64,000 bases of DNA from Dehalococcoidia bacterium (lineage in GTDB: Bacteria; Chloroflexota; Dehalococcoidia; Bin125). Numbering within the stretch: position 1 is the stretch's first letter; each line of letters begins with the position of its first letter. A program made the translations under genes and the position numbers. The notes under the pieces are model-generated. The model was given only the letters and a program-made list of their open reading frames with translations. It was not told the DNA's origin and did not search any database. Positions 1-64,000 of the stretch are shown here, in pieces. The DNA lies in the NCBI GenBank assembly GCA_022828105.1, contig JAJEJC010000007.1:268885-332884 (forward strand), written 5' to 3'.

Positions 1-791
1 TGAGCATCACCGGCTATCCGGACGAGCCGCCGGCGAGGCCGGGCACGTCGATCGGCGACATCTGCGGCGGTCTCTACACGGCGATCGGCATCCTTGCCGC
101 GCTGCGCGAGCGCGATCGGAGCGGGCATGGGCAATCGGTCGACATCTCGATGCTCGACTGCCAGATCGCGATCCTCGAGAACGCCGTCGCGCGGTACTTC
201 GCGACCGGCCAGGAGCCTGGGCCGCTGGGGACGCGGCACCCGTCGGCCACGCCCTTCCAGGCATTCCCCACCGCCGACGGCTGGATGGTTGTCGCGCTCT
301 CATGGGGCATCGCGACGCAGTGGGAGATCTTCTGCGCCGAGCTTGGATTGCCGGAACTCGTCGGCGACGAGCGCTTCGACACGTCGTTCAAACGCACGGA
401 GAATCACGCCGAACTCGAGCCGTTGTTGTTCGAAGCGACGCGGACGCAGAGCACCGACCACTGGGTCACGCTGTTCTCGCAATACGGCATTCCGATCGGC
501 GCGTTGAACACGATTGGCCAGGCGGTCAACCAGGAACAGATCGCCGCGCGCGAGATGATCACGACGGTCCAACATCCCGTCGCCGGTGACGTCACGATGG
601 CGGCTTCGCCGCTCAAGCTCTCACGGACGCCAGGGCGCGTGTACGGCTACGGCCCGCAGTTTGGCCAGGACACGTGCGCAATCCTCAAGGACTGGTTGTC
701 CATGTCAGAAGCCGAGATCAATGCGCTGGCCGAGTCCGGCGTCGTCCTGACCGAAGGCGGGCCGGACATCGCCGCGTATCTGAGCGCGTAG
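1..791 (+). CDS. CaiB/BaiF class III CoA-transferase, 3' part
   Basis: The 5' end lies before the window; the frame is open from base 3 and stops with TAG at 789-791, leaving about 262 residues. Family III CoA-transferases move CoA between carboxylic acids through an Asp-bound acyl anhydride. The fragment shows the family core GTSIGDICGG, then GHGQSVDISMLD, in which the last D (codon 156-158) sits where formyl-CoA transferase has its catalytic Asp169. The C-terminal small domain follows (AAREMI and the SPLKLSRTPGR segment near the end). It is the only one of the seven CoA-transferase domains in this window that keeps Asp at this place. The substrate cannot be told. It is one base from the next gene and is probably co-transcribed with it. 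Confidence 0.9.
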   Translation, partial: SITGYPDEPPARPGTSIGDICGGLYTAIGILAALRERDRSGHGQSVDISMLDCQIAILENAVARYFATGQEPGPLGTRHPSATPFQAFPTADGWMVVALSWGIATQWEIFCAELGLPELVGDERFDTSFKRTENHAELEPLLFEATRTQSTDHWVTLFSQYGIPIGALNTIGQAVNQEQIAAREMITTVQHPVAGDVTMAASPLKLSRTPGRVYGYGPQFGQDTCAILKDWLSMSEAEINALAESGVVLTEGGPDIAAYLSA

Positions 792-792
792 C

Positions 793-1152
793 GTGAAGAT
801 CAGACCTCTACTGTCGCGGATTCGATCGACGATCAAGCGGCGACTTCGTCCCGAGCCGATCGAGATCGAGCTGGACGTCGTCGAGCAACTGATCGTGCAA
901 CACCTGCTGCTGGTTGAGCAGGCCTCCTTCGACGAACTTGTTGACGCCGTTCTTGTCTCAAGGCCGACGGCGAATCAGCAGCAGGTGCGGCTTTCGTTGA
1001 TTCGCTTCGAGTCGTTCCGCCTGATCAATCGCATCATCCATCCCGAATTGGAATCCGGAATGCAGATGTCGTTTACGCTCACTGCGGATGGTCAGCGGCT
1101 CAAGGCGGTCATTCCCGCCGTGCCTCGATCTCGAATCCAGACCTGGTTGTAG
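793..1152 (+). CDS. small winged-helix-like hypothetical protein
   Basis: A 119-residue protein starting with GTG one base after the stop of the CoA-transferase, so it is probably translated by coupling. The N-terminus is very basic (RIRSTIKRRLRP, about residues 8-19). The rest looks helical and ends in a segment (FTLTADGQRLKAVIP) resembling the beta-wing of winged-helix DNA-binding proteins of the MarR/PadR kind. I do not recognise the family. The winged-helix reading is inference from this one segment. A transcription-related role or a structural role are both open. Confidence 0.55.
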   Translation: MKIRPLLSRIRSTIKRRLRPEPIEIELDVVEQLIVQHLLLVEQASFDELVDAVLVSRPTANQQQVRLSLIRFESFRLINRIIHPELESGMQMSFTLTADGQRLKAVIPAVPRSRIQTWL

Positions 1153-1178
1153 GCGCATGCCGCGTTGGAGGAGTCCCA

Positions 1179-2177
1179 ATGGCGAAGTTCAAGGTGTACC
1201 ACGTCGATTCACGACCCGAGCGCCAGCCTCATGTGGCGGAGGCGGCGGAGTTGGCCAAGGCGGATGCCGAACTGGTGCCGCTTAGCCTGGAGCAGCAGGA
1301 GAATATTCCTGCGCACGTCACCGACGCCGACGGCATCATCTGCGGATACCGGCAAGTCGGTAAGGACATCTTCGATGCCGCGCCCAATCTCAAGGTGGTC
1401 GTCCGCTACGGCATCGGCTTCGACAACATCGACTGGCAGACCGCCGTCGATTACGACATCGTCGTCTGCAACATCACCGACTACTGCATCAACGAGGTCG
1501 CGACCCACGCGATCTCGCTGCTGCTGGCGCTGAACCGCAAGCTGATCGCGCACAACGATGCCGCCCGCGCCGGCGAGCGCGTGCCGCTGGGACCGTCGGG
1601 ACCTCTGTATGGCGAGACCCTGGGTCTGGTCGCCTTTGGCCACATCGCGCAGCAGGCAGCCATCCGCGCCCAGGCCTTCGGTCTCGACGTGATCGCCTAC
1701 GACCCCTTCCAAGACCCGGCAGTTGCGGAGGCCGCCGGCGTGCGGCTGACTTCCCTCGAAGAGGTGATGCAGGCGGACTACGTATCGGTGCACCCGCCGC
1801 TCAGTCCGGAGACGCGCGGGTTGGTCGGCGCGGACCAACTGGCCCTGATGAAGCCGACGGCCTACCTGATTACGACCTGCCGCGGAGGCGTCGTCGACGA
1901 GCGGGCGTTGTACAACGCCCTGAAGCGCGGTCAACTTGCGGGCGCCGGCGTTGATGTCTGGGATCCCGAACCGGTCCACAAGGATCACCCGCTGCTTGAG
2001 TTCGACAACGTGATCGCCACGCCGCACTCGGCCTTCTACTCCGACAACTCGATGCCGCTGCTGCTCCAGCGAGTCGGCGAGGCCGCCGCCGATGTGCTGC
2101 AGGGTTACATGCCGCGTTCCGTGGTAAACAGAGCCGTCCTGGACCGCGTCTCGCTGTCGCCGCATCCTGAGCGCTAG
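1179..2177 (+). CDS. D-isomer-specific 2-hydroxyacid dehydrogenase family protein (CtBP-like)
   Basis: A 332-residue protein with a good ribosome site (GGAGG) ahead of the ATG. The family reduces 2-oxo acids or oxidises D-2-hydroxy acids with NAD(P). The three catalytic residues are present: Arg235 (TTCRGG), Glu264 (DPEP) and His283 (TPHS). RYGIGFDNID at about 76-85 is typical of the substrate-domain junction. The nucleotide-binding loop is odd: where GxGxxG is expected, the protein reads AFGHIA (152-157), so the first and third glycines are alanines. The neighbouring aldolase and Ldh2-type dehydrogenase suggest hydroxy/oxo-acid catabolism. The exact substrate is unknown. Confidence 0.88.
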   Translation: MAKFKVYHVDSRPERQPHVAEAAELAKADAELVPLSLEQQENIPAHVTDADGIICGYRQVGKDIFDAAPNLKVVVRYGIGFDNIDWQTAVDYDIVVCNITDYCINEVATHAISLLLALNRKLIAHNDAARAGERVPLGPSGPLYGETLGLVAFGHIAQQAAIRAQAFGLDVIAYDPFQDPAVAEAAGVRLTSLEEVMQADYVSVHPPLSPETRGLVGADQLALMKPTAYLITTCRGGVVDERALYNALKRGQLAGAGVDVWDPEPVHKDHPLLEFDNVIATPHSAFYSDNSMPLLLQRVGEAAADVLQGYMPRSVVNRAVLDRVSLSPHPER

Positions 2178-2365
2178 GCCGCCAACGGATCGGCCGCTCT
2201 GTCCCCGGCTGCCGCTCGGCATTCCCGCTCGGCGTTGAGACACGCAACGAGGTCGTTCGCCTCGCAGAGAACTTCGATCCATCGTGTACGCTTTTCTGCA
2301 ATGTGGACAACATTTGGGCGGCCGACTGACCACGCTCAGACGGCTTGGGGCACGGAGGATTGCCA

Positions 2366-3142
2366 ATGCGACCGAACACGGTGAAGCGGCTCTGGGCTGA
2401 GGGCAAGCCGGCGTTTGGCGCTTGGCTCGGCACCTGCTCGCCACTTGCCGCCGAATCGATGGCGCATCAGGGTTGGGACTGGCTCGTGGTTGACGGCGAA
2501 CACTCGCCGGTTGACCTCCAGACCATGATTCAGATGTTCCAGGCCATCTCGACCACCGACACGATTCCCATGGCGCGAGCGCAGTGGAACGACCCGGTGA
2601 TCATCAAGCGCATCCTCGACGGCGGCGCCTACGGCGTCGTGATTCCCTGGGTCAACAACCGCGCCGAGGCGGAGCAGGCCGTCTCGGCCTGTCGCTACCC
2701 GCCCGACGGTCTGCGCGGCTTCGGCGCGTATCGAGGCTTCCTCTACGGCGGCCCCGACTACGGCGACGAAGCGAACAACGAGATTGCCTGCATCATTCAG
2801 ATCGAGACGATCGAGGCAGTCGAGCGGATCGACGAAATCCTTTCGGTTCCGGGCATCGACGCGACCTGCATCGGCCCCGCCGACCTGGCCAAGTCGATGG
2901 GCATCCCGGTCCGGCCGGACAACCCTCACCCGGACCACGTCGCCGCCTGCGCCGAGGTGCTTGCTGCCTCGCAGCGGATCGACAATCGCGTCGCGCCGGG
3001 CATCTTCACGTCCGGCCCGGTCGAAGCCAAGCGCCGCGCCGAAGAGGGCTGGCTCTACATCCCCTCCGGCAGCGACGGGCAATTCATGGCTCAGGCGTCG
3101 GCCCAGGGCTTACGTACCGTTCGAAACTACGGTCAGGATTAG
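2366..3142 (+). CDS. HpcH/HpaI-family class II aldolase (2-keto-3-deoxy-acid aldolase type)
   Basis: A 258-residue protein. The ATG at 2366 is preferred over an upstream TTG at 2345 because GGAGG lies seven bases before it. The family cleaves 4-hydroxy-2-oxo acids to pyruvate and an aldehyde using a divalent metal. Visible family marks are the GEH motif (His46), Arg71, the metal-binding glutamate in QIET (about 147), and GPADL (170-174) with its metal-ligand Asp. The length is normal. It lies two bases before an Ldh2-family dehydrogenase, with a 2-hydroxyacid dehydrogenase upstream, as in rhamnonate- or sugar-acid-type pathways. The natural substrate is not determined by the sequence. Confidence 0.9.
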   Translation: MRPNTVKRLWAEGKPAFGAWLGTCSPLAAESMAHQGWDWLVVDGEHSPVDLQTMIQMFQAISTTDTIPMARAQWNDPVIIKRILDGGAYGVVIPWVNNRAEAEQAVSACRYPPDGLRGFGAYRGFLYGGPDYGDEANNEIACIIQIETIEAVERIDEILSVPGIDATCIGPADLAKSMGIPVRPDNPHPDHVAACAEVLAASQRIDNRVAPGIFTSGPVEAKRRAEEGWLYIPSGSDGQFMAQASAQGLRTVRNYGQD

Positions 3143-3144
3143 CC

Positions 3145-4257
3145 ATGGCCTGGACCGGACGCGAAGCGCCCGAGACTCGGCGGCGCTTCGACGCGGCGCA
3201 GTTGCGCGGATTCACGTCGGCGGTGCTGCAGTCCTACGGCGTTCCCACCGACGACGCAGACATCGGCGCTGATGTCTTGATCGACGCCGACCTGGTCGGC
3301 ATCGACTCGCACGGCATCGCTCACCTGCCCTGGCACATTGGCTATGCGCCGGGATTCGAGTCCGGCGTCGTCAATCCCACACCGGAGATCAAGGTCCTGA
3401 GGGAGACGCCGGTGTCGGCCGCCTGGGACGGCGACGGCGGGTTTGGCACCATCGTATGCCACAAGGCGATGTCGACCTGCATCGAGAAGGCGCAAACCAG
3501 CGGTCTGGGCATGGTCACCGTGCGCAACGGGCGACACTTCGGCGCCGCCGGCTACTACGCACACATGGCCGTTGAGCACGACCTGATTGGTCTGGCGATG
3601 TGTAACGCGCCGCCGATCGGGCTCGCATCGGGCGGCAAGCGCCGGGTCTACGGCACGAACCCGATTGCGATGGCGGCGCCGGTCGAGGGCGACACGCCGT
3701 TTCGCCTCGACATCGCGACGACCGCAGTGGCCGGCGGCAAGCTCGAGATCGCCGGCCGGCAAGGTAAGCCGCTGCCCGTCGGTTGGGCGCTCGACGAAGA
3801 CGGCCAACACACCGACGACCCGTTCATCCTGCGCAAGAACGGCGGCCTGTTGCCGCTGGGGTCGACGATCACGACCAGCTCGCACAAGGGCTACGGGCTC
3901 GGACTGATGGTGGACATCCTCACCGGCGTGCTCTCAGGCGACGGGTCGGGCATGTTCATTCCCCGAGGACAGAACCTGATCCAGGGCCAGTGGTTCGCCG
4001 CTTGGCGGATCGACCTGTTTTGCGATCCGGACGAGTTCAAGGCGAGCATGAAGCAGATGGTCGACGCCATCCGCGACGTGCCGCCCGTGGACGAAGTGGA
4101 GCGCGTCGTGATCCCCGGTGACCCGGAGGAGATGGCTCGGTCGGACCGCAGCCAGCACGGCGTGCCGCTGGACGATGAGACGATTGAACAGCTGATCACG
4201 CTGGGAGAGCAACGCGGCGTCGCATTCCCGGCCCCAGTACAGGGAGGCGAAGCGTAG
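3145..4257 (+). CDS. Ldh2-family (malate/L-lactate/ureidoglycolate-type) dehydrogenase
   Basis: A 370-residue NAD(P)-dependent oxidoreductase of the Ldh2/YlbC family, which reduces or oxidises short 2-oxo or 2-hydroxy acids with a non-Rossmann fold. The ATG is two bases after the aldolase stop. Family marks are IDSHGIAHLP (53-62) with its catalytic His, the segment GRHFGAAGYYA, GTNPIAMA and the C-terminal HKGYGLGLMVDIL. The same frame stays open for 187 codons upstream, but that stretch only shadows the aldolase gene. The coupling to the aldolase suggests they handle successive steps, for instance interconverting the oxo and hydroxy acid. Substrate unknown. Confidence 0.9.
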   Translation: MAWTGREAPETRRRFDAAQLRGFTSAVLQSYGVPTDDADIGADVLIDADLVGIDSHGIAHLPWHIGYAPGFESGVVNPTPEIKVLRETPVSAAWDGDGGFGTIVCHKAMSTCIEKAQTSGLGMVTVRNGRHFGAAGYYAHMAVEHDLIGLAMCNAPPIGLASGGKRRVYGTNPIAMAAPVEGDTPFRLDIATTAVAGGKLEIAGRQGKPLPVGWALDEDGQHTDDPFILRKNGGLLPLGSTITTSSHKGYGLGLMVDILTGVLSGDGSGMFIPRGQNLIQGQWFAAWRIDLFCDPDEFKASMKQMVDAIRDVPPVDEVERVVIPGDPEEMARSDRSQHGVPLDDETIEQLITLGEQRGVAFPAPVQGGEA

Positions 4258-4745
4258 TGGTAGAGACCAACACTCTGACCGACAGTCTGATTGAGAGCAT
4301 CCTCAACAACTACGCGCGCGCAGCGGGGGTGTTCGATCCGAACCGGCTGGAAGTGTGGGAGGAGCTCGGACTGACGATGTCCCAGCTCCGCGTGCTCCAC
4401 CTATTGCAGGCCGGTCCCGGCACTCCGGCGGGAGCCGTGGCCGCGTTTCTCAAGGTACGGCCTTCGACGGCAACCGGGATCGTCGATCGGCTCGTGCGTG
4501 ACGGTCTCGTGCGCCGCGAGCGGGACGATCTGGATCGTCGGCGTGTCCGCATCTGGCTGACCGACCAGGGCATGAAAGTCATCAACGAGATTCGCACGCG
4601 CAATCGCGCGGTGATCTGGAAGATCTTCCGCAACTTCAGCGAGCAAGAGCTACAGGAAATCAATCGCACCTTTGCCCTGTTAACCTCGGAGGCAGAACGT
4701 CAGGGCGTGCTCGCGCCCTGGCCGCCCGATCCAGAGGTGATGTAA
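4257..4745 (+). CDS. MarR-family transcriptional regulator
   Basis: A 162-residue winged-helix repressor-type protein. It starts at a GTG that shares one base with the stop of the preceding dehydrogenase. The MarR core is clear: LTMSQLRVLHLL (about 41-52), the recognition region RPSTATGIVDRLVRDGLVRRERDDLDRRRVRIWLTDQG with the family DRR wing, then a dimerisation helix. Its stop overlaps the start of the exporter gene (TAATG). MarR proteins often control a neighbouring exporter in response to a phenolic or drug-like ligand, so it likely regulates the exporter and perhaps the whole block. Confidence 0.93.
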   Translation: MVETNTLTDSLIESILNNYARAAGVFDPNRLEVWEELGLTMSQLRVLHLLQAGPGTPAGAVAAFLKVRPSTATGIVDRLVRDGLVRRERDDLDRRRVRIWLTDQGMKVINEIRTRNRAVIWKIFRNFSEQELQEINRTFALLTSEAERQGVLAPWPPDPEVM

Positions 4746-6676
4746 TGGCAATGGGCCCGCCCGGCGGTGGCAACGGTCAGTCGCCGGGCGCGCCCGGCGG
4801 GCCGCCGATGACACAGGGTGGACCGCCTCCGGGCATGGGCGGCATGGGCGAAGTGCCGCCGGGATGGATGCTGCCGCAGCGCCGCAAGGTGCTGATCATG
4901 GTCTGCGTCATGCTGGCGCTGTTCCTGGCCGCCCTCGACCAGACGATCTGGAGCGTCGCCGCGCCCAAGGCGGTCGGCGACCTCGGCGGTCTCGATCTCT
5001 TCGCCTGGCCGGCTACTTCGTACCTGCTCGGCTCCACTGTCATCGTTCCGATCATCGGCAAACTCTCGGACGCGCACGGGCGCAAACCGTATCTGCTAGC
5101 CGGGATCGTCATCTTTCTGATTTCCTCGGCACTCTGCGGCGCGTCGGGGTCGATGTGGGAGTTGATTGGCTTTCGGCTGCTGCAAGGCTTCGGCGCGGCG
5201 TTCATCATGGCCAACGCCTTCACCACGATGGGCGACTACTTCGCCCCGGCCGAGCGCGGACGCTGGGCAGGCATCATTGCCGGTACGTTCGCGCTGGCCA
5301 GCATCATCGGTCCGCTTGCCGGCGGCGTGCTGACCGACGAGCTCTCCTGGCGCTGGGTCTTCTACATCAACATTCCCGTCGGCGGCCTCGGGCTGCTGGC
5401 GATTTCCATGCTGATGCCGCGGCAGAAACCGCAGCATCCCAACCGCGAGCCCACCGACTGGCTCGGCGCAGGACTATTGATCGTCGCCGTCACGCCGCTG
5501 TTGCTCGCCTTCTCGATGGGCGGCAACCAATTCGTCTGGCTCGACTCACCTATCGTCGCCTGCCTGATCATCGCGGTCGTTGGAGCCGCGGCCTGGTGGC
5601 GGACGGCGCGGCGCAAGGGTGAACACGGCATCATGCCGCTGCCGATGTTCCGCAACCGGTTGTACCTGTTCTGCACGGTGGTGATGTTCTTGATCGGCAT
5701 CGCCATGATGGGCGCGATGTTCAACCTGCCCTTCTTCCTGCAGGGCGCGCAGGGCATCTCGGCCACGAACTCCGGACTCGTCACCCTGCCGATGAGCCTG
5801 GGCGTCGTCCCCGCATCGATCGTCGCCGGCCAGATCCTGTCCAGAACCGGGCGCTACAAGCCGCTCGCAATCCTTGGCGGCGGCGGAGCCGCGTTCGCGC
5901 TGTTCATGCTCTCGCAGCTCAACGTCGATTCGGACCTGAACATGGCGCGCATCTACATGTTCATCATGGGCGCGTCGATGGGCATTCTGATGCCGCTCTA
6001 TTCGCTCCTGATGCAGAACTCGCTGCCGTTCAGGCTGTTGGGGGTCGGCACGGCGACGAATCAGTTCTTCCGTCAAATGGGCGCTGCCATGGGCATCTCC
6101 CTGTTCGGGGCCATGATTGTGTCCGGATTCTCCTCGCAGTTGAGCAAGGCGTTCCCGGATGGCTACGAGCGGCTCAAGGAGCAACCCGAGATCCTGCTGA
6201 ACCCGGAGGCGTTACAGGGATTCCGGCAACAAATCGAACTACAAGCCCCGGGGACTGCCGAGGGCGTGATTCAGGCGGCGCGCGAGGCCCTGGCGGTGCC
6301 GGTGACCGACGTGTTCCTGTACGGCGCAATCGTCATGGCATTGGTGCTCGCCATCGCCGTGATCCTGCCCAGGGTCCGGTTCCAGACGCAGGAAGAAATG
6401 ATGGCCGAGGCTCGAGCGGCGGCCGCTGCCAATCGACCAACCGGATCGCCGAACGGCGGTCGGCCGCCCGGCGCGTCCGACGGTCGCTCGTCCTCTCCCT
6501 ACCTGGACTCTGCGGAACCTTCTGCGTTCGCAAGTTCTAGAGTGGGAACAGTCCCTGAAACAGCTCCGCTTGCCGAGACATCGGCGAACGGAGGAAGCGG
6601 GAACGGAATGCACGAATCGGCGCCGATGATTGCGTCCTGGGCGACGCAACGGTCCCGACAACCCGACAGCGCATAA
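4745..6676 (+). CDS. MFS exporter, DHA2 (EmrB/QacA-like) 14-TM family
   Basis: A 643-residue inner-membrane proton antiporter. It overlaps the MarR gene by one base. After a Gly/Pro/Met-rich, probably disordered N-terminal tail of about 40 residues comes LDQTIWSVAAPKAV, the DHA2 first-helix signature, and motif A (GKLSDAHGRKP). Hydrophobic segments continue to about residue 560 and fit 14 helices. The C-terminal tail of about 90 residues is rich in Ala, Gly, Pro and Ser and looks disordered. The family exports drugs, dyes or metabolites. The pairing with MarR supports ligand-induced expression. The low-complexity ends are longer than is usual for the family. Confidence 0.93.
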   Translation: MAMGPPGGGNGQSPGAPGGPPMTQGGPPPGMGGMGEVPPGWMLPQRRKVLIMVCVMLALFLAALDQTIWSVAAPKAVGDLGGLDLFAWPATSYLLGSTVIVPIIGKLSDAHGRKPYLLAGIVIFLISSALCGASGSMWELIGFRLLQGFGAAFIMANAFTTMGDYFAPAERGRWAGIIAGTFALASIIGPLAGGVLTDELSWRWVFYINIPVGGLGLLAISMLMPRQKPQHPNREPTDWLGAGLLIVAVTPLLLAFSMGGNQFVWLDSPIVACLIIAVVGAAAWWRTARRKGEHGIMPLPMFRNRLYLFCTVVMFLIGIAMMGAMFNLPFFLQGAQGISATNSGLVTLPMSLGVVPASIVAGQILSRTGRYKPLAILGGGGAAFALFMLSQLNVDSDLNMARIYMFIMGASMGILMPLYSLLMQNSLPFRLLGVGTATNQFFRQMGAAMGISLFGAMIVSGFSSQLSKAFPDGYERLKEQPEILLNPEALQGFRQQIELQAPGTAEGVIQAAREALAVPVTDVFLYGAIVMALVLAIAVILPRVRFQTQEEMMAEARAAAAANRPTGSPNGGRPPGASDGRSSSPYLDSAEPSAFASSRVGTVPETAPLAETSANGGSGNGMHESAPMIASWATQRSRQPDSA

Positions 6677-6688
6677 GGCGGACCAAGC

Positions 6689-7183
6689 ATGACCACCCCA
6701 AACGGACACGAACAACCCGACGTTGGCGCCGCGAGCGAGCAGGTCACCAGCACCGTGCTGGCGCTGGACGGCTGGGGTCCGGTTGTCCCCGAACCGGCAA
6801 CCAACGGCACGAACGGCGTCGAGGCCGACACCGCCGTGCGTGACGAGCCGGAAGTCGTTGTCGAAGTTGAACCCGAGGATGATCGCCACCGCGACGCCTG
6901 GTGGGAGCGGCTACAGCAGTCCTTGCACGGCTCGCCGTCGCTACCGTCGGTCGACAGTCAGCTGCTGCGGATTCTTGCCTCCGCCGCGGCGATGTCGATT
7001 GCGGTGTTCGTGGTGATCAGCCTGGGCCGTCGATTGCCGACGCTCGACATCTCGTCGTCAACGCCGTTGGCCAGTTCCGCCGGCCTCCGTCGCCGGCTGG
7101 CGCTCGCCATCGATCCGTCGCTGACGCCGGCGCCGCCGCGAACGGGCAGGTTCTCGATTCTGGCAAGGCTGTTGGAGTTCTGA
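6689..7183 (+). CDS. hypothetical single-pass membrane protein
   Basis: A 164-residue protein twelve bases after the exporter and probably in its operon. Residues 1-75 are acidic and low in structure (VVVEVEPEDD near 56-64). A WWERLQQSL segment and one hydrophobic helix follow at about 92-113 (RILASAAAMSIAVFVVISLG). The rest is a basic, Pro/Ser-rich tail. I do not recognise the family. It could be an accessory protein for the exporter. It ends just before a strong hairpin that separates it from the convergent glutamate synthase gene. Confidence 0.55.
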   Translation: MTTPNGHEQPDVGAASEQVTSTVLALDGWGPVVPEPATNGTNGVEADTAVRDEPEVVVEVEPEDDRHRDAWWERLQQSLHGSPSLPSVDSQLLRILASAAAMSIAVFVVISLGRRLPTLDISSSTPLASSAGLRRRLALAIDPSLTPAPPRTGRFSILARLLEF

Positions 7184-7191
7184 GATCGCGG

Positions 7192-7214
7192 GCGCGGCCG
7201 TCTGGCGGCCGCGC
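7192..7214. terminator. hairpin between convergent genes, likely bidirectional terminator
   Basis: A perfect 9-bp inverted repeat (GCGCGGCCG / CGGCCGCGC) with a five-base loop lies between the convergent stops at 7183 and 7217. No U-tract follows on either strand, so it is a GC-rich hairpin terminator or 3' stabiliser rather than a textbook intrinsic terminator. Confidence 0.55.
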
Positions 7215-7216
7215 GG

Positions 7217-10200
7217 TTACTCCTGCGTCGCGAGCGCGTGGCGGCGCTCTTCGGCCTGTTCGCGGAGCACTCGACGGTAGTCGCGCGGTATCACCTTGAC
7301 CATCTGGCTGACCACGACATCCCAGTTGTCCAGGACCAGGACCTCGTCGGCGAAGGGACTGCCGGTCCGCTCAGCGTGGGTTTCGACCATCTCGGCGAGC
7401 ATGGCGATTTCGTTCGCGTCGCGGACCGGCTCCAGGTCGACCATGGCATGATTGACTCGCGATTCGAGGTCACCCGCCGCGTCCCAGACGTACGCCGTGC
7501 CTCCGCTCATTCCCGCTGCGAAGTTGCGACCGACCGGGCCGAGCACGACGACGGTGCCTCCGGTCATGTACTCGCAGCCGTGATCTCCCACGCCCTCAAC
7601 GACGGCGCGCGCGCCTGAGTTTCTCACCGCGAATCGTTCGCCGGCCCGTCCGGCGACCCAGAGCGTCCCGCCCGTCGCTCCGTAGAGCACGGTGTTGCCA
7701 ACCAGAACGGCGTCGCGGCCGCGGAACCCGGCGTCGGGCCTCGGCGACACGGCGATCATCCCGCCGGCCATGCCTTTGCCCACGTAATCGTTGGCCTCTC
7801 CGACCAGGTACATCCGCATGCCGCGCACGAGGAATGCGCCGAACGACTGACCCGCGGAACCGGCGAAGTGCAGCTCAATCGTGCCGCGTTGCATACCGAG
7901 ATCGCCGTACTGTTGGGCGATGCGTCCGGAAACCCGCGCGCCGACGGCGCGGTGCCTGTTCGTAATCGCAAACTTGGCTGAGATGTGCTCCGAGCGCTCG
8001 ATGTGCGGCTCCAGCATCTGCAGCAGCTCGTCATCCAAGCGGAGGTCGTCCTGTCGATCGTTCCGCTCCTGGTTGCGCATGCGAGGCAAGGACGGATCGG
8101 CCTCGATCGGCGCCAGCAGGCGCGACAGATCCACGGTCCTGGCTCGCTCGCCGGAGCGGGGCGGAATCTGCGTGAGCAGATCGGTTCGACCGATGATGTC
8201 TTCGAGCGACGCGTAACCCAGCTCTGCGAGGATGACGCGCACTTCCTCAGCGACGTGCAGGAGGAAGTCGATCAGCATCTGGGGCTTGCCAAAGTACTTG
8301 GCCCGCAGGTCTTCTCGCTGGGTTGCGACACCCACCGGGCACGTGTTCAGGTGACACTGTCTGGCCATCTTGCAGCCCAATGCAACGAGTGCGGCGGTGC
8401 CGAAGCCGTAGGCTTCTGCGCCGAGCATCGCGGCGACCACCACGTCGCGGCCGGTGTGGAACCCGCCGTCGGTGCGCAGCCGGATCCGTCCCCGCAGTCC
8501 ATTCACGACCAGCGCCTCGTGCGCCTCCTTGACGCCCAACTCCCACGGTGCGCCGGCGTACTTGACCGATGACAACGGCGATGCGCCGGTGCCGCCGTCG
8601 GCGCCGGAGATATGCACGACGTCGGCGTAGGCCTTGGCCACGCCGGTGGCGATCGTGCCCACGCCTTCGCAGGCGACCAGTTTGACGCACACTCGGGCGC
8701 GAGGGTTGGCGATCTTCAAGTCGTAGATGAGCTGCGAGAGGTCTTCGATCGAATAGATGTCGTGGTGCGGCGGCGGCGAGATGAGCTCGACGCCGGGGGT
8801 CGAGTGGCGCAGCATGGCGATGTACTCGGTCACCTTGTGACCCGGAAGTTGTCCGCCCTCGCCCGGCTTGGAACCCTGCGCGATTTTGATCTCGATCTCG
8901 CTCGCGCTGCCCAGATAGGCGGGCGTGACGCCGAAGCGGCCGGATGCGATCTGCTTGATGTGCGAGTTTGCGTCGGACTTGTCGCCCGAGACCAGGAACC
9001 GTCGCGGATCTTCGCCGCCTTCGCCGGTATTCGATGCGGCGCCGAGCGCGTTCATCGCGCGCGCAATGTCCTCATGGGTCTCCGGACTCAGCGCGCCCAG
9101 CGACATCGCACCGGTGCTGAACCTTGGCGTGATCGCGTCGTGCGGCTCGACCTGATCGAGCGGGATCGGCTCGCGGTCCGAGTCGAATCCGAGCATGTCG
9201 CGCAGCGCGGTGGGCTGCCGGTTGTTGGCTCGCTCGGCGTAGACCTGGTACTGCTCGTCACCGCCGCCCTGGACCGCCTTGTGCAGCGCCCGCCAGATCG
9301 GGGGCTCGTTTGCGTGATAGTCCGCGTCCCGCCGGTATCGATACCAGCCGCCGGCCTCGAGACCGTCGGCGGGGTACGCCTGGCCGTGCCTCGCGATCGC
9401 ATCCGCTCCGATTTCCTCGTAACCGATGCCACCGATCCGCGAGAGCGTGCCGGGGAAGGAGCGCTCGACCACTTCCTGGCCGATACCCAGCGCCTCGAAG
9501 ATCTGGGCGCCGTGGTAGGAGGCTCGGGCTGCGATGCCCATCTTCGACATGATCTTGAGAATCCCGGATTCGACCGCCTGGACGTAGTGGTCGATCACCT
9601 CGCCGACTTCCATGTCGTCGAACTCGCCCTCGGCCTGGAGCGAGGCGAGCGTTTGCAGCGCCAGGTGCGGATGGACGGCATCGGCGCCGAAGCCGATCAG
9701 GCAGGAAATCTGGTGCACGTCGCGGGCGTCGCCGCAACTGGCCACGAGCGACGCAGACATACGCTGACCGCTCGCGATCAGGTAGTGATGCACGGTCGAC
9801 ACGGCGAGCAGCATGGGAATCGGCACCCGATCCGTCGCGACGTGCTCGTCGCTGAGCACGATCATGGTGTGACCGTCCTCGATCGCGTTCGCAATGTGGT
9901 CGCAGAGCGCATTGAGCGCCGCCTCCAGACCGGCCGGACCGTCCTCGACCGGAAATGACGTCTCGATTTCGGTTGCCGAGAAGCCCGGCTGCGCGAGATC
10001 GAGCAGGCGCTGCAGGTCGTCGCTGAGCAGCAGCGGCGACCTGAGATGGACAAGTTGTGCTGCATACGCCGACTCTTCGAGCAACGAGTGTCGGCGGCCA
10101 AGCAAGGTGTCGAGTGACATCACATTGCGTTCGCGAATGGAGTCGATCGGCGGATTCGTGACTTGGGCGAACTTCTGCTTGAAGTAGGAGTAGAGCGGGC

Positions 10201-11785
10201 GCGCCGGATCGTGAAGGACCGAAAGCGGCGTGTCGTCGCCCATCGAACCGACCGGTTCCTTGGCCTGCCTCGCCATTGGCTTAAGGACGTACTCGATCTC
10301 TTCGCGGCTGTAGCCGTGCAGGATCTGGCGAGTCAACAGCTCGCCTTCGTCCGGCTGCGGAATGCTGGACGCGCTGAGCGTGACGGCGCGATCGAGCCGC
10401 CCCATGTGTTCGTTCACCCAGCGCGCGTACGGACGCCGGGCGGAGAGCCGACGCTTGATGTCGTCGTTGCGCAGCAATTCGTGTCGTTCGACGTCCACGG
10501 CGACCATCTGGCCCGGTCCGAGCCGGCCCGACTCGATGATCTCGGACTGATCGAGTTCAATCAGCCCGACCTCGGAGCCCATGACGACCAGACCGCTGCG
10601 TGTGACCTGGTAGCGGGCCGGGCGCAGACCGTTGCGATCCATCGCCGCCGCGACGACGCTGCCATCGGTGAAGGCCATCGCAGCCGGACCGTCCCAGGGC
10701 TCGGACAGGCAGGCGTGGTACTCGTAGAAGCCTCGAAGCTCGGGATCCATGTCCTCGAGTTGTTCCCAGGCCTCGGGAATGAGCATCATCATCGCGTGCA
10801 GGGGCCCACGACCCGAGGCAACAAGCAACTCGAACGCTTCGTCGAACGCCTGCGAGTCGGAGCCGACCTGTCCCAGCACCGGGTGCAGCTCCGATACGGC
10901 GTCGCCCCAGACGTCCGACTCCATGGCCGGGCCGCGGGCTTGCATCCAGAGCCGATTACCGAGCAGGGTGTTGATTTCACCGTTGTGCGCGATGTAGCGG
11001 AACGGCTGCGCGATCTTCCAGTCGGGCAGCGTGTTGGTCGCGTAGCGCTGGTGGAACAGCGCCAGGGCCGAGACGGTGTCGGGATTGGTCAGGTCGGGAT
11101 AGAACTTGCTCAACTGCGGCGCGACCATCAGGCCCTTGTAGACGACGGTCGAGGTCGACATCGAGACGATGTATGTCTCGGCCGCCGGGTCCGCAGTGTC
11201 CTCGGAGTCGGCTTCGCCTAGCAACCGGATTTCGGTGTCCGCGCGTCGGCGGGCGAGATAGGTCCGGCGTGAGAACTCGTCGTCGGAGATGCCCGCCGGC
11301 CGGGTGAAGAGCAGTTGCTCGATGTTGGGCAGGTCTCGCAGCGCCCAACTGCCCAGCACGCCGGGATCGGTCGGCACGGCACGCCAACCGATCACGTCGA
11401 GTCCGGTTCGTTCGACACACGCGTCGATCAGTCCCTTGGCCCGCTCTGCCGCATCCGGTTCGTCGGGCAGGAAGACCATGGCCAGGGCAAGATCGTCATC
11501 GGCGAGGCCGGCGCGGCCCAGCCGAGCGAGATCATCCTGCAGAATCGCGTAGGGAATCGAGATGGTGACGCCTGCGCCGTCTCCGGTGTTGGGGTCGGCG
11601 TTGACCGCGCCGCGATGGGTCAGGCTGACCACTCCCTCGACCGCCTGCTCAACGAGCCGATGCGTGGCCACTCCGTCCAGCCGCGCGATGAACCCGGTGC
11701 CGCAGGCATCGCGCGCGCTATTCGGGTCGTAGAGGCCCGGATAGTCGGAATCGTTCGCTCGGTGTGCCTGTGTGACTGCGGTCAT
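7217..11785 (-). CDS. gltB: glutamate synthase, large subunit (GltB / Fd-GOGAT type)
   Basis: A 1522-residue enzyme that makes two glutamates from glutamine and 2-oxoglutarate. The N-terminal amidotransferase nucleophile Cys28 (DACGTGF) implies removal of a 27-residue propeptide. The central and FMN-binding synthase domains follow (for example EGGEDPRRF and KPGEGGQLPG). The 3Fe-4S cluster motif appears in CHLNTCPVGVATQ. A glycine-rich GXGXG C-terminal domain ends the protein. Length and domain order are normal. No gltD lies nearby, so either the small subunit is encoded elsewhere or the enzyme uses ferredoxin. A perfect palindrome stands 25 bases before the ATG and may control it. Confidence 0.97.
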   Translation of the reverse strand: MTAVTQAHRANDSDYPGLYDPNSARDACGTGFIARLDGVATHRLVEQAVEGVVSLTHRGAVNADPNTGDGAGVTISIPYAILQDDLARLGRAGLADDDLALAMVFLPDEPDAAERAKGLIDACVERTGLDVIGWRAVPTDPGVLGSWALRDLPNIEQLLFTRPAGISDDEFSRRTYLARRRADTEIRLLGEADSEDTADPAAETYIVSMSTSTVVYKGLMVAPQLSKFYPDLTNPDTVSALALFHQRYATNTLPDWKIAQPFRYIAHNGEINTLLGNRLWMQARGPAMESDVWGDAVSELHPVLGQVGSDSQAFDEAFELLVASGRGPLHAMMMLIPEAWEQLEDMDPELRGFYEYHACLSEPWDGPAAMAFTDGSVVAAAMDRNGLRPARYQVTRSGLVVMGSEVGLIELDQSEIIESGRLGPGQMVAVDVERHELLRNDDIKRRLSARRPYARWVNEHMGRLDRAVTLSASSIPQPDEGELLTRQILHGYSREEIEYVLKPMARQAKEPVGSMGDDTPLSVLHDPARPLYSYFKQKFAQVTNPPIDSIRERNVMSLDTLLGRRHSLLEESAYAAQLVHLRSPLLLSDDLQRLLDLAQPGFSATEIETSFPVEDGPAGLEAALNALCDHIANAIEDGHTMIVLSDEHVATDRVPIPMLLAVSTVHHYLIASGQRMSASLVASCGDARDVHQISCLIGFGADAVHPHLALQTLASLQAEGEFDDMEVGEVIDHYVQAVESGILKIMSKMGIAARASYHGAQIFEALGIGQEVVERSFPGTLSRIGGIGYEEIGADAIARHGQAYPADGLEAGGWYRYRRDADYHANEPPIWRALHKAVQGGGDEQYQVYAERANNRQPTALRDMLGFDSDREPIPLDQVEPHDAITPRFSTGAMSLGALSPETHEDIARAMNALGAASNTGEGGEDPRRFLVSGDKSDANSHIKQIASGRFGVTPAYLGSASEIEIKIAQGSKPGEGGQLPGHKVTEYIAMLRHSTPGVELISPPPHHDIYSIEDLSQLIYDLKIANPRARVCVKLVACEGVGTIATGVAKAYADVVHISGADGGTGASPLSSVKYAGAPWELGVKEAHEALVVNGLRGRIRLRTDGGFHTGRDVVVAAMLGAEAYGFGTAALVALGCKMARQCHLNTCPVGVATQREDLRAKYFGKPQMLIDFLLHVAEEVRVILAELGYASLEDIIGRTDLLTQIPPRSGERARTVDLSRLLAPIEADPSLPRMRNQERNDRQDDLRLDDELLQMLEPHIERSEHISAKFAITNRHRAVGARVSGRIAQQYGDLGMQRGTIELHFAGSAGQSFGAFLVRGMRMYLVGEANDYVGKGMAGGMIAVSPRPDAGFRGRDAVLVGNTVLYGATGGTLWVAGRAGERFAVRNSGARAVVEGVGDHGCEYMTGGTVVVLGPVGRNFAAGMSGGTAYVWDAAGDLESRVNHAMVDLEPVRDANEIAMLAEMVETHAERTGSPFADEVLVLDNWDVVVSQMVKVIPRDYRRVLREQAEERRHALATQE

Positions 11786-11809
11786 ATCGACAGCGGCTAT
11801 CTCTTTCGC

Positions 11810-11834
11810 CTCATTGACTCACACAGTCAATGAG
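11810..11834. promoter_or_regulatory. perfect palindrome upstream of gltB, probable operator
   Basis: CTCATTGACT / AGTCAATGAG form two perfect 10-base arms around a five-base spacer (CACAC). The palindrome ends 25 bases before the gltB start codon on the minus strand. The size and symmetry fit a site for a dimeric regulator, most simply one of nitrogen or glutamate metabolism. It could instead form a hairpin in the mRNA leader. No regulator can be named. Confidence 0.5.
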
Positions 11835-11943
11835 TCGAAGGGCGCTAGTGGTAGAGGTTACGTGAATATTCCCACAATCGGAGTGGTCACGCTAGTGACC
11901 TGATTACAGCAGGCGCGAGCTGCGTTGCCGCCGAGCGCAGCGG

Positions 11944-13299
11944 CTACAGAATCTCCGCGCGGCGCAAGTCCGAGAGCGCGGCGCTGAAGCGGTCCACGGT
12001 CGCGTCGATCTGATCCTCGGTGTGGACGCAGGAAACGAGCGCGCCCATGCCCATCAGGTCGACGCCGTGGTTGATCAGGGCGCGGCGGAACGGCCATGCG
12101 ATCTCGGACGGCGTGCCCGCCAACGTCGCCTGAGGGCCGCCGTGCTGGTCCCAGTCCCAGGTCGCGCCGTCTTCCGGTCGCTCGATGTCCTGTCCCAACA
12201 CGATGTGCACCATCGAGGCGTCGGCCCAGGCGCAACCGGGCGCCTCCGCTTCGAGCAAGGCCCGATTCAGACCTCGCGACAACTGGCCGGCGCGCTCGTT
12301 GGCGATGCTGAGCGGATCCTCCTCGGCAATCGCCCGAAGCGCGCGTTCGCCGGCGACCGCAGAGAGCGGGTTGGCATTGAAGGTGCCCGGATGGGCGACT
12401 CGGCCGTTGCCGGCGTCGAAGCTGATCTGGTCGAGCAGGCCTGCGCGTCCGACCACCGCTCCGCCGGGCAATCCGCCTGCGGCGATCTTGGCCAACGTGG
12501 TCAGGTCGGGCGTCACGCCGATCCGCTCCTGGACGCCGCCCTGGCTGGCGCGGAAGCCGGTCACGACCTCGTCGAAGATCAGCATCGTGCCGCTGCGCTC
12601 GGTCAGCTCGCGCAATTCTTGCGGCACGGATGGGTCGAGCGGGCACGTGCCCCACGAGTAGCCGGTCGGCTCAAGGATGACCGCGGCGTACGCTCGCGTC
12701 TCCAACGCCCCGGCGATACCGGCCACATCCGTCTGGTCGAAGACCGAAATCAACTCCTGCATCGCCTCCGGTTGACCGTTGGCGGCGATCGGCCCGGCCG
12801 ACGTGCGGCCTGCGGCGAACACGCTGTCATTCCAGCCGTGGAAATGATGCCTGAGCCGCAGCAGCCGGTCGCGGCCGGTGGCGGCGCGGGCCAAGCGCAC
12901 GGCCATCATCGTCGCCTCGGTGCCGGATGAGGTGAAACGCACTCTCTCGGCGCTGGGCACGAGCCGCTTGATCGCCAGCGCCCAGCGGCGCTCAAGGTCG
13001 CTTGAACCGCCCATGTGCGTGCCTCGCGCGACCTGCTCGGTCACGGCTTCGACGAGATACGGATGGCTGTGCCCGAAGATCAGTGCGCCGTGACCCATCA
13101 CGTAGTCGATGTACTCATTGCCGTCGGCGTCCCACTTCTGTGCGCCGACGGCGCGATCGACGGTGATGCCGAAGGGGTCGAAGTGACGCGCATCGTGGGT
13201 GACGCCGCCGGGAAAGAGCGTCCGAGCCTCCTCCGCGCGCCGCGCCGACTCTGCGTGCTTGTCCAGGAACTCCTGATCGATCGCCGTCGAGCCGCTCAT
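11944..13299 (-). CDS. class III aminotransferase, glutamate-1-semialdehyde aminomutase-like
   Basis: A 451-residue PLP enzyme. I chose the ATG at 13299 because GGAGG lies eight bases upstream; a GTG at 13332 would add 11 residues. The family marks are DEVVTGFR, with the Asp that binds the PLP ring nitrogen, and TTLAKIAAGGLPGGA, with the Schiff-base Lys. These match the GSAM/HemL branch of subgroup III. No haem biosynthesis genes are near, so it may be a GSAM-like aminotransferase for another amino or keto acid rather than the true HemL. It lies 158 bases downstream of the gltB start on the same strand. Confidence 0.85.
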   Translation of the reverse strand: MSGSTAIDQEFLDKHAESARRAEEARTLFPGGVTHDARHFDPFGITVDRAVGAQKWDADGNEYIDYVMGHGALIFGHSHPYLVEAVTEQVARGTHMGGSSDLERRWALAIKRLVPSAERVRFTSSGTEATMMAVRLARAATGRDRLLRLRHHFHGWNDSVFAAGRTSAGPIAANGQPEAMQELISVFDQTDVAGIAGALETRAYAAVILEPTGYSWGTCPLDPSVPQELRELTERSGTMLIFDEVVTGFRASQGGVQERIGVTPDLTTLAKIAAGGLPGGAVVGRAGLLDQISFDAGNGRVAHPGTFNANPLSAVAGERALRAIAEEDPLSIANERAGQLSRGLNRALLEAEAPGCAWADASMVHIVLGQDIERPEDGATWDWDQHGGPQATLAGTPSEIAWPFRRALINHGVDLMGMGALVSCVHTEDQIDATVDRFSAALSDLRRAEIL

Positions 13300-13372
13300 T
13301 GCCTGTGCCTCCGCTGTTGCTGCCTTCGACACTAACGCACACGACGGGATCGGATGCAGCCCGGAGTCAAAC

Positions 13373-13378
13373 TAGAGT
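13373..13378 (+). promoter_or_regulatory. -10 box (TAGAGT) of a leaderless-type promoter for the VTT gene
   Basis: TAGAGT ends six bases before the ATG at 13385, which would place the transcription start on or next to the start codon. There is no ribosome site in between. The same six-base spacing is seen before four other genes in this window. Confidence 0.45.
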
Positions 13379-13384
13379 GTCGGC

Positions 13385-14089
13385 ATGACGAACTGGCGGA
13401 TCACCCGCGGGCGCGCGGCCTGGCTGGCCTTGCTGGGGATTGCGGTGATCGCGCTGCTGATCGGCGCCTATCTCGCCTACGAGCGCTGGTTTCCCTGGGA
13501 GCAGGCGGAGATCGAGGAGTGGATTGACGGCTTTGGATTCTGGGGACCAGTGGTCTACATCGCCGTGTTCGCCGCATCGATGCTCTTTGCGCCGCTGCCG
13601 ACCGCGCCGATGCCCCTGGTCGCGGCCGCCGTGTTCGGTCCGGCGCTCGGGTTTCTCTACACGATCACGGCCACCGCAATCGGCTCGACGATCTGTTTCT
13701 GGGTGTCACGGAGGCTGGGCCGTCCGACGCTTCGTCGGCTCACGTCCCAGGGAGCGCTGGACAAGATTGACGAGCTTGGCGAGCGGCTCGGCATCCGCCT
13801 GCTGATCGTACTGAGGCTGTTCCCCGTAGCCGGCGTCGACTACGTCTCCTACGCGGCCGGACTCACGCAGATGCGGTTCGCGACCTACATCGTGATCTCG
13901 GTGCTCGCCTCGGCGCCGATCCTGATTCTTGCCGCCGTGCTCGGCGATGCGGTACTGGAGCGTAATCGCGAGTTGCTGATCGGCGCGGCGGTAGGCGTTG
14001 TCGGATTCTTCGCCTTGCCGGTCGTCTGGGTCTGGTGGCGGCAGCGTCGAGCCGCGCGCGACGTTCAACCCGCGCCGACGGAACGCTAG
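13385..14089 (+). CDS. VTT-domain (DedA/TVP38-like) membrane protein
   Basis: A 234-residue integral membrane protein. An N-terminal helix (about 11-29) is followed by the SNARE-associated/VTT core: GFWGPVVYIAVFAASML, then the re-entrant region PTAPMPLVAAAVFGPALGFLYT, then FWVSRRLGR. An Arg-containing segment (LRLFPVAGVDYVSYAAGL) and two more helices follow. Proteins of this family act in lipid or polyprenyl-phosphate transport, or scrambling, across the cytoplasmic membrane. The tail is basic. No ribosome site precedes the ATG; a TAGAGT box at -12 suggests a leaderless mRNA. The particular substrate is unknown. Confidence 0.88.
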   Translation: MTNWRITRGRAAWLALLGIAVIALLIGAYLAYERWFPWEQAEIEEWIDGFGFWGPVVYIAVFAASMLFAPLPTAPMPLVAAAVFGPALGFLYTITATAIGSTICFWVSRRLGRPTLRRLTSQGALDKIDELGERLGIRLLIVLRLFPVAGVDYVSYAAGLTQMRFATYIVISVLASAPILILAAVLGDAVLERNRELLIGAAVGVVGFFALPVVWVWWRQRRAARDVQPAPTER

Positions 14090-14092
14090 CCT
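14087..14092 (+). promoter_or_regulatory. -10 box (TAGCCT) of a leaderless-type promoter
   Basis: TAGCCT overlaps the TAG stop of the VTT gene and ends six bases before the ATG at 14099. No ribosome site is present. This spacing matches the other leaderless-type starts in the window. Confidence 0.4.
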
Positions 14093-14098
14093 CGGGAC

Positions 14099-14689
14099 AT
14101 GCCGATTTCCGACGCGCCTTCGCTGCTCACGCTGATGTGGTCGCCGCTGACCGTCGTCACGTCAGCTCACGAGGGCTCGCGCGGGGGGCAGATCGCGGTC
14201 GGTGCGTTTGCGGCTTCGATTGTTCCTGCGCAGCCTCGCGTGCTCGTCCAGATCCAAAAGCGCAATCACACCAACTCGCTAATCGAGACCTCTGGCAAGC
14301 TTGCCGTCCACGTCATCGCTCGCGAGCAGTGGGAGTGGGTCAAGCACTGGGGCTTTCGCTCGCAGACCGAGGTTGACAAGTTCGAGGGCCTGGACTGGTT
14401 CGAACACGACGACGGGTTGCCGATCCTGGGCGGGGTGCTGGGCTGGATGACCTGTCGGGTCGTGAACTACATGGACGGCGGTGACATGGCGATCTGGCTG
14501 GCCGACGTCACCGACGCGGCGCGCAATACCCGAGCGCAACCGCTCCGCTGGCACGAGGTGCAACAGGTCCTGCCGCCCGATTGGGCGGAAGAGTACGGCC
14601 GCAAGCTCAGCCACGACGTGCCCGATTCAGGTCGGCGGATGGCCGAGCTGTCGGACAATCCGCCCTGGTCTAGCGGTTTGAGTCCCTAA
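14099..14689 (+). CDS. flavin reductase-like FMN-binding protein
   Basis: A 196-residue protein of the split-barrel flavin reductase family. Visible marks are MWSPLTVVTSAHEG near the N-terminus, the region QIAVGAFAASIVPAQPRVLVQIQKRNHTNSLIE that fits the FMN-phosphate-binding strand-turn region, and a middle section ending HDDGLPILGGVLGWMTCRV. Such proteins reduce free FMN with NAD(P)H for a partner monooxygenase, or act as FMN-linked reductases. No partner monooxygenase is adjacent. The following gene converges and is separated by only three bases. Confidence 0.85.
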   Translation: MPISDAPSLLTLMWSPLTVVTSAHEGSRGGQIAVGAFAASIVPAQPRVLVQIQKRNHTNSLIETSGKLAVHVIAREQWEWVKHWGFRSQTEVDKFEGLDWFEHDDGLPILGGVLGWMTCRVVNYMDGGDMAIWLADVTDAARNTRAQPLRWHEVQQVLPPDWAEEYGRKLSHDVPDSGRRMAELSDNPPWSSGLSP

Positions 14690-14692
14690 CCC

Positions 14693-15493
14693 CTAGCGGC
14701 CCTTCCAGTTCGGCGTGCGCTTCTCGGCGAAGGCGCGCGGGCCCTCGATCAGGTCTTCCGACTGGCTCATGATCCGCTGCTGGTGGAAGGTGTGCGTGAG
14801 CGCGGCCGGCAGAGGCAAGTCGAGACCCTTGTAGGCGGACTCCTTCGAGGCTCGCACCGAGATCGGGGCGCAGAGCAGGATCTCGCCGGCCCAGCGGCGG
14901 GCCGTGTCCATCAACTCGTCGGCGGGGACGACCTCGTTGACCAGGCCCCACTGGTGGGCGACGGGCGCGGGGATGTGGTTGCCGGTGAGCATGTAGCCCA
15001 TCGCGATCTTGAGCGGAATGTGGCGGGGCAATCGGTGGACGCCGCCGGCGCCGGCCATCAGCCCGACGCGCGGCTCGGGCAGACCGAGACGGGCGTGGTC
15101 GGCGGCGATGATGATGTCGCAGGCCATCGCCATCTCGCAGCCGCCGCCCAGGGCGAACCCGTTGACGGCGGCGATCATCGGCTTGGGGCACTCCCAGTCG
15201 GCCGTGATTCCGCCGAATCCGCCGCGCACCGGCGCGAAGGAGGGGCGCTCGTTGGCGGGCACGCGCGACATCTCGGCCGTGTACTTGAGGTCGTTGCCGG
15301 CCGAGAATGCGCGGTCGCCGGCGCCGGTCAGGATGCCGACCCAGGCCGAGTCGTCGTTGGCAAAAGTGTTCCAGGCGTCCGACAACTCCTCGGTCGTCGG
15401 CGGATGGATCGAGTTCATCCGCTCCGGTCGGTTGATCGTGATCGTGACGATGTTCTCGTCCTGCTCGTACTTGATGAACTCGTAGTCGGCCAT
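14693..15493 (-). CDS. enoyl-CoA hydratase/isomerase family protein
   Basis: A 266-residue crotonase-fold protein acting on acyl-CoA thioesters. The oxyanion-hole motifs are present: AFSAGNDLK (62-70) and NGFALGGGCEMAMACD (111-126). Of the two glutamates of classical hydratases, the first is kept (Glu140 in LPEPRVG), but the second place, in the AME-type motif, reads AMG (Gly166). With one Glu it may be an isomerase, a hydrolase or a hydratase of another mechanism. It lies between a flavin-reductase-like gene and an SDR gene. Confidence 0.92.
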   Translation of the reverse strand: MADYEFIKYEQDENIVTITINRPERMNSIHPPTTEELSDAWNTFANDDSAWVGILTGAGDRAFSAGNDLKYTAEMSRVPANERPSFAPVRGGFGGITADWECPKPMIAAVNGFALGGGCEMAMACDIIIAADHARLGLPEPRVGLMAGAGGVHRLPRHIPLKIAMGYMLTGNHIPAPVAHQWGLVNEVVPADELMDTARRWAGEILLCAPISVRASKESAYKGLDLPLPAALTHTFHQQRIMSQSEDLIEGPRAFAEKRTPNWKGR

Positions 15494-15557
15494 TGCGAAC
15501 CCCTGTCAGGTGCTGATCGATGCTGGTCTGTTCGAACGAAACGTGCGGATGGACGGG

Positions 15558-16379
15558 CTAGTGCTGCACGCACGTCCCGCCGTCCACATTGTAGGACTGA
15601 CCCGTGATCCACTCGCCCTCGCGGGCGCAGAGGAACGCGGTGATCGAGGCGATGTCCTCGCCTTCGCCTGCCCGACCCATGGGAACTCGCGTGTCGATCG
15701 CCCGTTGCCAGAACTCGCCGCGGCCCATGTCGTCCATGCGCGAGGTGTCGATGATGCCGGGACAGATGGCGTTGACGCGCACGCCGTGCTGCCCGATCTC
15801 CTGGGCCATGCAGGCCGTCAGCGCCTGCAGTCCCGCCTTGGACGAGGCGTAGGCGGCCGTGTTGGGGCCCAGCAACTTGCCCGCAATTGACGAGATGTTG
15901 ATGATTGCGCCGCCGTCGCCCTGCTCAATCAACTTCCGACCGAACACCTGCGACATGTAGAAGACGCCGTTGAGATTGACGTCGAGCACCAGCCGCCAGA
16001 GATCGGGGTCGAGGTCAATCACCGGGACGCGATCCGAGCCGCGGGCGGCGCCGGCGTTGTTGATCACGAAGTCCACCCGGCCGAACTCGTCCAGCGTCGT
16101 GTCGAGTAAGTTCTCGACGGCCCCGTAGTCAGCCACGTCCGAGACCAGCGGCAGCGCGCGCCGGCCTTCGGCGCGGACCTCGTCGGCGACCGAGTCGATG
16201 TCGCGCCAGCCGGCTGCTTTCTCGTCGTCGGGATAGTCCTCGGGGGCGCGGCCGGTACCGGTCAGGACTACATCGCATCCCTGGCGCGCCAGCTCGACCG
16301 CGATCGGGCGACCGATGCTGCGCATCCGCCCCGCTCCGGTTACAACCGCCACTTTGCCTTCAAGTCCGCTCAACTGCAT
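15558..16379 (-). CDS. short-chain dehydrogenase/reductase (SDR)
   Basis: A 273-residue NAD(P)-dependent oxidoreductase. The coenzyme loop is TGAGRMRSIGRPIA (15-28), a longer variant of TGxxxGxG. The SDR marks NNAGAA, NISSIAG (catalytic Ser) and YASSKAG (Tyr and Lys) are all present, and the C-terminus ends in a typical GQSYNVDGG. A GGAG ribosome site precedes the ATG. It is in the same direction as the enoyl-CoA hydratase gene and probably forms an operon with it. The pair could act on a hydroxyacyl or keto substrate, but the substrate cannot be told. Confidence 0.93.
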   Translation of the reverse strand: MQLSGLEGKVAVVTGAGRMRSIGRPIAVELARQGCDVVLTGTGRAPEDYPDDEKAAGWRDIDSVADEVRAEGRRALPLVSDVADYGAVENLLDTTLDEFGRVDFVINNAGAARGSDRVPVIDLDPDLWRLVLDVNLNGVFYMSQVFGRKLIEQGDGGAIINISSIAGKLLGPNTAAYASSKAGLQALTACMAQEIGQHGVRVNAICPGIIDTSRMDDMGRGEFWQRAIDTRVPMGRAGEGEDIASITAFLCAREGEWITGQSYNVDGGTCVQH

Positions 16380-16681
16380 GCGTCGATCTCCAGCCCGTTA
16401 CGAGATATGCGCCGATGATAGGTGAGCTGGTTGGGTGGTTGGCAGAGTTTTTTTCTGCCAGGGCGTGGCAGGAAAAACGGGGCGTTCGCCGCATGAAACG
16501 CTGGGTTTCGCGACATCTGGGCGGTTGAACGTGGTTGAGAACGGTCGGCTATGGAAGGCGGCGGTCAGCCATATGAGGGCCGCGTTTGACGACCAGTTGC
16601 GCGCCGGGAACCTCATGATCGCGGCCTCTCTACAGCGATTATTCGTTCTAAGTATCGCCTAATCCGCAGAGTCCGGCCCGA
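16380..16681. other. non-coding stretch, lower GC
   Basis: About 300 bases between the SDR start and the end of the SRPBCC-like gene. Short open frames here lack ribosome sites and family features. A TATCAT (minus strand, 16415-16420) about 35 bases before the SDR start is a possible -10 box. TGGCAG/CTGCCA around a T-tract at 16440-16460 forms a weak hairpin. The base composition is less GC-rich than the flanks. Confidence 0.4.
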
Positions 16682-17080
16682 TTAGTCGTCGCTTGATTCC
16701 TGATCTGTGTCATCGTCGTCATTGACTTCGTCGTCGTCTTCGTAAAACTCCTCCGACTCGGCCAGGTCCCTGATGTCGTCGAGGATCTGTTCCAGGTGAG
16801 GGCCGTTGCCGGCGCCGCGGATCAGGCGCAGCAGGGGGCCCAGGACGCCGGAGAACTCCAGCTCCGCCTCGGCGCGGGTGAAGCCGCCGCCGGCTCGCTC
16901 AAAGCGGAAGTCGTAGCGAGCTCCCGTGAGCGCCGTGGACCAACCAATCGCATAGTGCCGGGGAGACTCGCTGACCAGCTCCTTGAACGCGCCCTCGGTG
17001 GTCGCCCGCTCCAGGACCTCCAACGCGGCCTCGAAGGCATCAATCGGCTCGGCCTCGATCTCGGTCTCACGGATGGTCAT
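16682..17080 (-). CDS. SRPBCC/START-like small protein with acidic tail
   Basis: A 132-residue protein. Residues 1-90 resemble the polyketide cyclase/SRPBCC family, a helix-grip lipid- or ligand-binding fold: an N-terminal strand and helix, then WSTALTGARYDFRFERAGGGFTRAEAELEFSG, then a long C-terminal helix region. The last 25 residues are nearly all Asp, Glu, Ser and Thr. Its ATG overlaps the stop of the GIY-YIG gene (ATGA), so the two are translationally coupled. The fold is inferred from a weak pattern, and the function is unknown. Confidence 0.6.
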   Translation of the reverse strand: MTIRETEIEAEPIDAFEAALEVLERATTEGAFKELVSESPRHYAIGWSTALTGARYDFRFERAGGGFTRAEAELEFSGVLGPLLRLIRGAGNGPHLEQILDDIRDLAESEEFYEDDDEVNDDDDTDQESSDD

Positions 17081-18015
17081 GAGTTGACTTCCGGAGATTC
17101 TGTTGGGATCCAGGAGGCAAGGCCATTCCCATTGCGTCCGGCCATGACCTTCTCGGCCATGGAGGGATTTGCGAATTTGAGGTCACGCAACAGCTCGAAG
17201 GTCGAGCCGTCAACTTTCACGTCGGGCGATTCTAGGAGTTCTTGGCGTTTGCGGCGGGCATTGACGAATGCGGGGGCCTCGAAGGAGGGCACGCTATCCA
17301 CCAGACCAGTAGACCTTTTCTGCACCAAGAAGCCACCACCAACCAAACTTCGACCAAAAGCCCTGATCTGGCATCCGTTGCGCGAGGTCGTCAGCACTCG
17401 CCAGGGTTCAATGTTGCTGGCCTCACTTGGCGGCGCTTGCGACGGCTCTTCCTCAGAGTCGAACTCAGGTATGCCCAACGCGCGAAGACACAACAGCATC
17501 TCAGAGAGGAACAGTTCCGCTGCGGCCCTCTTCGCCTCTGGGAGCATCTCGGTCAAGTCAGAATCACACTCTGGCAAGTCCTTGGTGTTGTCCAACTCAC
17601 AGCGATTCGCGCACCGCGCTAGCTGCAAAAGTCTGCGCTCCAGGTACAGTTGGTCAGCTTTGTCCAGCGAGACCCCCTCCCGAACGAACACGACCGCCCG
17701 GCTCCAGAATTCCCTCTTCAGTGCGTGCTTCTTGAGGCGATCTGGTGTCTTGCCTTCACCGACGTACAGCTTCGCAGACTGGCCCTCGATGCCCCACAAG
17801 ACGTACACGCCATTTCGAGTGAGTTCTTGGCGCTGGAGCGCTTCGTCTAGGCGTTCTCGCGGAAACGATAGTGCTCCGCCATTCCAGTTGTCTTTGCGCA
17901 GAACGCACACACCGGCTCCATCCCCGGATGGATAGTAGAGATGCACGGAGAAGCCTCCGGGATGTTGCATCCGCATATCGTAGACGGTGATGTTCGATTC
18001 CTTGCCCTCTCTCAA
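17077..18015 (-). CDS. GIY-YIG nuclease-family protein with DUF4357-like C-terminus
   Basis: A 312-residue protein. The GIY-YIG fold is visible: GVYVLWG (69-75), LYVGEG (83-88), the catalytic Arg93 in DRLKKH and Glu126 in LERRLLQLA. The C-terminal segment FELLRDLKFANPSMAEKV..NGNGLASW resembles DUF4357, a common partner of such nucleases. These enzymes cut DNA with one metal ion. The start is uncertain: the frame opens at a TTG (18015) without a ribosome site, and an ATG lies at 17976. The 5' end overlaps the divergent SpoU-type gene by up to 26 bases. The GC content is visibly lower than in neighbouring genes, so the pair may have been acquired. Confidence 0.75.
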   Translation of the reverse strand: MREGKESNITVYDMRMQHPGGFSVHLYYPSGDGAGVCVLRKDNWNGGALSFPRERLDEALQRQELTRNGVYVLWGIEGQSAKLYVGEGKTPDRLKKHALKREFWSRAVVFVREGVSLDKADQLYLERRLLQLARCANRCELDNTKDLPECDSDLTEMLPEAKRAAAELFLSEMLLCLRALGIPEFDSEEEPSQAPPSEASNIEPWRVLTTSRNGCQIRAFGRSLVGGGFLVQKRSTGLVDSVPSFEAPAFVNARRKRQELLESPDVKVDGSTFELLRDLKFANPSMAEKVMAGRNGNGLASWIPTESPEVNS

Positions 18016-18991
18016 TGCGGAGGAGCAGGCCGCCTACGAGGCGGGTCTGGCGGTGCGGGCTGATGCGGAGGCTCAGAGTGCGGGGTGGATTCAGCGCACG
18101 GTTGAGGTGGCGCTGAACACGAACCATGGCTTTCCGCGCGGCGAGGCTCGGATTGCGCTACAACTTGGGCCGGCGGAGGAGGTCGTCGCGGCGCTGCTGC
18201 CGGCGCTGCTCTCGGCCAACAAGCGGATGCGGCGGCGCTCGATGACGCTGCTGCCCCGGCTTGACCCGGACGAAGTATGCCGCCAGCTCGGTCCAGTGCT
18301 GGAGGGCGGCGAGCGCAACTCGCGGCGGGCGGCCTGTGTCGCACTGGCGGCGATCGGCGCTCCGGCAACCAAGCTGCTTGAGCGCTTGACCGACGATCCC
18401 GACGGAGCGATCCGCAATCGGGCGCGACGCGCGCTCGACGCCATCGCCGCGCGGCCTCCCCAGAACGGCAATCGCAATCTCTCCTACGTACGGCCGTTCG
18501 GTCTGCCCTACCGCGATGCGCCGCCTGCCCGGCCGCAGTCGTTTGCCGTAGCGGCCTTCAACTTCTCCTACGGCGTCAACCTGGGCACGCTGGTGCGCAG
18601 CGCCGAGGCGGCCGGAGCGGAGGCGGTCTGGATCATCGGCCGCGACTTCTACTACCGCCCCTCCACGAAAGGCAGCGATTGGTGGCTGCCGGTCGAGACA
18701 CTCGATTCGGCCGCCGACTGCCTGTCCCGCGCGGCGGACGAGGGCTTCGAGATCGTCGCCCTGCAGCAAGGTCCGGATGCGGTGCCGATCTGGGAAGCGG
18801 AGTGGCCGGAGCGGCCGCTGATCGTCGCCGGCAACGAGGGTGACGGGCTGCCGCAATCGCTGGTCGAGGCTGCGTCGCTGCAGGTTGACCTTCCGATCTA
18901 CGGCCAGATCGACAGTCTCAACGTGGCGGTGGCGACATCGGTCGCGATGTACGCGTTTCGCGGCTGGCAAGCGCGGCAGCAGCAGGCATGA
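17990..18991 (+). CDS. SpoU/TrmH-type RNA 2'-O-methyltransferase with N-terminal HEAT-like repeats
   Basis: A 333-residue protein. The C-terminal half (about 180-325) has the three SPOUT motifs: NLGTLVRSAEAAGA (197-210), VAGNEGDGLP (279-288) and LPIYGQIDSLNVAVATSVAMY (301-321). These bind SAM in the trefoil knot and methylate a ribose in tRNA or rRNA. The N-terminal 155 residues are helical and contain HEAT/PBS-like units (RRRSMTLLPRLDP, SRRAACVALAAIG, NRARRALDAIAA). This is unlike the usual L30e-like or short extension of TrmH enzymes. The target RNA is unknown. The start (ATG at 17990, GTG at 17987) lies within the divergent nuclease gene's 5' end. Confidence 0.85.
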   Translation: MFDSLPSLNAEEQAAYEAGLAVRADAEAQSAGWIQRTVEVALNTNHGFPRGEARIALQLGPAEEVVAALLPALLSANKRMRRRSMTLLPRLDPDEVCRQLGPVLEGGERNSRRAACVALAAIGAPATKLLERLTDDPDGAIRNRARRALDAIAARPPQNGNRNLSYVRPFGLPYRDAPPARPQSFAVAAFNFSYGVNLGTLVRSAEAAGAEAVWIIGRDFYYRPSTKGSDWWLPVETLDSAADCLSRAADEGFEIVALQQGPDAVPIWEAEWPERPLIVAGNEGDGLPQSLVEAASLQVDLPIYGQIDSLNVAVATSVAMYAFRGWQARQQQA

Positions 18992-19926
18992 GCCGCCAAT
19001 TCAGCCGCCGGGCAATTCTGCGTGCCGGCGCTGTGTGCGCGCTCGGCGCGGCGCTCGGCCCGCGGCTCGCCTCCTTGCCCGCGGCGGCTCGAGAGACCGA
19101 CGCCATCTCGCTCGCGGCAGGCTGGAACAGCGCCGCCTGGTGCGGTCCCGACACGCCGATCGGCGAGGCGGTCGGCTCATTGCCGCTGATTGCCGCATTC
19201 GGCTGGAACGTCCCGGAACAACGCTGGCTCGGGTATGCGCCGGACACACCGATCAACTCAATCGGCACGCTGCGGCACGGGCAACCGCTACGAATGAGGC
19301 TCGCGTCCGACGCCGTCTGGCGCCAGCCGAGCTATCGCGGCCCGTTGCCCGAGCCCATCGAGTTGCCGGCTGGCTGGTCGTACATCGGCTGGTCGGGACT
19401 GCATGAGCCGGTCTGGACGGCGTTCGGCGAGGACCCGTTTGGGCCGGTCGCCGAGGTCTGGCGCTGGAACACCGAGTACCAGCAGTGGTACTCCTACGTG
19501 CCCGGCGATTCGGCGCAACAGCTCTTCGCGGTGCTGCATCCCGGCAACGCGGTGTGGGTCAAGATGCGAGTCGCTTCGGCGCGCTGGAACCCGGCCGGCG
19601 GGATTGTCCCGGCGGACCTGGCCTCGCGAGTGGTAGCGGGCGAGATCACCTACTACCATCCTTCGCTGGCCGGCGGCGTGATGTACTGTCCGCCGCACAA
19701 TCGATACGACCCGCAGGACGTGACGGTCGGCGCGGCGGTCACCTGGCCCTGTGGTACGCGATTGCGTATCTGGCGGGACGAGCGATACGTCGACGTGATC
19801 GTGCAGGACACCGGACTGCTGGGGCACAATCACGTCGATCTGTCCGAGGCCGCGTTCCAGCGGCTCGCCCTGCTTCCTGAAGGGCGTGTAAGCGTCTTGA
19901 TCGAAGTGCTCGCAGGTCCTGATTAA
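18988..19926 (+). CDS. Tat-exported DPBB (RlpA/3D-like) protein with two GWN repeats
   Basis: A 312-residue protein overlapping the previous gene by ATGA. It opens with a Tat signal (SRRAILRAG at 6-14, hydrophobic to about 30, AAA near 32-34). Two repeats of about 80 residues follow: AAGWNSAAWCG (43-53) and PAGWSYIGWSG (127-137). Each then shows a WN..QRW/QQW..Y.P segment and ends in a G..LRM or G.AVWVKM strand. Residues 219-308 form a double-psi beta-barrel like RlpA: TYYHPSLAGG, CGTRLRI, then VQDTGLLGHNHVDLS, which keeps the Asp-x-Gly core and ends in DLSEAAFQRLA. It probably acts at the cell surface on, or bound to, the wall. Confidence 0.82.
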   Translation: MSRQFSRRAILRAGAVCALGAALGPRLASLPAAARETDAISLAAGWNSAAWCGPDTPIGEAVGSLPLIAAFGWNVPEQRWLGYAPDTPINSIGTLRHGQPLRMRLASDAVWRQPSYRGPLPEPIELPAGWSYIGWSGLHEPVWTAFGEDPFGPVAEVWRWNTEYQQWYSYVPGDSAQQLFAVLHPGNAVWVKMRVASARWNPAGGIVPADLASRVVAGEITYYHPSLAGGVMYCPPHNRYDPQDVTVGAAVTWPCGTRLRIWRDERYVDVIVQDTGLLGHNHVDLSEAAFQRLALLPEGRVSVLIEVLAGPD

Positions 19927-19979
19927 CCGGGATGCATTTGCGCCGACCGTGGGTAGGATGACGGCGAGGAGAACCGCTT

Positions 19980-21089
19980 ATGCGCCGCCGGTCATCGCTC
20001 TCTGCAATCATCGCCTCCGCCGTGATCGCATCGGCCGTCACGACTGGAGTCCTGCTGTCGGTAGGCGGGGGAGTGTCCGAAGTTGGCAGCAACGAGTCTC
20101 ACTCAATCCTCGCGACCGAGACCGCCCCGATCGGCCAGACGGTCACACCGGCCGCGCCGATCGATCCCTTCGAGCCGACGCTCGAAGCAATCTCGACTCC
20201 GGTCGACTGGGCGCATATCTACGCGGTCGCGGTGCCGTCGCTGGTCTCGATCAGAGTTGATAACGGCGCAGGTTCGGGATTCTTCGTCAGCCAGGACGGT
20301 CACGTCATCACCAACCTGCACGTCGTCGCGGAGAGTGAGACGATCGAGGTCATCACGTGGGACGGCGAACGTCACGAGGCGAAACTCATCGCTCGAGACG
20401 TAGGTAATGACCTGGCGTTACTGAAGATCGATCCGAGCGACGTTGAGATTGTGCTGCCTGCGTATGGCTCACTGGAGGACATCCGTGTTGGCGACGCCGT
20501 GGGCGCGCTCGGCGCTCCATTTCAACTGGAGAACACACTAACCGTGGGCATTGTCTCGGGGCTGGGTCGGCAGCGCTCAAGCGGCAATCAGACCTTCGAG
20601 CCGCTGCGCAACATGATCCAGACAGATGCCGCACTCAATCCGGGCAACTCGGGCGGGATGCTGGTCAACGCCGGCGGCCAGGTCATCGGCATACCAACGC
20701 AGATCCAGAGCCCGGATCGTGTCTCAAGCGGGGTCGGCTTCGCCGTCAGCGCCGACGCGTTGCTGAGTTCGCTGCCGACACTCCTGGAAGGCGACGATGT
20801 CGAGCGCAGCTATCTTGGCGTGTCGCTCGATCACGGCGACGGACGGCTCGAAGTGAGCGACGTGATCTGCGACTCGGCTGCCGACCGCGCCGACCTGCGC
20901 GACGGTGACATCATCCTGGTGATCAACGACGAGCCGGCGGCGACGTTCGATCAGCTCCTGGAAGTCATGGCATCTGTGTTGCCGGGCGATGAGATCACGA
21001 TCACCGTGCGGCGTGGACTGCGGGAGCTCACTGTCGAAACAACCGCCGGCGGCTGGCCGACGACAATCCCCGAGGGTGGCTGCGGCTAG
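19980..21089 (+). CDS. HtrA/DegQ-like S1C serine protease with PDZ domain
   Basis: A 369-residue protease anchored or exported by an N-terminal hydrophobic helix (8-30). The trypsin-like domain (about 80-255) has the full triad: His114 (TNLHVV), Asp144 (VGNDLALLKI) and Ser224 (NPGNSGGML). One PDZ domain follows at about 275-360 (YLGVSL, then DLRDGDIILVIND). It would degrade or refold damaged proteins outside the cytoplasmic membrane. A TAGGAT box (19954-19959) followed by a GAGGAG ribosome site gives a short leader before the ATG. It follows the exported DPBB gene and is a likely member of the same envelope group. Confidence 0.95.
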   Translation: MRRRSSLSAIIASAVIASAVTTGVLLSVGGGVSEVGSNESHSILATETAPIGQTVTPAAPIDPFEPTLEAISTPVDWAHIYAVAVPSLVSIRVDNGAGSGFFVSQDGHVITNLHVVAESETIEVITWDGERHEAKLIARDVGNDLALLKIDPSDVEIVLPAYGSLEDIRVGDAVGALGAPFQLENTLTVGIVSGLGRQRSSGNQTFEPLRNMIQTDAALNPGNSGGMLVNAGGQVIGIPTQIQSPDRVSSGVGFAVSADALLSSLPTLLEGDDVERSYLGVSLDHGDGRLEVSDVICDSAADRADLRDGDIILVINDEPAATFDQLLEVMASVLPGDEITITVRRGLRELTVETTAGGWPTTIPEGGCG

Positions 21090-21094
21090 CGGCA

Positions 21095-22318
21095 TCAGTC
21101 CAGGGAATCCCCGGCGGACACGCGGCGGGCGAGCGGCGTAGCCAGCATTAGCGCGGCGACGATTGCCAACGTCACGCCCGTCGTTAGCAGGCCGGATCGC
21201 GGGCCCAGTAGGTCGGCCAGCGCGCCGGTGACCAGCGCGCCGACGAGAATCATGCCGCGCGCGATGTTCATCAGGCTCAGTGCGCGTCCGGCCATGCCCT
21301 CGGTTGTCTGCGCGAGCAGCGTCAGATTGGCCAGCGACATCACGTTGGTCGAGCAGGCTGCGGCGACGAACACGCAGATCGCCAGGACGGCCAGGTGCGG
21401 CGCGCCGGACATGACCGCGAGCGCGATGCCGGCCACGACCAGCAGCGTCGCCATCAGGCGTCCCGGAATCGGGATCGTGCGCCAGCCGGCCAGCAGCAGC
21501 GAACCGGCCGCGGCGCCGGCCCCTCCGACGGCGATCAGATAGCCCACCCACGAACGCTGTTCATCCAGCACATCGATCACCATCAGTGGGACGAAGACGC
21601 TTTGATAGGGCACGAGGAAGATGAACATCACAACCGAAATCGCCAGCACCGCCAAGGGCCAGCGCGACTCGAACGCCCAGCGCACGCCGCTGATCGTCTG
21701 CCGGACCAGCGATCCGCCGGCAGGGCCGGCGGCAGCTCCGGCCGCGTCTCGGGTCTTGATCAGCGCGCTGCAGATCACCGCACCGACGTAGATCGCGGTC
21801 ATGGCGCCGTAGACCCAGGTGAAATCGGCGACTGCCAGCAACACGCCGGCCAGCAGCGCGCCGCCGATCCGCATGACCGTGTTGGCCGTTTGTGACAGCG
21901 CGACTGCGGGGCGCAACGCCGAGGCGGGCACCATCGCCGGCAGAATGGCCTGACGCGCAGGTTGGAAGAACGCGATGTTGACGCCGGCGGCCGCGGCAAG
22001 CAGGATGACCTGCCAGGCCTCGGCCACACCGAGCAGCAGCAGCAGGAATAGCGCTCCGGCAGCGGCGACATTGCCCGCCTGCGAGAGCACGAGGATGGTG
22101 CGCCGCGGGTAGCGGTCGACGATGGCGCCGGCAAACAGGCCCAGGACCAGGTTCGGGGCCATCCGTGCGGCGAGGACCGTGCCCAGCAGCACGGCCGAGC
22201 CGGTCAGCTCGTAGACCAGTACCGGTCGCGCGACCTGGTCCAACCAGAGCGCCGCCGAGCGGAGAAAGATCGCCAGCCAGAGTACGCGGTAGTCGCGTGA
22301 CGCGAAGGGCGAGAACAT
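21095..22318 (-). CDS. MFS transporter, EntS-like (MFS_3) family
   Basis: A 407-residue 12-helix membrane transporter. The ATG at 22318 gives the standard start FASRDYRVLWLAIFLRSAA; a TTG at 22378 would add 20 residues that do not resemble the family. Motif A reads GAIVDRYPRR, and the later half repeats helices typical of exporters such as the enterobactin exporter EntS. The transported compound is not known. It converges on the HtrA-like gene with only five bases between stops. Confidence 0.88.
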   Translation of the reverse strand: MFSPFASRDYRVLWLAIFLRSAALWLDQVARPVLVYELTGSAVLLGTVLAARMAPNLVLGLFAGAIVDRYPRRTILVLSQAGNVAAAGALFLLLLLGVAEAWQVILLAAAAGVNIAFFQPARQAILPAMVPASALRPAVALSQTANTVMRIGGALLAGVLLAVADFTWVYGAMTAIYVGAVICSALIKTRDAAGAAAGPAGGSLVRQTISGVRWAFESRWPLAVLAISVVMFIFLVPYQSVFVPLMVIDVLDEQRSWVGYLIAVGGAGAAAGSLLLAGWRTIPIPGRLMATLLVVAGIALAVMSGAPHLAVLAICVFVAAACSTNVMSLANLTLLAQTTEGMAGRALSLMNIARGMILVGALVTGALADLLGPRSGLLTTGVTLAIVAALMLATPLARRVSAGDSLD

Positions 22319-22396
22319 CCCGGCTTCGCGCCGGCGCAGCGCAGCATGACGCTCAGCGCCGGGTGCTGACTGAGGCAATCGGTCCGAAATCGAGGC

Positions 22397-23104
22397 CTAC
22401 TCCTCGTCGGCGTACGGCGCGCGCCCCTGCATGACGTTCAGCAGTCCCTGGCGCGAGAACCCGTCCGACTTGGCGAAGTTGATGATCACGCGTTCGCGGT
22501 CTTCGACCGCTTGCGCGGCCGCAGCGACCTGAGGAGCGATGTCGTGCGGGATCTCGCAGACGCCGTGTTGATCGGCGTGCAGCAGATCGCCGGGATGCAC
22601 CGTCACGCCGCCGACCGTGACCGGCTGTCCGATCTCGACGATGTGCACGTAGGCGTGGGAGACGAGGATCTCCTTGGACAGGAACTGAAAGCCGAGCTCG
22701 CGCACTTCGTCGAGGTCGCGCACGCCGCCGTCGGTGACCAGCCCGACCGCGCCCAACGCCTTGTGGATGTTGCCGTTCACCTCGCCCCAGAACGAGCCGA
22801 TCGGCGGCTGGTCGAGGTCCTGAATGACGATGATCCGCGGCTCGGGAATCGATTCGATGTGCTCCCACCAGTCGGGCGCCGCCTTGGTCTGCGGATCGTC
22901 TCCGGGGGGAATCGACGCGCGAATCTTACAGGTCGCGGCGTAGCCGACGATTGGCTCCATCTCCGGGAATCGACAGACGATGTCCGGAGTCATGAATCCG
23001 GTCGCCCGGCTGCGGACATCGAAGGTCTCGATCGCATTGGCGATGGCCGGCGAGGGCCAGGCGCGGAGCTCCGCGAGTTGCGCATCGCTGAGTGATTCGG
23101 TCAT
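22397..23104 (-). CDS. RraA-family aldolase/decarboxylase-like protein
   Basis: A 235-residue protein. The ATG at 23104 with AAAGGG upstream is preferred over in-frame codons to 23170. The RraA fold is shared by 4-hydroxy-4-methyl-2-oxoglutarate aldolase/oxaloacetate decarboxylase and the RNase E regulator RraA. Key parts are WGEVNGNIHKALGAVGLVTDGGVRDLDEV, with the substrate-binding Arg and metal-binding Asp of the aldolases, then HPGDLLHADQHGVCEIP. The conserved Asp and Arg support an enzyme rather than the regulator. It would cleave or decarboxylate a 2-oxo acid to pyruvate. Confidence 0.85.
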   Translation of the reverse strand: MTESLSDAQLAELRAWPSPAIANAIETFDVRSRATGFMTPDIVCRFPEMEPIVGYAATCKIRASIPPGDDPQTKAAPDWWEHIESIPEPRIIVIQDLDQPPIGSFWGEVNGNIHKALGAVGLVTDGGVRDLDEVRELGFQFLSKEILVSHAYVHIVEIGQPVTVGGVTVHPGDLLHADQHGVCEIPHDIAPQVAAAAQAVEDRERVIINFAKSDGFSRQGLLNVMQGRAPYADEE

Positions 23105-23173
23105 TGGACACCCTTTGCTAGCGGACGCCGGCATCTCGTCGCGGCAGAACCAACCCGCGCGGCGACACAACAG

Positions 23174-23899
23174 CTACGGCGACAGTGAATACTCGCGCTC
23201 CAGCGCGGAGCGATTGACGATCGTCACTCGTTGCCGGTTGACGTCGACGATCCGTTGCTTGCGCCACTGTTGCAGTTGCTTGTTCACGGCGACGCGCGAC
23301 GCGCCGATCATGTTCGCGAGTTCTTGCTGCGAGACCCGGAGGCCGATGTCGACGCCGTCTTCGGTGGCTTCGCCGTGTTCATTGGCGATGGCCAGGAGTC
23401 GTCGGGCCAGGCGGCCCGGCACGTCGAGCAGGTAGGCGTCCTGGATCGACTGGTTGGTCGCGCGCAGTCGCGCGACGAGCACATCGATGATCGCCCGTTG
23501 GGCTTCCGGGTGCCGATCCAGGACGGCGAGAAAGTCGTGCCGGCTGAGACTGACTGCCTCGGTGTTCTCGATCGTGGTCGCCGAGGCCGAACGAGGCTCA
23601 TCGTCGAGCAACGACATCTCGCCCAGGAGGTCGTACTTGCGGTGCACGGCCAGCACCACTTCGCGTCCATCCAGTGAGGGAATGAAAATCTTCACGGCGC
23701 CCTTGAGAATGATGTAGAGCGTTGCGCCCTCATCACCCTCGTGGAAGATGTCGGTGTGCGCCCGGTACTGAACCGGCCTGAGCTTCTGCGCGAGTTCGAG
23801 CAGCATGCGGCGCGGCATGTTGCGGAACAAGACCACGTTCGTCAACAGGTCCAACGCTTCGTCGGTCCTATCGCTCGCAGACGATCGTCGGGTAGTCAT
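23174..23899 (-). CDS. Crp/Fnr-family transcriptional regulator
   Basis: A 241-residue DNA-binding regulator with a cyclic-nucleotide-binding-type sensor domain (about 20-135; GDEGATLYIILKGAVKIF and GEMSLLDDEPRSASATT) and a winged HTH (190-212; SQQELANMIGASRVAVNKQLQQW). The sensor's phosphate-binding cassette reads GEMSLLDDEPRSAS, close to the CRP motif, so it may bind cAMP or a related nucleotide. No Cys cluster for an iron-sulfur centre is seen. A TAGACT box (minus strand, 23917-23922) and a GGAGA ribosome site precede the ATG. Confidence 0.93.
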   Translation of the reverse strand: MTTRRSSASDRTDEALDLLTNVVLFRNMPRRMLLELAQKLRPVQYRAHTDIFHEGDEGATLYIILKGAVKIFIPSLDGREVVLAVHRKYDLLGEMSLLDDEPRSASATTIENTEAVSLSRHDFLAVLDRHPEAQRAIIDVLVARLRATNQSIQDAYLLDVPGRLARRLLAIANEHGEATEDGVDIGLRVSQQELANMIGASRVAVNKQLQQWRKQRIVDVNRQRVTIVNRSALEREYSLSP

Positions 23900-24343
23900 C
23901 TGTTATCTCCGCGTGCAGTCTAAGCGCTATCGCACAGACCGCTATTGTGCCCGACTGACGGTGACGATCAAGCAGGGCCGAGGAGTCAACGCCCTGCACG
24001 TGATCGGACTGGCCGGTCTAGCCGTCGAAGCGGACGGCGACATCGGCGTCGATGCCCAGCGCGGCGGCTGTCGGCAACGCGGTTGCGACCGAGCGCGAAG
24101 GGCGCGCAGCGCGCTCCGGCCTGTTGCGGACCGCGCCGTTGTTGGCAGCGAGCGCAGCCGATTTCCATTCCCAGACGAGCCAGGCGACGCAGGCCAGGAC
24201 AAGCAGCGAGAGAACGAGCATGACGATTGCCTTTCGGGTAATATTGGCACGGGCGTTCTAGACACATGTTAGAACATGGGTGCTTCTGAGCGCAACCCGA
24301 TACGATATGTCGAGTCACCCTCCCGTCAGCGAGGAGTCCGTTT
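23900..24343. other. intergenic region between divergent crp-like and enoyl-CoA hydratase genes
   Basis: This stretch of 444 bases holds the probable promoter of the Crp-like gene at its left end and one candidate small gene on the minus strand (24018-24221). No tRNA, strong hairpin or repeat was seen. Confidence 0.4.
24018..24221 (-). CDS. possible small membrane protein
   Basis: A candidate 67-residue protein. A plausible ribosome site (GAAAGG) lies about nine bases before its ATG. Residues 2-17 form one hydrophobic helix (LVLSLLVLACVAWLVW), followed by a basic linker and a short C-terminal part. Support is limited to the ribosome site, the clear membrane helix and the otherwise empty surroundings. 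It lies upstream of the Crp-like gene on the same strand. No family is recognised. Confidence 0.35.
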   Translation of the reverse strand: MLVLSLLVLACVAWLVWEWKSAALAANNGAVRNRPERAARPSRSVATALPTAAALGIDADVAVRFDG

Positions 24344-25150
24344 GTGGCCGAGACGATTGCGATGGAACGAGTCGGTCGTGTGGCGCGAATCACGCTCAAT
24401 CGACCGGAGAAGTTGAACGCCATATCGCGACAACTGCAACGGGAGTTGATTGAGGCTCTTGAGGAGGCGGAACGCGACGACGGAGTCCACGCGGCGCTGG
24501 TGTCGGGCGCAGGTCGCGCGTTCAGCGCCGGCTACGATCTCGCCGGCGGATCCGGCGTCGCCGCCGAGCAGGCATCCGCAATCTCGCGCGATCGCGACGG
24601 CCTGGAAGCGCTGCTCCGCAACTGGCTGAAGATCTGGGACCTGCGCTTGCCGGTGATTGCCAAGGTCCACGGCCATTGCCTGGCCGGCGGCACACAACTG
24701 GCGACGATCTGCGACGTGACGTTTGTCGCCGACGATGCCCGAGTCGGCGCGCCCCAGCTCCCCCTGGGCGCCGGATTCGTGGCGTCATTCTGGGCCTGGC
24801 AAGTCGGCGCAAAGCGGGCCAAGGAGTTCTTTTTTCCGGTCGGCAGCATGATCTCGGGCGCGGAGGCCGCAGAGATAGGACTCTTCAATCGCGCCGTGCC
24901 CGCCGACCAGCTCGATCAGTACGTCAACGATTATGTCGAATCGGTCGCGAAGACCCCAAAGGAAATCCTCGTCCTACAGAAGAAGGCGATCAATCGCACG
25001 CAGGAAGTGCAGGGATTCCGGGAGGCGCTGATGGGCGGCGTCGAGATCGACGCGATCGCGCACTTCACCGATCCCGTGCTCGATATGAACCGCTCGCTCA
25101 AGGAGCGCGGACTCCGCGCGACGCTCGATGACTTCCACCGACAGGGATGA
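24344..25150 (+). CDS. enoyl-CoA hydratase/isomerase family protein
   Basis: A 268-residue crotonase-fold protein starting at GTG with GAGGAG upstream. The oxyanion-hole motifs are present: AFSAGYDLA (59-67) and HGHCLAGGTQLATICD (109-124). The first catalytic Glu of hydratases is replaced by Gln138 (GAPQLPLG), while the second is kept in AKEFFF (Glu161). This is the mirror image of the paralogue at 14693-15493. It acts on an acyl-CoA, but hydration is not assured. It overlaps the next gene by 23 bases, and the CoA-transferase cluster follows. Confidence 0.92.
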   Translation: MAETIAMERVGRVARITLNRPEKLNAISRQLQRELIEALEEAERDDGVHAALVSGAGRAFSAGYDLAGGSGVAAEQASAISRDRDGLEALLRNWLKIWDLRLPVIAKVHGHCLAGGTQLATICDVTFVADDARVGAPQLPLGAGFVASFWAWQVGAKRAKEFFFPVGSMISGAEAAEIGLFNRAVPADQLDQYVNDYVESVAKTPKEILVLQKKAINRTQEVQGFREALMGGVEIDAIAHFTDPVLDMNRSLKERGLRATLDDFHRQG

Positions 25151-25619
25151 ACGGCGAGAGCAGCCGACGACGCTGGAGGAAGCGAACCTGCCGCTCGATC
25201 ACGGGGCCAGGCTGTTCGCCATCGCCGACGGTTTGTGCCGCATCGGCCAGCTTCGCACCGGATCCCGAGCGGGTCAGTTCTCGATCTTCAACTTCCTGAT
25301 CCGCTGCGCGCCCGACGAGGAGTATCCGTCGCCCGACGATCGCGTGACGCACGTCGTCCTGATGCAGGCCGGCGTCGTCCGCCGCCACGGGTGGTACGCG
25401 CACTTCTGGTTGCCGCAGGACGATCGGCCCATGCGCATCGCGCTGCCGGCGCCGATCGGCAAGTCGTGGCACTGGCACGACGACATCGCCGAGATCAGCC
25501 GCCGCTTCGCGGACTCGGAGGGTTGGACCCAGGCCGTCGGTATGAGCGTGGACGACTACGTGGCGCAGTTTGCCGAAGCGCTGGCGAGTGCGGAAGTCGT
25601 CAGATCAGCGAAGGCGTAG
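25128..25619 (+). CDS. hypothetical protein coupled to enoyl-CoA hydratase
   Basis: A 163-residue soluble protein of unknown family. It starts within the last 23 bases of the enoyl-CoA hydratase gene, so it is probably translated by coupling. It is rich in Trp and His in the middle (VRRHGWYAHFWLPQDD, then GKSWHWHDD). The C-terminal 40 residues look helical. There is no signal peptide or membrane helix. Its end overlaps the convergent CoA-transferase gene by 20 bases. The context suggests a role with acyl-CoA enzymes, but nothing in the sequence names it. Confidence 0.6.
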   Translation: MTSTDRDERREQPTTLEEANLPLDHGARLFAIADGLCRIGQLRTGSRAGQFSIFNFLIRCAPDEEYPSPDDRVTHVVLMQAGVVRRHGWYAHFWLPQDDRPMRIALPAPIGKSWHWHDDIAEISRRFADSEGWTQAVGMSVDDYVAQFAEALASAEVVRSAKA

Positions 25620-26886
25620 CCGGCATCTCGGAAGCCGGAGGCACGCCTTCCGGCCGGGTGGCGACGACTCCCGCGGCTTCCAGGGCTGCCTGTTCCGCCT
25701 GCGGAATGCCGAGCAGCCCGCCCAGGATGTCTGCGTTGTGCTGTCCGAAGTCCGGCGCCGGACCAACAATGCAGGGCTGCCCGCCCTCGGTTCGCCATAG
25801 CCAACCGTGCGCCACCCAGATACCGACTTCTGGGTGGCGAATCGGCTCGTAGAAGCCGCGCGCCTGCAGGTGCGGGTCACGCAGCACTTCGAGCATCTTC
25901 CAGACGGGAGATGAAGGAACGCGCTCGGCGTGAAGCGCCGCGAAGGCGTCGGTCTTCGCGCGTCCCCGGGTCCAGGCGGCGACCAGCTCATCGAGCTCGG
26001 CGCGATGCTCCCAGCGCAGGATCTGGTCCGAGAATTCGGCCCGCTCGGTCCAGTGCGGCGCGCCCATCGCCCGCTTTAGTCCTTCCCACTCTACGTCGGT
26101 GCGCACGCAGATCGCGATCCAGTCGTCGTCGCCTGCGCATGGATAGACGTTGTGCGGCGACATCCAGTCGTGACCGGTACCCATGTGCTCGGGCAGGCGG
26201 CGATTCATCGACCAATCCATGTAGAACTCGCCCAGCAGCGTGGACATCACCTCGCGCTGGGCGAGATCGATGTACTGCCCTTTGCCGGTCCGCTTGCGCT
26301 GAATCAACGCCGTCGCGACGGCCGCCGCGGCGCAGATGCCCGCAATCGGGTCGCCGTACGAGATGCCGCTCTTGTAGGGCACGCCGTCGTCGCCGTAGCC
26401 GGACGTCGAGGTCATGCCGCTCATCATTTCGATGATCGGCCCGTAGCCGACCGCGTCCTTCTCCGGACCGGTCTTGCCGAAGCCGGCCATGCCGACCACG
26501 ATGATGTCCTCTCTCTGCTCGCACAGCCACTCGTAGGACAGGCCGAGGTTGTCCATCACGTCGGTGCGGTAGTTCTCCATCACCACGTCGCAATGAGCCA
26601 GCAGTCTCGCGAAGACGGCCTTGCCCTCGTCGGAGGCCAGGTCGAGCGAGAGCGACTTCTTGTTGCGGCTGTACTCGTGGAAGTAGAAGTTGGTGTTCCA
26701 CCAGTGTTCGCCCGGCGCGACCGGCGGCGGGAGCAGCGTGCGGATGTTGTCCCAGGCGCGCGGCGATTCGATCTTGATCACCTCAGCGCCTTGGTCGGCG
26801 AGAATCTTCGCGCCGTAGGGACCAGCCCAGATCATCGTTAGGTCGGCGACGCGCACGCCGGTCAGGGGTCGGCCCGGATCAAACAT
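25600..26886 (-). CDS. CaiB/BaiF class III CoA-transferase, beta type
   Basis: A 428-residue family III CoA-transferase-like protein. It shares marks with the 29411 gene and the second half of the 814-residue protein: DLT..WAGP near the start (15-23), RNKKSLSLDL (74-83) and GPIIEMMSGMT..SGY..G.PYKSG. The residue in the place of the catalytic Asp is Glu212 (YIDLAQREVM). Its ATG overlaps the stop of the alpha-type gene by one base (TGATG), so the two products are probably made in equal amount and may form a hetero-oligomer. Substrate unknown. Confidence 0.92.
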   Translation of the reverse strand: MFDPGRPLTGVRVADLTMIWAGPYGAKILADQGAEVIKIESPRAWDNIRTLLPPPVAPGEHWWNTNFYFHEYSRNKKSLSLDLASDEGKAVFARLLAHCDVVMENYRTDVMDNLGLSYEWLCEQREDIIVVGMAGFGKTGPEKDAVGYGPIIEMMSGMTSTSGYGDDGVPYKSGISYGDPIAGICAAAAVATALIQRKRTGKGQYIDLAQREVMSTLLGEFYMDWSMNRRLPEHMGTGHDWMSPHNVYPCAGDDDWIAICVRTDVEWEGLKRAMGAPHWTERAEFSDQILRWEHRAELDELVAAWTRGRAKTDAFAALHAERVPSSPVWKMLEVLRDPHLQARGFYEPIRHPEVGIWVAHGWLWRTEGGQPCIVGPAPDFGQHNADILGGLLGIPQAEQAALEAAGVVATRPEGVPPASEMPATPSLI

Positions 26887-28109
26887 CAGATGGCGTCCAG
26901 TTCCCGCAGTCGGACCAGGTCCTCGCGCTCATAGCCCAGTTCACCGTGAATGATCTCCATGTTGTGCTCGCCCAGGCGGGGCGCGCGGCCCATCTTCCAG
27001 TCGTGCCCGCTGCTCAGCCAGAGCCGGCCGGGATACGTCAGCGAGCCGGTGTCTTCGTCATCCAGCGAGGCGAAAAAGTCGCGGCTCTGCAGGTGCTCCG
27101 AGTTGGTCAAGTCCTCGAACGTGGCGACGTAGCCGAACGGAACCCGGTGCTCGATGCCGAGCTCGAGCAGCCCCTGACGCGTCTGGGCGGCAAACCAGCC
27201 GTACATGATCGCCATCAGCTCGTCGTTGTTGAGCAGACGTTGGCCGGGGTCGGCAAACCGTTCATCCTGCAACTCGTCGAGTCCGACCGCGCGGGCGAAT
27301 GCCGGATAGTTGCGGGGCAGCGCGCAGATGCCGCCGTGGCCGTCGGCCACTTCGTACACGCCCCATAGCGCGTTGAGGTTGTTGCCCGAGCGCTGCGATT
27401 CGATGCCGAGCTGCGACGCTCGCGTGTGAAACGCCTCGGCCATGCCCGCGTATGTCTCTTGCACGGACAGGTCGATGTACGACCCTTGCCCGTGCATCAC
27501 CGCGCCGTAGTACGCGCCCGTGATCGCGGCGAGTGCATTCAGCCCTGCCTGGTAGGACGGCTGCGATCCACCGTTCTTCAGCGGGTGCCGCTCGGGATGT
27601 CCGGTCAGCCACATCTGTCCCGAGGCGGCGTAGAGCGTCAGCTCGGTCGCCGGCAGATTGGCGTTCGGACCGGTCTGGCCGAACGGCGTAATCGAGATCA
27701 TGACCAGGGCATCGTGATCCCTGGACAACTCGGCGTAGCTCAGCTCATGCGATTCCAGGAAACCGGGCTCAAACGACTCGATCACGATCTCGGCAGACTG
27801 GGCCAGTTCGCGCAGGATCTCGCGTCCGTCCGAGGTCTCGAGATTGAGCGTGATCGAGCGCTTGTCGCCATTCAGGTAGAGGAACAGGCCGCTGGTCTCG
27901 TCGTCCGGCAGGTCGTCGGGCCAGGGACCGAACGCGCGCGACGGATCGCCGGTGGTCCGCTCGACCTTGACCACATCGGCGCCCAGGGCGGCCAGCCAGC
28001 GGCCGGCGAACGGTCCTGAGATGCCTTCGGCGAGTTCGAGCACTCTGACGCCGTCAAAGGGGCGTCCGGCATCGTCGCCGTGGTCCCGGCCACTCGGTTG
28101 CTCGCTCAT
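26886..28109 (-). CDS. CaiB/BaiF class III CoA-transferase, alpha type
   Basis: A 407-residue family III CoA-transferase-like protein, first gene of a coupled pair. Alpha-type marks are LELAEGISGPFAGRWLA (24-40), YLNGDKRSITL and ASGQMWLTGHPERHP (162-176), the last closely matched in the N-terminal half of the 814-residue protein. The catalytic position holds Glu218 (YIDLSVQET). There is no ribosome site. A TAGACT box (28117-28122, minus strand) ends seven bases before the ATG, as in leaderless mRNAs. Substrate unknown. Confidence 0.92.
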   Translation of the reverse strand: MSEQPSGRDHGDDAGRPFDGVRVLELAEGISGPFAGRWLAALGADVVKVERTTGDPSRAFGPWPDDLPDDETSGLFLYLNGDKRSITLNLETSDGREILRELAQSAEIVIESFEPGFLESHELSYAELSRDHDALVMISITPFGQTGPNANLPATELTLYAASGQMWLTGHPERHPLKNGGSQPSYQAGLNALAAITGAYYGAVMHGQGSYIDLSVQETYAGMAEAFHTRASQLGIESQRSGNNLNALWGVYEVADGHGGICALPRNYPAFARAVGLDELQDERFADPGQRLLNNDELMAIMYGWFAAQTRQGLLELGIEHRVPFGYVATFEDLTNSEHLQSRDFFASLDDEDTGSLTYPGRLWLSSGHDWKMGRAPRLGEHNMEIIHGELGYEREDLVRLRELDAI

Positions 28110-28157
28110 CGCCCGCAGTCTATGAGCAGACCCGACTGCGTTCTAGACTGAGCGGGC
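28110..28157. promoter_or_regulatory. interleaved divergent promoters of the two CoA-transferase operons
   Basis: In 48 bases, two TAGACT boxes face away from each other: 28117-28122 on the minus strand and 28144-28149 on the plus strand. Each is followed within two bases by GCGGGC and then the start codon, with 7 and 8 bases between box and ATG. With normal spacing, the -35 region of each promoter falls on the -10 box of the other, so only one polymerase should bind at a time. Confidence 0.5.
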
Positions 28158-29414
28158 ATGATCACGCAATCCACTTCATCGACGGAATCCTCGGGACTGA
28201 CCGAAGCGACCGGGCCGCCGCTGCTTGACGCGGTCCGAGTCGTGGAGCTGGCGGAGGACATCGCCGGCCCCTTTGCCGCCAAGCTGCTGGCCGACGCGGG
28301 CGCGGAGACGATCAAGGTGGAATCGCCCGGCGGCGACGCCGCCCGGCGCGCGGCGCCCTTTGCCGAACCCGCGCCGCATCGGGAAACCTCTACTACCTGG
28401 CTGGCCTTCAACACCTCGAAACGAAGCGTCGTGCTGGACCTGCAAACGGCGGCCGGACGGCGGATGTTGCAGGCGTTGATTTCCAAGGCGGACGTGTTCG
28501 TGACCGACCGGACACCGTCACAACTGGACGCGCTCGACCTGAATCCGCACGATCTTCGAGAGCGGCTGCCGCAGTTGATCATCGCCGCCGTGACGCCGTT
28601 CGGATTGCTCGGCGAGGCCAGCGAGTGGCCGTCGACAGCGTTGACTCGTGCTCATGCCTCGGGCTCGGCCGCCGGCGTGCGCCGCAATCTGGGCGCGAGC
28701 GCGGCCGCTCCGCTGATGGCCGGAGCCAATGTGCACGAAGCCGACGGCGGCACCGCGCTCGCACTGGCCACGTGGGCGGCGCTGCTCGTCCGCGACCGCG
28801 ACGGCCACGGACAGATTGTTGATGTCTCCTCCGTTGAGGCGATGATGAACATGGACCGGGTCGACATCTCGATCGCGCACAACGACGGCGGACCGCCGCC
28901 GATGCCGCCGCGCAAGGGCGGCAGCGCCTTCGGCGGACGGCTCGAGTGCGCCGACGGCCACCTGATCGCGGTGACGCCGCAGGCGCATCAATGGGCGGGT
29001 CTGATCAAGGCGATGGACGATCCAGACTGGGCCTACGACGCCGACGGCCATCTGATAGACCGTCTGCAACTCGGCGACGAGGCGGCTGAAGCGATCGAGC
29101 AATGGGCCGGCGCCCGGACTCGCGACGAGGTCTTTCGCGCGCTGCAGGTCAATAGTGCGCCGGCAGGTCCGGTGCTGCGGCCTTCGGAGGTGATGAACTC
29201 CGAGCAGATGCAGGTGCGCGAATTCTTTGACGTATTGCCGCATTCGTTCACGGGCAGCGCGCGCTATCCGCAGTTCGCCGCCCGCTGGAACCGAGCCCGT
29301 CGCGCAACTCGCCGCGCTGCGCCGCTGCTGGGCTCCGACTCCGCGGACGCCATGCGCCCGCATCTCCATCCCTGGAAACCCGCGCAGGCTCGACGAGCAG
29401 GAGTGATTGGATGA
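28158..29414 (+). CDS. CaiB/BaiF class III CoA-transferase, alpha type
   Basis: A 418-residue family III CoA-transferase-like protein that opens the rightward pair. Alpha-type marks are VELAEDIAGPFAAKLLAD (29-46) and a FNTSKRSVVLDL segment (84-95). The catalytic position holds Glu227 (QIVDVSSVEA). This copy has diverged from the other alpha-type proteins in the middle (HASGSAAG). No ribosome site is seen, and a TAGACT box stands close to the ATG. It ends in ATGA overlapping the beta-type gene. The substrate is unknown. Confidence 0.92.
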   Translation: MITQSTSSTESSGLTEATGPPLLDAVRVVELAEDIAGPFAAKLLADAGAETIKVESPGGDAARRAAPFAEPAPHRETSTTWLAFNTSKRSVVLDLQTAAGRRMLQALISKADVFVTDRTPSQLDALDLNPHDLRERLPQLIIAAVTPFGLLGEASEWPSTALTRAHASGSAAGVRRNLGASAAAPLMAGANVHEADGGTALALATWAALLVRDRDGHGQIVDVSSVEAMMNMDRVDISIAHNDGGPPPMPPRKGGSAFGGRLECADGHLIAVTPQAHQWAGLIKAMDDPDWAYDADGHLIDRLQLGDEAAEAIEQWAGARTRDEVFRALQVNSAPAGPVLRPSEVMNSEQMQVREFFDVLPHSFTGSARYPQFAARWNRARRATRRAAPLLGSDSADAMRPHLHPWKPAQARRAGVIG

Positions 29415-30751
29415 CCACGACCACGAACGGACATCACTCTGCCGACGGCCACCTGCCGCATCATGTCGGTCACCACAGCCTGTTGCGTCCCGGTCCAAGG
29501 CGTGGCCCGCTCTCGGGCACGCGGATTATCGACTTCACCTGGGCCTGGGCCGGCCCTTACGGAGCGATGCAGGTCGCGCTGCTGGGCGCGGAGACGATCA
29601 AGGTCGAGTCGGCGACACGAATCGATCACTCCCGCCAGCGCTCGCTGGCGATGGGTTCGTTCAAGGGTGGGGTCAACCAGGCGCCGATGTTCAACGAGGT
29701 CAACCTCAACAAGTACTCGATCCAGCTCAATCTCAAGACCGAAGGCGCGAAGCAGATCATCCGCGACCTCGCTCGCACTGCCGACGGAGCGATCGACAAC
29801 TTCCGTCCGGGAACGCTGGACAAGCTTGGTCTGGGCTACGACGACTTGTGCCAGATCAATCCCGAGATCGTAATGGTCTCCGCCTCTGCCCTGGGCGCGA
29901 CGGGACCTGAGCGCAACTACACCGGTTACGCCCCGACCTTCGCTGCGCTCAGCGGACTGTCCTACCTGTCGGGGGAACCCGAGGAGCCGCCGGTGATGAT
30001 GGGCGGTTCGATCGACCTGCGCGCAGGCACCACCGCGGCGCTGGCGATGGTCGCCGGGTTGCACTACCGCGAGCGCACCGGCCGCGGCCAGTTCATTGAC
30101 GCATCCTCCTCGGAAGCGATCGGGATGCACATCCCCGAGGAGTTTCTGCACGTCGACCTGCTTGGCCGCGACGGTGATCGACTGGGCAACGGACACCGCG
30201 CTTATGCGCCGCACGATGTGTTCCGTTGCGCGTCGATGCGCGCTCCAGAGACCTATGGCGAGGATCACAAGGGTGCGAAGAGCGGCTGGCTGGCGATCGC
30301 CTGTCGATCGGATGGGGAATGGCAGGCGCTGTGCGAGTGCAGCGGGCTCGATCATCTTGCCGATGATCCGCGCTTCCGCACGGGACTCAAGCGATGGAAA
30401 CATCGCGATGAACTCAAACCGATGATCGAAGCCTGGACTTCGGAGCAGTCGGCGGTTGAGACGGCCGAGACGTTGCGCGCCGCCGGCGTGCCGGCTGCCG
30501 CCTCCGTCTGGGGCAGCGACATCCACCACTCGCAGAGCTTCCGCGATCGCGGCGGCGCGGTTGCCGTTCGTCCGCCCGAGACACATCTGCGCGAGGTCCT
30601 GCCGCCGCCCTGGAAGCTGTCCGAGACTCCCGCCGAAGTCGTCTCGCCCGCGCCCCGCCTGGGCGAAGATACGGATTACGTCCTGAGCCGGATGCTCGGC
30701 TATGGGCCGGAACGGATCGACGAACTCGCGCAGGAAGGCGCGCTGGAATAA
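29411..30751 (+). CDS. CaiB/BaiF class III CoA-transferase, beta type, with His-rich N-terminus
   Basis: A 446-residue family III CoA-transferase-like protein overlapping the alpha-type gene by four bases. Beta-type marks are DFTWAWAGPYGA (41-52) and FNEVNLNKYSIQLNL. The catalytic position holds Glu235 (FIDASSSEA). The first 30 residues carry seven histidines (HHSADGHLPHHVGHH), absent from its relatives, which could bind metal or be a disordered tail. It is probably the partner of the alpha-type protein encoded just upstream. Confidence 0.92.
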   Translation: MTTTTNGHHSADGHLPHHVGHHSLLRPGPRRGPLSGTRIIDFTWAWAGPYGAMQVALLGAETIKVESATRIDHSRQRSLAMGSFKGGVNQAPMFNEVNLNKYSIQLNLKTEGAKQIIRDLARTADGAIDNFRPGTLDKLGLGYDDLCQINPEIVMVSASALGATGPERNYTGYAPTFAALSGLSYLSGEPEEPPVMMGGSIDLRAGTTAALAMVAGLHYRERTGRGQFIDASSSEAIGMHIPEEFLHVDLLGRDGDRLGNGHRAYAPHDVFRCASMRAPETYGEDHKGAKSGWLAIACRSDGEWQALCECSGLDHLADDPRFRTGLKRWKHRDELKPMIEAWTSEQSAVETAETLRAAGVPAAASVWGSDIHHSQSFRDRGGAVAVRPPETHLREVLPPPWKLSETPAEVVSPAPRLGEDTDYVLSRMLGYGPERIDELAQEGALE

Positions 30752-30791
30752 ACTACGCAAGCACAGCACCCAGTCGGTGGAGAGGATGAGC

Positions 30792-31112
30792 ATGCGACAG
30801 GTCTTGACCGCAATCATCAAGCCAATGGCGCGTCTGTCGCTGGCCGCGGCGTTGGCGCTGTTCGCGATCTCCGCGATTCAACCGCTGTTCACCGACGGCG
30901 GCGACCTCTACGCCGCCGAAGGCGCGCCGGCGCAGGCCGAACTCTCGCTGCCGCAACAGGCAGAACCCGACGAGGGCGGCACTGGCGTCAACAACTTCGA
31001 CCGTGAAGAGTGGTACGAGTTTTCGATCCTGCTCGCTCCATTCCTGGTGTTGGTCACCTTCCTGCTCATCCTGATGTTCGGCTGGGACAAGTTCACCAAC
31101 AACGAGGACTAG
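30792..31112 (+). CDS. small membrane protein with two hydrophobic segments
   Basis: About 106 residues. The ATG at 30792 has GGAGAGG six bases upstream; an ATG at 30786 is also possible. An N-terminal hydrophobic segment (about 13-30, ARLSLAAALALFAISAIQ) could be a signal or anchor, followed by an acidic, Ala/Pro-rich linker. A strong C-terminal helix (SILLAPFLVLVTFLLILMFGW) precedes a short charged tail. No family is recognised. It sits 40 bases after a CoA-transferase gene and 16 bases before a CinA-C homologue. Confidence 0.6.
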   Translation: MRQVLTAIIKPMARLSLAAALALFAISAIQPLFTDGGDLYAAEGAPAQAELSLPQQAEPDEGGTGVNNFDREEWYEFSILLAPFLVLVTFLLILMFGWDKFTNNED

Positions 31113-31127
31113 GCAGGGCCGGCGAAG

Positions 31128-31607
31128 ATGGCCGAGGGCATCGCCCAGACACTCGTTGACGAGCTTTCCGCGCGCGAGCTCACGCTTGCGACCGCCGAGA
31201 CCGATACCGGCGGACTGGTTGGCCACTGGATTACCGACATTCCCGGCTGCTCACGGGTCTGGATTGGCGGCGCGTCGCCGTATCACAACTATCCCAAGAT
31301 CGATCTGATCGGCGTCTCCCGCGATCTGCTGCGGGAGCACGGCTCGGTCTCGGAAGAGGCGGCCGTTGCAATGGCGCGTGGAGTCCGTGACACGCTGAAT
31401 GCCGATATCGGCGTCGCCGAGACCGGGATCACCGGTCCGACCGGCGGCTCGGAATCTCGACCCGTCGGGACGGTCTGGATCGCCTGCGTCGGTCCCGGAG
31501 ATCGCGTACACGCCGAGCGCCGCGTCTGGGACTCCGATCGCGAGGGCAACAAGCGTCTGACGGCAATCCGCTGCATCGAGCTCGTGCTCGAAGCCGCCGA
31601 CTCCTGA
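31128..31607 (+). CDS. CinA C-terminal domain / PncC-family protein with altered active-site motif
   Basis: A 159-residue stand-alone CinA-C domain. Members of the PncC type remove the amide from nicotinamide mononucleotide. Conserved parts are GGASPYHNYPK, GSVSEEAAVAMARGVR and GITGPTGGS.S.PVGTVWIA. The family's ESCTGG motif, with the proposed nucleophilic Ser, reads ETDTGG here (24-29), so Ser is Thr and Cys is Asp. It may still be active through Thr, or it may have another role. The gene lies in a (+) run with an alpha/beta hydrolase. Confidence 0.85.
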   Translation: MAEGIAQTLVDELSARELTLATAETDTGGLVGHWITDIPGCSRVWIGGASPYHNYPKIDLIGVSRDLLREHGSVSEEAAVAMARGVRDTLNADIGVAETGITGPTGGSESRPVGTVWIACVGPGDRVHAERRVWDSDREGNKRLTAIRCIELVLEAADS

Positions 31608-31621
31608 TTCATCAACCAGTC

Positions 31622-32425
31622 GTGCCCTTCCTTCGCTGCAACGAGATCGATCTCTACTACGAGGCGCATGGAGACCCGCAAGCGCCGCCGCTCGTCCTCG
31701 CTCACGGCGCAGGCGGCAACCACCTGGTCTGGTGGCGCAACGTCCCGGTACTGCGCGAGCGCTACTACACGATTACGTTCGATCACCGCGCCTTTGGCCT
31801 CAGCCGCGACGTGCCCGGCGGGCCAGGCCGACGTGCCTTCCCCCACGACCTGCACGCGTTGCTTGACCACCTCGGTATCGACCGCTTCGCCATGATCGCG
31901 CACTCGATGGGCGGGCGTACCGCGACGCCGTTCGCCTTGATCTTCCCCGGCCGGATCGAGGCGCTGATCCTCTCCGGCACGCTCGCGGGCGCGGTCAACG
32001 ACGAGGTGCGCGAGATCCAGGCAGCGCACTATCGAACCGTGGAGGGCATGACCCTGCGCCAGCGAGCGCTCGCGCCATCGACCGAGGCGCGAAATCCCCA
32101 GCTTGCCTGGCTGTACCGGCGGATGAACGGCTGGAATCCGCGCCGGCCATCGACCTTTCTCGCGCCGACGCCTGGGCTGGCGACCTGGCGCGGATCATCG
32201 ATGCCGCTCTTGCGGCAATTCGGCATGCCGATGCTCTACATCGTTGGGGAGCACGACCGGATCGTGCCCTGGCAGGCGATGGAGGCCTCGCACCGAGCAA
32301 TGGAGGGCTCCGAACTCGTCGTCGTGCCTGAGGCCGGCCACTCGGTCTACATGGAGCAGGCCGAGCGCTTCAACGACGCGGTACTGGACTTCCTTGATCG
32401 CCGCTGGCAACGCCGAGATTCCTGA
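31622..32425 (+). CDS. alpha/beta hydrolase
   Basis: A 267-residue alpha/beta hydrolase starting at GTG. The oxyanion motif HGAGG (28-32), the nucleophile elbow AHSMGG (Ser95) and the C-terminal GHSVYMEQAERFNDAVLDFL with the catalytic His are present. GEHDRIVP supplies the acid Asp. Length is normal for lactonase/esterase-type enzymes. The substrate is unknown. The run CinA-C, hydrolase, glcDEF suggests an organic-acid or ester theme. Confidence 0.9.
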   Translation: MPFLRCNEIDLYYEAHGDPQAPPLVLAHGAGGNHLVWWRNVPVLRERYYTITFDHRAFGLSRDVPGGPGRRAFPHDLHALLDHLGIDRFAMIAHSMGGRTATPFALIFPGRIEALILSGTLAGAVNDEVREIQAAHYRTVEGMTLRQRALAPSTEARNPQLAWLYRRMNGWNPRRPSTFLAPTPGLATWRGSSMPLLRQFGMPMLYIVGEHDRIVPWQAMEASHRAMEGSELVVVPEAGHSVYMEQAERFNDAVLDFLDRRWQRRDS

Positions 32426-32442
32426 ACCATTGGTAGCGGCTC

Positions 32443-32448
32443 TATCAT
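32443..32448 (+). promoter_or_regulatory. -10 box (TATCAT) of a leaderless-type promoter for glcD
   Basis: TATCAT ends six bases before the ATG at 32455 (spacer CGAACC). The same spacer follows the TATGAT box of the relA/spoT gene. There is no ribosome site. Confidence 0.45.
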
Positions 32449-32454
32449 CGAACC

Positions 32455-33909
32455 ATGAAGACGCCCACACCCATGGTCCGCGACCTGATCGACGCCATTG
32501 GCGAGCAGGCGGTCGTCTGGCACGACGAAGACCTGCTCGTCTACGAGTACGACGGCACGATTGATCGCGGTAATCCCGATGTCATCGCGCTGCCGGCGAC
32601 AACTGAGGATGTGATCGCTCTGATCCGGATTGCCAACCGCTACGACGCGCCGGTCACGCCGCGCGGGGCCGGCACCGGCCTCAGCGGCGGCGCGCTAGCG
32701 GCCAAGGGCGGCGTGATCATCGGCATGAACCGGATGCGCGCGATTCTTGACCTCGATGTCGAGAACAAAACGGCGCTGGTGCAGCCCGGGGTGGTGAATC
32801 TCGACCTGGGGGCCGAAGCGGAGCGCCACGGCCTCGCCTACGCGCCCGACCCAAGCTCCCAACGGGCTTGCACGATTGGCGGCAATGTGGCCGAGAACGC
32901 GGGGGGTCCGCACACCCTCGCCTGGGGCACGACCACCAATCACGTGCTCGCGCTGGAACTGGTCACGGCGGACGGCGAAGTCCAATGGATCGGCCACGAA
33001 ACCCGAGACGAACCCGGCTACGACCTGGTCGGCTGCGTGGTCGGTTCCGAGGGAACGGTCGGCATTGTGACGCAGGTCCTGGTGCGTCTGGTGCCTCGAC
33101 CGACGGCAGTGAGAACGCTGTTGGCGGTCTATGACAGCGTGCGGCAGGCGTCGAATGCGGTCTCCGCAGTCGTGGCCTCCGGCATCGTGCCCGCGGCGCT
33201 GGAGATGATCGACAAGATGACGATCGCCGCCGTCGAGCCGGTGCTGAACACGGGCTTCCCGCTGGACGCGGAGGCTGTGCTGCTGGTCGAAGTCGATGGT
33301 CCGGAGTCGCAGGTCGAAGCCGAAGGCGCGCGCGTCGAGGGCATTCTCAATCGCTTTGAACCGCGCGAGGTGCGATCCGCGACCGACCCTGAGGATCGAG
33401 AGACGCTCTGGGCCGGTCGCAAGGGCGCGATCGGCGCATTGGGCCAGATCATGCCCAACTATTACCTGCTCGACGGCGTCGTCCCGCGAACCAGCCTTCC
33501 CGATGTGCTCGACGGCGTCTATGAGATTGCCGAGCGGTACCGGTTGCCCGTCGCCAACATGTTCCACGCCGGAGACGGCAACCTGCATCCCTGCCTGCTC
33601 TTTGATGAGCGCGAACCGGGCGCGACTGAGCGCGTGCTGGACGCCGGCGGAGAGATCATGCGCCTGTGCGTTGATGCCGGCGGCGCGATCACCGGCGAGC
33701 ACGGCGTCGGCCTGGAGAAACGAGACTATCTGCCCTGGATTTTCTCCGAGGCCGACATGGACGCGATGAAGTCGCTGCGCGCCGCGTTCGGGCCGACCGA
33801 GAACTTCAATCCCTGCAAGATCTTCCCCAAGGGCCACGGCTGCGGAGAAGCCGGTCACCAACACGCCCAGCACCAGATCGCCAAGTTCGGCCCCAAGGCG
33901 TTCGTATGA
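32455..33909 (+). CDS. glcD: FAD-linked oxidase, glycolate oxidase subunit GlcD
   Basis: A 484-residue flavoprotein that oxidises glycolate (or D-lactate and related 2-hydroxy acids) to the oxo acid. The PCMH FAD-binding domain occupies the first 220 residues (PRGAGTGLSGGALAAKGG and GCVVGSEGTVGIVT). The C-terminal FAD-oxidase domain has the typical FHAGDGNLHP and GEHGVGLEKR, with catalytic His residues. Together with the following two genes it gives the canonical glcDEF order. Confidence 0.93.
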   Translation: MKTPTPMVRDLIDAIGEQAVVWHDEDLLVYEYDGTIDRGNPDVIALPATTEDVIALIRIANRYDAPVTPRGAGTGLSGGALAAKGGVIIGMNRMRAILDLDVENKTALVQPGVVNLDLGAEAERHGLAYAPDPSSQRACTIGGNVAENAGGPHTLAWGTTTNHVLALELVTADGEVQWIGHETRDEPGYDLVGCVVGSEGTVGIVTQVLVRLVPRPTAVRTLLAVYDSVRQASNAVSAVVASGIVPAALEMIDKMTIAAVEPVLNTGFPLDAEAVLLVEVDGPESQVEAEGARVEGILNRFEPREVRSATDPEDRETLWAGRKGAIGALGQIMPNYYLLDGVVPRTSLPDVLDGVYEIAERYRLPVANMFHAGDGNLHPCLLFDEREPGATERVLDAGGEIMRLCVDAGGAITGEHGVGLEKRDYLPWIFSEADMDAMKSLRAAFGPTENFNPCKIFPKGHGCGEAGHQHAQHQIAKFGPKAFV

Positions 33910-33936
33910 GCCATTGCTCCAGGCCGGGACGTTGCA

Positions 33937-35250
33937 ATGGCGGAGCCTGAGACTGCCGACCTCACCGAGTTTCACAGCCACTTCGACCACGTCGACACCG
34001 ACAGCGCTCTATTGCAACGTTATGAGATTGACGGTCATACACCGCAAGGCGCGCTCCGGGTCAACACAATCGGCGACATCGAGCGCGCGCAGTCGGCAGC
34101 GATGAGGCAGGACTTCGCCGTCATCGCGACAGGCGGGCGGACCATGCTCGGTCTGGGCATGCCGCCGCGCCGATATGACCTGGCGTTGGACTTGTCCGGT
34201 CTCGACCAGGTCGTGGACTACGAGCCCAACGACTTCACGATCAGCGTGCAGGCAGGCATGACCCTGGCCGCGTTGCAGCGAACGCTGGCCAGCAACGGTC
34301 AGTTTCTGCCCCTCGATCATCCCCGATTCGAACAGGCCACTGTCGGAGGCATCTGCGCGGTGGGACGCGGCGGACTGCGGCGCAACGCGCTGGGCGGGCC
34401 TCGCGACTGGCTCATCGGGATGCGCATGGTCACGGCTGACGGGACCGCAATCAAGGGCGGCGGCAAGGTCGTCAAGAACGTCAGCGGCTATGACCTGCCC
34501 AAGCTCTTCGCCGGCTCGCTGGGCACCCTGGGCGTGATCGCCGAGGTGACTTTCAAACTGCGCCCGCAACCGGCGAGCGACCAGGTCGTCGCACTGCACG
34601 CCGACTCGTTCGAGCAGGCGCTCGCGGCCTCTCGCGCCGCAGCGACCGCGGCGCCGTTTCTCAATGGCTGCGTCGCCCTGTCCGAGCGGGCCGCCGCTCG
34701 AGCCGCCTCCCAAGGCGCAGACATCCTCGACGATCGACCAGCCTTGGTGCTGCGCGCCAGCGGACTCGAGTCGGCCGCCAACGAGGTGTTGGCCTCGGCG
34801 CTCGCCGCGGCCCGCAGCGCAGGATTGGAAGGCGAGGAGTCGCGGACTCCAGCCATCGTCGAGACCTGGCAGGCGATCGCCGACCTCGAACTCGGAACCC
34901 CTGCAGCTCAGGTCCGGCTGCGTATCGGTTTGCCGCCGGGCAACCTGGAGCGGGCTTGCTCGCTGGTCGACGAACTCGTTCCCGAGGTCAATTCCCGGGT
35001 CGCGGCCGGAGACTCTGGACTACTGTTCCTGGAGACAGCAACGGTCGATGCCGAGACCATCCGCGAGCTTCGAAATCGCCTGGGCCCGCTTCAGGGCCGC
35101 TTGACCATCGAATCTGCGCCGTTGGAACTCAAGCGAGCTGCGGACGTTTGGGGGCCACCGGGTCCGGGAGTGCGCTTGATGAACCGGGTCAAGGAACAGT
35201 TCGATCCGAACGGCATCCTCAATCCCGGGCGCTACGTGGACGGAATCTAA
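33937..35250 (+). CDS. glcE: glycolate oxidase FAD-binding subunit GlcE-like
   Basis: A 437-residue protein of the GlcE type, a second FAD-binding PCMH subunit of glycolate oxidase. VIATGGRTMLGLGMPPRRYDLALDL is the pyrophosphate-binding region, and GGGKVVKNVSGYDLPKLFAGSLGTLGVI is the family core. The C-terminal part is more variable and ends with a FDPNGILNPGRY motif. It lies between glcD and glcF, which fixes its role. The ATG is 27 bases after the glcD stop. Confidence 0.9.
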   Translation: MAEPETADLTEFHSHFDHVDTDSALLQRYEIDGHTPQGALRVNTIGDIERAQSAAMRQDFAVIATGGRTMLGLGMPPRRYDLALDLSGLDQVVDYEPNDFTISVQAGMTLAALQRTLASNGQFLPLDHPRFEQATVGGICAVGRGGLRRNALGGPRDWLIGMRMVTADGTAIKGGGKVVKNVSGYDLPKLFAGSLGTLGVIAEVTFKLRPQPASDQVVALHADSFEQALAASRAAATAAPFLNGCVALSERAAARAASQGADILDDRPALVLRASGLESAANEVLASALAAARSAGLEGEESRTPAIVETWQAIADLELGTPAAQVRLRIGLPPGNLERACSLVDELVPEVNSRVAAGDSGLLFLETATVDAETIRELRNRLGPLQGRLTIESAPLELKRAADVWGPPGPGVRLMNRVKEQFDPNGILNPGRYVDGI

Positions 35251-35259
35251 GCTGCACTC

Positions 35260-36615
35260 ATGAGCATCGCCGAGTCGCCGCCCCAAGCCGAACCGCTCTG
35301 GTTGACCGAGGATCGTCCCGACGCGGGAGAACTCGGGCTCTGCGTCCATTGCGGCTTCTGCCTCAACGCCTGCCCGACGTATCACGACCTCGGCGTCGAG
35401 ACCGACTCGCCGCGCGGACGGATTGCGCTGATGCGCGGCCTCGACGACGGCCGCATTGCGTGGTCGGACCGCGTCCAGCAGCACTTCGATCAGTGCCTCC
35501 AATGCCGCGCCTGCGAGACTGCCTGTCCATCGAAAGTGCCCTACGGCCGCTTGATGGAAGCGACCCGAGCCGAGGCCTTTGCCCAGCAGAAGTGGCCGCG
35601 CCGTCAGCGTCTGATCTGGCGGCTGGTCATGCGCGGGATCTTTCCGTATCCCCGGCGCATGCGATTGGCCGGATTCGGTCTCAAGCTCTACCAGCGCAGC
35701 GGAGTTCAGTCGCTTGTGCGGCGCAGCGGCCTGCTCAGTCGGGTGGCTCCCAAGCTGGCGGAGATCGACGCCCTGTCCCCTTCCGCCGATCGTCCCTTCT
35801 ACGCGAACCGAGAAGCTGCGCGAGAACCGCTGCGAGGCGCAGTTCGGTCCCGTGCTGCGCTCGTCACCGGTTGCATGATGCCGCTCGCCTATCCCGAGAC
35901 TCACCGCGCGACCGTGCGCGTCTTTGCGCGCAACGGCGTTGCCGTCAGCGCGCCCGATGCGCAGGTCTGCTGCGGCGCGCTGCACGCCCACGGCGGCGAT
36001 GTCGAAGCCGCGCGCGAGTTGGCGCGCCGCAACATCGACGCCTTCACGCCCGAGTCCGAAGACTTGCCCGACGCCATTCTGATCAACGCCGCCGGCTGCG
36101 GCTCGCATCTCAAGGAATACGGGCACCTGCTGCGCAACGACTCCGAGTACGCACAACGAGCTGCTGCGTTCGCCGCTCGCGTGCGCGATGTGCATGAATA
36201 CCTGGTCGAGATCGGCTTTGCCAAGCCAAGCGGCCGAATCGAACGAACCGTGACCTACCAGGACTCCTGCCACCTGTCCCATGCGCAGGGCATCCGCAAG
36301 CCGCCGCGTGACGTGCTGCGCAGCATTCCCGGACTGACGCTCAGCGAGATGCGCACGCCGGATCGCTGCTGCGGTTCGGCAGGCATCTACTCGGTCGTGC
36401 AGAGCGATATCTCGAAGCGTGTGCTGGCCGAGAAGATGGACGATGTCCTCGCAACGTCCGCCGAGCAGATCTGCACCGCCAATCCGGGTTGCATGCTCCA
36501 ACTCGACGCAGGCATCGCGAAGTACGACCGGCAGGGCCGGATGATGCCTCGCTCGACCCATGCGATCGAACTACTGGACGAGTCCTACCGTCTCGGTGAT
36601 CGGGACGACGCCTGA
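35260..36615 (+). CDS. glcF: glycolate oxidase iron-sulfur subunit GlcF
   Basis: A 451-residue iron-sulfur protein that passes electrons from the flavin subunits to the membrane chain. It has two ferredoxin-type 4Fe-4S motifs (CVHCGFCLNACP at about 28-39 and CLQCRACETACP at about 77-88). Two CCG-type cysteine-rich domains follow (VCCGALHAHGG and RCCGSAGIYSV). This matches the GlcF/heterodisulfide-reductase-D pattern. The ATG is nine bases after the glcE stop. Confidence 0.93.
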   Translation: MSIAESPPQAEPLWLTEDRPDAGELGLCVHCGFCLNACPTYHDLGVETDSPRGRIALMRGLDDGRIAWSDRVQQHFDQCLQCRACETACPSKVPYGRLMEATRAEAFAQQKWPRRQRLIWRLVMRGIFPYPRRMRLAGFGLKLYQRSGVQSLVRRSGLLSRVAPKLAEIDALSPSADRPFYANREAAREPLRGAVRSRAALVTGCMMPLAYPETHRATVRVFARNGVAVSAPDAQVCCGALHAHGGDVEAARELARRNIDAFTPESEDLPDAILINAAGCGSHLKEYGHLLRNDSEYAQRAAAFAARVRDVHEYLVEIGFAKPSGRIERTVTYQDSCHLSHAQGIRKPPRDVLRSIPGLTLSEMRTPDRCCGSAGIYSVVQSDISKRVLAEKMDDVLATSAEQICTANPGCMLQLDAGIAKYDRQGRMMPRSTHAIELLDESYRLGDRDDA

Positions 36616-36685
36616 CGATCAGTTAGCCTCTCAGTCGCGTACACCCGCTCATCGCACGCGAGCAACGACTGGAAAGGCGGCGATC

Positions 36686-37525
36686 ATGGGACTGTTCCGC
36701 AAGGTTGAGGTTGGCGGCGCGACCCTGATCGCCGTTCAGGACTCCTGGGCGTCTCTGCCGCCCACGGCGTTCTTTGACCAGACCGAAGATTCCGACTGGG
36801 ACAATTACCGGGACCTGCTCGACGAGGACGGCAACATCACGCTCAATCTCGGCGCCTGGATCGTGATCTCGGGGGGCACAACGATCCTCGTCGACTCCGG
36901 GATCGGCGGCCGGCCGACGTTCATGCCGCTCAAGGAACCGCCGGTCATGCCCACGGTGATGCAGGAAGCCGGAGTGTCGCCGAACGACATCGACGTCGTC
37001 GCCTTCTCGCACCTGCACTTCGACCACACCGGTTGGAACACCTGGGACAACGACGGCACGCCGGTCCCTCAGTTCCCCAACGCGAGACATGTGATCCAGC
37101 AGGCCGAATGGGACTACTGGACCAGCAGCGACGAACTCAAGGAGGGCGCGCAGTACGACAACGTGCTCAGCCCCATCGTCGATGCCGGGCTGGTCGACTT
37201 CGTCGAGGGCGAACATGCGCTGACCGATGAGGTCGTCACCGTGCCGACGCCGGGCCACACGCCGGGTCACGTCTCGTTCGCCGTATCCAGCGGCGGCGAG
37301 AAGGCGTACGTCATTGGCGACGCGGCGCACCACATGGTCCAGCTCGGCGAAACCGATTGGTGCCCGGGCGCGGACGTGAACACGACCGACTCGACGGCCA
37401 GTCGACACAAGCTGTTCGACCAGATCGAGTCCGAGAACGCGCTGATCGCCTCAGGCCACTTCAGCTTCCCCGGCCTCGGCCGAGCCGCCCGCCGCAACGG
37501 CGCCCGCTACTTCGCTGCGGAGTAG
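36686..37525 (+). CDS. MBL-fold metallo-hydrolase
   Basis: A 279-residue metallo-beta-lactamase-fold hydrolase. The ATG at 36686 has GGAAAGG upstream; the open frame reaches further back without family features. The zinc ligands are present: HLHFDH (109-114), a His in TPGHTPGHVSF and the Asp and His of GDAAH. This subgroup includes N-acyl-homoserine lactonase-like and glyoxalase II-like proteins. The substrate is not clear. It follows glcDEF with a 70-base gap that contains a TAGCCT box. Confidence 0.9.
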   Translation: MGLFRKVEVGGATLIAVQDSWASLPPTAFFDQTEDSDWDNYRDLLDEDGNITLNLGAWIVISGGTTILVDSGIGGRPTFMPLKEPPVMPTVMQEAGVSPNDIDVVAFSHLHFDHTGWNTWDNDGTPVPQFPNARHVIQQAEWDYWTSSDELKEGAQYDNVLSPIVDAGLVDFVEGEHALTDEVVTVPTPGHTPGHVSFAVSSGGEKAYVIGDAAHHMVQLGETDWCPGADVNTTDSTASRHKLFDQIESENALIASGHFSFPGLGRAARRNGARYFAAE

Positions 37526-37537
37526 CGGGCTGATGCG

Positions 37538-38506
37538 TCAGTCGCGGAGCTGATCGGCGTACTGGGCGATGTCGATGTAGCGGTCGGCGACCTGGCGGAG
37601 GTCGGCCGAGGTGCTCTGGCCGAAGGCCATCACCTCGACGCGGACGCCGCGCGCGCCGACGATCTCAACCAGGCGGCGGAAGTCGCCGTCGCCCGAGACG
37701 AGCACGATCACGTCCACGCGATCGGACATCGTCAAGACATCGATCGCCAGCTCGACGTCGAAATTGGCCTTGACCGACCCGCCGCTGAAACGCTTCAACT
37801 GCTTCGTCGCGATCCGGTAGCCATGATCGAGGAACGGCACGACGAAGCGCTCGTTCTCGGTGCGGGCTGAAGGGTCGTCGGAGATCGGCGAGTACGCGAT
37901 CGCCCGCACGAGCGTGCGTCCGTGCGAGAGGAAGTCGGCGACCTTGCCCCAGTTCAGGCGAACGCCGGAGGCTTCCGCGCCGTAGAGGATGTTGGGCACA
38001 TCGACGAAGATGGCGAGCCGCGGCAGGACTTCAATCCGGCCGGGCGGTTGGTCTTCCCCGCGCAGGCCGAGCAGCGTGTCGGTCAGCACTGCCTGGGACT
38101 CGGCCAGCCGCTCGATGGTCTTGCCTTGCTGCTCCAGCAGCGCGGTCTGGCGCTCCAGCAGCGAGAGCATCTGATCGTTCGGATCCGACGGCTTGTCTTG
38201 CGTCGAACGTCGCGTGGCCCGCCTCGGAGTCGGCTTGGCCGCCGCCGCATTCGACTTGACAGCGGAGCCACCTGACGTCTTCGGCGCGGAGCTGCTCTGC
38301 GCCTTCGATGCGGGCGATCCGTTCGCGCTGCCCCGGCGACGCCCACCGCGCCGCGACGGCGCGGTGGGAGCGGCGTCCGGCGGAGCGGGTGGCGCCGATC
38401 GTGTTCGTGCTGGCTGATCGGGTGTGACCAGCGGCGCTGCGTTCTCTGGTTGCGGTTCGTCGGCGGACTTCTCAGTCGTGCTAGTTCGCCTCAGGAATCT
38501 TGCCAT
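37538..38506 (-). CDS. NYN (PIN-like) domain protein with disordered, coiled-coil N-terminus
   Basis: A 322-residue protein. Residues 1-108 are Pro/Ala/Ser/Arg-rich and disordered, with a basic RRGGRRRG stretch. A coiled coil follows at about 110-148 (QMLSLLERQTALLEQQGKTI). The NYN/LabA-like domain spans 160-322: Asp169 (IFVDVPN), Asp in DVELAIDVL and VSGDGDF form the metal-binding acidic set of a predicted ribonuclease. The order suggests an RNA-binding nuclease that oligomerises. GGAAAG precedes the ATG. Confidence 0.87.
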   Translation of the reverse strand: MARFLRRTSTTEKSADEPQPENAAPLVTPDQPARTRSAPPAPPDAAPTAPSRRGGRRRGSANGSPASKAQSSSAPKTSGGSAVKSNAAAAKPTPRRATRRSTQDKPSDPNDQMLSLLERQTALLEQQGKTIERLAESQAVLTDTLLGLRGEDQPPGRIEVLPRLAIFVDVPNILYGAEASGVRLNWGKVADFLSHGRTLVRAIAYSPISDDPSARTENERFVVPFLDHGYRIATKQLKRFSGGSVKANFDVELAIDVLTMSDRVDVIVLVSGDGDFRRLVEIVGARGVRVEVMAFGQSTSADLRQVADRYIDIAQYADQLRD

Positions 38507-38521
38507 TACCTAGCTTTCCAT

Positions 38522-39592
38522 TCATAGGACGGGAACTGTGAGCGGTTGCATCAGGGCTGACGCGGCAGCCTTGACGGCGACGCGCTCGGCGATGCCGGTA
38601 AACGCACTCGCAGCGGCGTTCTCGGCATCGAACGCGACAATCGGTTGGCCCTCGTCGCCGCCGGCGCGGACCTCGGTCGCGAGGGGAACCTCACCAAGGA
38701 AATCGATCTCCAGATCGTCGGCCGCGTCGCGGGCGCCGCCGTGTCCGAATATCTCCACCCGCTGTCCCGTGTCGGGCGTGACGAAGTAGGACATGTTCTC
38801 GACGATGCCGAAGACCGGCACGTCGAGTTTCTCGAACATCGTGACCGCCTTGCTGGCGTCCTCGAGCGCGACTTGCTGCGGCGTCGAGACGACGACCGCT
38901 CCGGCGATCGGCGCCTCCTGCGCCATCGACATCGACGCGTCGCTCGTGCCCGGCGGCAGGTCGATCAGCAGGTAGTCGACCTCTCCCCATTCCACGTCAT
39001 GGAGAAGTTGCCGAACCGCCGATCCGATCATCGGACCGCGCCAGACGACGGGCGCACCCGGTGGGATCATGAAGCCCAGCGACACGACTTTGACTCCGTA
39101 GCGGCTGACCGGGTGCAGGCCTCGCTCGCTCTCCATCTGATAGCCGTTGGGCAGACCGAACATGGTTGGGAGGTTGGGTCCGGTCGCATCGGCATCGATC
39201 AGGCCGACAGCCGCGCCGCTCTGGGCCAGCGCGACGGCGAGGTTGGTGGCGATGGTCGACTTGCCGACGCCGCCCTTGTTGGAGGCCACGGCGATGATGT
39301 TCTTGACGCCGCCGATGGCTGCCTGCTGGCCGGTTCCCTGCCAGGCGGGGACATCGACGCGCGTCTCGATCGTCACGTGTCCAGCTCCGGCCTGAGCCAA
39401 CGCGGAGCGGACTCGCTCTTCCAGTTCCGATTGCGAGGGGTAGCCGTACATCGGCAGAATCAGGTGCAGCGTGACCGAATCGCCGTCGATTACTGCGCCG
39501 TCAAACATCCGCAGTGCGATCAGGTCGCGTCCAAGCTGCGGATCGCGGACGGTCCGTAACGCGTCTCGCACCGCCTCGTCGGTGAGGGCCAT
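38522..39592 (-). CDS. Mrp/NBP35-type P-loop ATPase (iron-sulfur carrier ApbC-like)
   Basis: A 356-residue protein. The ATG at 39592 has AAGGGGAG upstream; the frame reaches 39637 without support. Residues 1-80 form a MIP18/DUF59 domain (VRDPQLGRDL). The deviant Walker A KGGVGKS (106-112) and LIDADATGPNLPTMFGL follow. The family assembles or carries Fe-S clusters and hydrolyses ATP. I do not see a clear CxxC near the C-terminus, which some members use to hold the cluster. It is upstream of the NYN gene on the same strand. Confidence 0.93.
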   Translation of the reverse strand: MALTDEAVRDALRTVRDPQLGRDLIALRMFDGAVIDGDSVTLHLILPMYGYPSQSELEERVRSALAQAGAGHVTIETRVDVPAWQGTGQQAAIGGVKNIIAVASNKGGVGKSTIATNLAVALAQSGAAVGLIDADATGPNLPTMFGLPNGYQMESERGLHPVSRYGVKVVSLGFMIPPGAPVVWRGPMIGSAVRQLLHDVEWGEVDYLLIDLPPGTSDASMSMAQEAPIAGAVVVSTPQQVALEDASKAVTMFEKLDVPVFGIVENMSYFVTPDTGQRVEIFGHGGARDAADDLEIDFLGEVPLATEVRAGGDEGQPIVAFDAENAAASAFTGIAERVAVKAAASALMQPLTVPVL

Positions 39593-40110
39593 GCGCTCCC
39601 CTTTCTCGGCTCGACCCGTCAGCCGCCGCCAGACCACGACCCGCTCAGCCCCGTTCCCTCAGAATCGGGGTACTGTGAATGGAGTCGGATGTTCGGGCGG
39701 TCGGTTGCCCGCCCGCATGGCTGCGGCAGGCGGAAGTGCGATGGGTGGATACGGTGTGAATGCAGATCAAGGTCAGTCGATGCGCCTGGATTCAGCCTCG
39801 CATGTTCAGCGTCGTCGCTCTGCGCTGCATTCATCGTACCCCAATACGGCGACAAGCACTGAACCGCGCCGGTTTCCTCGCCGGGTCCGCCGCGCGACCG
39901 CAGTGCGGAATCGACCCGATTCGACGATCAAATCGTCAAGTAGTTACGAGCGGGTGTCGCACTTTACAGCGATGCGATGGGGATGCGACAGGATTGTTTC
40001 CCGTTGTATTGCTCAACGACAAGGTGATACGTAGCGTCCTGCTCACACGGGACTGCAAGAGTGCGTGTTGCGTCCACAGCGCGGCTACGCAGGCCCAGGA
40101 AGGTTCAAGC
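39593..40110. other. intergenic region of 518 bases
   Basis: The region lies between the divergent mrp-like gene and the small His/Cys protein gene. Long open frames cross it on the plus strand, but they look like chance GC-rich frames without ribosome sites. I see no tRNA, repeat or confident hairpin. Weak TANNNT boxes occur near the right end (for example 40085-40090). It is the largest apparently non-coding stretch in the window. Confidence 0.35.
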
Positions 40111-40335
40111 ATGGCAGCGAAGACTCGACTGAAGACTGAAGCGTCTACTCACATCCACCACTGGACGATTGACGCTCCGAACGGCCCGATGTCGATGGGT
40201 GTCTGCAGTTGCGGCGAGACCAAGGAATTCCGCAACTCGTCCGAGGACTCGATTTGGGATCGCCAGGAGGGTCGCTCGCGCTGGAACGACATGGGTATAT
40301 CCAAGCGCCGCCGCACCGTCGAGAACGACAACTAG
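40111..40335 (+). CDS. small His/Cys protein, possible metal-binding
   Basis: A 74-residue protein with a strong ribosome site (AGGAAGG) eight bases before its ATG. It holds HIHHWTIDAPNGP followed by VCSCGETKEFRNS, that is, a His cluster and a CxC that could bind a metal, with a basic C-terminus (KRRRT). Similar short segments (HxW-I--PNGP then Cys-Gly-REFRNS) occur, as far as I recall, in hypothetical proteins of Chloroflexota and actinobacteria. Function unknown. It lies 72 bases upstream of the dihydroorotate dehydrogenase start. Confidence 0.75.
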   Translation: MAAKTRLKTEASTHIHHWTIDAPNGPMSMGVCSCGETKEFRNSSEDSIWDRQEGRSRWNDMGISKRRRTVENDN

Positions 40336-40406
40336 CCCCGTTTGTCTCCGACTCCTCTCCCGCTTCACTGCATGTCCGCGCACTAGCATGCGCGGCAAGG
40401 AGTCGC

Positions 40407-41393
40407 ATGTCCTCATCGGTGACCGACCTCCATGCTGTTCGCGCTGCGGCCGCGCGTCCGCTAACGCCAAGCCTCAGTGTTGATCTGGCGCCGGGGGCGA
40501 AGCGTGAACTGACGCTCCGCAACCCGGTAATGACCGCCTCAGGCACTTCAAGCAACGGCCTGGAGTTGGCGCGCCTGTTCGACATCAATCGACTCGGCAG
40601 CGTGCTGTCCAAAGGCGTCACGCTCAAGCCTCGACGTGGCAATCCGACCCCAAGGATTGTCGAGACGCCGGCAGGGATGCTGAACAGCATCGGCTTCCAA
40701 AACGTCGGTGTGAGCAAGCTGCTGAGCGATGTCGCGACCGTCTGGGAGACCTGGAATGTGCCTGTTGTCGTCAACATGCTCGGCGACACGGTTGACGAGT
40801 TCGCGCGGCTCGCCCAGGTGCTCGACGGCGCGCCCGGCGTGGCCGGGCTCGAAGTCAACATCTCCTGTCCCAATCTCGACGTGGGAGGCGTCGCTTTTGG
40901 CAGAGATCCCGTCGCCGCTGCTCGCGTCGTTGAGGCGGTGGTCACGTCGACGACGCTGCCCGTGATCGCCAAGCTCACGCCCGACGTGACGGACATCACG
41001 GTCATCGCACAGGCCTGCCAGGACGCCGGCGCAGACGCACTCTGTGTGGCCAACTCCTTCGTCGGGATGAGCATCGACGTCAACTCGCGCCGACCACGCA
41101 CGAACCGGCCGGTTGCCGGACTGACCGGACCGGCGATCAAGCCGCTCGCATTGCGGCTGGTCTGGGAAACAGCCAATGCCGTGGAGATTCCCGTGATCGG
41201 CTGCGGCGGAATCATGGATGGACGCGATGCCGTCGAGTTCATCCTCGCCGGCGCGACGGCGGTCCAGGTCGGTACGGCGTCGTTCCGCGACCCCTTCGCG
41301 CCCATTCAGGTGTTGGAAGAGCTGGTTCAGTACTGCACCGAGAACGGCGTGAGCGACATCAACGATCTGATCGGCGCGGTACAGGTCGATTGA
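40407..41393 (+). CDS. pyrD: dihydroorotate dehydrogenase, class 1B type
   Basis: A 328-residue flavoprotein that oxidises dihydroorotate to orotate in pyrimidine synthesis. The ATG at 40407 has AAGGAG upstream; the frame runs on to 40209, overlapping the small gene, which is not used. The class 1 catalytic Cys154 lies in NISCPN. The FMN motifs MTASGT, NSIGFQN and CGGIMDGRDAVEFILAGATAVQVGTA are clear. Class 1B enzymes need a PyrK electron-transfer subunit, which is not adjacent. The N-terminal 20 residues are an extension. Confidence 0.93.
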   Translation: MSSSVTDLHAVRAAAARPLTPSLSVDLAPGAKRELTLRNPVMTASGTSSNGLELARLFDINRLGSVLSKGVTLKPRRGNPTPRIVETPAGMLNSIGFQNVGVSKLLSDVATVWETWNVPVVVNMLGDTVDEFARLAQVLDGAPGVAGLEVNISCPNLDVGGVAFGRDPVAAARVVEAVVTSTTLPVIAKLTPDVTDITVIAQACQDAGADALCVANSFVGMSIDVNSRRPRTNRPVAGLTGPAIKPLALRLVWETANAVEIPVIGCGGIMDGRDAVEFILAGATAVQVGTASFRDPFAPIQVLEELVQYCTENGVSDINDLIGAVQVD

Positions 41394-41422
41394 GTCGCGC
41401 GACGGCATAGAGTGAATCGATG

Positions 41423-41499
41423 CGGGGTGTAGCTCAGCTTGGCAGAGCGCACGGTTTGGGGCCGTGAGGCCGGCGGTTCAAATCCGCCCACCCCGACCA
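41423..41499 (+). tRNA. tRNA-Pro (anticodon TGG)
   Basis: A complete cloverleaf of 77 bases. The acceptor stem CGGGGTG pairs with CACCCCG, the D-arm is GCTC...GAGC, the anticodon arm CACGG-TTTGGGG-CCGTG gives the anticodon TGG, and the T-arm is GGCGG-TTCAAAT-CCGCC. The terminal CCA is encoded in the DNA. Confidence 0.97.
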
Positions 41500-41531
41500 C
41501 CTTCTACGACGTGACCGTTCAGATTCGCCGT

Positions 41532-43976
41532 TCAGATTCTCGGCTTGAGTAACTCCTCCATGCTCGGCGGCCGATCGGCGATCACTCGATCCGCCGCCAG
41601 CGCGTCGATCTGCGCATCGGTCTTGCCCAGGTACTCCATTAGCACCTCGCGATTGTGCTCGCCCAGGCCGGGAGCGCCTCGCCGATAGGTCGGCGGTGTC
41701 TTGCTCATTCGCACCGGACAGCCCGGATAACGCAGCGGACCGACATCGCTGCTCGACACTTCGGCCCAGAACTCTCTCGACGCCAGGTGCTCCGACTCCA
41801 GCAAATCGCGCGCGTCGACGAGCGGGACGGCCAACACGCCCTTCGCTTGCAAGCGCGAAGCCGCGTGCGACGGCGCGATCGCACGGCTCCAGATGTTGAG
41901 CAGCGCGTCGATCTCGTCATGCCGCGCCTCTCGCTCCCACAACTCCCAGCGCGCCCAGGAATCGGGCAACTCTGCAATCGCGCAGAGCGCCCGCCACTCC
42001 TCGTCGGACATGATCGAAATCGCCAGCCAGCGATCGTCGCCCAGGCATCGATAGACGCCTTGCGGTGCGACGCCGGGCTCCCGATTGCCGCGCCTTGGCG
42101 GCGGCTGCCCGACCACCTGCGCCGAGAGCAGCTCGTCTCCTGCGAACGTGCCCATCGATTCGATCATCGCCGTCTCGACGCGCTGTCCCCGGCCGTCGGA
42201 GGCCAGCCGTCGCCAGAGAGCGACCAGCGTGCCCGCCACCGCGCTCATCCCCGAGACCGGGTCCGGCCAGGCCACCCCCGAGCGGTAAGGAATGCCATCG
42301 GCATAGCCCGACATCATCGTCATACCGGTTGCCGCCTCGATCACTGGACCGAGCGCAACGCGATTGGCGCCCGGCCCCTGAGCGCCGTAGCCCGGCATCG
42401 AGGTGTGGACGATGTTGGGATTAAGTCGCCGCAACGAGTCCCAGTCCAGCCCCCATTGCGGGAACACTCGCGGCGAGAAGTTCTCGAGCACTACATCGGA
42501 GACTGAAAGCAACTCCCGGAAGAGTTCCTGACCTTGTTCGGTCGACAGATCAATCGACACGCCGCGCTTGTTGCGGGCCAGCTTGTTGAACCCGCCGTTG
42601 CGATTCCAGTGTCGGTCGCCCAGCTTGTTGTCCGGATAGAGGTGTGTCAGTTCCGCCAGGTCGTCGGGCGCTTCCAATGGGCCGCGATTCCAGGGCGACT
42701 CGATGTGGATCACATCCGCGCCCAGGTCGCCCAGCAGCCGACCGGCGATCGGTCCCGCCCACACCCGAGTCAGGTCGAGCACGCGCAGTTCGGTCAAAGG
42801 ACCGTCGGGCAACTCGGACTCACCCAATCCTTCAGGCGGCGCTGATTCCCACTCCGCCAGTTCCCGCTCCTCGATCAATCTCGGCGGCCGAGGATCGGCG
42901 CCGGTGAGGTCGTCGCCGATCCGGAACGGTCCGCGAGGAATCAGCTCGTCCCCGCGCGCTGCATCCAGCGGGACGAAGAACTCCCGCGCAGTCATGTGTG
43001 GATCGGCAAGGAACTGGTGCGTGTCCAGTACCGGACCCATTGGTGAGAACGTCGCCTCGCCCAGATCGCAGATCTCCTCGGTCGTGTGAGACATCAACCA
43101 GGGCCGCAGCGCTTCGTCGAGTGCGCGTTTGTTGCTGCCCCGCGACTCGTTGGTGGCGAAGCGCGGGTCCTCCAGCAAGTGGCCAAGTCCCGCCGCCTGC
43201 AGGAACGGCTCCAGCTTCGCCCCGGTCGCGTGGCTGAGGAAGACGAAGCCGTCCGCGCACTGATAGACGCCGGCCGGATGCCACATGCCGGGCTGAGCAT
43301 TGCCCTCCCGCTTGAGGATGTGGCCGGCGTGCGTCCACATCGTCGTCGTGTGCTGATGCATCGCCACCATTGCCTCGAGGTGTGCCACCTCGACCGTCTG
43401 GCCGATGCCGGTCGATTCGCGCGCAATCAGCGCCGCCATCGCCCCGATGAATCCGTACATCCCACCCGAGTACTCGGTATGTCGCCCGTGCCGTCGGAAC
43501 GGATGCCGGCCCGGTTCGCCGTTCAGATACATGTGGCCGCTGGCCGCATCGTCGGTGAAGACGTTCGAGCGCCGCTCGGCCCAGGGTCCGCTCAGCCCGT
43601 AGGGCGAGATCAGGACACGGACGAGCGCGGGCGCGTCGATCCCGGTCGTCGCGGAACGGAGCGGATCGGGCGCGGAGCTCTCGATCACGACATCGGAGGC
43701 GGCGATCAGTTGTCCAACCTCCTCCGACTCCGTCTCCCCTTTCAGGACCAGCTTCGACGTGTTGGCGAACGCCCAGATCGAGCCGACTTCGCCCGTGCCC
43801 AGGGCATACTCGGGCAGCAACTCACCGTGGTGCAGCAGTGGATCGCCGCCGGGCGGCACCACCTTGACCACACGAGCGCCGTTGTCGGCGAACATCTTCG
43901 CCGCGAACGCGCCGGCGTGGGATCCGGCCAACTCCACGACTCGTAGATCGGCAAACGGCTTGGTCATCGACACCAT
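41532..43976 (-). CDS. fused two-domain CaiB/BaiF class III CoA-transferase (alpha-beta)
   Basis: An 814-residue protein made of two complete class III CoA-transferase domains: an alpha type at about 1-375 and a beta type at about 393-814. Alpha marks are VELAGSHAGAFAAKMFAD (14-31) and ASGHMYLNGEPGRHP (145-159). Beta marks are DLTRVWAGP (401-409), NKLARNKRGVSIDL (464-477) and GPVIEAATGMT..SGYADGIPYRSG (543-567). Both catalytic positions hold Glu (201 and 606). The same order is kept in the two split gene pairs at 25600-30751. DMSP CoA-transferase/lyase DddD also has two such domains, but no close match to it can be claimed. The gene is divergent from two MaoC-type genes. An ATG three codons later (MTKPF) is a possible alternative start. 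Confidence 0.92.
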   Translation of the reverse strand: MVSMTKPFADLRVVELAGSHAGAFAAKMFADNGARVVKVVPPGGDPLLHHGELLPEYALGTGEVGSIWAFANTSKLVLKGETESEEVGQLIAASDVVIESSAPDPLRSATTGIDAPALVRVLISPYGLSGPWAERRSNVFTDDAASGHMYLNGEPGRHPFRRHGRHTEYSGGMYGFIGAMAALIARESTGIGQTVEVAHLEAMVAMHQHTTTMWTHAGHILKREGNAQPGMWHPAGVYQCADGFVFLSHATGAKLEPFLQAAGLGHLLEDPRFATNESRGSNKRALDEALRPWLMSHTTEEICDLGEATFSPMGPVLDTHQFLADPHMTAREFFVPLDAARGDELIPRGPFRIGDDLTGADPRPPRLIEERELAEWESAPPEGLGESELPDGPLTELRVLDLTRVWAGPIAGRLLGDLGADVIHIESPWNRGPLEAPDDLAELTHLYPDNKLGDRHWNRNGGFNKLARNKRGVSIDLSTEQGQELFRELLSVSDVVLENFSPRVFPQWGLDWDSLRRLNPNIVHTSMPGYGAQGPGANRVALGPVIEAATGMTMMSGYADGIPYRSGVAWPDPVSGMSAVAGTLVALWRRLASDGRGQRVETAMIESMGTFAGDELLSAQVVGQPPPRRGNREPGVAPQGVYRCLGDDRWLAISIMSDEEWRALCAIAELPDSWARWELWEREARHDEIDALLNIWSRAIAPSHAASRLQAKGVLAVPLVDARDLLESEHLASREFWAEVSSSDVGPLRYPGCPVRMSKTPPTYRRGAPGLGEHNREVLMEYLGKTDAQIDALAADRVIADRPPSMEELLKPRI

Positions 43977-44052
43977 CTTCTCATTCGAACGTCCCGAAGG
44001 TGTCCGTTAAGCTATCGCCCGAACGATTGAGTCAGCACTGGAAGGAACCCAC

Positions 44053-44538
44053 GTGGCTACTGAACACTTCCCGATTGAGGCCGGGCACATCATGCTCTTC
44101 GCCCGTTCCGTCGGCGACGCGAACCCGATCTACTACAACGCCGAGGCCGCGGCCGACACCGAGCCCGGTCACATCATCCCGCCACCGACATTCGTCCAGT
44201 CGTCGGCGCAGTTCACCGAGGGCTACAACTTGCGCCCCGTGATCGGCGAGCCCTGGTTCGGTTCGGGCAAGGAGCCGACCGGCATTCAGCGCGAGTCGTC
44301 GGGCGGCGGCGGGGGCACCGGCTTCCACGCCGAGCAGCACTATGAGTACCACGCCCCGATCCAGCCGGGCGATGTGCTCAAGGCCGTCGACAAGCCCGGC
44401 AACTCCTGGGAACGCGAGGGCCGCCGCGGCGGAACGCTCAAGTTCAACGAATCGGTCACCGAGTACTACAACCAGGACGGCGTGTTGGTCGTGACTGCCC
44501 GCTCGGTCGGCGTGCAGACATCGCGCGTCGTCGAGTAG
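44053..44538 (+). CDS. MaoC-like dehydratase, N-terminal (FAS1 DH) type
   Basis: A 161-residue hot-dog-fold protein starting at GTG with AAGGAA upstream. The sequence GHIMLFARSVGDANPIYYN at the start and PPPTFVQSSAQFTEGYNL match the MaoC N-terminal dehydratase domain, which lacks the catalytic Asp-His of the active half. It is followed 32 bases later by the catalytic MaoC partner. The two should form one heteromeric (R)-hydratase acting on an enoyl-CoA. They are divergent from the fused CoA-transferase. Confidence 0.9.
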   Translation: MATEHFPIEAGHIMLFARSVGDANPIYYNAEAAADTEPGHIIPPPTFVQSSAQFTEGYNLRPVIGEPWFGSGKEPTGIQRESSGGGGGTGFHAEQHYEYHAPIQPGDVLKAVDKPGNSWEREGRRGGTLKFNESVTEYYNQDGVLVVTARSVGVQTSRVVE

Positions 44539-44570
44539 CACCGCCACCTGAACAGGAACAGGCAACCATC

Positions 44571-44993
44571 ATGGCTCTGAGCAAGTCCAACATCAATGTC
44601 GGCGACCAGCACAGCGAGCAGATCGTCGACAACCTGACCCGAACCCAGATCATCCAGTACGCCGGCGCGTCGGGCGACTACAACCCGCTGCACACCGACG
44701 AGATCTTCACCACGGAGATCGCCGGCTACCCGACCGTCTTCGCGCACGGCATGCTGACCATGGGCATGACCGGCAAGATGCTGACCAACTTCGTCGGCGA
44801 CGGCCGTCTGACCAAGTACGGCGTTCGCTTCGTCGCGCAGGTCTGGCCCGGCGACTCGTTGACCGCGACCGCGACCGTCGAGGCGATCCGCGAGGAAGAC
44901 GGCGTCAGCCTGGTCGATCTCGCGGTGTCGACGGTCAACCAGGACGGCGCCGAGGTCGTCAAGGGCTCGGCAACAGCTCGGATCGACGGCTAG
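44571..44993 (+). CDS. MaoC-like dehydratase, catalytic half
   Basis: A 140-residue hot-dog-fold protein. The R-specific hydratase motif is complete: Asp36 and His41 in YAGASGDYNPLHTDE. YPTVFAHGMLTMGM is the usual second family region. It hydrates a trans-2-enoyl-CoA to an (R)-3-hydroxyacyl-CoA together with the upstream half. The gene order N-half then catalytic half is the common one. Confidence 0.93.
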   Translation: MALSKSNINVGDQHSEQIVDNLTRTQIIQYAGASGDYNPLHTDEIFTTEIAGYPTVFAHGMLTMGMTGKMLTNFVGDGRLTKYGVRFVAQVWPGDSLTATATVEAIREEDGVSLVDLAVSTVNQDGAEVVKGSATARIDG

Positions 44994-45008
44994 GCTCTGT
45001 CCGCTCGG

Positions 45009-45260
45009 CTATTCGCGATCCTGGGGCGGGGAGTTCTCCGCGGCCCACTCGGATACGTCGGGAATCAGCCGGTCAACGATGCCCATCATCAGCATGAAGG
45101 GCACGAAGGCGAGGCCGGTGCCCAGCGCCCACCACCACTCAGCCGCAACCAGGGCGAGGACACAGCCGGAGAAGGTCAGGCCCATGCCCAGGATCGAGAC
45201 CACGCGCAGCACCACCGCGGCGGGCGGAATCGGCGGGATCTGGGGAGGCTGCGACGACAT
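45009..45260 (-). CDS. small membrane protein, two helices
   Basis: An 83-residue protein. The ATG at 45260 has GGAG four bases upstream; a TTG start at 45281 is possible. Two hydrophobic helices (AVVLRVVSILGMGLTFSGCVLALVAA and ALGTGLAFVPFMLMMGIV) connect through a short WWW-containing loop. The N-terminus is Pro-rich. I do not recognise the family. It converges on the MaoC pair and follows, on the minus strand, the cyclophilin gene. Confidence 0.65.
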   Translation of the reverse strand: MSSQPPQIPPIPPAAVVLRVVSILGMGLTFSGCVLALVAAEWWWALGTGLAFVPFMLMMGIVDRLIPDVSEWAAENSPPQDRE

Positions 45261-45298
45261 GACGCTCCAGTCGCCCTTCAACCAGGGAAGCTGCCCGG

Positions 45299-45805
45299 TT
45301 ACGACTCCGTGATCGTAACGCTCTTCATCTTCGGACCCGGCTCCCGCGCGCGCTGCGGATCGCGGTCCGGGAAGGCGAGTACGACATCCAGACCCGACGT
45401 CACCTTGCCGAATGCGGTGTAATCGCCGTCGAGGAACGTCGCGTCGGCATTGCAGATGAAGAACTGGCTGCCCGCGGAGTTGGGGTCCTGGGCGCGGGCC
45501 ATCGAGAGCACGCCCGCCACGTGCTTGGTGTCATTGAACTCGGCCGGTACGTTGTAGCCCGGACCGCCCGTACCGGTCCCGGTCGGATCGCCGCCCTGGG
45601 CCATGAAGCCGCTGATGATGCGGTGGAAGGTGACGCCGTCGTAGAAGCCGTCACGGGCAAGGAAGACGAACGAGTTGACGTGCTCGGGGGCAATGTCGGG
45701 CCAGAGTTCCAGCTCGATCTTGCCGCCGTCTTCCATCTCGATCGTGGCGCTGTAGGCTGCGCCGACTTTGAGCGCCATATCCGGACGCTTGCTGTATGTG
45801 GCCAT
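45299..45805 (-). CDS. cyclophilin-type peptidyl-prolyl isomerase
   Basis: A 168-residue cytoplasmic cyclophilin that speeds cis-trans isomerisation of proline bonds. The active-site residues are present: FHR (60-62), MAQGGD (68-73), the GSQFFI segment (112-117) with the substrate-binding Gln and Phe, and a later FLDGDYTAFGKV that holds the usual His/Trp-loop equivalent. GGAGGA precedes the ATG. It lacks a signal peptide, unlike the larger paralogue just upstream. Confidence 0.95.
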   Translation of the reverse strand: MATYSKRPDMALKVGAAYSATIEMEDGGKIELELWPDIAPEHVNSFVFLARDGFYDGVTFHRIISGFMAQGGDPTGTGTGGPGYNVPAEFNDTKHVAGVLSMARAQDPNSAGSQFFICNADATFLDGDYTAFGKVTSGLDVVLAFPDRDPQRAREPGPKMKSVTITES

Positions 45806-45845
45806 GGAATCCTCCGCCGCCGTGCGGCAATGCTGGGCCCGCGGA

Positions 45846-47213
45846 CTACTCCGGGGCGATTTCGCTGATCGTGATTGAGGCGATCTGTGGTCCCGGCGGT
45901 TCGCTCGGGTCGGTCGGATCCCTCTCGGGAAACGAGTCGACGATGTCCATGCCGGAAATCACTTCGCCAAACGCGGTGTACGCGCCATCGAGATGGGGCG
46001 CGGCGGCAAAGACGATGAAGAACTGGCTGCCGGCCGAGTTGGGGTCCGCCGTGCGCGCCATCGACAGCACGCCGCGCACATGCAGCGTGTCGTTGAACTC
46101 GGCGTCAATCGTGTATCCGGGTCCGCCCGATCCCGTACCGCTCGGATCGCCGCCCTGGGCCATGAAACCGTGGATGATGCGGTGGAATGTGACCGCGTCG
46201 TAGAAGCCCTCGCGAGCCAGGAAGACGAAGTTGTTGACGTGTTGCGGGGCAAGCTCCTCGTAGAGATCGATCACAATCGTTCCACCGCTGACCATTGCAA
46301 TCGTCGCTCGGTAATCGACGCCGTCCTCGAGCGTGAACGCCGGGGGCTCGGGCCAGCTCAGTGACAAATCCGGGACCAGCGGCGCCGCCTCTTGAGGCTG
46401 CACCGCCTGTGTAACCACGCCGTTCTCCGTGATCCTCACCGTCGCGATCTTGGGACCAGTGACCGGCAGCGGAATCGCCGCCGGATCGCGCGACGAGAAC
46501 GCGTAAAGCTGGTCGAGCCCGCCGGTGACCTGGCCAAAGGCGGTGGCGCCATCAATCATCGACCCTTCCGAGAGCGCAATGACGAACTGCGACGACGATG
46601 TCTCGGTGTCGTCCCGCCACATCGAAACCACACCGACGCCGTCGGCGGCGAGCGCCGACTCGTTGTCTGCGCTGACTGGTTCGTCGGGCAGTACGTAGCC
46701 GGCGCCTCCGCTCCCGTCCGTGATCGGATCGCCGGCCCGGACCCTGACGCCGGGCAGGACCTCGTGGAATGTGAGCTCGTCGTAGAAGCCCGCTCGCGCG
46801 AGGAAGACGAAGTTGTTGACGTGTTGCGGCGCTTGCGCTTCGAACAGATCGAAGCTGATCACGCTTCCGTCGTCCAATGTGATCTGGGCGCCGTAATCGA
46901 CTCCGTCGCTCAATGCGAATGCCGGCGGAGCTGCCCAAGAGGGTTTGCCGTCGACCGCGCCCGTGACGACATCGGTACCCGTGCGCCGAACAGGCGGTGG
47001 GTCGGCGGTCGGAGCCGGAGCAGGACCTCCCAAGCCGGTTGCGACGAGTCCGGCGATTAGCGCGGCAGCCGCGACAATCCCGAACGTGCCCAACACCCAG
47101 CGCGACCGTAGCCACGATCGTCGACCGCCGCCGCGGTCGAATCCCTGAATCGATGCGCGACGCCGAGCAAGCCGCTGCGGCCGCGTCCTCGCACTGCGCC
47201 CTCGTTGAGACAC
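45846..47213 (-). CDS. membrane-anchored protein with two cyclophilin domains, the first degenerate
   Basis: A 455-residue protein starting at GTG. A basic N-terminus (1-38) is followed by one membrane helix (about 39-62) and a Pro-rich linker, so both domains lie outside the membrane. Domain 2 (about 300-455) has FHRIIHGFMAQGGD with the catalytic Arg. Domain 1 (about 105-265) keeps the fold marks APQHVNNFVFLARAGFYD, but reads FHEVLPGVRVRAGD, so the Arg is Glu and the Gln is missing. It is probably a substrate-binding or structural repeat. The soluble cyclophilin gene lies immediately downstream. Confidence 0.9.
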   Translation of the reverse strand: MSQRGRSARTRPQRLARRRASIQGFDRGGGRRSWLRSRWVLGTFGIVAAAALIAGLVATGLGGPAPAPTADPPPVRRTGTDVVTGAVDGKPSWAAPPAFALSDGVDYGAQITLDDGSVISFDLFEAQAPQHVNNFVFLARAGFYDELTFHEVLPGVRVRAGDPITDGSGGAGYVLPDEPVSADNESALAADGVGVVSMWRDDTETSSSQFVIALSEGSMIDGATAFGQVTGGLDQLYAFSSRDPAAIPLPVTGPKIATVRITENGVVTQAVQPQEAAPLVPDLSLSWPEPPAFTLEDGVDYRATIAMVSGGTIVIDLYEELAPQHVNNFVFLAREGFYDAVTFHRIIHGFMAQGGDPSGTGSGGPGYTIDAEFNDTLHVRGVLSMARTADPNSAGSQFFIVFAAAPHLDGAYTAFGEVISGMDIVDSFPERDPTDPSEPPGPQIASITISEIAPE

Positions 47214-47312
47214 CCGGCAAAGCCCTCCGCCCCTCGCCCTCCGAGGCGCGCTCAGGGTTCTACGCTATCATCGCGCGGCGTTATGACAGCGCAACGAGGA
47301 TGCGGAACGGAC

Positions 47313-48146
47313 ATGAGTGCGGCGGATCGATACAACGCGATGGTCAGAGCGACCGAGGACCAGCAGGCGCGACTGGCCGAGCCGTTCGGCCCGTGCTATT
47401 GGGACCGCTTCGCCCATACATACCGCTTTGACCCGGAACGGCTGCCGGAAAGGCCGATTCGCGAGGTGATCCGACGGATGGAGATGGAGGACGAGATCAT
47501 CGAAGTCGGCGGCGGGGCCGGCCGCGTCGGCCTGCCGCTGCGGCTGCGCGGCAAGTCGCTGCGCAATGTCGAGCCGTCGGCGGCGATGCGCGAACAGTTC
47601 CGGCTCGCAGTTTGGCAACACGGGATCACACAGGCTGAAGCAATCGCCTCGACCTGGCCGCTGAACGAACCGATCAGCGCCGATCTAGTCGTCACCGCGG
47701 ACGTGACCTACTTCATCTCCGACATCGAACCGTTCCTGCGTGCGATGCACGATGCGGCGCAACGGCGCGTAGCCATCCTCACCTGGACCGTCCCACCGCC
47801 GAACGTCAACGCCGAGTTGTTTCGTCTCGCATTCGGCGAGCCGCACGCGCCATCGCCGGGCTACCAGGAGCTACTGCCTGTCCTGTGGGAAATGGACATC
47901 GCGCCCGATGTGCTGGTCCTCAACGACGAGCCGTTCGCCTGGCCGGAGCGCCGCCCAACCAACGACGAAGAGGCGTTGGAGTTCGTCTACAACGAGATCA
48001 GTCCAAGCGACCGGGACGCAGTGGCCGAACGGCTGCAACCGCTGATCGGCGAACTCTTCTTGCGCGACGACGCGTACTTCCCCACCTGGCGCATCCCTTC
48101 GCGGGCGATGCTGATCACCTGGGAGACCGAATGGCCGAGTCGCTGA
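47313..48146 (+). CDS. class I SAM-dependent methyltransferase
   Basis: A 277-residue methyltransferase. The SAM-binding motif I is IIEVGGGAGRVGLPL (62-76); DLVVTADVTYFIS fits motif IV. The substrate is not evident. The start is uncertain: the ATG at 47313 gives a tidy protein, while an ATG at 47283 is possible, with a TATCAT box at 47266-47271. It ends two bases before the 3' end of a convergent tRNA-Arg gene. Confidence 0.82.
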   Translation: MSAADRYNAMVRATEDQQARLAEPFGPCYWDRFAHTYRFDPERLPERPIREVIRRMEMEDEIIEVGGGAGRVGLPLRLRGKSLRNVEPSAAMREQFRLAVWQHGITQAEAIASTWPLNEPISADLVVTADVTYFISDIEPFLRAMHDAAQRRVAILTWTVPPPNVNAELFRLAFGEPHAPSPGYQELLPVLWEMDIAPDVLVLNDEPFAWPERRPTNDEEALEFVYNEISPSDRDAVAERLQPLIGELFLRDDAYFPTWRIPSRAMLITWETEWPSR

Positions 48147-48147
48147 G

Positions 48148-48222
48148 TGGTACCCCCGGTAGGATTCGAACCTACGCTCCCGGCTCCGGAGGCCGGTGCT
48201 CTATCCCCTGAGCTACGGGGGC
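48148..48222 (-). tRNA. tRNA-Arg (anticodon CCG)
   Basis: A complete cloverleaf on the minus strand. The acceptor GCCCCCG pairs with CGGGGGT (a G-U first pair), the D-arm is GCTC...GAGC, the anticodon arm CCGGC-CTCCGGA-GCCGG gives CCG, and the T-arm is GTAGG-TTCGAAT-CCTAC. CCA is encoded. Only one base separates its 3' end from the stop codon of the convergent methyltransferase gene. Confidence 0.96.
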
Positions 48223-48279
48223 TCGAACCGACACGATATCACCGGACGCCACCGATCCGTCCGCCGGCGCCAACGCGAA

Positions 48280-48305
48280 GACGCCGCCCGTTGCGGGGCG
48301 GCGTC
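48280..48305 (-). terminator. hairpin downstream of phoX
   Basis: A perfect 10-bp stem (GACGCCGCCC / GGGCGGCGTC) with a six-base loop lies 30 bases past the phoX stop, between phoX and the tRNA gene on the minus strand. The trailing bases are only weakly T-rich. Confidence 0.5.
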
Positions 48306-48334
48306 GTAGGTTGCGGGAGCCGGGTCGGCGCTGG

Positions 48335-50341
48335 CTACGTACCGAGAACGCCGCCGCCGTCCTTGAATGCGGCGATCACGCTTGGCCGGGGGAAGTCGCC
48401 GTCGGGCCAGGTGCTGCTGGGCTCGTCCAGGCCGTCGCCCTCACCGGGATGCTGGACGCTGACGAAGAGCGTCTCGAAGTCGGGCGTGAACACGTGGCCG
48501 GCCAGTTCGCCCCTGGGCACGCCGGTCATGAAGCGGCGGATGCGCCCGCGCTCGGGACCGGAGGTGGGCACGACGTAGACCGAGTCGGCCTGTTCGAGCT
48601 TGCTTGGCTGGCCGTCGGTCGCGATCCAGAGGTTGCCGTTGCCGTCGATCGCCAGATTGTCTGGCGAGGAGATCGAATCCAGTTCGCTCTGGTCGAATCC
48701 GGCGAAGTAGGTGTTGTCCTCGGCGTTGGCCGGGTCGCCGCATAGGATGAAGATGTCCCAGGTGAAGCGGCGCGAGGCTGCGTCGCCACCGTTCTCGGTC
48801 AGCTCGAGGATGTGTCCGTGCGCATTCGGTCCGCGCGGGTTAGCGCTGTTGATTCCGTTCGCTCGACCGAACTCGTCAACCGATGCTTCAGCCGTGCGCC
48901 GCGTGTTGTTGGTCAGCGCGATGTAGACGCGGTGGTTGACCGGGTTGACCTCGATGTCTTCCGGCCGGTCCATCGGCGTTGCGCCGACGGCGTCTGCCGC
49001 TTCGCGCGTGAAGGTCGCGACGCCTGCATTGGTCCAGGTCGCCAGCGGGCCGCTGCCGGCCGTCAGCGGCAGCCACTCACCGCTGCCATCGTCGTTGAAC
49101 TTGCCCACGTAGAGCGTGCCGTGCGAGAGCAGATCGAGATTCGCCGAGCGGTTGAAGATGTTGTAGCGGTCGCTGCTGACGAACTTGTAGATGTAGTCGA
49201 ATCGCTGGTCGTCGCCCGAGTAGACTACAACTCGTCCGTCGTCGGACAGCGTGACTGTCGCCGCCTCGTGCTTGAAGCGACCCATTGCAGAGTGCTTGCG
49301 CGGCGTGAACGACGGGTCGTAGGGGTCGATCTCGACCAGGTAGCCGAAGCGGTTGACCTCATTCGAGTCCGTGCTCAAGTCGAAGCGGTCGACGAAGTCC
49401 TCCCAGTGCCGGCGCGACGCGCCCGTGGGAACGCCGTAGCGGTCCGCGCCGCGCACGCCTTCGGCGTTGGCGAAGTACTGGTGGAAGTTCTCTTCGGCGG
49501 TCAGGATCGTGCCCCAGGGGGTCTGCCCGCCCGAGCAGTTGTTGAGCATGCCCAGCACCGTCGTTCCGGTCGGATCAGTGTCGGTGATGGTGTAGATGCT
49601 GTTCGCTCCGGGGCCGGTCAGGGTCATCGGCGTGTCGCCGGTGATCCGCCGATTAAGCCGCGAAGCCGGGTCGTACGACCACGAGCCTCCAGCGGCCCGG
49701 GAGACTTCGACGATCGACATGCCGTGCGACGCAATCTCAATCGCAACCTGCTCCTCGTTCACTGCGTCGGAGTCGTAATCGGGGAACATGTCGACACCGC
49801 TGGTGTACTCATGATTGACCGCCAGCAGTCCGCGATTGCTCTGTCCGGGCAGCATCGTGAAGAAGCCGTTGTAGTCGCAGTTGAAGCCGAACTGCTTCCC
49901 CGCGGCCTCGGCCGTCTGGCCGTTCAGGTTGAACGCCGGCGCGCCCGGCAGCACGGCGTCGCCCCAGCGGATGATCACGTTCAAGCCGTAGCCCTCGGAC
50001 ACCTTGATCGCGTCCTCGTTGTCGTGCGGGATGCTCTCGAGTCCCACCGTGCTCGACGCGGCGCCGACCGAACTGGTCAAGGGCGCGGAGCCAAAGATCT
50101 GCGAGCCCAGCGGCGAGGTGCTGAGCGCCAGCAAGGGCGCGCCGGCTATCGTCGCCTTGACCAGCGAACGACGCGAGATTCGGCGATTCAGAATTGCGGC
50201 GAACGGCTCATTCCCGCTCCGGTTCGGCACGGGCTTGAAGCAGTCGTCGTCGCACGAGATTTCGCAGTGATAGACCGACCTGGCCCGACGCGCGACCCAG
50301 TTCAGCGGCGCGAAGCCTCGCGATGGTGTTCCTTCGCTCAT
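48335..50341 (-). CDS. phoX: PhoX-family alkaline phosphatase, Tat-exported
   Basis: A 668-residue protein; the ATG at 50341 is chosen, and one at 50362 would add seven residues. PhoX hydrolyses phosphate monoesters outside the cell using iron and calcium. The Tat signal is at about 53-78 (SRRSLVK, then ATIAGAPLLAL). The leader before it is long and holds an unusual cluster, CEISCDDDC (Cys 26, 30 and 34). The PhoX body (DUF839) follows, with VNHEYTSG, RFKHEAATV, VVYSGDDQRFDYIYKFVS and GEGDGLDEPSSTWPDG near the end. It would scavenge phosphate. Confidence 0.92.
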   Translation of the reverse strand: MSEGTPSRGFAPLNWVARRARSVYHCEISCDDDCFKPVPNRSGNEPFAAILNRRISRRSLVKATIAGAPLLALSTSPLGSQIFGSAPLTSSVGAASSTVGLESIPHDNEDAIKVSEGYGLNVIIRWGDAVLPGAPAFNLNGQTAEAAGKQFGFNCDYNGFFTMLPGQSNRGLLAVNHEYTSGVDMFPDYDSDAVNEEQVAIEIASHGMSIVEVSRAAGGSWSYDPASRLNRRITGDTPMTLTGPGANSIYTITDTDPTGTTVLGMLNNCSGGQTPWGTILTAEENFHQYFANAEGVRGADRYGVPTGASRRHWEDFVDRFDLSTDSNEVNRFGYLVEIDPYDPSFTPRKHSAMGRFKHEAATVTLSDDGRVVVYSGDDQRFDYIYKFVSSDRYNIFNRSANLDLLSHGTLYVGKFNDDGSGEWLPLTAGSGPLATWTNAGVATFTREAADAVGATPMDRPEDIEVNPVNHRVYIALTNNTRRTAEASVDEFGRANGINSANPRGPNAHGHILELTENGGDAASRRFTWDIFILCGDPANAEDNTYFAGFDQSELDSISSPDNLAIDGNGNLWIATDGQPSKLEQADSVYVVPTSGPERGRIRRFMTGVPRGELAGHVFTPDFETLFVSVQHPGEGDGLDEPSSTWPDGDFPRPSVIAAFKDGGGVLGT

Positions 50342-50517
50342 CCCTGGTTCTCTCACTTCCATGGCGGTTCATGGCGCTCTCGCCAGTTGCTTAGCGCAGC
50401 CTATGGAGGCGAACCGACTCGATGATCAACGCCCGGACGACGCGGGGTAACGCTTTCCGGAACACCCCGTTAGCGCACGGAAAACGCCTGTCCACAACGT
50501 CGAAGAGACACGCCTCC

Positions 50518-52071
50518 TCAGACAAGCTTGGTCCGCCGTCGATACTGCACCGCCTCGGCGACGTGCTGCGCCGAGATCACGTCCGAGCCGGCCAGATCCG
50601 AGATCGTCCGCGCCACCTTGAGCACGCGGTGGAACCCGCGCGCCGACAGGCTGAGCCGGTCGACCGCCTCCTGGACCAGCGTGCGCGCCCGATCGTCCAG
50701 TGCGTCGTAGCAGTGCGCGTTGACCTTCCGCGCCGACAGCGAGGCGTTGGCGTTGGGACCGCAGTCGCCGTATCGCTCGCGCTGGACGTTGCGGGCGGAG
50801 ACGACACGCTCACGCACGGCCGCAGACGGCTCGGCGCTCGCCGGCGGCGCGGACGTCGACGATTCCATCAGCTTCTGCACCTCGACGCGGGGCACATCGA
50901 CAAACAGATCGATCCGGTCCAGCACCGGTCCCGAGATGCGGCGCTGGTAGCGGTAGACCGCGCCGTCGGTGCAGGTGCAGTGCTGCTCGGTGCCGAAGTT
51001 GCCGCAGGGGCACGGATTCATCGCCGCGACCAGGCAGATGTCGGCCGGATAGGTCACGGTGCCGTGCGCGCGAGAGATGGTGATGTGGCGGTCCTCCAGC
51101 GGCTGGCGCATCGTCTCCAACGCCCGCATCGAGAACTCGGGCAGCTCGTCGAGGAACAGCACCCCGCGATGCGCCATCGTGACCTCGCCGGGGCGCAGCT
51201 TCTGACCGCCGCCCACCAGGCCGGCATTGGAGATCGTGTGGTGCGGCGCGCGGAAGGGCCGCTCGCGGATCAACGTGTTGCCGCCGGTCATGCCCGCCAC
51301 CGAGGCGATCTTGGTCACCTCAAGCGCCTCCTGGTTGGTCAGTGGGGGCAGAATGCCCGGCAGACAAGACGCCAACAGCGTCTTGCCGGCGCCCGGCGGT
51401 CCGCACATCAGCAGGTTGTGGCCGCCGGCAGCGGCGACCTCGAGCGCCCGCTTGACGTGTTCCTGGCCGCGCACGTCCGAAAAGTCGTGCCCCTCGAAGA
51501 CGGATCCGGGGTCGTCCTCGATCGGCGGCGACGCAGGCCAGATCGCGTCGGATAGCGGCCGCTCCTCGGTGGCGATTTCAATCCAGTCGCGTAGCGAGTC
51601 GACCGCGACCACCTCGATCCCGTCGATCAGCGACGCCTCCTCGGCGTCGACCCTGGGCACGACAATCCGCCGCACCGAGGCGTCGCGCGCCGCAGCCGCG
51701 ACGGAGAGTACGCCGCGTACGTGCCGCAGTTCGCCGTCGAGCGCGAGTTCGCCCAGGAACATCGTGTCCTGCACGGCCGACTCGCAAATCTGGCCGGTCG
51801 CCACGAGCATCCCGACGGCGATCGGCAGGTCGTATCCCGCGCCCTCCTTGCGGATGTGGGCGGGCGCGAGATTCACGGTTACGCGTTTCGTGGGAAAGCC
51901 GGCGCCCGCGTTGCGGATCGCCGAGCGCACGCGCTCGCGCGCCTCGGCCACCGCGGCATCGGGCAAGCCGACGATGGTCGTGTTCGGCATCCCCGCCGAG
52001 ATATCGACCTCAACGCAGATTGGCGCTCCATCCAGTCCGATCACCGCTCCGCCGTTGACTCGCGTATGCAT
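50518..52071 (-). CDS. YifB-family Mg-chelatase-like AAA+ ATPase (ComM-like)
   Basis: A 517-residue protein; the ATG at 52071 has GGGAG upstream and gives the standard start MHTRVNGGAVIGLDG. It has an N-terminal Lon-protease-like S16 fold (about 1-170), the AAA+ domain with Walker A GPPGAGKT and Walker B LFLDELPEF, and a C-terminal Mg_chelatase_C domain. A cysteine group (NPCPCGNFGTEQHCTC) may bind zinc. ComM-type proteins are helicases that extend branch migration during transformation. The gene is usually single-copy and widespread. Confidence 0.95.
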   Translation of the reverse strand: MHTRVNGGAVIGLDGAPICVEVDISAGMPNTTIVGLPDAAVAEARERVRSAIRNAGAGFPTKRVTVNLAPAHIRKEGAGYDLPIAVGMLVATGQICESAVQDTMFLGELALDGELRHVRGVLSVAAAARDASVRRIVVPRVDAEEASLIDGIEVVAVDSLRDWIEIATEERPLSDAIWPASPPIEDDPGSVFEGHDFSDVRGQEHVKRALEVAAAGGHNLLMCGPPGAGKTLLASCLPGILPPLTNQEALEVTKIASVAGMTGGNTLIRERPFRAPHHTISNAGLVGGGQKLRPGEVTMAHRGVLFLDELPEFSMRALETMRQPLEDRHITISRAHGTVTYPADICLVAAMNPCPCGNFGTEQHCTCTDGAVYRYQRRISGPVLDRIDLFVDVPRVEVQKLMESSTSAPPASAEPSAAVRERVVSARNVQRERYGDCGPNANASLSARKVNAHCYDALDDRARTLVQEAVDRLSLSARGFHRVLKVARTISDLAGSDVISAQHVAEAVQYRRRTKLV

Positions 52072-52225
52072 CTCAGGCTCCCTTGCGTATCGTGGAGAAC
52101 ATCTATCTGAAACGTGCGTTCTCTCTGGTTGCGCATCATAGAACAGACATTCTCTCAAGTGCAAGCCTTTGTCACTGCCGTCAACCGCCAAAGCTGCCTA
52201 GACTCTCACGAACGGAGAGCGAACC

Positions 52226-53359
52226 ATGAGCAGCAACCCATACCCCGTCCTCGACAGCGGCCTGGCCTTCTTCAATCACGCGGGCGTCTCGCCCTTGCCC
52301 GCCGATGTCGCCCAGGCCGTCCACGACTACGCAGATCAGGCCGGGCGATCCGGCTACTTCGGATCGACCTGGATGGACGACATGGCGGACTTCCGCCAGG
52401 TATCGGCGGAGCTGATTGGCGCTCGCAGTCCCGACGAGATCGCCTTCGTGCCCAACACCGCGACCGGCGTTTCCGTCTCAGCGGGCGCGCTGAATCTGCA
52501 GAATGGCGACCGCATCCTGGTCACCGACGCCGAGTACCCGTCCAACCGGCACTTCTACAACGCGCTGCATCAACGCGGCGTCGAGCTCGACGTGGTGCGC
52601 CAGCAGGATGACGGACGCATTCCGACCGAGGACATCCTCTCGGCGGTCAGCGAACGGACGAAGCTGGTCGGTATCTCCCACGTGCAGTGGGGCAGCGGCT
52701 TCCGCTCCAACCTGCGGCCGATCGCCGACGCCGTTCACGCGGTCGGCGGGTTGCTATCCGTCGACGCAATTCAATCGGCCGGCGCACTGCCCGTCAGTGT
52801 GGCCGAGGACGACGTAGACATCCTCGCCGCCGGCGGCCACAAGTGGATGCTCGGTCCGACCGGCTCGGGAATGCTGTACGTCCGGGAAGAATTGATCGGC
52901 GATCTGATCCCGCCCGTGCTCGGCGCCAACAGCATGGATGGCGGCCTGGAGGCCGGCAACGATGAGCTGATCCTCTCGCCGACCGCTTCGCGATTCGAAC
53001 CGGGGGCCACGCCCACGGCGACCATGCTGGGGATGCGGGCAGCTATCCGGCATCTGCTCAACATCGGGATCGACAACGTGTGGGCGCAGCTCGAGTCGGT
53101 GACTGCGTACCTGTGCGATGCGTTGAGCGACGCCGGTTGTCGCGTCTACTCGCCGCGGGGAGAATCCGAACGCAGCGGCATCGTGATCTTCGATCCGCCC
53201 GAGGAATTGGCTGCTCGCGAGACCGTCGACGATACCTGGGAACGGCTGCAGGATGCCGGGATCATCACCGCGGTGCGGTTCGGACGCCTGCGCGCCTCGC
53301 CGCACTTCTATACGCCGGAGTCCGACATGGACAGACTCGCCAACGCGCTGCGCGCCTGA
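52226..53359 (+). CDS. class V aminotransferase (cysteine-desulfurase-like)
   Basis: A 377-residue PLP enzyme. The Schiff-base Lys206 is in AAGGHKWMLGPTGSG, and SVDAIQSAG holds the PLP-binding Asp/Gln. The active-site Cys of true cysteine desulfurases is not evident, so it may be an isopenicillin-N-epimerase-like or other aminotransferase. A TAGACT box (52199-52204) and a GGAGAG ribosome site give a short leader. It converges on the relA/spoT gene. Confidence 0.88.
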   Translation: MSSNPYPVLDSGLAFFNHAGVSPLPADVAQAVHDYADQAGRSGYFGSTWMDDMADFRQVSAELIGARSPDEIAFVPNTATGVSVSAGALNLQNGDRILVTDAEYPSNRHFYNALHQRGVELDVVRQQDDGRIPTEDILSAVSERTKLVGISHVQWGSGFRSNLRPIADAVHAVGGLLSVDAIQSAGALPVSVAEDDVDILAAGGHKWMLGPTGSGMLYVREELIGDLIPPVLGANSMDGGLEAGNDELILSPTASRFEPGATPTATMLGMRAAIRHLLNIGIDNVWAQLESVTAYLCDALSDAGCRVYSPRGESERSGIVIFDPPEELAARETVDDTWERLQDAGIITAVRFGRLRASPHFYTPESDMDRLANALRA

Positions 53360-53410
53360 CGGCGGTGGCGGCGCCGACCACGGACCGGAGTCCCACAAGT
53401 CCAACAGGTC

Positions 53411-55615
53411 CTAGTGGTCGCGCTCAACGCTCATCACGCCGTGCACGCCGTCGAGCTTGGACATCACGCGCTGCAACTGACGCAGACCGTTGGCTTCGAC
53501 CGTGAAGGTCAGCGTGACCGCGCCGCGATCCGGTTCGCCGGTCACGAACGAGACCATGTTCACGTTCTCGTCGGCGCAGACGCCGGCCACATCGCGCGCG
53601 AGGCCGACCCGATCCCAGCCCGTCACCCGCAGGCGGGCCTCGGTCAGACCACGGAACGTGTTCCAGCGCACCGGCACGATGCGCTCGTCGTCGGCCAGCG
53701 AGACGATGTTGGGGCAGTCCTCGCGGTGGATCGTCACCCCACGGCTGCGCGTTATGAATCCGGAAATGGCCTCGCCCACCTGGGGAGAACAACAGGGCGC
53801 GAGCCGTGTCAGCATGTTCGTCCCACCGAGCACCGAGACTGCGTCAACGCTGGGTGACGCCGCTGGCTCCACGACCTCAATCGTCGGTTCCTGCTCGGCC
53901 TCTTCGTCGTCGACCGACGCGACCTTGAGCGCGACCGCGTGCGCGGTGATGTCTCCCGCGCCGATCAACGCGAGCGCGTCGTCCATCGTCTTGGCCCGGG
54001 TCGCCTCCATCACCTCCGACTCAACTTGCGGCATTCGCAGACTGAGGCGCCGCAACTCCCGATCCAGCTCATCGCGACCGCGTGCGATGTTCTCGGTTCT
54101 TGCCTGGCGGTTGAACCACTGTCGAATCTTGGTCCGCGCGTGTTGCGTAGTGACGTAGCCCAGGGCAGGATTGAGCCAGTCGCGGCTCGGCCCGCGAGCG
54201 GTGCGGCTGGTGACAATCTCAACGACGTCGCCGTTGGTCAGCGGCGTCGAGAGCCGCGCCAGGCGGCCGTTCACCTTCGCGCCGACGCACTGATAGCCGA
54301 CATCAGTGTGAATGCGGAAAGCGAAGTCCAACGGGGTCGCGCCGGTGCGCAGCGCCATGATCTCGCCCTTGGGCGTGTGCACGAACACCTGGTCCTGGAA
54401 GACATCGGAGCGCAGGGTCTCGAGAAAGTCGTCCGTGCCGGCGAGTTCTCCCTGCCAGTCCACAAGCTGGCGCAACCAGGAGAGCCGCTCGCGGTCGTTC
54501 ATCGCGTTGTGGCGGTTCTCCTTGTAGGCCCAGTGGACTGCGACGCCGTACTCGGCCTCCCGATCCATCTGATGGGTGCGAATCTGCACCTCGACCGCGT
54601 GTGACGGCGACCAGAACGCCGTCGTGTGCAGCGACTGATAGCCGCTGGGTCGGGGACTCGCAATGTAGTCGTCGAACTCGCCGGCCAGCGGCCGCCAGAG
54701 TCCGTGCACCACGCCAAGCACCGCATAACAATCGCTGGTCGAATCGGTCAGCACCCGCAGCGCGAGCAGGTCGTAGATGTCGTCGAACGATTTGCCCTGC
54801 GCGGAGTACTTCTTGATCTTTTCGTGGATGGAGTAGAGGTGCTTGACCCGCCCGCGGACTTGCGCGGTCAGCGCTTCCGCGGCGAGCGCATTTTCGAGCT
54901 GCACGCGGATCTGATCCAGGTAACGCTCGCGCGTCTGGCGGCGCGATGCGACGAGCTCCGAGATGCGTCGATAGTCATCCGGCTCGAGGTACTTGAAGGA
55001 CAGGTCTTCCAACTGCGCGCGGATCTGCCAGATGCCCAGCCGCGCCGCGAGCGGCGCGTAGATGTCCATGGTCTCGCGAGAGATACGCAACTGCTGGTCG
55101 GGGCGCATGGCGTCGAGCGTGCGCATGTTGTGCAAGCGGTCGGCCAGCTTGACAATCACAACCCGCACGTCGTCGGCCATGGCGACGAACATCTTGCGCA
55201 GATTCTCGGCCTGCACCTCGCGGTCGATTGCGCCGGTGACGCGAGGAAGCTGCAAGGCCGAGAGCTTGGTTGCTCCTTCGACCAGCTTGGCCACGTCAAC
55301 GCCGAACTCGCTGACCAGTTGCGCCCGCGAGACTCCGCAATCCTCCATCACGTCGTGCAACAGGGCTGCCTGGACCGCCGGCACGTCGAGTTGGAGCTCC
55401 GCACATGTCACGGCGGCCGCAAGCGGATGCTCGATGTAGGGATGCCCCGAGCGACGCAGGTGGCCTTCGTGCTTTTCTCGCGCGTACTCGTATGCCGCCA
55501 GTACCTGATTGCAATCCTCGGCCGGCAGGTACTGCTCCAACGTGTCGACCAGCACCTCGAGCGTCGGGTGCTTCCTCAGGTCGAGCACTTCGGCCGCAAC
55601 CGTCTGCGTTGCCAT
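53411..55615 (-). CDS. rel: bifunctional RelA/SpoT (p)ppGpp synthetase-hydrolase
   Basis: A 734-residue alarmone enzyme of the long Rel type. The HD hydrolase domain is intact (His63 in YIEHP, then LLHDVMED at 86-92). The synthetase domain (about 230-350) has RVKHLYSIHEKIKKY and IYDLLALRVL. A TGS domain at about 395-460 (ATPLDFAFRIHTDVG) and an ACT domain at the C-terminus follow. Both activities should be present. There is no ribosome site. The TATGAT box (minus strand, 55622-55627) ends six bases before the ATG. The frame opens further with a TTG at 55645, which I reject. Confidence 0.96.
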   Translation of the reverse strand: MATQTVAAEVLDLRKHPTLEVLVDTLEQYLPAEDCNQVLAAYEYAREKHEGHLRRSGHPYIEHPLAAAVTCAELQLDVPAVQAALLHDVMEDCGVSRAQLVSEFGVDVAKLVEGATKLSALQLPRVTGAIDREVQAENLRKMFVAMADDVRVVIVKLADRLHNMRTLDAMRPDQQLRISRETMDIYAPLAARLGIWQIRAQLEDLSFKYLEPDDYRRISELVASRRQTRERYLDQIRVQLENALAAEALTAQVRGRVKHLYSIHEKIKKYSAQGKSFDDIYDLLALRVLTDSTSDCYAVLGVVHGLWRPLAGEFDDYIASPRPSGYQSLHTTAFWSPSHAVEVQIRTHQMDREAEYGVAVHWAYKENRHNAMNDRERLSWLRQLVDWQGELAGTDDFLETLRSDVFQDQVFVHTPKGEIMALRTGATPLDFAFRIHTDVGYQCVGAKVNGRLARLSTPLTNGDVVEIVTSRTARGPSRDWLNPALGYVTTQHARTKIRQWFNRQARTENIARGRDELDRELRRLSLRMPQVESEVMEATRAKTMDDALALIGAGDITAHAVALKVASVDDEEAEQEPTIEVVEPAASPSVDAVSVLGGTNMLTRLAPCCSPQVGEAISGFITRSRGVTIHREDCPNIVSLADDERIVPVRWNTFRGLTEARLRVTGWDRVGLARDVAGVCADENVNMVSFVTGEPDRGAVTLTFTVEANGLRQLQRVMSKLDGVHGVMSVERDH

Positions 55616-55621
55616 GGTTCG

Positions 55622-55627
55622 ATCATA
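55622..55627 (-). promoter_or_regulatory. -10 box (TATGAT) of a leaderless-type promoter for the rel gene
   Basis: TATGAT on the minus strand stands six bases before the rel ATG with the spacer CGAACC, the same as before glcD. It is a near-consensus -10 element and the best of the leaderless-type set. Confidence 0.55.
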
Positions 55628-55713
55628 CAAAGCGAACGCGCGCAATCGTCCGCTCAGGTTGGACGCGAGTTCAGATCCACGCCTGTCTGTACGATGAACG
55701 GCGAGGACGATTC

Positions 55714-57012
55714 ATGGCCGATAGTTCCGTTCGACGCTTCCAGACTCCTAGAGGCACGCGCGACCTCCTGCCGGTGGACTACACGGTTCATGCGCGAATC
55801 CTTGACCATGCCCGCGAGCAGGCGCGTCTGGCCGGGTTTGGCTTCATTGAACCGCCGACATTCGAGTATGCCGATCTGTTCGCTCGCGGCGTCGGCGAAG
55901 GCACTGACATTGTCGAGAAGGAGATGTACATCTTCGACGACCGCGGCGGCGATCGCCTTGCGCTGCGGCCCGAGGGCACGGCTTCGGTCTGCCGCGCCTA
56001 CCTGCAACACGGCATGGCCAATCTCAGCCAGCCGGTCAAGCTCGCCTACCACCTGCCGATTTTCCGCTACGAGCGTCCACAGGCGGGACGGTTCCGCCAG
56101 CACACGCAGTTCGGCGTCGAGGCGATAGGCGTGCGCGATCCGGCGCTTGATGCCGAAGTGATCGATCTCGGCTGGCGACTCGCGGAATCGCTCGGGCTGC
56201 GCGACCTCAAGATCCTGCTCAACAGCATCGGCGACATCGAGGATCGCCGAAGCTATGTGCCTCGGCTCAAGGCGCACTTTGAACCTCACCTGGAACAGAT
56301 CGCGCCGGACGACCGCGGTCGCTGGGACCGCGCGCCGATGCGTCTGCTGGACAGCAAGGACGAACGCACTCGCCCGTTTCAAGAGGGCGCGCCGATCATC
56401 ACCGATCACCTCCGTCCCGAATCGGCCGCCTACTACGACGCCGTTAAGGTGCATCTGGAAGCGCTTGGGATTCCATTCGAGGAGCGGCCCACGCTGGTTC
56501 GTGGGCTCGATTACTACACCCATACCGTCTTCGAGATCGTCCCGGCCGAGGCCGACGGCTCACAGGTCACGGTGCTGGCCGGCGGTCGCTACGATGGCCT
56601 GATCGAGCAGATTGGCGGTCCACCCACGCCCGGCATCGGGTTCGGCATGGGCATCGAGCGCATGGCGCAGCAACTGCGGGAGCAAGACCTCGTCACGGAC
56701 GATGCGTCAGCGGTTGACGTGCTCATCGCTGCACTGGGCGAAGGTGCCGACGTCGCCGCCTCGCGGATTGCCGGAGAGCTGCGCCGCAACGGAATCGCAG
56801 CCACACTGGCGTTCGGCGGCCGCTCGCTCAAGGCGCAGTTACGACAGGCGAATCGCAGCGGCGCGCGATTCGCCCTCATCGCCGGAGCGCGCGACCTGTC
56901 CGAGGGCCAGATCACAGTTCGCAACCTAGAGTCCTCCGAGCAGTGGAGCGTCGGCCTGGATGACGTGGTCGGCGCGCTGACCGATGTTACATATACTCAG
57001 CCGCAGGACTGA
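55714..57012 (+). CDS. hisS: histidyl-tRNA synthetase
   Basis: A 432-residue class II synthetase that charges tRNA-His. The ATG at 55714 has GAGGA upstream. Motif 2 is ERPQAGRFRQHTQFG, GLDYYTHTVFE is the family signature for histidine binding, and GFGMGIERM is motif 3. The C-terminal anticodon-binding domain is complete. A TACGAT box about 20 bases before the start suggests its own promoter. Normal length. Confidence 0.97.
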   Translation: MADSSVRRFQTPRGTRDLLPVDYTVHARILDHAREQARLAGFGFIEPPTFEYADLFARGVGEGTDIVEKEMYIFDDRGGDRLALRPEGTASVCRAYLQHGMANLSQPVKLAYHLPIFRYERPQAGRFRQHTQFGVEAIGVRDPALDAEVIDLGWRLAESLGLRDLKILLNSIGDIEDRRSYVPRLKAHFEPHLEQIAPDDRGRWDRAPMRLLDSKDERTRPFQEGAPIITDHLRPESAAYYDAVKVHLEALGIPFEERPTLVRGLDYYTHTVFEIVPAEADGSQVTVLAGGRYDGLIEQIGGPPTPGIGFGMGIERMAQQLREQDLVTDDASAVDVLIAALGEGADVAASRIAGELRRNGIAATLAFGGRSLKAQLRQANRSGARFALIAGARDLSEGQITVRNLESSEQWSVGLDDVVGALTDVTYTQPQD

Positions 57013-57020
57013 GGAGCGAG

Positions 57021-58130
57021 ATGCCGGTCAACTCACCCTCCGACAGCGCCGACAGCGCGGCGATGTGGTCTCGGCTCGAAGATGTCGCGGAGCGGTTCCG
57101 CGAGATCGAGCTGGAGATGTCTGATCCGGCCACGTCGAGCAACCCGTCTCGCCTGCAAGCGCTCGCGCGTGAGCATTCATCGCTGCAGGAGAAAATCGGA
57201 CTGCTCAACGCGTACCGCTTCGCCAGCGATCAACTCGCGCAGGCGCGTGAAGTGCTGGACGAGGCCGACGACGACGAGATGCGGGAGCTCGCACAGGTCG
57301 AGGTGAACGACCTGCGCGAGCGCATTGCCGAGCTTGAGTCCGACGCGCGGCGCGCCTTGCTGCCTCGGGACCCGAACGACGAGCGCAACGTCATCGTCGA
57401 GATTCGAGCCGGCGCCGGCGGCGACGAAGCCGGCCTCTGGGCCGCCGATCTCTACCGCGCCTATATCCGCTACGCCGAAACGCAGCGTTGGCGCCACGAC
57501 CTGCTCAGCATGTCCGAGAACGCCAAGGGCGGCTTCAAGGAAGTGATCTGCCAGATCGAGGGCAACGGCGCATTCTCGCGGCTCAAGTACGAGTCAGGTG
57601 TTCACCGCGTGCAGCGCGTGCCGGAGACCGAGGCCCAGGGCCGCATTCACACCTCCACCGCGACCGTCGCCGTCATGCCCGAGGCCGAGGAGGTGGATGT
57701 CGATCTGGACGAATCAGACATCCGATTGGACCTGTTCCACTCCGGCGGGGCAGGCGGCCAAAACGTGAACAAGGTACAGACCGGCGTGCGGTTGACGCAC
57801 GAGCCGAGCGGCATCGTGGTGACCTGCACGGATGAGCGCTCGCAGCTCAAGAACAAGCTCAAGGCGATGTCGGTGTTGCGCGCCCGGCTCTACGAGCAGC
57901 AGCGCCGGGCCGCCGAACAGGAACGCGCCGACGCGCGCCGCTCGCAGGTCGGCTCCGGCGACCGTTCGGAGAAGATCCGCACCTACAACTTCCCTGAGAA
58001 TCGAGTCACCGATCACCGCATCGGCCTCACCCGCCACGACCTGGTCGGGACGTTGGACGGCAATCTCGATCCGTTGATCGACGCCGCTGCCACTGCCGAA
58101 GAAGCGCAACTGCTGGCGGAAGCCTCCTGA
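57021..58130 (+). CDS. prfA: peptide chain release factor 1
   Basis: A 369-residue factor that ends translation at UAA and UAG. The RF1-type tripeptide region reads RVPETEAQGRIHT and the peptidyl-transferase motif is GAGGQNVNKV (GGQ). It starts eight bases after the hisS stop and overlaps prmC by one base (TGATG), so the methyltransferase that modifies its GGQ glutamine is made with it. Confidence 0.97.
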   Translation: MPVNSPSDSADSAAMWSRLEDVAERFREIELEMSDPATSSNPSRLQALAREHSSLQEKIGLLNAYRFASDQLAQAREVLDEADDDEMRELAQVEVNDLRERIAELESDARRALLPRDPNDERNVIVEIRAGAGGDEAGLWAADLYRAYIRYAETQRWRHDLLSMSENAKGGFKEVICQIEGNGAFSRLKYESGVHRVQRVPETEAQGRIHTSTATVAVMPEAEEVDVDLDESDIRLDLFHSGGAGGQNVNKVQTGVRLTHEPSGIVVTCTDERSQLKNKLKAMSVLRARLYEQQRRAAEQERADARRSQVGSGDRSEKIRTYNFPENRVTDHRIGLTRHDLVGTLDGNLDPLIDAAATAEEAQLLAEAS

Positions 58131-58993
58131 TGACGACTCCGGCCATCCTCCGCGACATCTGGCTAGCCGCTGCCGCGGAGCTCGAATCCGCCGGCATTGA
58201 TGACGCCAGATTCGAGGCCGAGGTCCTGCTTCGCCACGCCACTGGCCTGACCCGGGCCCAGCTCTACGCCTCGCTGACCGACGAGGTCGACCCTGCCGCA
58301 CAGGGCCGCTTCCAGGACGCCCTGGCCGAGCGCACGACCCGCAAGCCGCTCGCCTACATCACTGGCACGCGCGAGTTTTACCGGCTCGAGTTCCAGGTCA
58401 CGCCCGACGTACTGATTCCCCGCCCCGAGTCGGAGTTGCTCGTTGACGCCGCGCTCGACCACATGCGCCAGGCGCGCATCCGATCCGCCCTCGTCGCCGA
58501 CGTTGGCGCAGGCTCCGGCGCGGTCGGTATCGCCCTCGCCCGACACCGGCGCGGCGTCAATCTGATCTGCAGCGACGTCTCCCGCGACGCCCTGCGCATT
58601 GCCCGCGACAACGCGCGCCGTCTGCTGCGCCGGCCCAATGCAGCTTTCGTCCAAGGCGACCTGCTCACGCCCCTGCCGGGACCCTTCCATTGCGTCGTCG
58701 CCAATCTCCCCTACATCCCCGAAGAGCGGCTGGAGGAACTGGAGCCCGAGGTCGCCGAACACGAACCCCGCGTCGCCCTCACACCCGGCACCATGGGCAC
58801 CGAGCTGATCCTCCGACTGATCACCCAACTGCCCTCCCGGCTGCATCCCAATGGCATCGCCGTGCTCGAGGTTGACCCCGGCCAGGAGGCGGCCATCGCC
58901 GACGCCGCCCACCAGATGCTGCCCAACGCCGACATCGCCGTGCTCGACGACGTCAGCCAGCGTCCGCGCGCCATCAGGATCATCGCCGGATGA
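58130..58993 (+). CDS. prmC: release factor glutamine N5-methyltransferase
   Basis: A 287-residue SAM-dependent enzyme that methylates the GGQ glutamine of release factors. It is translationally coupled to prfA. The SAM motif is VADVGAGSGAVGIAL (122-136), and PRPESELLV (97-105) is conserved. The catalytic motif usually NPPY reads NLPY here (192-195). The N-terminal helical domain is complete. Its stop overlaps the start of the serine hydrolase gene (ATGA). Confidence 0.95.
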   Translation: MTTPAILRDIWLAAAAELESAGIDDARFEAEVLLRHATGLTRAQLYASLTDEVDPAAQGRFQDALAERTTRKPLAYITGTREFYRLEFQVTPDVLIPRPESELLVDAALDHMRQARIRSALVADVGAGSGAVGIALARHRRGVNLICSDVSRDALRIARDNARRLLRRPNAAFVQGDLLTPLPGPFHCVVANLPYIPEERLEELEPEVAEHEPRVALTPGTMGTELILRLITQLPSRLHPNGIAVLEVDPGQEAAIADAAHQMLPNADIAVLDDVSQRPRAIRIIAG

Positions 58994-60162
58994 CCGATGC
59001 CGACCGACCGCTGGCGTCTCCCGCGGACGCGCCCGTGCAAGGCTATTGCGATCCACGCTTCGCCGCGGTCCGCGAGCAGTTCCAGCAGAACTTCGTCGAC
59101 CGCTCCGAGACCGGAGCGGCCCTCGCCGTCACGCTCGACGGCGAGCTCGTCATCGACCTGTACGGCGGCTGGACGGATGCCAGGCACTCCAAACCCTGGG
59201 CCGAGGACACGATCGTCTGCTGCTACTCCGTCGGCAAGGCGATCTGCGCCATCCTCTCCTGGCGGCTCGCCGAACGCGGCGAGTTGGACATCGACCGCCG
59301 CGTTGCCGACTACTGGCCCGAGTTTGCTCAGAACGGCAAGGCCGATATTACCTTCCGCTGGATCCTCACCCACCAGAGCGGCCTCGCCGCGATTCGCAAG
59401 CCGCTGCCGCGCGGGGCCATGCTCGACTGGAACGTGATGACCTCGGCGCTCGCCGAGCAGGAGCCCTGGTGGCCGCCCGGCACGGCCCACGGCTATCACT
59501 CGAACACCCAGGGCTTCCTGATCGGCGAGGTCATTCGCCGGATCACCGGACGCTCAATCGGCCACCACCTTCAGTCGAATCTGAGCGAGCCCATCGATCT
59601 GGACTTTCACTTCGGCACCAAACCCGAACACGACGCTCGCACCGCCGACATGCTGCCCATCCAACAGCCGCCCGACTTGCGCCGCGCCCCGCTCAACGCC
59701 CTGCAGACGCTCGGCGGTCGCAATCCGCCCCACATCCAGAGCGGACCGGGCTCGCAAAACACCCGCGAGTACCGCGCGGCCGAGTTCCCCTCGACCACCG
59801 GACACGGCGCAGCCCGGGGCGTCGCCCGGCTCTTCGGCGCGCTCGCCCGCGATGGTCAACTCGACGGGGTCCACATCCTCGACCCTGTCACGATCGAGCT
59901 CATGTCGCGGGAACAGGTCTACGGCGTCGACGCCATTCTCGGCCGACCGACGCGCTTCGCCTCGGGCTTCCAGATGACCATGGACGAGCGTCCGCTTGGA
60001 CCCAACCCGCGCACATTCGGACACTTCGGAGGCGGAGGCTCGCTGGCCTTCGCCGATCCCGACGCCCGCGTCGGCTGGGGTTATGTCATGAACCAGGGCC
60101 GAGGCGGCTGGCAACACCGCCACACGCGAAAGCTGCTGGATCTGTTCTACGAAGCGCTGTAG
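58990..60162 (+). CDS. beta-lactamase-fold serine hydrolase (EstB-like)
   Basis: A 390-residue class C beta-lactamase-fold hydrolase. The SxxK motif is SVGK (80-83); the Tyr-x-Asn motif region reads GYHSNTQG. The gene overlaps prmC by four bases. There is no signal peptide, so it acts in the cytoplasm as an esterase or amidase rather than as a beta-lactamase. Pairing with prfA-prmC looks like chance operon growth. Confidence 0.9.
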   Translation: MTDADRPLASPADAPVQGYCDPRFAAVREQFQQNFVDRSETGAALAVTLDGELVIDLYGGWTDARHSKPWAEDTIVCCYSVGKAICAILSWRLAERGELDIDRRVADYWPEFAQNGKADITFRWILTHQSGLAAIRKPLPRGAMLDWNVMTSALAEQEPWWPPGTAHGYHSNTQGFLIGEVIRRITGRSIGHHLQSNLSEPIDLDFHFGTKPEHDARTADMLPIQQPPDLRRAPLNALQTLGGRNPPHIQSGPGSQNTREYRAAEFPSTTGHGAARGVARLFGALARDGQLDGVHILDPVTIELMSREQVYGVDAILGRPTRFASGFQMTMDERPLGPNPRTFGHFGGGGSLAFADPDARVGWGYVMNQGRGGWQHRHTRKLLDLFYEAL

Positions 60163-60175
60163 CGAGTCTCCGGCG

Positions 60176-61396
60176 CTAGTCCCGCATCATCTGGTAGCGC
60201 TTGCCCTCGGTCTTGATCGCCGGCGCGATCACCATCGCGGTTTGCTGCAACTCGCGGATCGTGTGCGCGCCGACGCTGCCCATGCAGGTCCGCAGTGCGC
60301 CGATCAGATTTTCCGTACCGTCCGTCCGCGAGGTCGGACCGAACAGCAGCCGGTCCAGCGTCGTGTGCTGACCGACATGCACGCGCACGCCGCGCGGCAG
60401 TTCGGCGTGCGGCGTCGCCATGCCCCAGTGGAATCCGCGGCCCGGCGCTTCCAGCGCGCCGGCGAAGGGCGAGCCGATCATCACGGCGTCCGCGCCCGAG
60501 ACCAGCGACTTGCAGAAGTCGCCGCCCGTGCGAATCCCGCCGTCGGTGATGATCGGCACGTAACGCCCGGTGCGCTCGAAGTAGACATCCCGCGCGTAGG
60601 CGCATTCGATCGTCGCCGAGACCTGCGGCACGCCGATGCCGAGCACTTCGCGCGACGTACAGGCTGCACCGGGCCCCACGCCGACCAAGAGTCCGGCGAT
60701 GCCCTCTTCCATCAGCTCAATCGACGCCTCGAATCCGACCGTGTTGCCGACCAGCGTAGGAATCTGAACCTCGTCGATCAGTTCCCGCAGAATCAGTCCG
60801 CGCTCCGAGCGGGAGTAGTGCCGCGCTGTGGTCACGGTCGACTGGACGACGAACACATCCGCATCGGCCTCCTTGACGATCGGCGCAAGCCGCTTCGCGT
60901 TGGGCGGCGTCACCGATACGGCGGCGGCTGAGCCGCCGTCCTTGATCTCCTGCACTCGGCGGCCGACCAGCTCCTCGCGAATCGGCGTCGTGTAGGCGCG
61001 CTGCAGGATCTCCGTGGCGGTCTCGGTGTCGCTCGATGCAACCTCCTCAAGCACGCCAGCCGGATCGTCGAAGCGGCACTGCAGTCCCTCAAGGTTGAGC
61101 ACCGCGAGTCCGCCGCGGCGACCGACCTCGATGGCAAAGTGCGGATCGACCACAGCGTCCATTGCCGCTGCCAGAATCGGGATCTCGAGGTGTTGACCTG
61201 CGAGCTCGGTGGACACATTCGTCAACTCGGGATTGATTGTGACGGCGCCCGGCACGATGGCGACATCGTCGAACCCGTAGGCCTCCTGCAGCGACTTGCG
61301 GCGCGGCTGATGGATGGCACTGAGTCCGGACTCGTACGCGCCCTGCACCAACTCCTGCCCGGGGGTCAGCGGTTCGTGATGCGTCAGCGTGGTCAT
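60176..61396 (-). CDS. guaB3: GuaB3-type IMP dehydrogenase-related protein
   Basis: A 406-residue TIM-barrel purine enzyme without the two CBS domains of IMP dehydrogenase. [20 protein letters not shown] holds the catalytic-loop Cys. [31 protein letters not shown] is the phosphate-binding region. GuaB3-family proteins have been reported to act as GMP reductases in cyanobacteria, so this may recycle GMP to IMP rather than make XMP. The ribosome site AAGGGGG lies before the ATG. Confidence 0.88.
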
Positions 61397-61455
61397 CTGG
61401 ATCCCCCTTGCATGCGCTCGATCTTGCGGGCGGGCGGCAGTACTGCGTTAAACGC

Positions 61456-61482
61456 ATGAGCGCGGCACATGGCCGCGCTCAT
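61456..61482. promoter_or_regulatory. perfect 11-bp inverted repeat upstream of guaB3
   Basis: ATGAGCGCGGC / GCCGCGCTCAT with a five-base loop, centred about 73 bases before the guaB3 start and about 150 before rsmI. It lies in the divergent control region, not after a gene. It could be an operator, a leader hairpin or a weak terminator. Confidence 0.45.
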
Positions 61483-61617
61483 TTGTGTATTGTCCAGTGG
61501 CTCGTGCGAACAAGCACGATGACAGCCGCCTGTCCTGTTTCACCGGTAGCGATAAGATAGCCGACCGACTCCGATCACTGCGTAAACGACCGAACACCTG
61601 CGCCTGGAGTGTCTGGC

Positions 61618-62448
61618 ATGCCCTCCGACCCCGGCACCCTCTACGTCGTTGCGACGCCGATCGGCAACCTGGAGGACATCACCCTGCGCGCGCTGCGGGT
61701 GCTGCGAGAGGTCGACCTGGTCGCCGCCGAACACGTACCCGTCGCCCTGACGTTGCTGCGTCACTTCGAGATCGACACGCCGGTCACTGCCTACCACGAC
61801 CGCGGACCCGAACCGCTACAACTGGTCGAGCGCCTGCGCGGCGGCGAGTCGATCGCAATCGTCTCCGACGCCGGCACGCCCGGCCTCAGCGACCCTGCCC
61901 ACGCCGTTGTCGCCGCCGCCCGCGAGGCCGGCCTGACCGTCTCGCCGATCCCCGGCGCGTCGGCCGGCGCGACCCTGTGGAGCGCGGCCGGCATCGCCGG
62001 TTCGGACGTTCGCCACTACGGATTTCTGCCGCGCAAACCGGCCGCCGTGCGCCGCACCATCGCCGAATTCGCCGAGCAGGGTCGGCCCGTGATCGCATTC
62101 GAGGCGCCCCGGCGGCTGCGCGCCACGCTCGAACAGCTCGCCCGCATCGCGCCCGGCGCGGAGCTCACCATCGGCCGTGAACTGACCAAGCTGCACGAAC
62201 AGATCTGGACCGGCTCGCCTGCTGAGGCGCTGGAGGAGTTCTCCGAGCCGCGCGGCGAGTTCACGTTGCTGATCGTCCCGCCCGTCGGCGAACAGACGCC
62301 GTGGACCGACGCCGAGATCGCCCAGGCATTGGCCGAGGCCGCCGCGCAGGGCGCGTCGCGCTCGCAAGCCGCCCGCCATGTCGCCCAGCAATCCGGGCGC
62401 CCGCGACGCGAGATTTACGCGCTCTGGCCATTCGGTCAGGATCGTTGA
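61618..62448 (+). CDS. rsmI: 16S rRNA (cytidine1402-2'-O)-methyltransferase
   Basis: A 276-residue enzyme of the RsmI/YraL family. GTLYVVATPIGNLEDITLRALRVL is the diagnostic start, SDAGTPGLSDP the SAM-binding loop and GFLPRK the later family motif. The ATG at 61618 is preferred over the GTG at 61609 because GGAG stands eight bases before it. The C-terminal 60 residues include a helical DNA-binding-like tail. It lies 46 bases upstream of metG. Confidence 0.95.
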   Translation: MPSDPGTLYVVATPIGNLEDITLRALRVLREVDLVAAEHVPVALTLLRHFEIDTPVTAYHDRGPEPLQLVERLRGGESIAIVSDAGTPGLSDPAHAVVAAAREAGLTVSPIPGASAGATLWSAAGIAGSDVRHYGFLPRKPAAVRRTIAEFAEQGRPVIAFEAPRRLRATLEQLARIAPGAELTIGRELTKLHEQIWTGSPAEALEEFSEPRGEFTLLIVPPVGEQTPWTDAEIAQALAEAAAQGASRSQAARHVAQQSGRPRREIYALWPFGQDR

Positions 62449-62481
62449 CATGCCACGGACCTATCAAATGGAATCAGCGCC

Positions 62482-62487
62482 TAACCT
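62482..62487 (+). promoter_or_regulatory. -10 box (TAACCT) of a leaderless-type promoter for metG
   Basis: TAACCT ends six bases before the metG ATG at 62494. No ribosome site is present. The spacing equals that of the other leaderless-type starts. Confidence 0.4.
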
Positions 62488-62493
62488 AGAGCC

Positions 62494-64000
62494 ATGAGCG
62501 ACAACATCCTCGTCTGCGTGGCCTGGCCCTACGCCAACGGGCCGATTCACCACGGACAGCTCGGCGGCGCGTATCTGCCCGCCGACATCTTCGCCCGCTA
62601 CCACCGCATCCGCGGCAACCGCGTGGCAATGGTCTCCGGCTCCGACACGCACGGCACGCCGATCACCGTCCGCGCCGACGACGAAGGCCGTACGCCCGGC
62701 GAGGTCGTGGCCGAGTACCACCAGTCGATCCTCGATACGTGGGAGGGCATGGGCATCTCGTTCGACACGTTTACAACGACCATGACCGACAACCACGAGG
62801 AAGTCGTCCATGGCCTGTTCAACGCCCTGCTCGAGCACGACTATCTGTTCAAGCAGACCCAGGACCTGTTCTACGACCCCGAGGCGCGGCGCTTCCTGCC
62901 CGACCGCTACATCGAGGGCGAGTGCCCGCACTGCAACGAGCCGCGCGCCCGCGGCGACCAATGCGACACCTGCGGCCGCCAGCTCGACGCCGTTGACCTA
63001 ATCAACCCGCGCTCGCGCAACACCGGCGCGACACCCGAGCTGCGCAGCTCCGAGCACTACTTCCTGCGCCTGACCGCCTTCGAGGAGCCGCTGGCAGAGT
63101 GGCTTGACGACGGCAAGGATTTCTGGCGCACCCACGTGCTCAACTTTTCCAAGGGCATGCTGCGCGAGGGCCTGCAGGACCGCGCCATCACCCGCGACAT
63201 CGACTGGGGCGTGCCCGTCCCGCTCGAGGGTTGGGAAGACAAGCGCATCTACGTCTGGTTCGAGGCCGTGATCGGCTATCTCTCCGCCACCGTCGAGTGG
63301 GCCGCGACCAACGGCGAGCCCGAGGCCTGGCGCGACTTCTGGCAGTCGGACGACGCGCGGATCTACAACTTCATCGGCAAGGACAACGTCCCTTTTCACA
63401 CGATCATCTGGCCCGCGATCCTGCTCGGCGCGGGCGGCTACCGCCTGCCCTACGACGTACCCGCCAACCAGTACATCACGATGAGCGGTTCCAAGGCCAG
63501 TACCTCGCAGCGCTGGGCCGTCTGGGTCAACGATTACCTGACCCGCTACGACCCCGATCCGCTGCGCTACGCGCTCGCCGCGCAGATGCCAGAGACGGCC
63601 GACTCCGACTTCTCCTGGTCGGAGTTCCTGCGCCGCAACAACGACGAACTCGTCGCCACCTGGGGCAACCTCGTCAACCGCGTGCTCTCGCTGATCAACC
63701 GCCACTTCGACGCTCAAGTGCCCGACCCCGGCCCGCTCGACCGCGACGCGACGCGGATGCTTGACCGCGCCCAGTCGGGACTCGAACAGGTCGGACAGTC
63801 GATCGAGGCCGTTCACCTGCGCCAGGGTATCCAGCAGGCGTTCGCGCTCGCGCAGGAGGCCAACCGCTACCTCGACCAGACCGCGCCCTGGCAGACGGTC
63901 AAGACGGACAAGCAGGCCGCCGCGCGCAGCCTCTACACGGCGCTCAACGTGATCGCCGCGCTGCGCACCGCGCTCGCGCCGTATCTGCCCTTCAGTTGCC
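62494..64000 (+). CDS. metG: methionyl-tRNA synthetase, 5' part, with unusual signature motifs
   Basis: The gene runs off the window; 502 codons are seen. MetRS charges tRNA-Met. NGPIHHGQLGGAYLPADIFARY has HHGQ (19-22) where HIGH is usual. The KMSKS loop reads KASTS (334-338). A zinc knuckle CPHC...CDTC starts at Cys144, and the anticodon-binding domain begins after about residue 380. The family is nevertheless clear from SGSDTHGTP, WFEAVIGYLSATVEW and FIGKDNVPFHTIIWPA. Changes at both ATP-binding signatures suggest a distinct MetRS lineage rather than a broken gene, because the frame is intact. Confidence 0.95.
   Translation, partial: MSDNILVCVAWPYANGPIHHGQLGGAYLPADIFARYHRIRGNRVAMVSGSDTHGTPITVRADDEGRTPGEVVAEYHQSILDTWEGMGISFDTFTTTMTDNHEEVVHGLFNALLEHDYLFKQTQDLFYDPEARRFLPDRYIEGECPHCNEPRARGDQCDTCGRQLDAVDLINPRSRNTGATPELRSSEHYFLRLTAFEEPLAEWLDDGKDFWRTHVLNFSKGMLREGLQDRAITRDIDWGVPVPLEGWEDKRIYVWFEAVIGYLSATVEWAATNGEPEAWRDFWQSDDARIYNFIGKDNVPFHTIIWPAILLGAGGYRLPYDVPANQYITMSGSKASTSQRWAVWVNDYLTRYDPDPLRYALAAQMPETADSDFSWSEFLRRNNDELVATWGNLVNRVLSLINRHFDAQVPDPGPLDRDATRMLDRAQSGLEQVGQSIEAVHLRQGIQQAFALAQEANRYLDQTAPWQTVKTDKQAAARSLYTALNVIAALRTALAPYLPFSC

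What the first reader, a model, noticed from the sequence alone, without database searches (positions are those of the whole stretch)
28107..28160. Interleaved back-to-back promoters with matching boxes
Two start codons facing apart are 48 bases from each other. Each has TAGACT 7-8 bases before it and a GCGGGC between box and start. The -35 region of each overlaps the -10 of the other, so the two operons should compete for polymerase. The shared elements suggest an inverted duplication of promoter plus alpha-beta pair.
Basis: partly seen in the sequence, partly recalled or inferred. Interest (0 to 1): 0.55.

Follow-up and report, generated by a model that had tools for sequence, protein, structure and literature searches.

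The report
Back-to-back near-leaderless promoters, genus-conserved
A 48-base gap between two oppositely directed enzyme operons in a sponge-associated Chloroflexota-type bacterium holds two promoters pointing apart, so close that two polymerases probably cannot sit there together, and its sequence is kept almost unchanged throughout the genus, but this is a tight example of a known arrangement rather than a new kind of thing.

Summary
Start codons facing apart at 28109 (-) and 28158 (+) leave 48 bases; TAGACT lies 7 and 8 bases before them. It is not chance: the block CAGTCTATGAGC-N8-CTnCGTTCTAGACT occurs once, with no mismatch and fixed 21-base box spacing, in 15 of 15 genomes of the genus, where only 5 of 241 fourfold-degenerate sites in the two flanking genes are invariant. 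The genome uses TANNNT boxes 6 bases before start codons (leaderless-type promoters), so both boxes are ordinary -10 elements of this lineage, here with a predicted 1- and 2-base leader. Footprints overlap, so competition between polymerases is a sound inference, not shown. No -35 consensus is present, and control promoters of the genus conserve none; '-35 overlaps -10' is geometry only. The shared GCGGGC is coincidence (both sides in 2 of 15 genomes). 'Inverted duplication of promoter plus pair' is not supported: the facing genes are about 31% identical, each family predates the genus, and a relative with the same divergent genes has different boxes 66 bases apart. A very old gene duplication is not excluded (AU p 0.33 and 0.53). 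Ordinary kind, well-conserved member.

The parts
26886..28109 (-). A1, class III CoA-transferase, A-type subunit (no Asp at the catalytic position); first gene of the minus operon
   Evidence: PF02515, 274.7 bits; A clade; no Asp in the aligned column; best solved match 9fn0_A
25600..26886 (-). B1, class III CoA-transferase, B-type subunit (Asp present), overlapping the end of A1
   Evidence: PF02515, 344.5 bits; B clade; Asp
28158..29414 (+). A2, class III CoA-transferase, A-type subunit; first gene of the plus operon
   Evidence: PF02515, 271.0 bits; A clade; no Asp in the aligned column
29411..30751 (+). B2, class III CoA-transferase, B-type subunit, overlapping the end of A2
   Evidence: PF02515, 300.4 bits; Asp; best solved match 9fn0_B
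28117..28122 (-). -10 box TAGACT of the minus promoter, 7 bases before ATG
   Evidence: invariant in 15 of 15 genomes
28144..28149 (+). -10 box TAGACT of the plus promoter, 8 bases before ATG
   Evidence: invariant in 15 of 15 genomes
28115..28149 (.). conserved divergent core GCAGTCTATGAGC-N8-CTnCGTTCTAGACT; 26 of 35 columns invariant, no insertion or deletion
28156..28156 (+). predicted transcription start of the plus operon (7th base after the box, G in 15 of 15 genomes), leaving a 2-base leader
   Evidence: inferred from the 6-base box-to-start spacing of leaderless-type genes
28110..28110 (-). predicted transcription start of the minus operon (7th base after the box, G in 15 of 15 genomes); 1-base leader before ATG in 13, first base of a GTG start in 2
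   Evidence: inferred

Best explanation
The gap is a pair of back-to-back, housekeeping-sigma, -10-driven promoters of the near-leaderless type, each firing one operon of a two-subunit (A plus B) class III CoA-transferase. Shown: the boxes, their genus-wide invariance and fixed spacing, and that TANNNT boxes 6-7 bases before start codons are a general signal in this genome. Inferred: that each box is a -10 element; that RNA starts at the invariant G seven bases downstream, giving mRNAs with 1- and 2-base leaders; and that, because a polymerase covers about 75 bases (recalled) while the two predicted starts are 47 apart, only one orientation can be occupied at a time, so the two operons compete for binding at the promoter. 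The bases kept just inside each box are best read as each promoter's own extended -10 region, and perhaps also as weak contacts for the opposite polymerase.
For: TANNNT exactly 6 bases before in-frame ATG/GTG: 36 of 932 candidate starts, 9 of 932 at 7 bases, mean 3.4 over the other 38 offsets tested (mean taken by hand). By gene, 50 of 368 with a box 5-8 bases before a start, against 8, 8, 9 and 16 in four other windows. TAGACT-N6-9-ATG: 28 places in the genome, 13 for the reversed pattern. Core block with 0 mismatches, one per genome, 15 of 15 genomes, absent from the 5 other genomes of the family. 26 of 35 columns invariant against 5 of 241 fourfold sites. The 7th base after each box is G in 15 of 15. 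Control promoters of the same genus also keep the -10 box and a few bases inside it. PMC3160421 (passages read) reads TANNNT about 12 bases before starts as promoters of leaderless genes, Chloroflexi included.
Against: No transcript data. A box 8 bases before the start (plus side) is at background in the genome-wide histogram (4 of 932), so the plus box alone would not have been called. No -35 consensus on either side. Conservation of 26 of 35 columns exceeds that of the controls, which could mean a further bound protein.
Confidence: 0.75

Rival explanations
1. The 35-base core is an operator: a transcription factor binds the inverted TAGACT repeats and controls both operons, and its site, not the promoters alone, explains the conservation.
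For: CAGTCTA/TAGACTG arms are inverted; conservation is longer than in the control promoters; a CRP-like regulator is encoded at 23174-23899 on the minus strand.
Against: Only one copy per genome at up to 3 mismatches, so no regulon. Outside the hexamers the two sides differ (TGAGC against GAACG) although each is invariant. The inner GCAG/CTGC symmetry is broken in 5 of 15 genomes by my reading of the sequences listed. Hexamers of this type stand 6-7 bases before starts elsewhere in the genome, mostly without a partner.
Confidence: 0.15
2. One reading: an inverted duplication copied promoter and gene pair, and the matching boxes are its remains.
For: Both operons are A then B. AU tests do not reject A1+A2 (p 0.326) or B1+B2 (p 0.528, tree with them together 0.97 log units better) as sister pairs.
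Against: A1 and A2 are about 31% identical and not each other's best paralogue; 46 of the 70 domains compared are of the A or B type and 19 of 22 A genes have a B next door, so A-B pairs are common. The A1 and A2 families each include other genera of the bacterial family. In G019 the genes are divergent but the boxes are TAGACT and TAGAAC, 66 bases apart, so the matching boxes are not older than the genus as far as sampled. GCGGGC on both sides in 2 of 15.
Confidence: 0.07
3. The boxes are a coincidence of composition or coding constraint, and transcription starts elsewhere, for instance inside the facing genes.
For: No sigma-70 consensus promoter was found by the scan.
Against: Invariance in 15 of 15 genomes where synonymous sites are nearly saturated; the signal position is close to the genome-wide one.
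Confidence: 0.03

Closest known systems
Leaderless-gene promoters of bacteria (TANNNT about 12 bases before the start codon; PMC3160421, passages read)
   Same: TANNNT hexamer 6-8 bases before the start codon, no room for a Shine-Dalgarno site, enriched genome-wide
   Different: Here 1-2 bases are predicted to precede the start codon; transcripts not measured
Bidirectional promoters of Escherichia coli with a shared, pseudo-symmetrical -10 element (PMC12825309, passages read)
   Same: Two polymerase orientations whose binding should exclude each other; mRNAs in both directions
   Different: Two separate -10 hexamers 21 bases apart, none shared; that paper does not count separate divergent promoters as bidirectional
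Overlapping back-to-back divergent promoters of bacteria in general (recalled, no call)
   Same: Divergent operons with overlapping core promoters and inferred mutual exclusion
   Different: Near-leaderless start on both sides and an almost unchanged sequence across a genus
Benzylsuccinate CoA-transferase, a two-subunit class III CoA-transferase (PDB 9fn0)
   Same: A1 best matches chain A, B2 best matches chain B
   Different: Substrates unknown; A2 matches another CoA-transferase (5yiy) slightly better than 9fn0_A

Membership tests
Leaderless-type bacterial promoter | TANNNT ending about 6 bases before the start codon | tested here: met
   TAGACT at 7 and 8 bases; genome-wide peak at 6-7. The plus side sits at the edge: 8 bases is background genome-wide
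Leaderless-type bacterial promoter | transcript begins at or within a few bases of the start codon | not testable with these tools
   no RNA data; predicted start is an invariant G in 15 of 15
Shared-element bidirectional promoter | one -10 element used in both directions | tested here: not met
   two hexamers 21 bases apart
Overlapping divergent promoters | two opposite core promoters within one polymerase footprint | tested here: met
   boxes 21 bases apart, predicted starts 47 apart; footprint size recalled
Overlapping divergent promoters | mutual exclusion of polymerases | not testable with these tools
   needs footprinting or reporter assays
Classical sigma-70 promoter with -35 | TTGACA-like hexamer 16-18 bases upstream of -10 | tested here: not met
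   best 3 of 6 on either side; none found by scan
Inverted duplication of promoter plus gene pair | A1 with A2 and B1 with B2 as sister pairs | tested here: inconclusive
   not recovered in the tree, not rejected by AU tests
Class III (family III) CoA-transferase | CoA_transf_3 domain | tested here: met
   all four proteins over the Pfam cut-off

The most novel reading that the evidence does not exclude
The core is a regulator-free polymerase-orientation switch: two near-leaderless promoters whose bases serve in both directions (each -10 region doubling as the upstream contact of the other), kept at fixed spacing by selection so that the cell makes one CoA-transferase or the other, not both at full rate.
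Probability: 0.15. Interest if true: 0.5.

Novelty: new member of a known kind. Interest (0 to 1): 0.3.

Why it matters
It shows that leaderless-type -10 promoters are in regular use in an uncultured, sponge-associated Chloroflexota-type genus, and offers one compact, genus-wide invariant piece of DNA on which exclusion between divergent leaderless-type promoters could be measured. If exclusion is real, it links the dosage of two paralogous CoA-transferases in a lineage known for its expansion of that family (PMC5395668 and PMC6306507, passages read).

Tried and rejected
Sigma-70 promoter and terminator scan: nothing. Search for a -35 motif in 45 leaderless-type promoters of the genome: no clear position stands out; TTGACA matches of 4 or more of 6 are 2-6 of 45 at every offset. 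Other copies of the plus half-block GCGTTCTAGACT: one exact place, and the reversed control is commoner at up to 2 mismatches, so no regulon. Symmetrical operator: arms differ outside the hexamers. Within 464 kb sampled, 48 divergent pairs under 300 bases apart were found; 4 had a box on both sides, but 3 of those have overlapping (negative) box distances and look spurious; other plausible divergent box pairs came from L106 (spacing 23) and L083 (50).

Rows dropped: in the control comparison control A used 13 of 15 loci (L143 at a contig end, L154 not matched by my pattern), control B 13 of 16 for the plus box (L166, L169, L170 incomplete) and 10 of those 13 for its divergent partner, picked by a motif and so biased towards conservation; of control C I printed 12 of 16 loci (the rest are paralogues or partial). 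The paralogue tree used 70 of 81 domains (11 covered too little of the profile). The 9 tree rows of A2 and 6 of A1 were chosen by hand from 19 and 16.

The binomial figures at the end were computed for 26 of 34 columns; the right counts are 25 of 34 or 26 of 35, and columns are not independent, so I do not use them. Papers: only search listings and found passages were read; no supplement. No paper describing this gap was seen in searches, none of which named the locus.

Full report
Observation. The gap reads as described: minus ATG ends at 28109, plus ATG starts at 28158, 48 bases between, TAGACT 7 and 8 bases before the starts and GCGGGC between. All four flanking genes are class III CoA-transferases, two per strand, the second gene of each pair overlapping the first.

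What the boxes are. In 464 kb of the genome (window plus 20 stretches) a simple gene caller gave 368 genes; TANNNT lies exactly 6 bases before 36 of 932 in-frame candidate starts and 7 bases before 9, against a mean of 3.4 at 38 other offsets. By gene, 50 of 368 have a box at 5-8 bases, against 8-16 in four other windows. TAGACT is one of the commoner hexamers in this set, 4 of 45. PMC3160421 (passages) takes such boxes as promoters of leaderless genes and lists Chloroflexi among the groups that have them. The two boxes of the finding are therefore ordinary -10 elements for this lineage, and their likeness needs no common origin.

Conservation. The genus has 15 held genomes including this one. 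All 15 carry the block once, without mismatch, with the boxes 21 bases apart; 26 of 35 columns from 28115 to 28149 are invariant, whereas 4 of 137 and 1 of 104 fourfold-degenerate sites in the flanking genes are. The 5 other genomes of the family lack the block. Named relatives are Chloroflexi or Dehalococcoidia assemblies by their record titles; that they come from sponges is my reading of the isolate names, not stated there.

Start sites. The seventh base after each box is G in 15 of 15. In leaderless-type genes of this genome that place is the first base of the start codon. Here it gives a 1-base leader before ATG on the minus side in 13 genomes; in the other 2 the same G opens a GTG start. 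On the plus side it gives a 2-base leader in all 15. This is a prediction; a box 8 bases from the start is not enriched genome-wide.

Controls. Three other promoter regions were followed through the genus. They keep the -10 box, in most cases a few bases inside it, and the 6-base distance to ATG, and no -35. Control A, also divergent, has boxes 23 or 24 bases apart in 12 of 13 rows and 40 in one. The finding's gap is stricter: no length change in 15, and longer conserved stretches inside the boxes. Whether that extra conservation serves the opposite polymerase, the own extended -10, or a regulator cannot be told from sequence.

Mechanism. With predicted starts 47 bases apart and a polymerase footprint of about 75 bases (recalled), the two polymerases should exclude each other. 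PMC12825309 (passages) reports such exclusion for bidirectional promoters with a shared -10, and says that at basal activity the competition is small; this gap has two separate -10 boxes and is not of that class.

Duplication. In a tree of 70 full-length CoA-transferase domains of this genome, A1 and A2 fall in one clade of 22 (99/98) and B1 and B2 in another of 24 (100/100), but neither pair is recovered as sisters. A1 and A2 are about 31% identical and have other best paralogues. AU tests do not reject either pair as sisters (p 0.326 and 0.528), so an old duplication stays open. It does not explain the boxes: the A1 and A2 families each extend to other genera, and G019, with the genes divergent, has TAGACT and TAGAAC 66 bases apart. 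GCGGGC is on both sides in 2 of 15 genomes.

Verdict. True observation, strong conservation, ordinary kind. Interest 0.3.

Noticed in passing
window 25600-30751 and 70 CoA-transferase domains of G000 (L001-L030, L107-L124): The A-type subunits lack the Asp at the catalytic position (0 of 22) while all B-types have it (24 of 24); 19 of 22 A genes have a B next door on the same strand. About a third of the genome's full-length class III CoA-transferase domains thus look like non-catalytic partners, as in a two-subunit benzylsuccinate-type enzyme. That this column is the catalytic one is recalled from formyl-CoA transferase.
   Followed up: partly
for example G000:C4:14651-16912, C9:235521-237896, C9:381625-384060: Several neighbouring pairs of CoA-transferase domains lie in one open frame of 800-890 codons, so some A-B pairs look fused into single proteins.
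   Followed up: no
window 23174-23899, minus strand: A CRP-like regulator (cNMP-binding plus Crp-type helix-turn-helix) lies a few genes from the divergent operons.
   Followed up: no
L106 1501-1553: A second divergent gap with leaderless-type boxes 23 bases apart, between a biotin carboxylase-like gene and an unnamed gene (names by my reading of the translations), conserved in the genus with spacing 23 or 24 in 12 of 13 rows and 40 in one.
   Followed up: partly
L194-L205, upstream of a transporter-like gene: The six bases between the -10 box and ATG (GTTCGC) are identical in the 12 loci printed, although the DNA further upstream differs widely.
   Followed up: no
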